A stretch of 30,708 nt of DNA from a virus, in IMG/VR virus record IMGVR_UViG_3300036985_001097, positions 1 through 30,708 of that record; one strand, written 5' to 3'. Below are positions 1 through 30,708 of the stretch, in pieces. The notes beneath the pieces were generated by a model that was not told the origin of the DNA, ran no database searches, and was given only the letters and a program-made list of their open reading frames with translations. The position numbers and the translations under genes are program-made. How positions within the stretch are numbered: the stretch's first letter is position 1; every line of letters begins with the position of its first letter.

Positions 1-11
1 TATATTATATT

Positions 12-692
12 ATGGACATAGTAAACATTGATGCTCTTAAAGCACAGGGAAGAATCCTAGATGCTGCAGATGTAGATCCTAATGAGGACTACTTTGTACT
101 TGGTAAGTACACTAATAAATACACTACTGATAGTTTTAAATATACTAAGTATCCTGTATGGGCTATCAAAGCCGGGGATGTTATGGGTATTCCTACACTA
201 CAACAAGTATTAGATTTTAACCATGACTTAATTGATGGCAACAATTTTCAAGGAACGGGAGCAGGAGTTGGAAACACAGGAACAGAAGTTATTGCTCATG
301 GTACAGCCGCAGCTGTTAATAATGAAGGAACTTCAGTTATTGCAATAGGTAATGGTGCAACATCCGCAAACAAAAAAGATAATGTAACAGCTATTGGTCA
401 ATCTGCGGCAACAAAAAATGAAGGAGAATTTGTAAATGCTATTGGATATAATGCAGCTTATGAAAACAAAGCAGATAATGTAATAGCTTTAGGAACAACT
501 GCTGGTCAAAATAATGATTTAGCTAAATCTGTTATTATTAGTAATGTTGAGTTACCTACATTTGCAGATTATGCAGCAGCAACAGATCCTTTAAGTATAA
601 CATCAATTACAACTGCTAATGGTGCAACAAGTGGAACTTATTTATTTCACAACCAAGCAACTAACTCAATTGGTGCAGTTAGAATACCTTAA
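12..692 (+). CDS. Fibre/adhesin-like protein, anchor family A, short YadA-like head
   Basis: Predicted virion fibre or receptor-binding protein of 226 residues. Residues 1-55 match the N-termini of the genes at 1770 and 2992 (pattern xTLxxQGR(I/V)xxxxDVDPxxxYxxxG), so they probably form a common attachment module. The middle holds about four repeats centred on AIG or ALG (VIAIGNGA, VTAIGQSA, VNAIGYNA, VIALGTTA), like the left-handed beta-roll head of trimeric autotransporter adhesins. The last 65 residues (IISNxxLP ... TYL ... IxxxR) match the C-terminus of the protein at 2992, so the two are paralogues that differ in repeat number. Trimeric assembly at the tail tip is inferred. The only upstream sequence in the window is 11 AT-rich bases, so the promoter is not visible. 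Confidence 0.75.
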   Translation: MDIVNIDALKAQGRILDAADVDPNEDYFVLGKYTNKYTTDSFKYTKYPVWAIKAGDVMGIPTLQQVLDFNHDLIDGNNFQGTGAGVGNTGTEVIAHGTAAAVNNEGTSVIAIGNGATSANKKDNVTAIGQSAATKNEGEFVNAIGYNAAYENKADNVIALGTTAGQNNDLAKSVIISNVELPTFADYAAATDPLSITSITTANGATSGTYLFHNQATNSIGAVRIP

Positions 693-711
693 TAATTAAC
701 AAATTAAAAAC

Positions 712-1314
712 ATGAACGAGTTTAAGTGGTTACCTAAAATATACAAGTGGCAGCAGTGGAGAGAACTTATTTCTACTGATTTTAAATATGAGATAGGACA
801 ATATGTTTCTACTGAAGGTGGAGTAATAGCACATAGATGGTTATCAACTTCTGCTGGAGGTTCTCCTACTGCAGGTACTGTGCAAAACTATTTAGTAGTG
901 GATACTCAAAATTTAACAGCTGCACTATGGGCAACATCAAATGTTGATATATCTAACGTAGAGAGTACTTGGAATGGTAAAACTAATACTGATAATCTTA
1001 TAGCAGCTGGAGCTGGTGGAGGTATAACAGCAGGCACAGCAGCTGTTTTATGTGATGCTAGTTCAAACAATGGTAAAACAGATTGGTATTTACCAGCTGT
1101 AGATGAACTAAACAAAGTTTGGGATAATAGATGGGAAATAGCTCAAGGATTACAGGCAGCAAGTGGAACTCAATTGTCTTTTAATAGCTATTGGGGTAGT
1201 ACAGAACTTGATGGAGACTTTGCTTGGTACTTTGATTTTTTTACTGGTTTTGCAGGAACTAGTGATAAAAGCAACAATTACTTTGTGCGAGCTATAAGAA
1301 AATTTAGTATATAA
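712..1314 (+). CDS. Receptor-binding protein with DUF1566/C-type-lectin-like domain, anchor family B
   Basis: 200-residue predicted fibre-tip protein. The first 20 residues (MNEFKWLPKIYKWQQWRE) match the next gene, giving a second anchor family. The C-terminal half follows the DUF1566 pattern: DWYLPAVDELNKVW, then SYWGSTE, then FAWYFDFFTG, then YFVRAIRKF. DUF1566 is a C-type-lectin/formylglycine-enzyme-like fold used for ligand display and occurs in some diversity-generating retroelement targets. No reverse transcriptase or template repeat is seen in this window. Binding to a host surface glycan or protein is inferred. Start ATG lies 19 nt after the previous stop in an AT-rich leader. The minus-strand ORF inside it is a shadow. 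Confidence 0.75.
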   Translation: MNEFKWLPKIYKWQQWRELISTDFKYEIGQYVSTEGGVIAHRWLSTSAGGSPTAGTVQNYLVVDTQNLTAALWATSNVDISNVESTWNGKTNTDNLIAAGAGGGITAGTAAVLCDASSNNGKTDWYLPAVDELNKVWDNRWEIAQGLQAASGTQLSFNSYWGSTELDGDFAWYFDFFTGFAGTSDKSNNYFVRAIRKFSI

Positions 1315-1335
1315 CAAATTTAAAAATATAAAACA

Positions 1336-1767
1336 ATGAATGAATTTAAACTATTGCCAAAAGTATTTAACTGGCAAAAATGGAGAGATCCAATTGTTAA
1401 AACAGAATACTATGAGTTAGACTTAGCTACTACAAATGTAGCAAATGTTGGTACTATTAAAGGTATAATAGAAATATCAGGCATTGATGGTGTAGGAGAC
1501 CCTGATCCAGCTTTTGCTACATCACAACAAATTTATATAAATAATCCTAACTTACTTCTTACTGAAGCTAATAGAGATAATATTTATATTCAATATAGTG
1601 TATACTATAAATCATTTGGTACAGATAATACTATACCTTATGTTATTAGTAATGGAGCAACACCTAATGGTGTAGGTTTTCAAGTCTTTAACGCAAACCC
1701 AACTGTAGCAGGTGCTAATAACTGGGAAGGTAAACTTTATCTATACTACGAAATTTATAATATTTAA
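1336..1767 (+). CDS. Small fibre/receptor-binding protein, anchor family B
   Basis: 143 residues. The N-terminus (MNEFKLLPKVFNWQKWRDP) is the same module as at 712, but the remaining ~115 residues are unrelated to the lectin-like domain. They are rich in alternating hydrophobic and polar residues (YIQYSVYYKSF, LYLYYEIYNI), suggesting a small beta-sandwich. The shared N-terminus with a different body suggests that both proteins dock to the same virion site with different binding heads. It ends 2 nt before the next start, so translational coupling is likely. The body is not recognised. Confidence 0.65.
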   Translation: MNEFKLLPKVFNWQKWRDPIVKTEYYELDLATTNVANVGTIKGIIEISGIDGVGDPDPAFATSQQIYINNPNLLLTEANRDNIYIQYSVYYKSFGTDNTIPYVISNGATPNGVGFQVFNANPTVAGANNWEGKLYLYYEIYNI

Positions 1768-1769
1768 TA

Positions 1770-2987
1770 ATGGATAACTATACTATACAAACTTTAATTA
1801 CACAAGGCAGAGTAGTAGGCAGTGGTGATGTTGATCCTGCTAACACCTATATACAAATAGGTGTATGGCAACCAGGCAACAGAAAAAGGAATGCATCTAA
1901 TGATGCTTACCCTTCTTATGTTATACCTTTAAGTCAACTAGGTATTGGAAATACTGTATGGGGAACTATAACAGGATTGCTATCTGATCAGTTAGATCTA
2001 CAAGCTGCACTTGATAATAAGTATGATATTAGTAATCCTGCTGGATTTATAGACATCACAGCTTTAGCTCCCTATCAACCTATTCTTGGATATACTCCAG
2101 AAAATGTAGCTAATAAATCTATTGATGGAACTTTAGCTGCAAATAGTGATACACTTTACTCTTCACAAAAAGCAGTAAAGACTTATGTTGATGCATCAGT
2201 TTCTGGCGTATTAGATGATAGAGGTAACTGGGATGCTTCTACTAATTTATTTCCTACTACCGGTGGCTCAGGTCCTGGAGGTTCAATACTTAAAGGTGAT
2301 CTTTGGTTTGTATCTGTACTAGGTATATTAGGAGGGACCCCTGTTGTTGTAGGTAATAACTTTAGAGCTTTGGTAGATAATCCAACACTTTCTACTGATT
2401 GGAATATATTAAATGTAGGTCTTGGTTATATTCCTGAGAACATAGCTAACAAAGGTGTAGCTAATGGCTATGCTAGTTTAGATGCAACAGGTAAAGTACC
2501 GGCAAGTCAGATTAAATATAATACAGTAATAACTCATGGTCATAGTTTTTCTGTTCCAAGTTATGGCACGACAGTTAGTCCAAGATACTATGTGCTATCT
2601 GCTCTTAAAAGTTTAAGTATACCATCTGATCTTGGTGGAACTGGTTTAACAAGTCCTCCACCTTTAACATGGAATGGTAGGATGTCTCCTATACCAAAAA
2701 CAGGAACTATTGTGTCAGCTAAATTTAGCTGGTATATAACACTTGGAAGTAATACTCAACTTTATACTGTAGAGTTTAATAATAGAACAACATCGGTTAG
2801 AACTACTGTAACTACAGCTTTACAAATAGGTCCTAGTTTTTCAGGAAGAGCTAAAACATTTGTTGTATCTGGTTTAAATATTCCTGTTACAGAAAATGAT
2901 GAAGTTTTTACTATTATAACTTGTCCAACTATTGTTGGAACACCTTGTGGAGGTATTACATTATCTGTAGATTATATAATAGAATAA
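1770..2987 (+). CDS. Tail fibre protein, anchor family A
   Basis: 405-residue fibre protein. Residues 1-58 carry the family A anchor (QTLITQGRVVGSGDVDP ... VWQPGNR ... AYPSYVIPLSQL), closest to the gene at 2992. Next comes a shaft with repeats common in phage tail fibres: GYTPENVANKS and GYIPENIANKG, SSQKAVKTYVDA, DDRGNWDASTN, LKGDLWFVS and GYASLDATGKVPASQI. The C-terminal ~130 residues form a different, probably beta-rich tip (ITHGHSFSVPSYG ... SVDYIIE). Two copies of the xPEN(I/V)ANK element about 120 residues apart mark a repeated shaft unit. A fibre role is well supported by composition and repeats; the ligand is unknown. Confidence 0.8.
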   Translation: MDNYTIQTLITQGRVVGSGDVDPANTYIQIGVWQPGNRKRNASNDAYPSYVIPLSQLGIGNTVWGTITGLLSDQLDLQAALDNKYDISNPAGFIDITALAPYQPILGYTPENVANKSIDGTLAANSDTLYSSQKAVKTYVDASVSGVLDDRGNWDASTNLFPTTGGSGPGGSILKGDLWFVSVLGILGGTPVVVGNNFRALVDNPTLSTDWNILNVGLGYIPENIANKGVANGYASLDATGKVPASQIKYNTVITHGHSFSVPSYGTTVSPRYYVLSALKSLSIPSDLGGTGLTSPPPLTWNGRMSPIPKTGTIVSAKFSWYITLGSNTQLYTVEFNNRTTSVRTTVTTALQIGPSFSGRAKTFVVSGLNIPVTENDEVFTIITCPTIVGTPCGGITLSVDYIIE

Positions 2988-2991
2988 TAAA

Positions 2992-4164
2992 ATGGACATA
3001 ACTAAAATACAAACACTAATAGCTCAAGGCAAAATAGTAAATGCTGGAGACATTGATCCAGACACATCTTATTTACAAGTAGGTGTTTGGCAAGAAGGTA
3101 CTAGACAAAAGGGTGCTGCTGGTGAAGCTTATCCTTCTTATGCTATACCTGTTAGTCAAGTAGCTGGTAAACAGATAATAGATGTATTAGGTAGTTCCTT
3201 GTATTCTACAGATCCTGCAGCCGGTCCTAACTTTAATACTGGTGATGGTGTATATTTTGGTTCTCAAGCTGGTAGAGATAGTACTGGTTATGCAAGTATA
3301 TGTATAGGAAATTCTGCAGGAAACAATGCTACAGGAAATGATAATTCTATTTTTATAGGAAGTAATGTTGCCGCTAATACTACAACTTGCTTTGAAAGCC
3401 ACTTTATAGGTTATGATACTGGAAGCAGTGCTAATAGTGCTTATAGATCAAATTTTATTGGTAGGTCTGCTGGTAACAATGCTGATAATGCATACAACTC
3501 TACTTTTATTGGTGTTAATGCTGGGAGAAATGCTTCTAACGGTAGAGCTTCTGTTTATATTGGTTCTTTTGCTGGTCAAGATCATCCTAATGGGTTTGAA
3601 GCTGTATTTATAGGAAACGCTGCAGGTAGTGCAGGTGGATTTTATGGAGCATCTTTTGGATGTTTAAAATCTTTATTTGTAGGAGCACAGTGTGGGGAAG
3701 GTGCAAAAACTGTAACAGATTCTTGCGCTATTGGTAGCAGTGCTATGCGAGGGGCTTCAACTAATGATCAATGTATTGCTATAAATGTAAACTCATTTGA
3801 AGCATCTTCTAACAATACAAGAGTTACTGGTATAGGTACAAATTCTACAAGAGTTTGTAGTGGAAACACAGACTCAATTGGGATAGGATTTAATGCTTTT
3901 TCTGCAAGTAATAATTCTAATAATGTAATTGGTATTGGTTATCAAGCTGCTTACAATAATGACAATGTAAACAATGTTATAGCTTTAGGTTATAATGCAG
4001 GTTTAAATAATACATTAAGTAGTCAGTATATTATTAGTAATAGTAGTTTACCAAGTTATGTTGATAGAACTGCAGCACAAGCTGCTATAGTAGGGGGATC
4101 TGCAGGATCTACTTATTTATATTATAACTCAACAACCGGAGCAATTGAAGGAATAAGATTTTAA
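2992..4164 (+). CDS. Long YadA-like repeat fibre, anchor family A
   Basis: 390 residues. It has the family A anchor (IQTLIAQGKIVNAGDIDP ... VWQEGTRQ ... AYPSYAIPVSQV), then about 16 repeats of 15-20 residues with the core (F/I)IGxxAG (SICIGNSAG, SNFIGRSAG, STFIGVNAG, SVYIGSFAG, AVFIGNAAG). This is the beta-roll pattern of trimeric adhesin heads. The last ~65 residues match the protein at 12, so this is an expanded version of the same architecture. Ala, Gly, Ser and Asn dominate. It begins 4 nt after the previous stop. The ORFs in other frames within the repeat region are shadows caused by repetitive codons. Confidence 0.78.
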   Translation: MDITKIQTLIAQGKIVNAGDIDPDTSYLQVGVWQEGTRQKGAAGEAYPSYAIPVSQVAGKQIIDVLGSSLYSTDPAAGPNFNTGDGVYFGSQAGRDSTGYASICIGNSAGNNATGNDNSIFIGSNVAANTTTCFESHFIGYDTGSSANSAYRSNFIGRSAGNNADNAYNSTFIGVNAGRNASNGRASVYIGSFAGQDHPNGFEAVFIGNAAGSAGGFYGASFGCLKSLFVGAQCGEGAKTVTDSCAIGSSAMRGASTNDQCIAINVNSFEASSNNTRVTGIGTNSTRVCSGNTDSIGIGFNAFSASNNSNNVIGIGYQAAYNNDNVNNVIALGYNAGLNNTLSSQYIISNSSLPSYVDRTAAQAAIVGGSAGSTYLYYNSTTGAIEGIRF

Positions 4165-4176
4165 AATTTATATACT

Positions 4177-4401
4177 ATGAAAGTAACATTAGATAAAGAA
4201 AAAGAAATGGTTATTGTAAAAGAAGTTAAGAAAAAAATAACTGAAATTACAGTTTTAGAACTAAAAGATTTACCTGAAGTAAAAAGAGTAGAAGCTATTA
4301 CAAAAGAACTTGGTATTGTACTTCTTTGGCAAGGTGCAGAATATGATGCTATTGGTCAATGGACTGATACAGATGTAATCAACAAATTAAAATCTCTATA
4401 A
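4177..4401 (+). CDS. Small protein of unknown function
   Basis: 74 residues, mixed charge, with a run of acidic and basic residues in the first half (LDKEKEMVIVKEVKKKITE) and a more hydrophobic C-terminus (LGIVLLWQGAEYDAIGQW, then TDTDVINKLKSL). No signal peptide or membrane segment is visible. It sits between two fibre genes, and its stop is 1 nt before the next start, so it is part of the same operon. It may be a fibre accessory or chaperone-like protein, but that rests on position only. Confidence 0.6.
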   Translation: MKVTLDKEKEMVIVKEVKKKITEITVLELKDLPEVKRVEAITKELGIVLLWQGAEYDAIGQWTDTDVINKLKSL

Positions 4402-4402
4402 A

Positions 4403-6001
4403 ATGAGTATAGGCAATACTAAAGACCAAGGTAACAAAGGCAATAACTTTCCTTATCAATTAAGGAATTTACAATTATTGGGTGCAATACAAGAGTGTTG
4501 TTCATCAACAGGTTTATCATTGGCTGAGATTATTGCCTTGCTTACCTCTATAGATGCAGACACATCCAACTTAGATGTAGCTTTAAGTACTAGAAATGCA
4601 GAAGCTACTCAGTTGTTGATAAAAGCATTACTTACTACAATAGATGCTGATACATCAAATCTTGATGTTGCTCTTTCTAGTAGATTAGCCGATGCTACTT
4701 TTACTTCAAGAATAAATACTTTAGGTCAAAAGACTTCTGCTCAAAGTACACCAGTAGTATTACCATCTGATCAAATAATTAATGTAAATACTGTAAACTC
4801 ATCATCAAATGCTATGAGCACTGATGCTTTTGGTAGAATGAGAGTATCTAATCCACTAACTTTATTTGACTCATCTCACAGATACCGTGACAATGGTCTG
4901 TGGAATACTTTAGGAACAATTGGTGGAACAGCTGTTTTTAGTCCAAATGAAGGATTGGTAAATCTAAATGTAACTGGTGCAGCGGGATCTCAAGTAATAA
5001 GAGAAACTGCAAAAGTATTTTCTTATCAACCAGGTAAATCATTATTAGTGTTCAACACATTTGTAATGGCTCCTGCTCAACCACAATTAAGACAAAGAGT
5101 TGGTTACTTTGGTACTGATAATGGTATCTATATTCAGTTAAGAGATGATATTTTAAGCTTTGTAGAAAGAAGTTCAGTTACAGGTGGAATAACTGAAAGT
5201 ATTGTACCTCAAGCTGTTTGGAATGTAGATACACTAGATGGCAATGGTCCTTCAGGTGTAACTTTAGACATTACCAAAGCTCAGATTCTCTTTATGGATA
5301 TTGAGTGGTTAGGTGAAGGAACTGTAAGATTAGGATTTGTTATAGATGGGGTATTCATACTTTGTCACAGATTCAACCATGCTAATCTTATTACTTCTAC
5401 TTATATTACAACAGCTTCTCTACCATTAAGATATGAGATTACAAATGAAGGAACAGCAACAGCAGCTACACTAAAACAAGTGTGTTCTACTGTTATATCA
5501 GAAGGTGGTTATGAGCTAAGAGGGGCACAACAAGCTATTGGAACTCCAATACTTACTCCAAGAACATTCCCTGTAGCAGGAACATTTTATCCTATTGTAG
5601 GAATAAGACTTGTACCAACTAAACTAGATGCTATTGTAATACTTACTGCTGTATCTTTATTAGGGTTAGGTAATGGTAAAAACTATGCTTGGAGAGTTGT
5701 TCAAACTGCAACTATAACTGGTGGTTTATGGACTCCTGTTGGAGTAGATTCTGCTGTTGCATATAACTTAACAGGTACATCAGCAACAGGTGGTAGAGTA
5801 TTAGCACAAGGATATGTAAATTCATCTAATCAAGGATCACCAAGTATTAACATATTAAAAGCAGCTTTATTTTCAACTCAACTTGAAAGAAATACTTTTA
5901 CAGGCACTCCTTATGAATTAGTTATTGAAATGGCTATTGATGCTACAGGAGGAACATTAGGAGTATATGCTTCATTAGATTGGGAAGAAATAAGTAGATA
6001 A
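4403..6001 (+). CDS. Virion structural/fibre protein, anchor family C
   Basis: 532 residues. The N-terminus MSIGNTKDQGNKGNNFPYQ is nearly identical to that of the next gene and defines a third anchor family. Residues ~45-105 hold two copies of a ~29-residue unit (xALLTxIDADTSNLDVALSxR), probably a coiled shaft. The long C-terminal part (SNAMSTDAFGRMRVSNPLTLFDS, where AFGRMRVSNP is a recurrent phage virion signature, then KVFSYQPGKSLLVFNTFVMA) looks like a beta-rich jelly-roll or lectin-like body of the kind seen in structural proteins of many marine and Bacteroidota phages. The exact virion location is unknown. Confidence 0.72.
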   Translation: MSIGNTKDQGNKGNNFPYQLRNLQLLGAIQECCSSTGLSLAEIIALLTSIDADTSNLDVALSTRNAEATQLLIKALLTTIDADTSNLDVALSSRLADATFTSRINTLGQKTSAQSTPVVLPSDQIINVNTVNSSSNAMSTDAFGRMRVSNPLTLFDSSHRYRDNGLWNTLGTIGGTAVFSPNEGLVNLNVTGAAGSQVIRETAKVFSYQPGKSLLVFNTFVMAPAQPQLRQRVGYFGTDNGIYIQLRDDILSFVERSSVTGGITESIVPQAVWNVDTLDGNGPSGVTLDITKAQILFMDIEWLGEGTVRLGFVIDGVFILCHRFNHANLITSTYITTASLPLRYEITNEGTATAATLKQVCSTVISEGGYELRGAQQAIGTPILTPRTFPVAGTFYPIVGIRLVPTKLDAIVILTAVSLLGLGNGKNYAWRVVQTATITGGLWTPVGVDSAVAYNLTGTSATGGRVLAQGYVNSSNQGSPSINILKAALFSTQLERNTFTGTPYELVIEMAIDATGGTLGVYASLDWEEISR

Positions 6002-6023
6002 AATATTAAAATATATATAAGAC

Positions 6024-6770
6024 ATGTCAATAGGTAATACAAAAGACCAAGGTAATAAGGGTAACAATTTTCCTTATCAACTTAGAACCTTACAGTTATT
6101 ATCATCTATCAATGATGGTATCTCAGCTTTACCTGGTATAGATCATGAATCTAGAACTAGTACATATGAAGCTACTTGTACGATTTGTGGTCCAGGATAT
6201 TCTAACGGAGATATTATCATAAGGTATGATATTATAGATCTTGCTACAGGATTAATAGATGCTACTATATGGTTTAATGATACTCTTCAAACTCAAATAA
6301 CACCTGATCCGGCACCTGGAGATTTGACTCCAATATCTGCTCCTAGCGGTGTAACAGTTCTTAATGGACCCGGTATAAATGCAGTTAATATCCAAGATGG
6401 TGGCAACTCTATCACAGTAGATGCTAACAACTTAGATATCAGAAACTTAGATTTTGCTAGTGATTCTGTTGATATCAGTAACTCAACCAATGTAGGAGTT
6501 ACCAATAGTAATTTAGATGTTGCATTATCTACTTTAGGTAAAGAAACAACATTAACAAATATTTACAATAATGTTTTTTCTAAAATAGAAAGAATAAAAG
6601 GTTCTGCTAATTATAATAGAGCTATTACTTATGTTAGTGCTGGAACAGGTGATTTTAGAATAAACAATATATTACACACTGGAACAACTCTTTTGGGAGC
6701 TGAAACATTAACAGAAACTTTTACTTATTATCTAACAACAGATAATGTAACTAACATTCAATACACATAA
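6024..6770 (+). CDS. Fibre protein, anchor family C
   Basis: 248 residues. The first 26 residues differ from the protein at 4403 at a single position. The body is different: a beta-rich region with CTICGPGYSNGD, a Pro-rich linker (DPAPGDLTPISAPSG), and a segment SNLDVALSTLGKETTLTNIYNNV that again echoes the shaft unit of the neighbour. The C-terminus (GDFRINNILHTG ... TDNVTNIQYT) is a short beta domain. It is likely to use the same docking site as the 4403 product. Its stop lies 1 nt before the next start. Confidence 0.68.
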   Translation: MSIGNTKDQGNKGNNFPYQLRTLQLLSSINDGISALPGIDHESRTSTYEATCTICGPGYSNGDIIIRYDIIDLATGLIDATIWFNDTLQTQITPDPAPGDLTPISAPSGVTVLNGPGINAVNIQDGGNSITVDANNLDIRNLDFASDSVDISNSTNVGVTNSNLDVALSTLGKETTLTNIYNNVFSKIERIKGSANYNRAITYVSAGTGDFRINNILHTGTTLLGAETLTETFTYYLTTDNVTNIQYT

Positions 6771-6771
6771 T

Positions 6772-7023
6772 ATGAAATATGTATTTAATCCTGTCTCAGG
6801 CCAGTTAGATCTTATAAACACATTTACAGACAGTAACTATATTCACACTCAAGCTGTTGCAAATACAACTTGGAATGTGCCTCATAACTTAGGTAAAAGA
6901 TGTTCAGTACAAGTTGTGGATAATCTTGGAAATGAGATTGTTGGTAGTATCCAGTGGATAGATGATAATAATGTAACAGTAACATTTAATACAGCAATAA
7001 CAGGATTTGTATATTGCAATTAA
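6772..7023 (+). CDS. Small fibre-associated beta protein
   Basis: 83 residues. The pattern TWNVPHNLGKRCSVQVVDN followed by GSIQWIDDNNVTVTF and a final SGFxYxN-like ending resembles a compact beta domain found at the ends of many phage tail-fibre and baseplate proteins. Here it stands alone, after a short Asn/Asp-rich N-terminus (MKYVFNPVSGQLDLIN). Gene spacing (1 nt after the previous stop) ties it to the fibre operon. It may be a fibre-tip subunit or connector; the function is inferred from the pattern only. Confidence 0.62.
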   Translation: MKYVFNPVSGQLDLINTFTDSNYIHTQAVANTTWNVPHNLGKRCSVQVVDNLGNEIVGSIQWIDDNNVTVTFNTAITGFVYCN

Positions 7024-7054
7024 TAAAATAATTTAGTATATTAGAATAAGTAAG

Positions 7055-7071
7055 CTTCTCATGGTGAGAAG
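7055..7071 (+). other. Hairpin upstream of the 7111 fibre gene
   Basis: A perfect 7-bp stem (CTTCTCA / TGAGAAG) with a 3-nt loop lies in the 87-nt gap between two fibre genes. No T-run follows it; an A-rich leader (7080-7110) does. It is therefore more likely an mRNA 5' stabiliser or processing site than an intrinsic terminator. Its role is inferred. Confidence 0.4.
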
Positions 7072-7110
7072 ATTATAAATAAAAAAAAACAAAAAAAAAA
7101 ACAAAACAAA

Positions 7111-8532
7111 ATGGCAGTAGACAAAAAGTTTTTTGTAGATATTAATCTACAAGGCAATGCATTAAACAATGCAACAATTGGTTCAAATTCAGACATGACC
7201 AAAGGTGGTTCATTTCAGTATGCTTCAGGAACCGGAAGATTAGAATATTTTGATGGCGAAAATGTTAAAGAAGTAGCAAATCTTAGTGATATTGCAGCAG
7301 TAACAGGTGGTCTTATTCTTCAAGAAGGATATAATGCAGCTACAAACACTCCTAACATTGCAGATGAAAATGCGGATAAAGGTTTCTTTTGGGTTGTAAC
7401 GGTAGCAGGTTCTTTCTTAGGAACATCAGTACAAGTTGGTGATTCTATTATTGCTAAAGTTGACAAAGCTGGTGCTTCTATTGGAGATTGGTTAATCCTT
7501 CAAGGTAACATAGTAACTGCTACTGATGAAGTAGAAGGTATTGTAAGATTAGCTACACAAGCAGAAGTTAATGCTGGTACAGAAGGTGGTGCAGTTGTTT
7601 TAACTCCTGCTACATTTGAGAACTCATCTCAAATACAAGGTATTAGATTAGATATTAAGGAAAAATTAGACAAATCAGGTGGTACTATGTCAGGTTCAAT
7701 TGACATGGATGGTAGTAGCATAGTAGCCGCACAAATTGATGACGCTGTATTAGGTACAGCATTAGACGCAAATAGTCAAGTTATTACTAACTTACCTGAT
7801 CCAACTAACGATAATGATGCTGCTAGAAAAAAATATGTAGACGTTGCTGCTTCAACTGCTCAATCAAACGCTGAGAGTTTTGCTACAACTGCTGCTGACA
7901 ACGCCCAAGCTGCTGCTGAAGCTACTGCTTCTGCTGACGCAACTGCAAAAGCTGACGCTGCTGAAGCTAATGCTAAAAGTTATGCTGATAGTTTAGCTCC
8001 TAATTATGATGCAGCAGGTTCAGCGGCTACTGCTGAAACTAATGCAAAGGCTTACGCTGATTCACTTGCTCCTAATTATGATGCTGCGGGAAGTGCTGTA
8101 ACAGCAGAAACAAACGCTAAAGCATACGCTGATTCATTAGCTCCAAACTACGATGCTGCTGGTTCAGCTGCTCAAGCATTAACTGATGCTAATGCTTATA
8201 CTGATTCAGCTATTTCTCAAGAAGTAACTGACAGAAACTCTGCTATCGCAACAGCAAAAGGTGAGGCTATTTCTACTGCTAATACTTACACAAACAATCA
8301 AACTACTGTTAAGCTTGTTGATACAACTGCGTGGGTTTTAGATGGAGGTAATTATTATGCAGTAGTTTCACATACTTTAGGAAATTTTGTAAATTTTACT
8401 ACAACTATCAATTCAGGAATGGTAGTTGAGTTTGCTGCTACTATTAGTAACAATGAAATTGTATTATTTTCTAATACTTTGCCAGAATATGGTGTGTCAG
8501 TTCTTCTTAGTAAAGTTAATAATAATGGTTAA
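7111..8532 (+). CDS. Major tail fibre-like protein, anchor family D
   Basis: 473 residues. The N-terminus AVDKKFFVDINLQGNALNN is shared with the gene at 8602 (anchor family D). Then follow known fibre elements: GYNAATNTPNIADENADKGFFW, DEVEGIVRLATQAEVNAGTE, and LDKSGGTMSGSIDMDG running into DAARKKYVD. Residues ~270-365 are Ala-rich and contain three 24-residue repeats (KAYADSLAPNYDAAGSAxxAETNA), probably a helical or collagen-like shaft. The C-terminal ~80 residues are a beta tip (YYAVVSHTLGNFVNFTT ... EYGVSVLLSK). The 31-nt leader is almost only A with a few C, without a Shine-Dalgarno. It ends before a terminator-like hairpin. Confidence 0.8.
   Translation: MAVDKKFFVDINLQGNALNNATIGSNSDMTKGGSFQYASGTGRLEYFDGENVKEVANLSDIAAVTGGLILQEGYNAATNTPNIADENADKGFFWVVTVAGSFLGTSVQVGDSIIAKVDKAGASIGDWLILQGNIVTATDEVEGIVRLATQAEVNAGTEGGAVVLTPATFENSSQIQGIRLDIKEKLDKSGGTMSGSIDMDGSSIVAAQIDDAVLGTALDANSQVITNLPDPTNDNDAARKKYVDVAASTAQSNAESFATTAADNAQAAAEATASADATAKADAAEANAKSYADSLAPNYDAAGSAATAETNAKAYADSLAPNYDAAGSAVTAETNAKAYADSLAPNYDAAGSAAQALTDANAYTDSAISQEVTDRNSAIATAKGEAISTANTYTNNQTTVKLVDTTAWVLDGGNYYAVVSHTLGNFVNFTTTINSGMVVEFAATISNNEIVLFSNTLPEYGVSVLLSKVNNNG
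7972..8187 (+). repeat. Three 72-bp in-frame repeats in a fibre shaft
   Basis: Three consecutive 24-codon units at 7972-8043, 8044-8115 and 8116-8187 encode AKxYADSLAPNYDAAGSAxx followed by AETN or ALTD. At the DNA level the copies differ at many synonymous positions (AGT TTA, TCA CTT and TCA TTA for the same Ser-Leu). The repeat is therefore old or maintained at the protein level rather than a fresh duplication. Confidence 0.85.
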
Positions 8533-8555
8533 TTTATCTAAATAACAATTAAATA

Positions 8556-8583
8556 ATCCCTCTCTTGAAATATAGGGAGGGAT
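8556..8583 (+). terminator. Probable intrinsic terminator after the 7111 fibre gene
   Basis: A 10-bp stem (ATCCCTCTCT / AGGGAGGGAT, one G-U pair) with an 8-nt loop is followed by ATTTTAAA. It lies in the 69-nt gap between 8532 and 8602. The stem is GC-rich compared with its surroundings, which is typical of a terminator, although the T-run is short. Partial read-through into the small downstream fibre genes is possible. Confidence 0.6.
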
Positions 8584-8601
8584 ATTTTAAAAAATAATAA
8601 T

Positions 8602-8841
8602 ATGTCAGAAAAAAAGTTTTATGTTGATATTAACCTTCAAGACAATGAGGTTAACAATTTAAAAGCAGATACATTAGATATTACTTCTAATTCAGCAAGT
8701 GCCAACACTAAAAGAATAGTGTATTGGTCAGGACAATATTATTATTCAGATGGTACCAATTGGGTACAAATGAGTGGTGGTGGAGGTGGTGGAGTTGCTA
8801 CTTCTACAAATAATCTTTTTGCATATTACAATTTTGTATAA
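8602..8841 (+). CDS. Short anchor-only fibre protein, anchor family D
   Basis: 79 residues. The N-terminus SEKKFYVDINLQDNEVNNLKAD matches the family D anchor of the gene at 7111. It continues with a small element seen in fibre proteins (IVYWSGQYYYSDGTNWVQM), a run of six glycines, and only 13 more residues. It looks like an anchor plus linker with no binding head. It could be a natural adaptor, or a fibre that lost its C-terminus by a nonsense or deletion event. No in-frame continuation is visible before the next start at 8863. Confidence 0.62.
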   Translation: MSEKKFYVDINLQDNEVNNLKADTLDITSNSASANTKRIVYWSGQYYYSDGTNWVQMSGGGGGGVATSTNNLFAYYNFV

Positions 8842-8862
8842 TTTTATAAAAAATAAAAAACA

Positions 8863-9126
8863 ATGATGACTTATACAGCTCCAGATGGACATATAATTGA
8901 AAGTGTTCCGTTGCCTAATGAAGTAACTTATATTTCTACTTGTTCAAGAGCAGACTTTGGAGATGGTTTTTACTATTCTTATGAAACAATGGGTGCTCCT
9001 ACAGAATTAGGAGTTCAAGGTATTCATGTAAATAGAACAGTAGATGAAGGTGTTATGACTATTGTCATAAAAGAATTTTCAGAACAAGAACTTATAGATT
9101 TAAAAAGCATATCACCAGAATCTTAA
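8863..9126 (+). CDS. Small protein of unknown function in the fibre locus
   Basis: 87 residues. Two adjacent ATG codons (8863 and 8866) could both serve as start. The sequence has YTAPDGHIIESVPLPNEV, TYISTCSRADFGDGFYYSY and a final acidic EFSEQELIDLKSIS segment. No membrane segment or signal peptide is visible. The gene stands 21 nt after the short anchor protein and 10 nt before the next gene. It is not recognised; a minor virion protein or fibre assembly factor is possible by position. Confidence 0.6.
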   Translation: MMTYTAPDGHIIESVPLPNEVTYISTCSRADFGDGFYYSYETMGAPTELGVQGIHVNRTVDEGVMTIVIKEFSEQELIDLKSISPES

Positions 9127-9136
9127 AATATAAACA

Positions 9137-9589
9137 ATGGCAGCAAATACAACACCAATATTTACCTTAAAAGGTAATTTTACACCAGCAAGAATAAATG
9201 CTACAAATACAGCTTCAGATGGAAGTGGTACAATAGGGTTTACTATTTTTACAATTGTAACAGCAGGAGTAGATGGCACAAGAGTAGATGGAATTAGATT
9301 TACTAATTCTGGTAGTGCAACATCAGGTGCACCAAATGCAAAAGTTATGAGAATATTCTTATCAGACACAACAGGAGCATTAGCTACTAATAGATTGATA
9401 GGAGAAATTGCTGGATTAACAACGCCTGCAAAAAGCAATGTAGCTGTTACTGCAACAGCACTTTATACTTTTGACCAACCAATTATTATGAGGTCAGGTC
9501 AAGTTATGTATGTAACAATGAGCCAAGCAGTGGCTTATTCTTCTACAGTAGATCAGATGGATGCTATTGCATATGCAGGAGATTATTAG
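9137..9589 (+). CDS. Virion structural protein candidate
   Basis: 150 residues, low in charge and rich in Thr, Ala and Ser. The pattern TIFTIVTAGVDGTRVDGIRFTN followed by KVMRIFLSD and QPIIMRSGQVMYVTMSQAV looks like a small beta-barrel family common among uncharacterised phage structural proteins. It precedes the giant beta-solenoid gene by 19 nt and may be its partner or chaperone. Attribution to the virion is by composition and context. The minus-strand ORF over it is a shadow. Confidence 0.62.
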   Translation: MAANTTPIFTLKGNFTPARINATNTASDGSGTIGFTIFTIVTAGVDGTRVDGIRFTNSGSATSGAPNAKVMRIFLSDTTGALATNRLIGEIAGLTTPAKSNVAVTATALYTFDQPIIMRSGQVMYVTMSQAVAYSSTVDQMDAIAYAGDY

Positions 9590-9608
9590 TATTTAATTAT
9601 TTTTAGTT

Positions 9609-12600
9609 ATGGCTACTATAACAGCAGCAGCAGGTGGTGGTAATTGGAATGTAGGTTCTACTTGGAACGGAGGGGTTGTACCTTTAACTACTGATGATGT
9701 AGTTTTAAATGCAACATCAGGTCAAGTAACAATAACCGCTACTGCTCAATGTGTTGATATAAATTTTACAGGTTATACAAATACAATAACTTTTAATGCT
9801 AATCTTACTATAACAGGAGATTTAACAAGAAGTGCATCTGTTTTTAGTTATGCAGGAACAGGTGGGATAATTATAGCAGGAACTACGACACAAATAATTA
9901 CTACTACAAGTGTAGCTTGGACTATACCTGTTACTTTTGGTGGTGCATCTCCGAGTATAAGTATAAATGGTGCTTTTAATATAACTGCTCCATTAACATT
10001 ATCTTCTACAACAAGCCCTGTAATAGCAAGGGCAAATGGTTTTGACTTAACTGAAAATGTTAATCCAAGTGGCAATATAACCATTTCAGGAGGTGGTACT
10101 TATACAGGTTCAGCAAACATAGTTATATTAGGCTCTAATAATCAAACATTTACAGCAGGTTTTAATCATCAAATAAGAAATAACCTTACAATAAACAAAA
10201 CTGGTGGAGTTCTTACTCTATCAGGAACACTAAATTATAATACAGGAACATTTACTTATACAGCAGGGACTGTAAATACAGGGACATCTACTTTAAATAT
10301 TGGTGCAACAACAACTTTTAACACTAATGGTAGTACAGTAAGTGGTGCAACTGCAACATCTTCAACTGGTATAAATTGGTTTAATGTTACTTTATCAAGT
10401 ACGCTAAATTTAACAAGTAACTTTACATCAGTAGGTACATTTACTGCAAATGCAGGAGCAATAACAAGAGCAGCTTCTGAAAGCCTTTATTTAGGTGGTA
10501 GTTTAACAATGAGTTCTACTTTGGTTTCGAGTTCAACACCAATCATAATGAATGGCACAGGTACTTGGAGTGGTTCAGGATTATTGTATGCTTCTTTAAC
10601 ATTTAATACAACAGGAACTATTACTATTTCAGGCACAGTTTCAATTGCAACAACAACATTTGCTATTACATTAACTTATATTGTTAATACTGGAAGTGTT
10701 GTTACATCAGGAAGCACATTAACTATTAGCAGAGGTGGTACTTCAACTTCACTAACATTAAATACAGGAACACTATCTTGGAATAACATTCAAATTAATG
10801 GTTATAATCAAACTGGTGGTGTTACATTTTTAACATTAGCAAGTGATTTGAATATGTCAGGAAATCTACTAACGGTAGTTATAGGACTTAATGGAGTAAA
10901 TTGCCAAATAAATGGATTATTTAATGTAAATGTAGGAGGTAATTTATTTATAAATGCTACAACAACTGGAACATCAACAATAGTATTAAATGGTGCAGGT
11001 AATCAAACTTGGTCATCAACAGGATATTATTTATCAAACATTCTAACAATAAATAAGGCAAGTGGAACATTAACAATAGGTACTTTAGCATTACCAAATG
11101 TATATTATAATACAGGAACTTTAACTTATAATAATATAGGAGGAACGGTAAACGCTTCTACAAATAGTTCAACATTAAATATTAATAGTTCTTGCACTTT
11201 AAATACAAGTAGTATTACTTGGTATAATATTACAAATAATGCAACACAAACTCTAACATTAACAGGCAATTTAGTATGGTCTAATAATTGGAATGTTACG
11301 GCAGGAACAATAAGTTTTGCTAATATAGGAACTCTTTCACCAAGTTCTACTGCAAATGTTAATTTTAGTGGTTCTTCTATAATAAATTTGAAAAATAATA
11401 TTCAAATAACTAATGCCACATTTAATACTACAACAATTAATACTAATACAATAAGTGTATCAGGAAATTTAACTGTTAGTGGTTCGACTTCGGGTACAAC
11501 AACTACAAATATTAATGGTAATGGTTCACAAACTTGGACTTCTACTGCTTACTTATCTGCACCTTTAACAATTGCTAAAACGGTAGGTAGCACATTATTA
11601 TTAAGTGCAAATACTTATTATGGTACAGGGACACTTACTTATGTTTCAGGAACTATTGATTCTACAACTAATTCAAATACTTTAAACCTTACAGGTTCAC
11701 CATCTTTAAATACTTTAGGGACAACATGGAATAAGGTAACTTTTTCAAATACAACTATAACTTTACTAAGTGATTTTACAGCAACAGGGCTTACAAATGT
11801 AGTAGCACCTGCTGTCGGAACAGCTTTAAGTGTGGCTATTAATGGTGTTGGTAGGAAATATTATGCAAATGGTGGAATGACTTGTAACTCTACAAGTTCA
11901 AATGGAACATTATCAGGAACAGCAGAATTAAGATTTGAAGGGATAGGTTATTGGCAAACAGTAGCATCAGGTAATAACTCAACATGGTATCAAATAGATA
12001 CTGTAATAAATCCTACTGGTAATTTTTTTATAGATGTTAGATTTATAATTAATAAAATAACATATAGTAATACCAATGGAGGTACAATTACATCTGCAAA
12101 TTTATTTATAGGCACAAATAATACTAATGTTTGGTCAGGAGGTATAACTCTTGACACTAATGATTTATTTTGGAATAGTATAACATATTTTAATCATAAT
12201 AACACAGCAGGTTCAAGCTCAACATTAACTTCTTTAAGTAGTATAAATTCTATTTATTGGCTTTTTTTAAATGTTGGAACTGCTACAAACTTTAATATAA
12301 ATTTTTCTTTTCCAAGTGGAGGCGGTATATCAAACACAGGAACTTTTTATGTTTCTCAAAGAGTTATTGTAAATTTACCTACCAATGCTAATTTTGAAAC
12401 AGATAATTTATACTTTAGTAATGGTGGGGTTGCTGTTACTGGTAACACACAATTAAACAATGGTATTGTTGTGGTAAAAAGAGTTTTAGAAAAGCAAGAT
12501 GCTTTTAATTCAAGTTTTGGTACAACATTAATTAAATTTGCAAATAATAGTAGTTGGTCAAACCTAAATGGAGGAATATCTTTTGTAATGGAGATATTAG

Positions 12601-13094
12601 GTAATGTTACATTTAATGGAAATTCTTATTCACAAGCTACTTTAAAATATACAGGAAACATAAACTCTCCAATAGCTAAAGGTACTTTAAATATAACAGC
12701 AAATTGTGCTTTGACTAATATGCACAAATTAACATTTAATAATTTAGTTATTACAAGTGGGACAACTATGACAATGAATGAGTTTTTTAGTGGATTGCCA
12801 AATAAAAATAGTATTGTAGGAGCAAGTTCAACAAGTAATTTTAATGTTACTTTTACAGATAACTTTGAGAAAATAGCAAAGTTTATTAATGTGAATGGTG
12901 TAACATTTACAAGACCTCAACAATTATTGCTATTAACTAATCAACCTAAAAAGTCAAGAAATATAGGTATAAGATATAACAACCAATCTCCTAATGGTAT
13001 AGCTAAAGGAGAGCCAAGTGTACAAAATTTACTAACAGTTGGTCAATCTAGAACTCTTCTATTAGGTGATCCAGCATTTGTAAAATCAATATAA
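9609..13094 (+). CDS. Giant Ser/Thr/Asn-rich beta-solenoid surface or tail-spike protein
   Basis: 1161 residues, one of the longest genes in the window. It opens with GGNWNVGSTWNGGVVPLTTDD followed by VVLNA, a motif found at the start of surface beta-helix proteins, where it precedes parallel beta-strands. The body is a long series of short strands separated by Thr/Ser/Asn turns (LTITGDLTRS, TLNIGATTTFN, NLTINKTGGVLTLSG, ILTINKASGTLTIG). GNxxQTW-type units recur. Charged residues are very sparse until ~1050, where a Lys/Arg-containing tail (QPKKSRNIGIRYNNQ ... SRTLLLGDPAFVKSI) closes the protein and may dock to the virion or to a partner. No catalytic glycosidase or lyase motif was recognised. 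It is probably a spike or adhesin for the host envelope. Confidence 0.75.
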   Translation: MATITAAAGGGNWNVGSTWNGGVVPLTTDDVVLNATSGQVTITATAQCVDINFTGYTNTITFNANLTITGDLTRSASVFSYAGTGGIIIAGTTTQIITTTSVAWTIPVTFGGASPSISINGAFNITAPLTLSSTTSPVIARANGFDLTENVNPSGNITISGGGTYTGSANIVILGSNNQTFTAGFNHQIRNNLTINKTGGVLTLSGTLNYNTGTFTYTAGTVNTGTSTLNIGATTTFNTNGSTVSGATATSSTGINWFNVTLSSTLNLTSNFTSVGTFTANAGAITRAASESLYLGGSLTMSSTLVSSSTPIIMNGTGTWSGSGLLYASLTFNTTGTITISGTVSIATTTFAITLTYIVNTGSVVTSGSTLTISRGGTSTSLTLNTGTLSWNNIQINGYNQTGGVTFLTLASDLNMSGNLLTVVIGLNGVNCQINGLFNVNVGGNLFINATTTGTSTIVLNGAGNQTWSSTGYYLSNILTINKASGTLTIGTLALPNVYYNTGTLTYNNIGGTVNASTNSSTLNINSSCTLNTSSITWYNITNNATQTLTLTGNLVWSNNWNVTAGTISFANIGTLSPSSTANVNFSGSSIINLKNNIQITNATFNTTTINTNTISVSGNLTVSGSTSGTTTTNINGNGSQTWTSTAYLSAPLTIAKTVGSTLLLSANTYYGTGTLTYVSGTIDSTTNSNTLNLTGSPSLNTLGTTWNKVTFSNTTITLLSDFTATGLTNVVAPAVGTALSVAINGVGRKYYANGGMTCNSTSSNGTLSGTAELRFEGIGYWQTVASGNNSTWYQIDTVINPTGNFFIDVRFIINKITYSNTNGGTITSANLFIGTNNTNVWSGGITLDTNDLFWNSITYFNHNNTAGSSSTLTSLSSINSIYWLFLNVGTATNFNINFSFPSGGGISNTGTFYVSQRVIVNLPTNANFETDNLYFSNGGVAVTGNTQLNNGIVVVKRVLEKQDAFNSSFGTTLIKFANNSSWSNLNGGISFVMEILGNVTFNGNSYSQATLKYTGNINSPIAKGTLNITANCALTNMHKLTFNNLVITSGTTMTMNEFFSGLPNKNSIVGASSTSNFNVTFTDNFEKIAKFINVNGVTFTRPQQLLLLTNQPKKSRNIGIRYNNQSPNGIAKGEPSVQNLLTVGQSRTLLLGDPAFVKSI

Positions 13095-13107
13095 AGTTTT
13101 AACTTTG
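13078..13107 (+). promoter_or_regulatory. Bacteroidota-type promoter before 13126
   Basis: TTG at 13078-13080, a 19-nt spacer and TAACTTTG at 13100-13107 match the Bacteroidota sigma consensus TTG-N19/20-TAnnTTTG. The -33 element lies inside the last codons of the beta-solenoid gene. The predicted start is about 13112-13114, just where the AAACCAAC leader motif begins. Confidence 0.7.
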
Positions 13108-13125
13108 CAAAAAAAACCAACTATT

Positions 13126-13305
13126 ATGTCAGAGCAAATTACCATGACTAAAGAAGAAGCTTTAAAGATTATTCAAAATGTAGCAGCTAATGCTGTAGGT
13201 AATCTTAAAGATCATCAAGCAATCCAAACAGCTTTAATTGTTATAGCCAAAGAACTTGATAAAAAAGAAACTGTTGCAGAAAACACCTTAGAAAAACCAT
13301 ATTAA
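13126..13305 (+). CDS. Small unknown protein at the head of the lysis region
   Basis: 59 residues from ATG at 13126 (MSEQITMTKEEALKIIQNVA). A TTG 21 nt upstream would add seven residues, but it falls inside the promoter -7 element and is less likely. The sequence is mostly helical with mixed charge (EALKIIQNVAANAVGNLKD, QTALIVIAKELDKKE). No membrane segment is visible. It follows its own promoter and an AAACCAAC leader. Function unknown; a regulatory or lysis-timing role is only positional. Confidence 0.65.
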   Translation: MSEQITMTKEEALKIIQNVAANAVGNLKDHQAIQTALIVIAKELDKKETVAENTLEKPY

Positions 13306-13321
13306 TTCTACCTTTTTTTAT

Positions 13322-13352
13322 TTGTATTTTTTGGAAGTATAGATTATATTTG
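13322..13352 (+). promoter_or_regulatory. Bacteroidota-type promoter of the lysis cassette
   Basis: TTG at 13322-13324, a 20-nt spacer and TATATTTG at 13345-13352. The predicted start near 13358 lies inside a perfect 14-bp palindrome, TTATATTAATATAA (13353-13366), which could be an operator or an accident of AT-richness. It fits expression of the gene at 13379 and the two lysis genes after it. Confidence 0.68.
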
Positions 13353-13378
13353 TTATATTAATATAATATATTTTTATA

Positions 13379-13687
13379 ATGCATATGACACTTGAATTAG
13401 CTGAAACAATTATAGGGGTAGCCGGTGGTATAATTGGCTTATTACTAGTAATTTTAGGATACTTTTTAAAGATTATCCACAATGACACTAAAAAAGCCAT
13501 AGAAGAAGTTGGCAAAAACAAAGGTAGAATAGAGCTGGTAGAGCAACAGCTTAACTCTGATGTAAAAAGATTAGAGCAAACTACACAGTTAGAACTAAGA
13601 ACACTGGCCCAAACAGTAACAAAGCTTTCAGCAAGCGTTGATCAACTAGTTCAAATTCAATTACAAGCAGCAGCATTAAAGCACTAA
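13379..13687 (+). CDS. Membrane-anchored coiled-coil protein (holin/lysis accessory candidate)
   Basis: 102 residues. One strong membrane segment (residues ~10-33, IIGVAGGIIGLLLVILGYFL) is followed by a long hydrophilic helical part (~36-98) with heptad-like spacing (NKGRIELVEQQLNSDVKRLE, TLAQTVTKLSASVDQLVQIQ), so a coiled coil is likely. A second ATG two codons downstream (13385) is an alternative start. It lies directly downstream of a promoter and 1 nt before a holin-like gene. This architecture fits an antiholin, holin or signal-arrest accessory; no specific family is claimed. The minus-strand ORF overlapping its 5' end is a shadow. Confidence 0.68.
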   Translation: MHMTLELAETIIGVAGGIIGLLLVILGYFLKIIHNDTKKAIEEVGKNKGRIELVEQQLNSDVKRLEQTTQLELRTLAQTVTKLSASVDQLVQIQLQAAALKH

Positions 13688-13688
13688 T

Positions 13689-13925
13689 ATGAAAATATCA
13701 ATGAAACATTATTGGGCTCCAACTCCTAAAAAGTGGAGAAAAATTGGTGATGCTATCCTAGCTACAGGAACTTTTGTAACTGCTGGAGCATTACTAGAAT
13801 ATGATAAAATGAAAGAAATCTTTACTCCACAAGAAGTTAAAGCTGTTATAGCAATAGCTTTTGTATTAGGAGTTGTAGGTAAATTCTTAACAAATTTCTT
13901 TACTACAGAAAACCATGATAAATAA
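13689..13925 (+). CDS. Putative two-TM holin
   Basis: 78 residues. A basic N-terminus (MKISMKHYWAPTPKKWRKIG) precedes two hydrophobic segments at about 18-36 (IGDAILATGTFVTAGALL) and 50-71 (VKAVIAIAFVLGVVGKFLTN). A short charged loop lies between them and the tail is polar. The size, two TM helices and basic N-terminus suit a class II holin, and the PTPKKWRKIGDA motif recurs in small membrane proteins of Bacteroidota phages. It overlaps the spanin-like gene by 11 nt (ATGATAAATAA), so coupling is likely. No endolysin lies beside it. Confidence 0.72.
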   Translation: MKISMKHYWAPTPKKWRKIGDAILATGTFVTAGALLEYDKMKEIFTPQEVKAVIAIAFVLGVVGKFLTNFFTTENHDK

Positions 13926-14451
13926 AGCACTACTTTCTTTACTGATTATACTAAGTCTATCCCAGTGTATTCTTACTAAGAAGCAAAAGGATAAATTCTT
14001 AGCTAAATATTGTGAAAGAAAAGACAGCTTGGTTTATATAAGAAAAGATTCAATAGTAGTAAAAGATACTACAATATACATTCCTACCATTGTCAATACT
14101 CCTATCTATTTAGAAAATCCATGCAAGGAGTTATGTGACTCACTAGGTAAATTAAAACCTTTCTTTAAGAGTCAATCTAAAAATGGTATAAAAAGTACAG
14201 TTAAATCTGTAGGAAACTCAATAGTTGTACAGTGTGAGACAGATTCTTTAAAAGCTAGAATACAATATCTTGAACACTACATAACTAATATAGAAAAAAG
14301 TTATACAGAAAATACAGTAGAAAAATCTTGTGAACTAGAGCATGCTACCAAATTTGATGGTTTCACTTGGTGGTGGTTCTGGATAACTGCATCTATCATA
14401 GTACTATTTGTACTTGTAAAAAAATTTAAAGCTTATCTTAATAGGTTTTAA
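13915..14451 (+). CDS. Putative unimolecular spanin (lipoprotein with C-terminal TM)
   Basis: 178 residues. The N-terminus is a lipoprotein signal (INKALLSLLIILSLSQC, lipid-carrying Cys18), and the C-terminus has a single strong membrane helix at about 152-168 (WWWFWITASIIVLFVLV) followed by a short basic tail. Between them is a ~125-residue periplasmic region with a helical stretch (SLKARIQYLEHYITNIEKSY). A protein tethered to the outer membrane by lipid and to the inner membrane by a C-terminal helix is the defining layout of u-spanins (as phage T1 gp11), which fuse the two membranes in the last step of lysis. Gln before the Cys is unusual for enteric lipoboxes but acceptable in Bacteroidota. 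It follows the holin, consistent with this role. Confidence 0.72.
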   Translation: MINKALLSLLIILSLSQCILTKKQKDKFLAKYCERKDSLVYIRKDSIVVKDTTIYIPTIVNTPIYLENPCKELCDSLGKLKPFFKSQSKNGIKSTVKSVGNSIVVQCETDSLKARIQYLEHYITNIEKSYTENTVEKSCELEHATKFDGFTWWWFWITASIIVLFVLVKKFKAYLNRF

Positions 14452-14460
14452 GATTAAACT

Positions 14461-14505
14461 TTGTAAGTTTAAAATATTTTTTTAAATTTGTAAAGTTTAA
14501 ACTTA
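14461..14505 (+). promoter_or_regulatory. Bacteroidota-type promoter with flanking inverted/direct repeats
   Basis: TTG at 14461-14463, a 19-nt spacer and TAAATTTG at 14483-14490 form a promoter for the gene at 14511. A 10-bp inverted repeat (TAAGTTTAAA at 14464-14473, TTTAAACTTA at 14496-14505) flanks the -7 element. TTGTAAGTTTAAA at 14461 and TTGTAAAGTTTAAA at 14488 form an imperfect direct repeat. This looks like a regulated promoter; the regulator is unknown. Confidence 0.66.
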
Positions 14506-14510
14506 TAACT

Positions 14511-14816
14511 ATGACAGAAGAAACCAACAAACAAGCAGAAGAATTAACTCCAGAGCAGTTAACTGCACAGAGACTGAAAGTAATTAATTACTACACAGCT
14601 CAAATTGATGTACTCAAAGTTCAAGCAGAGTATGAAAAACTATTAGCAGAGATTGAAGAATCTAGAGCTAAAAGAATGTCCATGATCATTAGCCAAGCTA
14701 GAATGTCTCAAGGTCCTGCAGATGAAGAACAGGAACAAGAACAGGATCCTGAAGCTGAGGCCAAAGCACCGGAAGAAGTGCAAGCTCCTAAAGAAAGAAA
14801 ATTAAAGAAAGCTTAA
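14511..14816 (+). CDS. Small acidic coiled-coil protein of unknown function
   Basis: 101 residues. The first two thirds are helical and heptad-like (TPEQLTAQRLKVINYYTAQI, VLKVQAEYEKLLAEIEESRA), and the last third is a low-complexity Glu/Pro/Lys tail (EEQEQEQDPEAEAKAPEEVQ). There is no membrane segment or signal. It opens a new transcription unit, directly downstream of the promoter at 14461, that leads into the nucleic-acid-binding block and the terminase. It may be a scaffold- or packaging-associated protein; no family is claimed. Confidence 0.62.
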   Translation: MTEETNKQAEELTPEQLTAQRLKVINYYTAQIDVLKVQAEYEKLLAEIEESRAKRMSMIISQARMSQGPADEEQEQEQDPEAEAKAPEEVQAPKERKLKKA

Positions 14817-14835
14817 CTAAGTCAATTAAACCAAC

Positions 14836-15258
14836 ATGGCTAAGTTTAATATTGTAGATAAGAAAGTCAATATGACTCTGGAAGAAATTATTAGATTCCA
14901 GTTAATCACCTATTGTTATATCAAGAGAATAACACTAAGTGAAGCAGAACTAAGCTGTCTTACTTTATTAGGTCTCAATAAAAAAACTGAGCTTTCTAAT
15001 TTTTGTAATGCTTGTTGTGATCCTGAAAACCGGGATAGAGAACCAGACTCTGTTTATACTAAAACAATATTTAAGACTCCTCAAACAGTAAGAAACTGCC
15101 TTACCAAGATGATCAACAATAATATTGTTTCTAAAGAGGGTCTGGGTCACAACAAGACAGTGGAGCTCAATCATGAACTTCAGATGCAGATAGAAGGTAA
15201 CATATTGTTAAACTATAAAATTTATCACGTTGCTGCTCAAGAAAGCCAAGGAGTTTAA
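14836..15258 (+). CDS. Winged-helix-like putative DNA-binding protein
   Basis: 140 residues. The C-terminal half contains a helix-turn-helix-like stretch (IFKTPQTVRNCLTKMINNNI followed by VSKEGLGHNKTVELN), where TPQTVRNCLTKM would be the recognition helix and the following residues a beta wing. An N-terminal helical part (MTLEEIIRFQLITYCYIKRI) could mediate dimerisation. Cys54 and the nearby CCDPE segment do not form a full zinc site. The gene follows AAACCAAC immediately before ATG and overlaps the IHF-like gene by 29 nt. A late-gene or packaging regulator is plausible; its target is unknown. Confidence 0.6.
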   Translation: MAKFNIVDKKVNMTLEEIIRFQLITYCYIKRITLSEAELSCLTLLGLNKKTELSNFCNACCDPENRDREPDSVYTKTIFKTPQTVRNCLTKMINNNIVSKEGLGHNKTVELNHELQMQIEGNILLNYKIYHVAAQESQGV

Positions 15259-15631
15259 GAAACCTGTAGCAGAAGACTTAAACCTATCTGAAGAACTGGT
15301 TAATGATGTAATAGATTTTTATTGGGAGAAAGTAAGAAAGCTCATAACTACTGTGGATGAAAACTCTATAGAGATTCTTAACTTAGGTACATTCAAGTTA
15401 AAGACATGGAAAATAGATGAGACTACTAGTACATACAAAGCCATAATAGAAAGACTAGAGGGTAAGTTTGGTAAGTATGCTATTAAGAGAGAATATGAGT
15501 ACAGACTTGAAATACTAGAAAAAGCTAAAGAATTTGCTGCTGAAGAGAAAGAAAGATTAACTAAAATTAAACAAGAAAGATATGCTAGCAAAGATAAAGA
15601 CAATCTGGAAGAACAAGCTTCAGATACTTGA
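15230..15631 (+). CDS. IHF/HU-like DNA-bending protein
   Basis: 133 residues. Residues ~8-60 follow the HU/IHF plan: an N-terminal helix, LSEELVNDVIDFYWEKVRKL as the second helix, then ENSIEILNLGTFKLKTWKI, matching the HU/IHF EIRxxGTF strand region. The DNA-contacting arm is short or divergent, and a long charged helical tail replaces the usual C-terminus, so the protein exceeds the ~90-residue norm. IHF-like genes sit near packaging genes in crAss-like phages. No in-frame ATG is available. The best start is TTG at 15230 (ATC at 15224 and ATA at 15215 are alternatives, with a stop at 15209), 29 nt inside the previous gene, so coupled initiation is likely. Confidence 0.66.
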   Translation: MLLKKAKEFKKPVAEDLNLSEELVNDVIDFYWEKVRKLITTVDENSIEILNLGTFKLKTWKIDETTSTYKAIIERLEGKFGKYAIKREYEYRLEILEKAKEFAAEEKERLTKIKQERYASKDKDNLEEQASDT

Positions 15632-15917
15632 AGGACTTAAGAATACATGGGTAAGACACCCTAAGATTGAGAGAATAGCTTATGATAGATTAAGCATTTG
15701 TGAAGACTGTGATTTAATAGACAGGGAAGGAAGTAAATGTGTTATGCCCGGCACACAGCCATGCTGTGGAGAATGCGGGTGTAAGCTTACTCTAAAAGCA
15801 AGATCACTTTCATCAGAATGCCCACATCCTAATGGACCTAAATGGAAAGCTTTAATGACTGACCAAGAAGAAGATGTTTACTATGCAAAGATCAAGTATG
15901 ATCCAGACAAAGATTAA
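15582..15917 (+). CDS. Small Cys-rich zinc-finger protein
   Basis: 111 residues. Cysteines at about 40, 43, 53, 61, 62, 65, 67 and 80 (CEDC, CVMPG, CCGECGC, SSECPHP) form one or two structural zinc sites. The pattern ICEDCDLIDREGSKC ... PCCGECGCKL is a recurring Zn-ribbon in phages of Bacteroidota. It starts 50 nt inside the IHF-like gene in another frame. A role in DNA packaging or late transcription is possible from its position between IHF-like and nuclease genes; binding to nucleic acid is inferred, not shown. Confidence 0.66.
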   Translation: MLAKIKTIWKNKLQILEGLKNTWVRHPKIERIAYDRLSICEDCDLIDREGSKCVMPGTQPCCGECGCKLTLKARSLSSECPHPNGPKWKALMTDQEEDVYYAKIKYDPDKD

Positions 15918-15946
15918 AATTAAAAACCAACTCAAACACCAACCCA

Positions 15947-16762
15947 ATGTCAGTAATATTCAAAGCAGAAAATCATAAGTATGAGAGTCTGGATCCTAAT
16001 GAAAGGATAGACTGGTTAAGTGTAACTAGTTTTGTTAAAGAATTTAAACAGCCATTTGATGCTGTAACTCAATCTATAAAGTCAAGCAAAAACCCTAGAT
16101 CAAAATGGTATGGTATTCCTCCAGAAGAAATTCAAGGTTACTGGAGTAAAGAATCAGACAGAGCTATAGGTGCCGGCTCATGGTATCATGATCAAAGAGA
16201 GTCAGATTTACTATCACATGATACTATCACTAGATCAGGTGTGCACATTCCTATTATCAAACCTATATGGGATGGTAACCTAAAAATTGCACCTGAACAG
16301 AAACTTACTGAAGGTATATATCCAGAACATTTTGTATATTTAAAGTCAGCAGGAATATGTGGGCAATCAGATAGAGTTGAGGTAATAAAGGATACAGTTG
16401 ATATAGTAGATTACAAGACTAATAAAGAGATTAAGAAAGCTAGTTTTGTAAACTGGGAAGGTAAATCAGTAAAAATGACTGGACCTTGTGAACATCTAGA
16501 TGACTGTAACTTTAACCATTATGCCTTACAATTAAGTACTTATATGTATGTAATTCTAAAGCACAACCCTAGATACAAACCAGGTAAGATGTTCTTACAC
16601 CATGTTATATTTGAAAAAGTTGGTGAAGACAAGTTTGGTTATCCTATTCCTAAGTTAGATGAAGAGGGTAATCCTGTTGTAAAAACTGTGGTACCCTATG
16701 AAGTACCATATTTAAAAGCAGAAGTAATAGCAATGATTAACTATATAAAAGATAAAAAATGA
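15947..16762 (+). CDS. PD-(D/E)XK (RecB/Cas4-like) nuclease
   Basis: 271 residues. The active-site pattern of the RecB-like nuclease family is visible: a GSWYHDQRE box (residues ~77-85, equivalent to the GxxxHxxxE motif), Glu127 (YPEHFVYL), Asp142 in GQSDRVEV, Asp155-x-Lys157 in VDIVDYKTNK, and the downstream QLSTYMYV motif at ~192. These would coordinate Mg for cleavage of DNA ends. A linker of ~40 residues between the DxK and Q motifs contains CEHLDDCNFNH. The leader has two ACCAAC motifs. It overlaps the next gene by 4 nt (ATGA). The substrate is unknown: recombination, genome-end processing or head-filling clean-up are all possible. Confidence 0.8.
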   Translation: MSVIFKAENHKYESLDPNERIDWLSVTSFVKEFKQPFDAVTQSIKSSKNPRSKWYGIPPEEIQGYWSKESDRAIGAGSWYHDQRESDLLSHDTITRSGVHIPIIKPIWDGNLKIAPEQKLTEGIYPEHFVYLKSAGICGQSDRVEVIKDTVDIVDYKTNKEIKKASFVNWEGKSVKMTGPCEHLDDCNFNHYALQLSTYMYVILKHNPRYKPGKMFLHHVIFEKVGEDKFGYPIPKLDEEGNPVVKTVVPYEVPYLKAEVIAMINYIKDKK

Positions 16763-17061
16763 CAGTATTTAAAGAATTTGGCCTAGTAATGGAGGACAAG
16801 AACATGAAGGAAAACTTAGGCATAGAAAAGTTATGCTTCAGTAAAGTAACAATTGATTTAACAACTCTTATTGCATTTAGAGAATCTCTTAATGATGATG
16901 GTGAATATGAGCCATACACTTACATCTATACAGATCAGGGTGTACACTTTTGCCTAGATATAACCTATGATGATTTTTGTATAATCTTTCACACAGAAGT
17001 ATTACCAGTATTAAACAAAACTAAAGAGACACCTATCACACATTTTAACAATGAGCAATGA
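16759..17061 (+). CDS. Conserved small protein of unknown function
   Basis: 100 residues, starting in the ATGA overlap with the nuclease gene. Mixed alpha/beta sequence (LCFSKVTIDLTTLIAFRESL, YEPYTYIYTDQGVHFCLDI) with no membrane segment and an acidic bias. It may work with the nuclease, since the coupling is tight, but no motif gives a function. The minus-strand ORF at the junction is a shadow. Confidence 0.6.
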   Translation: MTVFKEFGLVMEDKNMKENLGIEKLCFSKVTIDLTTLIAFRESLNDDGEYEPYTYIYTDQGVHFCLDITYDDFCIIFHTEVLPVLNKTKETPITHFNNEQ

Positions 17062-17182
17062 TGAATATCAACAACAACAGTTTTGGAAAAAGAAAGTAAA
17101 ACAGAAAAAAGTAAAAAAGATTAAGGGAACATGTCCTACAGCAGAAAAACTAAAACAACAAAAAGATGGTAAAACTTCTTGA
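17051..17182 (+). CDS. Small Lys/Gln-rich protein, overlapping both neighbours
   Basis: 43 residues (MSNDEYQQQQFWKKKVKQKK, then a KxxKG(T)CP tail). ATG at 17051 starts 11 nt before the previous stop, and TGA at 17180-17182 lies 17 nt inside the next gene, in a different frame from both. The tiny reading frame fills the 104-nt gap exactly, and its overlaps are typical of coupled phage genes, which favours a real gene. Very basic; DNA or RNA binding is possible. Too short for family assignment. Confidence 0.5.
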   Translation: MSNDEYQQQQFWKKKVKQKKVKKIKGTCPTAEKLKQQKDGKTS

Positions 17183-17678
17183 TTTACAAAATGGTCAGAT
17201 TATCCCTACAGAGCATTGTTATACTTTAAGCTTTTTAAAGAAAATAATGGATGAGTTTCCAGATGACTATTTAAAGATATATGCTTATCTGTTTTACATG
17301 ACCTGTCCTAATCCTGAACTTAACCCTTACTTTAATATTCCTGAAGATGACAAAGAACAAGTTATTCTACAAGATATTGAAGCAGAGTTCAGTACTGAAG
17401 ATGAATTAATTATATCAGCACTTGCAAAATGTGTACAGTTATATGAGACACCTACTACCAGAGCATACCGTGGTATCAGCTCTATGCTAGACAGATTAGC
17501 TACTTATATGGAAAAGACTCCTATTACACACGGGAGAGATGGTAACATAAACTCATTAGTTAGTGCTGCCAAAAACTTTGAGGGTATTAGACAATCTTTC
17601 AAAGGTGCTTACAAAGATTTACAAGATGAACAACAAACTAGAACAAGAGGTGGAGGCTCTTTAGCATATGATCAATAA
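17166..17678 (+). CDS. Packaging-block protein, candidate small terminase
   Basis: 170 residues, mostly helical (TLSFLKKIMDEFPDDYLKIY, DELIISALAKCVQLYE), with an acidic middle and a Gly/Arg-rich end (QQTRTRGGGSLAYDQ). It lies two genes upstream of TerL with overlapping starts and stops, a common position for the DNA-recognition subunit TerS. No clear helix-turn-helix is seen, so this assignment rests on position and size only. It could instead be a head-tail or portal accessory protein. Confidence 0.55.
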   Translation: MVKLLDLQNGQIIPTEHCYTLSFLKKIMDEFPDDYLKIYAYLFYMTCPNPELNPYFNIPEDDKEQVILQDIEAEFSTEDELIISALAKCVQLYETPTTRAYRGISSMLDRLATYMEKTPITHGRDGNINSLVSAAKNFEGIRQSFKGAYKDLQDEQQTRTRGGGSLAYDQ

Positions 17679-17877
17679 AGATAACTTATATGACTGGTTA
17701 TTTCACTATAACCACATATCAAAAACATGGGCTGCAATAAAAAGAGATGAGATTGCAGATTACTTTAATGGAAATCTACAAGATGTATTAACTTCAAAAA
17801 AACACAGTACCTTAGTAGACATTATTACTAAAACTGATGGTGATCCTAAGAAAGTTAAAAAGCTTATAAATGGATAA
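17668..17877 (+). CDS. Small helical protein upstream of terminase
   Basis: 69 residues (NLYDWLFHYNHISKTWAAIK, then DEIADYFNGNLQDVL), basic, probably all-helical. It overlaps the previous gene by 11 nt and the terminase gene by 8 nt, so the three are probably co-translated. The position fits a terminase cofactor; no motif identifies it. Confidence 0.58.
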   Translation: MINKDNLYDWLFHYNHISKTWAAIKRDEIADYFNGNLQDVLTSKKHSTLVDIITKTDGDPKKVKKLING

Positions 17878-20071
17878 GTATTTCTACACTGATATACCTA
17901 CATGGGATAATGGTACTTGGACTACTACCAGTTTTGATACCAGAACTGAGTTTAGAGATTTTGTTTTGTCTGTATTCAAAGAACCCGGTAAGTATAACTT
18001 TGATGAAACAGCTCTTGTCTTTAATGCAGAAGCTAGAAAGTATAATGAACAAAAGTTCTATTGTGCAGCTCCTGTAAGAAGTAAAGACTTTATTACTTAT
18101 TGGGATGATCAGAAAGGTAAATGTAGAAAAGGTGTAATTTATAAAAGTGGTGAAAACACTTGGTATCTTACCAGAGAGTATTACATGTGGTTGAATTTCT
18201 TACCTATCAATAACAAAGAGATAAGAAGATTCTCCTTCCCGGATGTCAGAGATGCTCAATACCATCTTGCTTTATATGAGTCACTGGCTGAACTATTCTA
18301 CAAACATGCTGCTATTTTAAAGAAAAGACAGATAGCATCTTCATATTTCCATGCAGCTAAGCTTATTAACACTATATGGTTTGAGGAAACTCCTATCCTA
18401 AAGATAGGTGCCAGTCTTAAAACATATGTTCAGGATACCTGGAGATTCTTAAATGAGTACAGAAACTTTCTAGATGATAACACTGCTTGGTACAGACCTA
18501 TGAACCCAGGTAAGATTCTTGACTGGCAACAGCAGATTGAAACCAGCATACCTGGACAAAACAGAAAAACTCTTAAAGGTTTAAAGGGTGTACTAAAAGG
18601 AACATCTTTTGAGAAAGATCCTACTGCAGGTGTAGGTGGACCGTGTACTTACTTCTTTCATGAAGAGGCCGGGATTGCTCCACATATGATGGAGACTTAT
18701 GGTTATATGAAACCAGCATTGAAATCAGGTATGATAACCACTGGTACTTTTATAGCTGCCGGTTCTGTGGGGGATCTTGATCAGTGTGAGCCATTAAGAA
18801 AAATGATTATTCACCCAGAAGCCAATGACATATTCTATGTAGAGTCAGATCTTATAGATGATAAAAGGACATTTGGTAAGTCTGGATTATTTATACCTGA
18901 GCAGTGGTCAATGCCACCTTATGTAGATGAGTATGGTAACTCTCAAGTTGAAGAATCTTTAAAAGCTCTAGATGAATACTTTGCTAAAAAGAAAAAAGAT
19001 TTAAGTCCAGAAGATTACCAGCTTGAGTTGTCTCAGCACCCTAGAAATATAGAAGAAGCTTTTGCTACCAGAACAGTCTCTGTTTTTCCTATGCATTTAG
19101 TTAATGCTCAGAAAAGAAGGATTGAGGAAAAGGAGTATTCTATTGAGTATGTAGAGCTTAATAAAAATGCTGACAATACTTTTGTAGCTGAGAAAAGCAA
19201 GAAGATACCTATTAAAGAATTTCCTATAAGTAAAAATACTGAAGATAAAACCGGTGTAATAGTTGTGTATGAGAAACCAGACCCGGCTGCAAGGTGGGGA
19301 ACTTATTATGCTTCTATTGACCCTGTGTCACAAGGTAAGACTTCTACATCAGAATCTTTGTGTTCTATTTATGTATATAAGATTCCGGTAGAAGTAACTA
19401 GAATAGACGGTGAAGAAGTTAAGACTTATATAGAACCAGACAAAATAGTTGCTTCTTGGTGTGGTAGGTTTGATGATGTAAATAAGACACATGAAAGATT
19501 AGAACACATAATTGAGTGGTATAATGCATGGACTGTTGTAGAAAGTAATGTCCCTGGATTTATAACCCACATGATTAGAAAGAAAAAACAGAAATATCTT
19601 GTTCCTAAAAGTCAGGTTACTTTTAGAAAAGAAATAGAATATGCACAATCTACTTATGAAGAGTATGGCTGGAGAAATACTGGCACTCTATTTAAGTCTC
19701 ACATCTTACCATACCTTATAGATTTTTGTAAGGAAGAGTTGGATACTGAAACTAAAGATGATGGTAGTGTGGTAAGAACAACCTATGGAATAGAAAGAAT
19801 TCCAGATATTATGGCCATGGTAGAGATGACTCACTACAGGGAAGGACTCAATGTGGATAGACTTATAGCACTTGGAGCACTTATTGCTTTTGCTAAAGTT
19901 CAGGAGGCTAACAGGGGCATCATGAAAAGAATAGATAGAACAGATAAAAAAAGCTTGGAAAAGTCAAAAAATTTACATAAATTTACTAATAGCCCATTCA
20001 GACATATTGGTATGGGTCATGGGAATATTGGTAGTAAACCACCAAGAAACCCCTTTAAAAATATAAGATAG
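17870..20071 (+). CDS. terL: Terminase large subunit (TerL)
   Basis: 733 residues; the DNA-packaging ATPase and nuclease that docks at the portal. The ATPase half has a deviant Walker A at about 151-160 (KKRQIASSYF), Walker B with catalytic Glu at about 259-266 (CTYFFHEE), and a coupling segment (TGTFIAAGSVGDLD). The nuclease half follows the RNase-H-like plan, with Asp484 (ASIDPVSQGK), Glu558 (TVVESNVPG) and Asp646 or Asp663 (ERIPDIMAM, GLNVDRLIALG) as candidate metal ligands. The K-K-R-Q Walker variant is common in large terminases of Bacteroidota phages. The length is normal for this family. It starts 8 nt inside the previous gene and ends 5 nt before portal. Confidence 0.92.
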   Translation: MDKYFYTDIPTWDNGTWTTTSFDTRTEFRDFVLSVFKEPGKYNFDETALVFNAEARKYNEQKFYCAAPVRSKDFITYWDDQKGKCRKGVIYKSGENTWYLTREYYMWLNFLPINNKEIRRFSFPDVRDAQYHLALYESLAELFYKHAAILKKRQIASSYFHAAKLINTIWFEETPILKIGASLKTYVQDTWRFLNEYRNFLDDNTAWYRPMNPGKILDWQQQIETSIPGQNRKTLKGLKGVLKGTSFEKDPTAGVGGPCTYFFHEEAGIAPHMMETYGYMKPALKSGMITTGTFIAAGSVGDLDQCEPLRKMIIHPEANDIFYVESDLIDDKRTFGKSGLFIPEQWSMPPYVDEYGNSQVEESLKALDEYFAKKKKDLSPEDYQLELSQHPRNIEEAFATRTVSVFPMHLVNAQKRRIEEKEYSIEYVELNKNADNTFVAEKSKKIPIKEFPISKNTEDKTGVIVVYEKPDPAARWGTYYASIDPVSQGKTSTSESLCSIYVYKIPVEVTRIDGEEVKTYIEPDKIVASWCGRFDDVNKTHERLEHIIEWYNAWTVVESNVPGFITHMIRKKKQKYLVPKSQVTFRKEIEYAQSTYEEYGWRNTGTLFKSHILPYLIDFCKEELDTETKDDGSVVRTTYGIERIPDIMAMVEMTHYREGLNVDRLIALGALIAFAKVQEANRGIMKRIDRTDKKSLEKSKNLHKFTNSPFRHIGMGHGNIGSKPPRNPFKNIR

Positions 20072-20076
20072 TCACT

Positions 20077-22851
20077 ATGCAAGTATTAAATGCACTCCAG
20101 ATGAAATCTGGAAAAAAAGCTGAGTACAACAGGATGGGTAGTATAACCCAGCCTTTACAGTTTTTACCTAAGAAAGAAAAAGATGCTGAATGGTCATCTT
20201 GGAATTTGGACTGGCTAGAATGGAATGGTCTTAAACAACTTAGAAGAAATGCCAGAAGACTTATGAAAAACTATAAGTTGGCTAAAGGGGTGCTTGATAA
20301 AACTGACTACATTATTGAGGATGACAATGAGATGAGAGATCTAGTTGATACTCTTACTAAAGAGGATCCTAGTGTTTTGGAATTAAAATTCTATCCTATC
20401 ATCCCTAATGTTATTAATGTACTAACAGCAGAATTTGCTAAAAGAAATAGTAAAATTAGCTTTAGAGGTGTAGATGAATACTCTTATAATGAAATGCTTG
20501 AGCAAAAAAGAGCTCAAGTAGAACAAGTTCTCTTACAAAATGCTGAGCAAAAGTTGATGGCTAAGATGATTGAGCAGGGATTGGATCAAGATGATCCAGA
20601 AGTTCAACAGCAAATGCAACAACAATTATCTCCTGAAAATCTTAAAACTCTTCCTGAAATACAAGCTTTCTTTGATAAAGACTACAGAAGTATGGCTGAA
20701 CAATGGGCTATGCATCAGTACAAAATTGATGAAGAAAGATTTAAAATGGATGAGCTAGAAGAAAGAGGTTTCAGAGATATGCTTATCACTGATAGAGAAT
20801 TTTGGCATATGAAAATGAATGAGGATGACTATGATATAGAGTTATGGAACCCGGTTCTTACTTTCTATCACAAGTCTCCAGAAGCAAGATATATATCACA
20901 AGGTAACTGGGTGGGTAAAATAGAAATGATGACTATTGCTGATGTTATTGACCGTTATGGTTATATGATGACTCAGGAACAGTTAGAGTCTATTGAAGCC
21001 ATCTACCCCGTAAGGTCAGCGGGCTACCCACTTCAAGGTTACCAAAATGATGGTTCTTACTATGATGCTACTAAGTCTCATGAGTGGAACACTAATATGC
21101 CGGGCTTAGCTTACAGACAGTTTGTATCTATGTATGATAACTTCATCTATAATGGAGGAGATATTGTTAATTGGATCATGGCTGAAGGTGAGGATTATGC
21201 TCCTATGGGTGCAGCTTTCTTACTCCGTGTAACTACAGCTTATTGGAAATCTCAAAGAAAAGTAGGGCACTTAACCAAAGTTATGGACAATGGTGAAGTT
21301 CTTACAGATATTATAACAGAAGATTATACTGTTACAGATAAACCTGTATATGATACAACTCTAGTTAAAAACAAAACTAAAGATAACTTAATCTTTGGTG
21401 AGCACATTGACTGGATTTGGATTAATCAGGTTTGGGGAGGTGTAAAAATTGGTCCTAACCACCCAAGCTTCTGGGGTATGAATAACCCAGGAGGTATCAA
21501 TCCTATGTATTTAGGTATTGATCAAAATACTATTGGACCACTTAAATTCCAGTTTAAAGGTGACAGTACTCTTTATGGATGTAAACTTCCTGTTGAGGGT
21601 GCAGTCTTTAATGATAGAAATACAAGATCTACTTCTATGGTAGATTTGATGAAGCCCTTTCAGATTGGATACAATATTGTCAACAATCAAATTGCTGACA
21701 TCTTGGTGGATGAGTTAGGGACAGTCATAATGTTGGATCAGAATGCTCTCCCTAAACATTCACTGGGCGAAGACTGGGGTAAGAATAACTTCCAAAAAGC
21801 TTATGTAGCAATGAAGAACTTTCAGATGCTACCTTTAGATACATCTATTACTAATACAGAAAATGCCTTAAACTTCCAACATTATCAAGTACTTAATCTT
21901 GAGCAAACTCAAAGGATGATGTCCAGGATTCAAATGGCCAACTATTTTAAACAACAATGCTTTGAGGTAATAGGTATAACACCTCAACGTCTTGGTCAAC
22001 AGATTGGTCAAACTGATACAGCTAAAGGTATAGAACAAGCTGTAGCTGGTTCTTATGCTCAGACAGAAACATACTTTATGCAACACTCTGATTATCTGAT
22101 GCCTAGAGTACACCAGATGAGAACAGATCTAGCTCAATATTACCATTCTAAAAAACCATCAGTAAGACTACAGTATATGAGTTCAGCTGATGAGAAAGTA
22201 AACTTTGAGATTAATGGTACTGACTTATTACTAAGAGATCTTAATATATATTGCACAACCAAAGCAAATCATAGAAATATCCTTGAGCAAATGAAGCAAT
22301 TAGCTATGTCTAATAATACAGCTGGTGCTTCTATCTATGACTTAGGTAATATCATGCAGACTGAATCTATTGGTGAACTTACCAATACTCTTAAAAGTAT
22401 TGAGAAGAAAACCAATGCACAGAGACAAGAACAAATGCAGCATGAGCAGCAAATGCAAGAACAAGAAATGCAGACAAGACTTCAGGAAAAACAAATGGAG
22501 CTTGATGCTAAAATGCAGGAAGCTGAAAAAGACAGAAGAAAAGATATTCTTGTTGCTGAAATTAAATCTGCTGGTTATGGTGCTATGCAAGATATTAACC
22601 AAAACATGCAGTCTGATTACATGGATGCTCTTGATAGAATTCAAAAAACAGAGCAGTTTCAAGAATCTATGAATCTTCAGACCAACAAGGAGACTAACAG
22701 AATGCAGAATGATAGAGAGAAAGCTCAGATTGAAAGAGAAAAACTCCAAGCTCAAATGCAAATGAAGCAGATGGATCTTAGTATTGCTAGAGAAAATAAA
22801 AACAAATATGATAAAGGATCTAGCAAAACTGATAACAAAAAGAAGAAATAA
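20077..22851 (+). CDS. Portal protein (large, with long C-terminal coiled coil)
   Basis: 924 residues, much longer than a typical ~500-residue portal. Immediately after TerL and before the scaffold and capsid genes, it occupies the portal position. The N-terminal region (RRLMKNYKLAKGVLDKTDYI, LELKFYPIIPNVINVLTAEF) and the central GRxGQTDTAKGIEQAVAGSY-like segment match the helical core of portal proteins; the Trp-rich IDWIWINQVWGGVKIG stretch probably forms the wing. The last ~150 residues are a Gln/Met/Glu/Lys-rich coiled coil (QMQHEQQMQEQEMQTRLQEK), which could contact the scaffold or packaged DNA. Large portals are a feature of crAss-like phages. The small ORFs in other frames are shadows. 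Confidence 0.86.
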   Translation: MQVLNALQMKSGKKAEYNRMGSITQPLQFLPKKEKDAEWSSWNLDWLEWNGLKQLRRNARRLMKNYKLAKGVLDKTDYIIEDDNEMRDLVDTLTKEDPSVLELKFYPIIPNVINVLTAEFAKRNSKISFRGVDEYSYNEMLEQKRAQVEQVLLQNAEQKLMAKMIEQGLDQDDPEVQQQMQQQLSPENLKTLPEIQAFFDKDYRSMAEQWAMHQYKIDEERFKMDELEERGFRDMLITDREFWHMKMNEDDYDIELWNPVLTFYHKSPEARYISQGNWVGKIEMMTIADVIDRYGYMMTQEQLESIEAIYPVRSAGYPLQGYQNDGSYYDATKSHEWNTNMPGLAYRQFVSMYDNFIYNGGDIVNWIMAEGEDYAPMGAAFLLRVTTAYWKSQRKVGHLTKVMDNGEVLTDIITEDYTVTDKPVYDTTLVKNKTKDNLIFGEHIDWIWINQVWGGVKIGPNHPSFWGMNNPGGINPMYLGIDQNTIGPLKFQFKGDSTLYGCKLPVEGAVFNDRNTRSTSMVDLMKPFQIGYNIVNNQIADILVDELGTVIMLDQNALPKHSLGEDWGKNNFQKAYVAMKNFQMLPLDTSITNTENALNFQHYQVLNLEQTQRMMSRIQMANYFKQQCFEVIGITPQRLGQQIGQTDTAKGIEQAVAGSYAQTETYFMQHSDYLMPRVHQMRTDLAQYYHSKKPSVRLQYMSSADEKVNFEINGTDLLLRDLNIYCTTKANHRNILEQMKQLAMSNNTAGASIYDLGNIMQTESIGELTNTLKSIEKKTNAQRQEQMQHEQQMQEQEMQTRLQEKQMELDAKMQEAEKDRRKDILVAEIKSAGYGAMQDINQNMQSDYMDALDRIQKTEQFQESMNLQTNKETNRMQNDREKAQIEREKLQAQMQMKQMDLSIARENKNKYDKGSSKTDNKKKK

Positions 22852-23027
22852 TATAGTATGCAGCAAAAATTAAGGACATTTAGCTTATTATACAAGAAAG
22901 ATGAAATACCTTATAGCCATATTATCAAGAATATTTTTTTACAGATAAAACAAAAATATAAATATTTAAAGTTTAAACAGTTATTTTTGTTATATTATTA
23001 TTAAGTCATTAAATCAAACCAACACAT
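22852..23027 (+). promoter_or_regulatory. 176-nt intergenic region before the scaffold-like gene
   Basis: Highly AT-rich. It contains AAAGTTTAAAC at 22968-22978, the same motif as at the 14461 promoter, TATTTTTG at 22982-22989, which fits a -7 element but has no TTG at the right distance, and AAACCAAC at 23016-23023 just before ATG. A 48-codon ORF (22858-23004) crosses these elements and degenerates into Leu/Tyr codons, so it is not called as a gene. A late promoter here is possible but weaker than the other four. Confidence 0.4.
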
Positions 23028-24284
23028 ATGACAGACAACAAAGAAACAACAACAGTTCAACAGGCTGATATTAACCTGGATGAATTGTTAGGTACACCTG
23101 GTGCAGAAAACATCATGGTGCCAACTGATAAAGAGGAGAAGCCTAGCATCTTCTCAAGAAAAGAAGTAGATCTATCGTTCCTTGACAAACCTGAAGATGA
23201 AGATGAATCCAACACCCAAGCAGATGCTAAAGCTGATGCAGTTAAAAAGACTCCAGAACAAGCTACTAAAGAAGGAGCGGCAGCCCTTGAAGAACTCATG
23301 GGTGGGCAAGATGATGATGATGATTCTGAAACAACTACCAAAAAAGGTGGCAGGCCTTCTGGGATTGTAGAATTAACTAATAAGTTAATTGAGAAAGGTC
23401 TTATTGTTCCTTTTGAGGGAGATGAAGATATTTCTAAGTACAGTCTTAAAGACTTTGAAGAATTATTTGAGGCTAATACTCAAGAAAAAGCTTCTAAGTT
23501 AAAAGAAGATGTATCTGCAGAATTCTTTGATTCTTTACCAGAAGAACTTCAAGTAGCAGCACACTATGTTGCTAATGGAGGAAATGATCTTAAAAGTTTA
23601 TTTAGATCACTAGCTGCTGTAGAAGAAATCAGAGAGTTAGATGCTGATGATGAAAATGGCCAAGAACAAATTGTAAGATCATACTTACATGCTACTAACT
23701 TTGGTACAGCTGATGAGATTGAAGAAGAAATTGAAGGCTGGAAAGATAGAGATGAGTTAGGCAATAAAGCTAAAAAGTTCAAGCCAAAATTAGATGCTAT
23801 GCAGGAGCAAATTGTTGCAAGACAGATTCAGCAACAAGAGCAGATGAGAAAGCAACAGCAAAAACAAGCTCAAATGTACATGGACAATGTCTATAAAACA
23901 CTAGAGCCGGGTGAATTAAATGGACTTAAGTTAGACAAGAAAACCCAGAACACATTGTTTGCAGGTTTAACTCAAGCTAACTATCCATCTATGTCAGGAA
24001 GATCAACTAATCTTTTAGGTCACTTATTAGAGAAGTATCAATATGCAGAACCTAATCATGCTTTGATTAGTGAAGCACTTTGGTTACTATCTGATCCTGA
24101 TGGATATAGAAATAAAGTAAGAGAAATTGGTAAGAAAGAAGCAACTGAAAAAACTGTTAGGCAACTTAAAACAGAACAGAGTAATAAGATTACTTCTGGC
24201 ACTGGAACTGAGAGTGATGAAACTTACAGAGAAAAGAAGCAGAACAAGATTCAGAGACCTTCTTCTAACTTTTTTAAGAGATAA
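23028..24284 (+). CDS. Scaffold-like head assembly protein
   Basis: 418 residues, strongly acidic at the N-terminus (DKPEDEDESNTQADAKADAV, GGQDDDDDSETTTKKGGRP) and ending in a Gln/Lys-rich helical region (QIQQQEQMRKQQQKQAQMY) and a basic tail (YREKKQNKIQRPSSNFFKR). This acidic-to-basic helical layout, between portal and major capsid genes, is typical of phage scaffolds that form the procapsid core and bind capsid through a basic C-terminus. No protease motif is seen. Preceded by AAACCAAC and a non-Shine-Dalgarno leader. The minus-strand and overlapping ORFs are shadows of acidic and basic repeats. Confidence 0.74.
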   Translation: MTDNKETTTVQQADINLDELLGTPGAENIMVPTDKEEKPSIFSRKEVDLSFLDKPEDEDESNTQADAKADAVKKTPEQATKEGAAALEELMGGQDDDDDSETTTKKGGRPSGIVELTNKLIEKGLIVPFEGDEDISKYSLKDFEELFEANTQEKASKLKEDVSAEFFDSLPEELQVAAHYVANGGNDLKSLFRSLAAVEEIRELDADDENGQEQIVRSYLHATNFGTADEIEEEIEGWKDRDELGNKAKKFKPKLDAMQEQIVARQIQQQEQMRKQQQKQAQMYMDNVYKTLEPGELNGLKLDKKTQNTLFAGLTQANYPSMSGRSTNLLGHLLEKYQYAEPNHALISEALWLLSDPDGYRNKVREIGKKEATEKTVRQLKTEQSNKITSGTGTESDETYREKKQNKIQRPSSNFFKR

Positions 24285-24323
24285 TAAACAAACAAATAAC
24301 AACTAAAACAAAAACAAACAAAA

Positions 24324-25958
24324 ATGGCAACTCCAGTTTTAAACAACGGTATCTTCCTAAGAGATACTAACTACCAAGCGAGTTCACATGTTGATTCTTA
24401 TCACTTAGTGAACATGCTAAAAGACACAGAACCAATGGACTTAGGACCAGTGGATATTTGGGCAATGTCTCAAAAAGTAGAGATGCCTTTGTACCAATTA
24501 TCATCTTTTGGTGGTAAGAACATTATCATGGTTGATAATGCTCGTGGTGAGTACAAATGGCAAACTCCAGTGTCTCAAGATCTTCCATACATTGTAGAAG
24601 ATATTGAAGATCCAAACAAAATCTTAGGTCAAGATGGTACTACCTTCAAGATCAAAATCAACAAGCGTGAGTTTGGACATGGTGATATCATCACTTATGA
24701 CAAATACAATGGTGTTGAGATGTACATTACTGCAGATGATATCTTACCTATGGGTGATGGTTTTATCTACACTGTACAGTTAGTAAACAATGATAACTAC
24801 AAGTTTTTAGAGCACAAATACTTAATGCCTCAAACTAAGTTATTCAGAAAAGGTTCTGCTCGTGGAGAGTATGGTGAGAGATTCTCTGACATCCAAACTC
24901 GTGCAGGTTTCCGTGAGTTCTATAACTTTGTGGGTGGTGCTGAAGCTCATGTTCATTACTCTATTTCATCTCGTGCAGACTTGATGTTAAAAGGTGGTAT
25001 GAATGCAGATGGTACAGTTCCTGTAACTGAGATCTGGAGAAACTTTGATAAAAACTTAGATCCATCTTTAAACAAAATTGAGTCTGTTGCATCTGCAATG
25101 GGTAAAGATTACTTAAAGAGAGCAGTAGGTAATGGTACTTTAACACGTACTTTCTTAACTACAATGGAAGCAGCTCACTTAACTAAAATTGCTACTGACA
25201 TTGAAACTTACTTAATGTGGGGTCATGGTGGTAGAATTAAGCAAGATGGTCCAGATGATATGAGATTATCTGTAGGTTTATGGAGACAGTTAGATAACTC
25301 TTACAAGAGAGTATACAACAAGTCTAGCTTTAACTTAGAGTTATTCCGTGCTGAGTTGTACAACTTCTATGCTGGTCGTGTTGAATTCCAAGGTCCAGAT
25401 CCTAAGAGACAATTAATTGTTCAAACAGGTATGGGTGGTATGAGATTAGTTAATGAGGCTATCAAACGTGAGGCAGTAAACTCAGGTTTAGTAACTGTAA
25501 CTGGTTCTTCTAACACTGGAATTGGTAATGCAATCAATGGAACAAGTGCAATGGACTTGAACTTTGGATTTGCTTTCACTAGTTATGTAATTCCTTTCTT
25601 AGCTAATGTTAAGTTTGTTCTTAACCCGGCTTTTGATAACTTACATACTAATGACATTGAGAACCCAATCATTGATGGTAACCCATTGTCTTCTTACTCA
25701 TTTGTTATCTTTGATATCACTGATACAGGTAATGACAACATCTTCATGTTGAAATTATCTTGGGATAACCAATTAAAATGGTTCTACCAAAATGGTACAA
25801 TGGATTACATGGGAAGAACTCAAGGTTTCCAATCTTCTGGTCAATTCAATGGATACCGTGTAATGATGACTCAAACAATGCCAGCTATCTGGGTAAAAGA
25901 TCCTACCAAGGTATTGAAAATTGTGATGCGTAATCCTATTACGGGAGGCAGTTTCTGA
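24324..25958 (+). CDS. Major capsid protein
   Basis: 544 residues, located after the portal and scaffold genes. The sequence has the alpha/beta pattern and Gly/Asn-rich turns expected of an HK97-like shell protein, with a flexible N-terminal part (LRDTNYQASSHVDSYHLVNM), a long central region (KDYLKRAVGNGTLTRTFLTT, then MEAAHLTKIATDIETYLMWG) and a beta-rich C-terminus. No direct fold motif can be proven by eye. About half of its 24 arginines use CGT, whereas neighbours use almost only AGA, as expected of a very highly expressed gene. The 39-nt leader consists almost entirely of A and C with no Shine-Dalgarno. The overlapping ORFs on the minus strand are shadows. Confidence 0.85.
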   Translation: MATPVLNNGIFLRDTNYQASSHVDSYHLVNMLKDTEPMDLGPVDIWAMSQKVEMPLYQLSSFGGKNIIMVDNARGEYKWQTPVSQDLPYIVEDIEDPNKILGQDGTTFKIKINKREFGHGDIITYDKYNGVEMYITADDILPMGDGFIYTVQLVNNDNYKFLEHKYLMPQTKLFRKGSARGEYGERFSDIQTRAGFREFYNFVGGAEAHVHYSISSRADLMLKGGMNADGTVPVTEIWRNFDKNLDPSLNKIESVASAMGKDYLKRAVGNGTLTRTFLTTMEAAHLTKIATDIETYLMWGHGGRIKQDGPDDMRLSVGLWRQLDNSYKRVYNKSSFNLELFRAELYNFYAGRVEFQGPDPKRQLIVQTGMGGMRLVNEAIKREAVNSGLVTVTGSSNTGIGNAINGTSAMDLNFGFAFTSYVIPFLANVKFVLNPAFDNLHTNDIENPIIDGNPLSSYSFVIFDITDTGNDNIFMLKLSWDNQLKWFYQNGTMDYMGRTQGFQSSGQFNGYRVMMTQTMPAIWVKDPTKVLKIVMRNPITGGSF

Positions 25959-25974
25959 TTTTTGTGTCATTGGG

Positions 25975-26005
25975 TTGCAAAGATAAAATATTATATTTAT
26001 CTTTG
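25975..26005 (+). promoter_or_regulatory. Bacteroidota-type promoter of the LAGLIDADG gene with embedded inverted repeat
   Basis: TTG at 25975-25977, a 20-nt spacer and TATCTTTG at 25998-26005. A perfect 9-bp inverted repeat (AAAGATAAA at 25979-25987, TTTATCTTT at 25996-26004) fills the spacer and most of the -7 element. The predicted start (about 26010-26012) coincides with the ATG at 26011, so the mRNA may be leaderless. Confidence 0.7.
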
Positions 26006-26010
26006 TACTC

Positions 26011-26883
26011 ATGGAAAAGAAAAGAATATACAAACACAGGCCTTACCAGCCTACTGCTAATCTGAGTAAAATATCAGAAGAGCAAAAAGAAAAGGTTAAA
26101 AACTTGTATCTTCAAGGTCTCTCTCAAAGTCAAATTGAGAGAGATCTTAAGATGACAAGAAAAACAATAAGGACCATCCTTAAAAATACTGGGATAGACA
26201 GAACTAAGTCTGAACAGTGGAGAAAGAGATGGGGAAGTTCTTTGAATGAATGTGTCTTTGATGAGCTAACACCGGAAGCTTTATATTGGATTGGGTTCCT
26301 TTATGCTGATGGGCATGTTAGAAAAGATGAAGCTGAGTATTCTATAGAAATTGAGATTGAACTTAAAGATAGAGAACATCTAGTTAAGTTTGCTCAATTT
26401 TTAGAATGTAATAAAGAACCTAAACAATATTCAGATAATAGTTGTACTCTTAGGATTTATTCTAAAAAAATAAACCGGAGACTTAAAGAACTGGGATTGC
26501 ATCATAATAAAAGTTACACAGCCAAACCTCATGAATTATTAAAAGATTCTAGAGATTTTTGGAGAGGTGTAGTAGATGGTGATGGTGGAGTTTATACATT
26601 CCAGTCAACTGGGTATAATGTTAATCAACTTTCACTTTGTGGAACTTTAGAAACAATACTTGACTTTATAATTTTTTGCAGTAAGCAATGTAATATAAAA
26701 GATAAGTATCCAAGTCATTCTTCTAAATCTAAGTCTTTATATCAAGTTCACTATTATAGTAGTGATGCTATAAAAATAACAGATTTACTTTACAAAGACT
26801 CAACAATCTATTTAGACAGAAAGTACCAAAAGTACTTAGAATTTATAGATTTAAATAAATTAGTACCTGGAGAGAAAGTTTAG
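26011..26883 (+). CDS. LAGLIDADG homing endonuclease with N-terminal HTH
   Basis: 290 residues. An N-terminal helix-turn-helix (residues ~28-60, NLYLQGLSQSQIERDLKMTR then KTIRTILKNTG) may bind DNA. Two LAGLIDADG motifs follow: LYWIGFLYADG at ~91-101 (catalytic Asp100) and FWRGVVDGDGG at ~183-193 (catalytic Asp191). The single-chain, two-motif form cuts an asymmetric site of ~20 bp and copies itself by homing. It lies immediately after the capsid gene and before a conserved gene, with its own promoter, so it is free-standing rather than intron-encoded as far as can be seen. A long hairpin overlaps its stop. The ORFs in other frames are shadows. Confidence 0.88.
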   Translation: MEKKRIYKHRPYQPTANLSKISEEQKEKVKNLYLQGLSQSQIERDLKMTRKTIRTILKNTGIDRTKSEQWRKRWGSSLNECVFDELTPEALYWIGFLYADGHVRKDEAEYSIEIEIELKDREHLVKFAQFLECNKEPKQYSDNSCTLRIYSKKINRRLKELGLHHNKSYTAKPHELLKDSRDFWRGVVDGDGGVYTFQSTGYNVNQLSLCGTLETILDFIIFCSKQCNIKDKYPSHSSKSKSLYQVHYYSSDAIKITDLLYKDSTIYLDRKYQKYLEFIDLNKLVPGEKV

Positions 26884-26911
26884 TGATTTATCTTTCTCTC
26901 CAAAAAGGTAC
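26863..26911 (+). other. Long hairpin across the end of the LAGLIDADG gene
   Basis: Left arm GTACCT + GGAGAGAAAG (26863-26878) pairs with CTTTCTCTCC (26892-26901) and, after a 4-nt A bulge, AGGTAC (26906-26911). A 10-bp perfect inner stem and a 13-nt loop contain the stop codon. There is no T-run after it, so it is probably an RNA stabiliser, a processing site or a weak terminator rather than a classic intrinsic terminator. Confidence 0.55.
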
Positions 26912-26916
26912 CTGCA

Positions 26917-26962
26917 CCCCTGATGTGTTGCACTTTATAGAGAGCGAAACTCTAGTCAGGGG
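26917..26962 (+). other. Potential three-way-junction RNA element
   Basis: CCCCTGA (26917-26923) pairs with TCAGGGG (26956-26962) and encloses two small hairpins, GTG-TTG-CAC (26925-26933) and TAGAG-7 nt-CTCTA (26938-26954). The stretch is noticeably more GC-rich than surrounding DNA. It lies upstream of the -33 element of the next promoter, so it is carried only on transcripts that read through from the endonuclease or capsid genes. Role unknown. Confidence 0.4.
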
Positions 26963-26974
26963 CAAATTCTCAAC

Positions 26975-27005
26975 TTGCAAAATGAGAAATAAATAAATAA
27001 CTTTG
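26975..27005 (+). promoter_or_regulatory. Bacteroidota-type promoter of the 27033 gene
   Basis: TTG at 26975-26977, a 20-nt spacer and TAACTTTG at 26998-27005. The predicted start (~27011) is next to AAACCAAC at 27013-27020, followed by a second ACCAAC right before ATG. The same TAACTTTGC core is found at 13100. Confidence 0.72.
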
Positions 27006-27032
27006 CTAATATAAACCAACAAAACAACCAAC

Positions 27033-28049
27033 ATGAGTGTAACTTTAGTATCCTTAGCTGAAACAGCTAAAAGTGGCAGTATATCTGTCAAACCGTTCTT
27101 TGATCCAAACAAGAGTAATCTAGGTCTAGAAAAATATGGACTAGCTTTATTTGATGGTGTATTTCATGAAGAGCAATTAGCATGCATTGAGAGAAATGGT
27201 GTAAAAAGATACCTAACAGGTCTTAATGAATTTGCTCCTGAAATTAAACTTATCAAAAATGATGAAGAGAGAGAAGCTAAGATCAAAGAAATTAGATCAA
27301 TAGTATCTCAGCTAGAAAAGGATTTATCAGCAAACATTGTTGATCCTAAAGATCCTGACTTCTGGAATAAGATTAAATTACTAGCTCCAGGTAACAGTGA
27401 GTTCTGGGATAAGATAACAATTAGATGTGGTAATGAACCAGTTATCTTAGATCCTGTTAAAGATCCTCTAGACTTGATTAAGATTTATGCAATTGAAGCA
27501 GGTGGCTTTTCTATAGTATCTAAAAGTTATGATGATGCTAGAAACAGAGCAGTTCCTCCTAAATTCTACTTAGACAAGTTTGTAGAGACAGTAGCTGTTA
27601 AAACAGAAGTTACTAAACTTAGAAACAAAGCTATATCTGAACTTACCAAGTTATTTGATAAGAATCAGAACAAGCTTCTTTATGTTGCTAAAGTTGTGGA
27701 TGGTAACAGTGTTCAATACAAGAAGTCTATTCCTAATGATATTGTTTATGATAACATGGACAGATTCATCAGAGGAGAAGGAGTTGAAGGTAACCTTAAG
27801 AGAGCAGCTCAGATGTTCTTAGATGCTTGTGCTCTTGATATGGAAACATTAAAAATCAAATGCATTGTTAGAGATTGTACTTATTACAAGTACATTATAC
27901 CTAAGTCTGATGGATTTATCTATCATACAGACAGTTCTACAATGATGGGTAGAAATGCATCTGATTGTGTAGAGTTCTTAAAGAACCCACTTAATGATGC
28001 AATCTTACTAGATCTTACTAAGAAAGTTGAAAGATATTGGAATGTTTAA
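27033..28049 (+). CDS. Conserved phage protein of unknown function (virion-associated candidate)
   Basis: 338 residues with mixed alpha/beta character. Segments that look conserved include LEKYGLALFDGVFHEEQLAC, NEFAPEIKLIKNDEEREAKI and a C-terminal DCTYYKYIIPKSDGFIYHTD. No membrane helix or catalytic motif stands out. It has its own strong promoter, follows the capsid gene in the original gene order, and leads into the small basic proteins. A head-completion or virion-associated role is inferred from position only. The LAGLIDADG gene appears to have inserted between it and the capsid gene. Confidence 0.68.
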   Translation: MSVTLVSLAETAKSGSISVKPFFDPNKSNLGLEKYGLALFDGVFHEEQLACIERNGVKRYLTGLNEFAPEIKLIKNDEEREAKIKEIRSIVSQLEKDLSANIVDPKDPDFWNKIKLLAPGNSEFWDKITIRCGNEPVILDPVKDPLDLIKIYAIEAGGFSIVSKSYDDARNRAVPPKFYLDKFVETVAVKTEVTKLRNKAISELTKLFDKNQNKLLYVAKVVDGNSVQYKKSIPNDIVYDNMDRFIRGEGVEGNLKRAAQMFLDACALDMETLKIKCIVRDCTYYKYIIPKSDGFIYHTDSSTMMGRNASDCVEFLKNPLNDAILLDLTKKVERYWNV

Positions 28050-28068
28050 TATTTAAAATTATAATACA

Positions 28069-28380
28069 ATGAAAAAAGCAATGAAAAAAGCTCCAGTTAA
28101 AAAAATGAAAACTGGTGGAATGGAAAACCCTAATGCTACAGTTACTGTAAACAAAACTCCAACTAAATATACTGGTGGAATGAATGCAGCAGCAACAGTT
28201 AATAAAGTTCCTACCAAATATACAGGTGGTAAATCAACTGCTCCAGCAGGTGCTGTTCCTGCAGCTAAATATGGTACCATGATGAAAAAAGGTGGTGCTA
28301 TGTCTAAATACAAATCAGGTGGACAAGGTACAGCTAACAAGATTGGTAAAATGGTAAAAATCTCTAAAAAGATAAAATAA
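28069..28380 (+). CDS. Lys/Gly-rich small protein with KYTGG repeats
   Basis: 103 residues, very basic, built from repeated elements: VNKTPTKYTGGM and VNKVPTKYTGGK (two copies about 18 residues apart), and KKGGAM / YKSGG motifs. It begins MKKAMKKAPVKKMKTGGM and ends KIGKMVKISKKIK. It is low-complexity and probably disordered, fitting a nucleic-acid-binding internal virion protein. First gene of a chain of small basic genes, with a 2-nt gap to the next start. Confidence 0.66.
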   Translation: MKKAMKKAPVKKMKTGGMENPNATVTVNKTPTKYTGGMNAAATVNKVPTKYTGGKSTAPAGAVPAAKYGTMMKKGGAMSKYKSGGQGTANKIGKMVKISKKIK

Positions 28381-28382
28381 TC

Positions 28383-28532
28383 ATGGCTAAAAAATGTGCA
28401 GCTTGTGAAAAAGCTAAAATGAAAAAAGGTGGCTTTCCTGATCTTAATAAAGATGGAAAAATAACTAAAGCAGATGTCCTTAAAGGCAGAGGTGTTATTA
28501 AGAAAATGGGTGGAGCTAGTAAAAGAAAATAA
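28383..28532 (+). CDS. Basic microprotein with CxxC and EF-hand-like loop
   Basis: 49 residues. An N-terminal CxxC (KKCAACEK) is followed by KMKKGGF, then a canonical 12-residue EF-hand loop, DLNKDGKITKAD (D20, N22, D24, G25, I27, D31), and a basic tail (VLKGRGVIKKMGGASKRK). The EF-hand pattern suggests Ca binding; with only one loop it would need a partner or a dimer. Starts at ATG 28383, 2 nt after the previous stop, and ends 2 nt before the next start. Below the usual size cut-off, but the context and the motif support it. Confidence 0.66.
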   Translation: MAKKCAACEKAKMKKGGFPDLNKDGKITKADVLKGRGVIKKMGGASKRK

Positions 28533-28534
28533 CC

Positions 28535-28687
28535 ATGGCAAAGAAGGCAGGCTTATATGCCAACATACATGCTAAAAGAAAAAGGATCCAAGCTGGCTCC
28601 GGGGAAAAGATGAGAAAACCCGGGGCTGCTGGTGCTCCTAGTAAAAAAGATTTTATTAACTCAGCTAAGACAGCTAAAAAGAAATAA
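28535..28687 (+). CDS. Basic microprotein, DUF5872-like
   Basis: 50 residues (AGLYANIHAKRKRIQAGSGE, then KMRKPGAAGAPSKKDF). The xxLxANIHxKRKRI(Q)AGSGEKMRKPG pattern is a recurrent small protein of phages and Bacteroidota that I associate with DUF5872; the family name is from memory and not checked. Strongly basic with a Gly/Pro hinge. It lies in the chain with 2-nt spacings on both sides. Confidence 0.6.
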   Translation: MAKKAGLYANIHAKRKRIQAGSGEKMRKPGAAGAPSKKDFINSAKTAKKK

Positions 28688-28689
28688 TT

Positions 28690-28905
28690 ATGGCAAACTC
28701 AAAAAAAACACTTGTTAAAATGGATAAAGAATATCAAGCTAAATGGGATCTTGATACTTTAAGACAAGCTAAAGAAATTGAGTCTAATGCTGCTAGAATG
28801 AGAGCAGCTCAAAACTATGCTAAAGAACAAGTTAAAATGTTAGGCGGTATAGTATCAGGTACAGGTAAAGCTCCGGCTAAAAAATCACTATCTAAAAAGA
28901 AGTAA
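28690..28905 (+). CDS. Basic helical small protein
   Basis: 71 residues. A central helical region (KEYQAKWDLDTLRQAKEIES, then ARMRAAQNYAKEQVKMLGG) is flanked by Lys-rich ends (MANSKKTLVKM and APAKKSLSKKK). No known family recognised. It ends 1 nt before the next ATG (the start of the split gene at 28907). Confidence 0.62.
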   Translation: MANSKKTLVKMDKEYQAKWDLDTLRQAKEIESNAARMRAAQNYAKEQVKMLGGIVSGTGKAPAKKSLSKKK

Positions 28906-28906
28906 T

Positions 28907-28954
28907 ATGGCAGATAAGAAGTGGATACAAAAAGCTACAGCTTCTATTATATAA
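28907..28954 (+). pseudogene. Displaced 5' end of the gene that continues at 29620
   Basis: ATG at 28907 follows the chain's usual TAATATGGC junction and reads MADKKWIQKATASII before a stop at 28952-28954. The same pattern (MTKKNWIGDVAKSIKK) begins the gene at 29620, downstream of the HNH endonuclease. The N-terminus thus appears twice, once as this truncated stub and once attached to the rest of the gene. This is what an endonuclease insertion near the start of the gene would leave. Confidence 0.6.
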
Positions 28955-28961
28955 AAATTAT

Positions 28962-28986
28962 TAGTATATTTATAAAAAATATACTA
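28962..28986 (+). promoter_or_regulatory. Hairpin immediately upstream of the HNH endonuclease
   Basis: A perfect 9-bp stem (TAGTATATT / AATATACTA) with a 7-nt loop ends 8 nt before the start codon at 28995. Homing endonuclease genes in T4-like phages are often preceded by a hairpin that limits early translation; the arrangement here is similar, but its function is inferred. Confidence 0.45.
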
Positions 28987-28994
28987 TATTTAAT

Positions 28995-29645
28995 ATGATA
29001 ATTATTTGTGATTTTTGTAATGGTGAATATAAAACTTTTCTTAATTGGTATAAAAGAAATAAACACCACACCTGTAGTAGAGAATGTTCTGATAATTTAA
29101 AGAAAAAATTATCAATTAAAAAGTGTAAATATTGTAATATAGATTTTTATAGTAAAAGTCATCAAAATAAAAAAAAATATTGTAGTATAATTTGTTCAAG
29201 TAAAGCTCAAGATAAAAAAGAAATATTAAACTGTAAAATATGTAATAAAGAATATAAAGTTAGTAAATGTAGAGTTGGCATATCTAAGTTTTGTAGTAAA
29301 AAATGTCTTAGTAAACACACTGGGTATTTAGCAAGTTTAAGAATAGGTTCTTTGAATAAAAATTATAAAGGGTTTGATGATACAAAAAGAAAAAATAAAA
29401 GTAAACTTAAATCTTGGGCAAATGTTATAAAAAATAGAGACAAGTCTTGTAAAAAATGTAATAGTATTGTAAATTTACAATCACATCATATAAAATCATA
29501 TAGCAAATATCCTGAATTAAGATTTGATTTAGAAAATGGTATTTTATTATGTAATATATGTCATGCAAAAGAACATGAAAATGATATAAGACAGGTTAAA
29601 AATTTAATATTAAAAAGATATGACAAAAAAGAATTGGATAGGTGA
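28995..29645 (+). CDS. HNH homing endonuclease with zinc-finger N-terminus
   Basis: 216 residues. Three Cys pairs or quartets at about 5/8/27/31, 44/47/63/67 and 80/83/100/104 form zinc-knuckle-like DNA-binding units. The C-terminal part is an HNH domain: CKKC at 152-155, SHHI with His164/165, the Asn of LENGILLC (181), CNIC at 186-189 and HAKEHE (His190, His194). The gene is more AT-rich and Lys-rich than its neighbours, as is common for mobile endonucleases. It separates the stub at 28907 from the gene at 29620 and overlaps the latter by 26 nt in another frame. Whether it sits in an intron or is free-standing is not settled. Confidence 0.83.
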   Translation: MIIICDFCNGEYKTFLNWYKRNKHHTCSRECSDNLKKKLSIKKCKYCNIDFYSKSHQNKKKYCSIICSSKAQDKKEILNCKICNKEYKVSKCRVGISKFCSKKCLSKHTGYLASLRIGSLNKNYKGFDDTKRKNKSKLKSWANVIKNRDKSCKKCNSIVNLQSHHIKSYSKYPELRFDLENGILLCNICHAKEHENDIRQVKNLILKRYDKKELDR

Positions 29646-29778
29646 TGTAGCAAAATCCATTAAAAAAAGAGGTACTGAAGGCAAGTGTACTCCAATTACT
29701 AAACCAGGTTGCACAGGTAAAGCTAAAGCATTAGCTATGACTTTTAAGAAAATGGCAGCTGCTAGAAAAAAGAAATAA
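29620..29778 (+). CDS. Small basic protein rebuilt downstream of the HNH endonuclease
   Basis: 52 residues: MTKKNWIGDVAKSIKK, then RGTEGKCTPITKPGCTGKAK and a Lys/Ala-rich end (MTFKKMAAARKKK). This resembles a widespread small phage protein family beginning MxxKKWIxxAxxxIKK with two Cys and a TPxTKxxCT-like middle. ATG at 29620 lies inside the end of the HNH reading frame, in a different frame. The start context (GATATGAC) differs from the TAATATGGC context of its neighbours, suggesting that this N-terminus was supplied with the endonuclease. The reading frame is intact to TAA at 29776-29778. Confidence 0.66.
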   Translation: MTKKNWIGDVAKSIKKRGTEGKCTPITKPGCTGKAKALAMTFKKMAAARKKK

Positions 29779-29779
29779 T

Positions 29780-30325
29780 ATGGCTAAGAAAGTTTTAAAG
29801 AAAGCACAGTTTGGTCTTTTTAAAAAGAAACCAGCTCCTGTAGATAGCAATGCTTATTTTAATGCTGCTATTAATGATGCTCAGCAAAGAGCTAATTGGA
29901 GAGGTGCTGCAGGTTATGTCAGTGCTGCAAATGCAGCTATGAATGAGAAAGCAAACTATGAAAAAAAACTTGCTGCTTATAAAGCAAGAACATCTGCTAA
30001 AGAAGCTTCATCTAAAGAAGCTCTTAAAAAGATTCAAGAAAAAGGTGCTAGTTCTTTCCTTGTAGAACAGAAAAAAACAGGTGGAGCAACAAAAGCTAAA
30101 GTATCAGCTGGTGGTGAAAAACATGTAGTCTATAAAAAGACTAACAAGATAGGCAAAGGTAAACCTGGCAATATCATGGTAAACCATCCTACCAAAGATA
30201 AAGGTAAATGGGATACTATAGACCTTACTAAAAAAGCTGGTGCAAAAACTGTAGCTCAAGGTGTAGCCGCCACCAAAAAATGGCATAGAGAAAACCCTTA
30301 TCCAAAACCTAAAAAGAAAAAGTAA
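29780..30325 (+). CDS. Lys/Ala-rich virion-associated protein candidate
   Basis: 181 residues, strongly basic. An N-terminal AKKVLKKAQFGLFKKKPAP is followed by an Ala-rich helical stretch (AINDAQQRANWRGAAGYVSA), a Lys/Ser/Glu-rich segment, a Gly/Lys-rich middle (VVYKKTNKIGKGKPGNIMVN) and a basic end (KKWHRENPYPKPKKKK). Composition fits a DNA-condensing or core protein of the head. 1-nt gaps to both neighbours. The minus-strand ORF over the 3' end is a shadow. Confidence 0.62.
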   Translation: MAKKVLKKAQFGLFKKKPAPVDSNAYFNAAINDAQQRANWRGAAGYVSAANAAMNEKANYEKKLAAYKARTSAKEASSKEALKKIQEKGASSFLVEQKKTGGATKAKVSAGGEKHVVYKKTNKIGKGKPGNIMVNHPTKDKGKWDTIDLTKKAGAKTVAQGVAATKKWHRENPYPKPKKKK

Positions 30326-30326
30326 T

Positions 30327-30602
30327 ATGGCAAAGACAGCTGCTTGGACCCGAAAAGAGGGTAAGAACAAAACAGGAGGATTAAATGCTAAAGGTGTTGC
30401 TTCTTATAGAAAAGAAAACCCAGGTAGTAAACTTAAGATGGCCGTTACTACTAAGCCATCTAAACTAGATCCAGATAGTAAAGATGCTAAAAGAAGAAAA
30501 AGCTTTTGTGCAAGATCTGCAGGACAAATGGCTAATTTTCCAAAAGCAGCTAAAGACCCAAATAGTAGATTAAGACTAGCAAGAAAAAAATGGAATTGTT
30601 AA
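30327..30602 (+). CDS. DUF6321-like small protein
   Basis: 91 residues. The pattern TAAWTRKEGKNKTGGLNAKG, VASYRKENPGSKLK, then RRKSFCARSAGQM and DPNSRLRLARKKWNC recurs in many large phages and related genomes and corresponds, from memory, to DUF6321. The SFCARSxG ... ARKKWNC core is very distinctive. Basic, two Cys near the end. Function is unknown; location next to other small basic genes suggests a virion or late role. Confidence 0.7.
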   Translation: MAKTAAWTRKEGKNKTGGLNAKGVASYRKENPGSKLKMAVTTKPSKLDPDSKDAKRRKSFCARSAGQMANFPKAAKDPNSRLRLARKKWNC

Positions 30603-30613
30603 AACAATATATT

Positions 30614-30708
30614 ATGAAAAAATCAAATAACTCAAACCCATTAAAAACCTTCAATGATAACTATGACAAGAAAGTCAAAAAAGTTACAGAAGGTAACAAG
30701 AAACTAGT
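30614..30708 (+). CDS. Partial small basic protein, cut by the window edge
   Basis: ATG at 30614 opens a frame (MKKSNNSNPLKTFNDNYDKK ... VKKVTEGNKK) that runs off the end after about 31 codons. Lys/Asn-rich, like its upstream neighbours, and therefore probably another member of the chain. The rest is not available. Confidence 0.55.
   Translation, partial: MKKSNNSNPLKTFNDNYDKKVKKVTEGNKKL

Follow-up and report, generated by a model that had tools for sequence, protein, structure and literature searches.

Homing endonucleases cut the allele that is free of their cassette, and repair of the break copies them in. A cassette situated inside codons would disrupt its target unless it were spliced out, and to our knowledge it is generally thought that homing endonucleases within coding genes need an intron, an intein or a split that the gene tolerates. 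Several described systems bear on this. Fungal mitochondria contain mobile ORFs that carry foreign gene ends, in the atp6 gene of Allomyces and in atp6, atp9, cox2 and nad3 of Glomus (PMC3630166). The seg and mob genes of phage T4 are free-standing and, in the sections of a review that concern them, lie between genes, split genes or house the promoter of the next gene; the same sections cover the nrdA gene of Aeromonas phage Aeh1, which is split by MobE to give genes-in-pieces (PMC2988022). A recent survey of phage nuclease genes (PMC10448857) reports insertions and splicing; an arrangement in which the start of the interrupted gene is replaced was not found in the text searched. Within the open-access literature, such an arrangement seems to be undescribed for phages.

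Below, we describe a locus of this kind in IMG/VR virus record IMGVR_UViG_3300036985_001097, of which positions 1 to 30,708 (30,708 nt, referred to as the window) were analysed. The insert is considered, with a probability of about 0.85, to be a free-standing homing cassette whose HNH gene runs at its 3' end into a foreign copy of the target's first 14 codons, with a different spelling.

Layout of the interrupted micro-gene

The window encodes a terminase, a portal and a major head protein, followed by an array of short lysine-rich genes, one of which is interrupted. The features are listed in Table 1, and all coordinates of the original prediction were confirmed on the window sequence and its ORF list. 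The stub ORF (MADKKWIQKATASII, 15 residues, 28907-28954, with its stop codon at 28952-28954) begins at the usual TAATATGGC junction of the array, whereas the second ORF (29620-29778, 52 residues, beginning MTKKNWIGDVAKSIKKRGTEGKC...) has its start within the final 26 nt of the endonuclease ORF and in another frame; both starts are where they had been placed. The 52 residues equal the length of intact homologues such as that in locus L087.

Table 1. Features of the interrupted micro-gene and its neighbours (window coordinates).
Feature	Position	Strand	Basis
Upstream array gene, 71 aa	28690..28905	+	ORF lists of the window and relatives
Native first 14 codons of the micro-gene, MADKKWIQKATASI	28907..28948	+	40/42 nt to empty-site L091/L096, 38/42 to L087
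Inserted cassette, 713 bp: 46 bp leader, HNH gene and apparently foreign gene start	28949..29661	+	Absent between ATT and AAA in L087, L091, L096, L101, L102
10-bp RNA hairpin just 5' of the HNH AUG	28962..28986	+	Fold -11.2 kcal/mol, z -2.67
HNH endonuclease, 216 aa, Cys pairs in N-terminal half	28995..29645	+	PF01844 and phrog_1271 matches
Replacement start, apparently foreign, MTKKNWIGDVAKSI	29620..29661	+	25/42 nt to empty-site L096; nearest L040, L002 (30/39 nt)
Native micro-gene remainder, 38 codons and stop	29662..29778	+	98/117 nt to L091/L096; continues the frame of the replacement start
Next array gene, 181 aa	29780..30325	+	ORF list; array resumes here

The 216-residue ORF contains an HNH domain (PF01844, 27 bits against a curated cut-off of 21.4, E 5e-6) and matches phrog_1271, a family of HNH endonucleases (E 1e-16). 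Between 28949 and 29619 the GC content is 0.198, compared with about 0.35 in the flanks. The left end of the cassette follows ATT, and the right end is at 29661 or further 3'. Because ATT ends both the stub and the restart, the boundary can be placed only to within 3 nt, and foreign sequence may extend beyond 29661 into the micro-gene body. A fold as stable as that of the leader hairpin occurred in two of 200 shuffles of its region, and the hairpin possibly controls translation of the HNH gene. Translational hairpins that resemble it are found in the homing endonuclease genes of T4.

An orthologue of the upstream 71-residue gene is located directly 5' of the intact micro-gene in L101, L102 and L111, with no endonuclease between them, and the C-terminal part of the 181-residue protein resembles the product of an 80-aa gene 3' of the micro-gene in L111. 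Elsewhere in the window, a gene for a LAGLIDADG-type endonuclease with an N-terminal HTH lies at 26011-26883, between the major head protein gene and the gene at 27033; its homologues occupy the same place in L355 and L358, and there is no start copy. At 712-1767 and 1770-4164 there are two neighbouring gene pairs with common N-termini (MNEFK.LPK... and MD..TIQTLI.QG...), which are probably tail-tip paralogues.

Empty-site relatives and the origin of the second start

A search of IMG/VR provided 80 micro-gene loci and 80 loci of the neighbouring 338-aa gene. Every relative that carries the micro-gene has exactly one copy of it. In L087, L091, L096, L101 and L102 this copy is intact (MADKKWIQKATASIKKRGTEGKC or very similar); it reads MADKKWIQKATASIKKRGTEGKCTPITKPGCTGKAKALALTFKK... 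in L087 and similarly in the other four. The site is empty in all five, so that the HNH gene is optional there. At the junction, these relatives have ATT and AAA joined within a single intact micro-gene, preceded in L101 and L102 by the same upstream gene as in the window, and no locus was found in which both short genes occur without the endonuclease. The stub resembles the uninterrupted homologues: it is identical to the 5' ends of L087, L091, L096 and L101 at 37-40 of 42 nt. The restart (29620-29661) matches L091/L096 at only 25 of 42 nt, against 40 of 42 for the stub at the same empty site (Fisher p 1.4e-4). Since the stub and the body both match intact single-copy homologues, it follows that 713 bp (28949-29661) have been inserted between ATT and AAA. 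It had also been suggested that the array is essential; this description is not supported, since the micro-gene is missing from the related arrays of L100, L104 and L106.

The case cannot be made from the window's two N-termini by themselves. They have 6 of 14 residues and 26 of 42 nt in common, a similarity that is weak alone when set against random pairings of phage endonuclease loci (p about 0.006-0.016) and is not significant in a simple shuffle test on these two N-termini (z 1.4); the case therefore rests on the relatives. With these included, the likeness of stub and restart is far beyond what chance would be expected to give, and the proposal that they are two versions of one N-terminus, for which 6 of 14 residues had been slender evidence, is borne out.

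The three parts were each compared with 66 distinct homologous 5' ends. For the stub, the best matches are phages of its own group (37/39 nt), and this is also true of the first 90 nt of the micro-gene body (83/90 and 82/90). The restart is nearest to another group, represented by L040 and L002 (VKKNWIGDVAASI and SKKNWIQDVSKSI; 30/39 nt, 10-11 of 13 residues), and agrees with own-group phages at only 20-23 of 39 nt. At the level of sequence, comparison thus establishes that the gene was ancestrally intact, where the insertion lies, that both flanks are native and that the restart is foreign in character. The most satisfactory reading of the insert is an endonuclease linked to a gene start of foreign origin, which seems to have arrived with the cassette from another lineage and not to have been formed from sequence at the site. 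It should be noted that the restart, at 42 nt, offers few sites on which to judge its foreign origin, and a local duplicate that diverged faster retains a small probability. The window's HNH cassette is known from a single contig, the nearest relative (L086) ending before the site; the HNH protein, used as a query, retrieved only distant relatives from other contexts, and a donor phage with this gene was not found among them.

The same order at other phage genes

Judged from gene order and alignment, the succession of stub, endonuclease and restart recurs at four other genes, with endonuclease-VII-type and GIY-YIG genes. In every such case a truncated native start is found 5' of the endonuclease and an altered start 3' of it, and the start-copy scores exceed those of unrelated pairings. 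Together with the empty-site relatives, this supports the original prediction that an endonuclease split the micro-gene and supplied it with a new start.

In three phages, a virion gene is broken after MLNSAILI by an endonuclease-VII-type gene. In L101, the endonuclease gene itself begins MLNSAILI in frame, and the next gene, which encodes a virion structural protein, restarts with MLNQAILI across the endonuclease stop; L088, L092 and L095 repeat this arrangement. The site is empty in the close relative L100, where the uninterrupted 24 nt equal the left copy of L101 at 24/24 and the right copy at 17/24. In these cases, 5-7 of 24 nt and 0-1 residues distinguish the left copy from the right. Right copies from different phages were no more alike than left copies, so that the signature of a shared restart was not found in the endonuclease-VII cases.

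A screen of related phage genomes placed a GIY-YIG gene in the P-loop of deoxynucleotide monophosphate kinase, with the stub MIIGISGKLGSG and the restart MILAISGRIGSGKDT. A survey of further endonuclease loci showed the same site invaded in L360/L361 and L362-L364, which with L325 makes three phages. In L325 the two copies differ at 16 of 36 nt and 4 of 12 residues. The left junction is common to L325 and L360 almost base for base. The endonuclease 3' end and the restart form one 263-nt block that is 83% identical between L325 and L364, compared with 58% for the kinases. Because this block spans both elements, the restart travels with the endonuclease in L325/L364. Further GIY-YIG genes interrupt the IPxRQIGW gene of two phages (L346 and L386) and the KDFIKML gene of one (L369). 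Near-identical arrangements come from two or three separate metagenomes (L360/L361; L362/L363/L364; L092/L095), which makes assembly error unlikely. The restart overlaps the endonuclease by 26 nt in the window, 8 nt in the endonuclease-VII cases, 4 nt in L325 and not at all in L346, and the overlaps would suit translational reinitiation.

Directly 3' of the stub in two of the GIY-YIG cassettes (L325:1263-1299 and L360:1979-2015) there is a TTTG-N20-TATATTTG motif, which occurs at about 0.04 per kb across all loci. It resembles host-type promoters of Bacteroidota, and the GIY-YIG cassette may bring its own promoter; the window has its hairpin after the stub in place of this motif.

No start copy accompanied the LAGLIDADG, the small HNH and several of the GIY-YIG genes of related phages, and the architecture is thus recurrent but not universal. 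Eight loci from named phage records (Flavobacterium, Bacteroides, Klebsiella, Salmonella, Yersinia and Tunturiibacter host isolates and one uncultured huge phage) gave no convincing stub and restart by a prefix test. L455 (MVNKL...) was discounted as a weak candidate, and so were matches such as L401 and L448. In Klebsiella phage KN4-1 (L468:2243-2776), an endonuclease VII gene shares 35 nt with the first 12 codons of the tail gene, in another frame and without a stub, which is possibly a related stage. The huge-phage record LR756502 (L467:2440-2510) has a P-loop-like IFLGKSGSG without ATG just 5' of a GIY-YIG gene related to the kinase-site family. In crAss001, gp18 (L466:2507-3079), which is a GIY-YIG gene annotated as an intron endonuclease, is directly 5' of the terminase gene, with whose annotated start it has an overlap of 29 nt.

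Alternatives, mechanism and relation to known systems

The stub and the second start could descend from tandem paralogous micro-genes, the endonuclease having truncated the first from within and the second start belonging to a separate old gene. Paralogues do occur in arrays of short genes whose starts are similar, and the two N-termini here have only 6 of 14 residues in common, but each relative with the gene has one copy only, the body after 29661 matches a single-copy gene whose start matches the stub, and the same order is repeated at four other genes; we regard this explanation as very improbable. Scarcely less improbable is a local origin, in which the endonuclease inserted into the gene, and part of the gene's own 5' end was duplicated in tandem and diverged fast to become the restart. 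The duplicated stretch does end at the insertion point, and the left and right copies at the endonuclease-VII site are near-identical in protein. However, the window's restart is nearer to another lineage than to its own group, that of L325/L364 belongs to a block held in common with the endonuclease 3' end, and in L101 it is the left copy, not the right, that equals the empty site.

The original prediction had allowed that an intron might be spliced so as to join MADKKWIQKATASI to KKRGTEGKC; this would be a self-splicing intron with the endonuclease inside it. The exon boundaries would then coincide exactly with those of the insertion. Against this, no Rfam intron family was matched in 27900-30708 at E up to 10, only 62 bp lie outside the ORF (46 bp before it and 16 bp after), and splicing would account neither for the 3' copy of the gene start nor for the recurrence of this order at four other genes, so that we give it almost no credence. 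An intein was rejected since the insert is not in frame with both host parts, the stub having its own stop and the restart a different frame from the endonuclease. A split gene of the Aeh1 nrdA type was likewise rejected, as the downstream ORF alone encodes all 52 residues, as in intact homologues.

A cassette that replaces the start of its target thus remains our preferred explanation. It lies between codons 14 and 15 of the resident gene, where it cuts the native start down to a 15-residue stub, which looks dispensable, and supplies a new AUG and N-terminus reading into the resident body, such that the target protein could still be made. The HNH protein would cut the uninterrupted gene, and double-strand-break repair would copy the cassette into it. 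The altered codons would keep the restored gene uncut, the restart no longer matching the cut site, and the restart would be translated, probably by reinitiation after the overlapping endonuclease ORF. This leads to a directly testable prediction, namely that the enzyme cleaves the empty gene while sparing the restored one.

Such cassettes would show another way of living within coding genes, by replacing the start of the interrupted gene even at sites as constrained as a P-loop, and would explain odd stub ORFs beside phage endonucleases. The odds seem about even that this is a general strategy of phage selfish DNA, in which unrelated endonuclease classes independently evolved to carry altered copies of the target's 5' end. 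On this view they could occupy codons for catalytic or structural residues with neither an intron nor an intein and would be natural home-and-rescue drives, the recoded start also preventing renewed cutting and so holding the cassette in place.

As in T4, the GIY-YIG and HNH genes described here are without introns and lie in or beside conserved phage genes, although no replacement gene start is described for the T4 genes in the sections of PMC2988022 that concern them. According to the same sections, the nrdA gene of Aeh1 also has a homing endonuclease inside a coding gene without splicing, but there both halves are kept and work together, whereas here the front piece is replaced. Engineered home-and-rescue drives (PMC7968924, PMC8996256) likewise combine insertion in a target gene with a recoded end that restores function and is cut-resistant; these are man-made and Cas9-based, the phage restart is predicted to be cut-resistant, and the cassettes would be a natural precedent for recoded-rescue drives. 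In the fungal mobile ORFs (PMC3630166), as here, an endonuclease gene in a coding gene brings a divergent foreign copy of the gene end that it displaces, the stranded native end resembling a close relative and the active end being foreign. The window has the same combination, with 40/42 nt for its native end against 25/42 for the active one and mosaic affinities. In the fungal case it is the carboxy-terminal end that is replaced, in mitochondria, and here it is the amino-terminal end, in phages, the one being for the most part the mirror image of the other.
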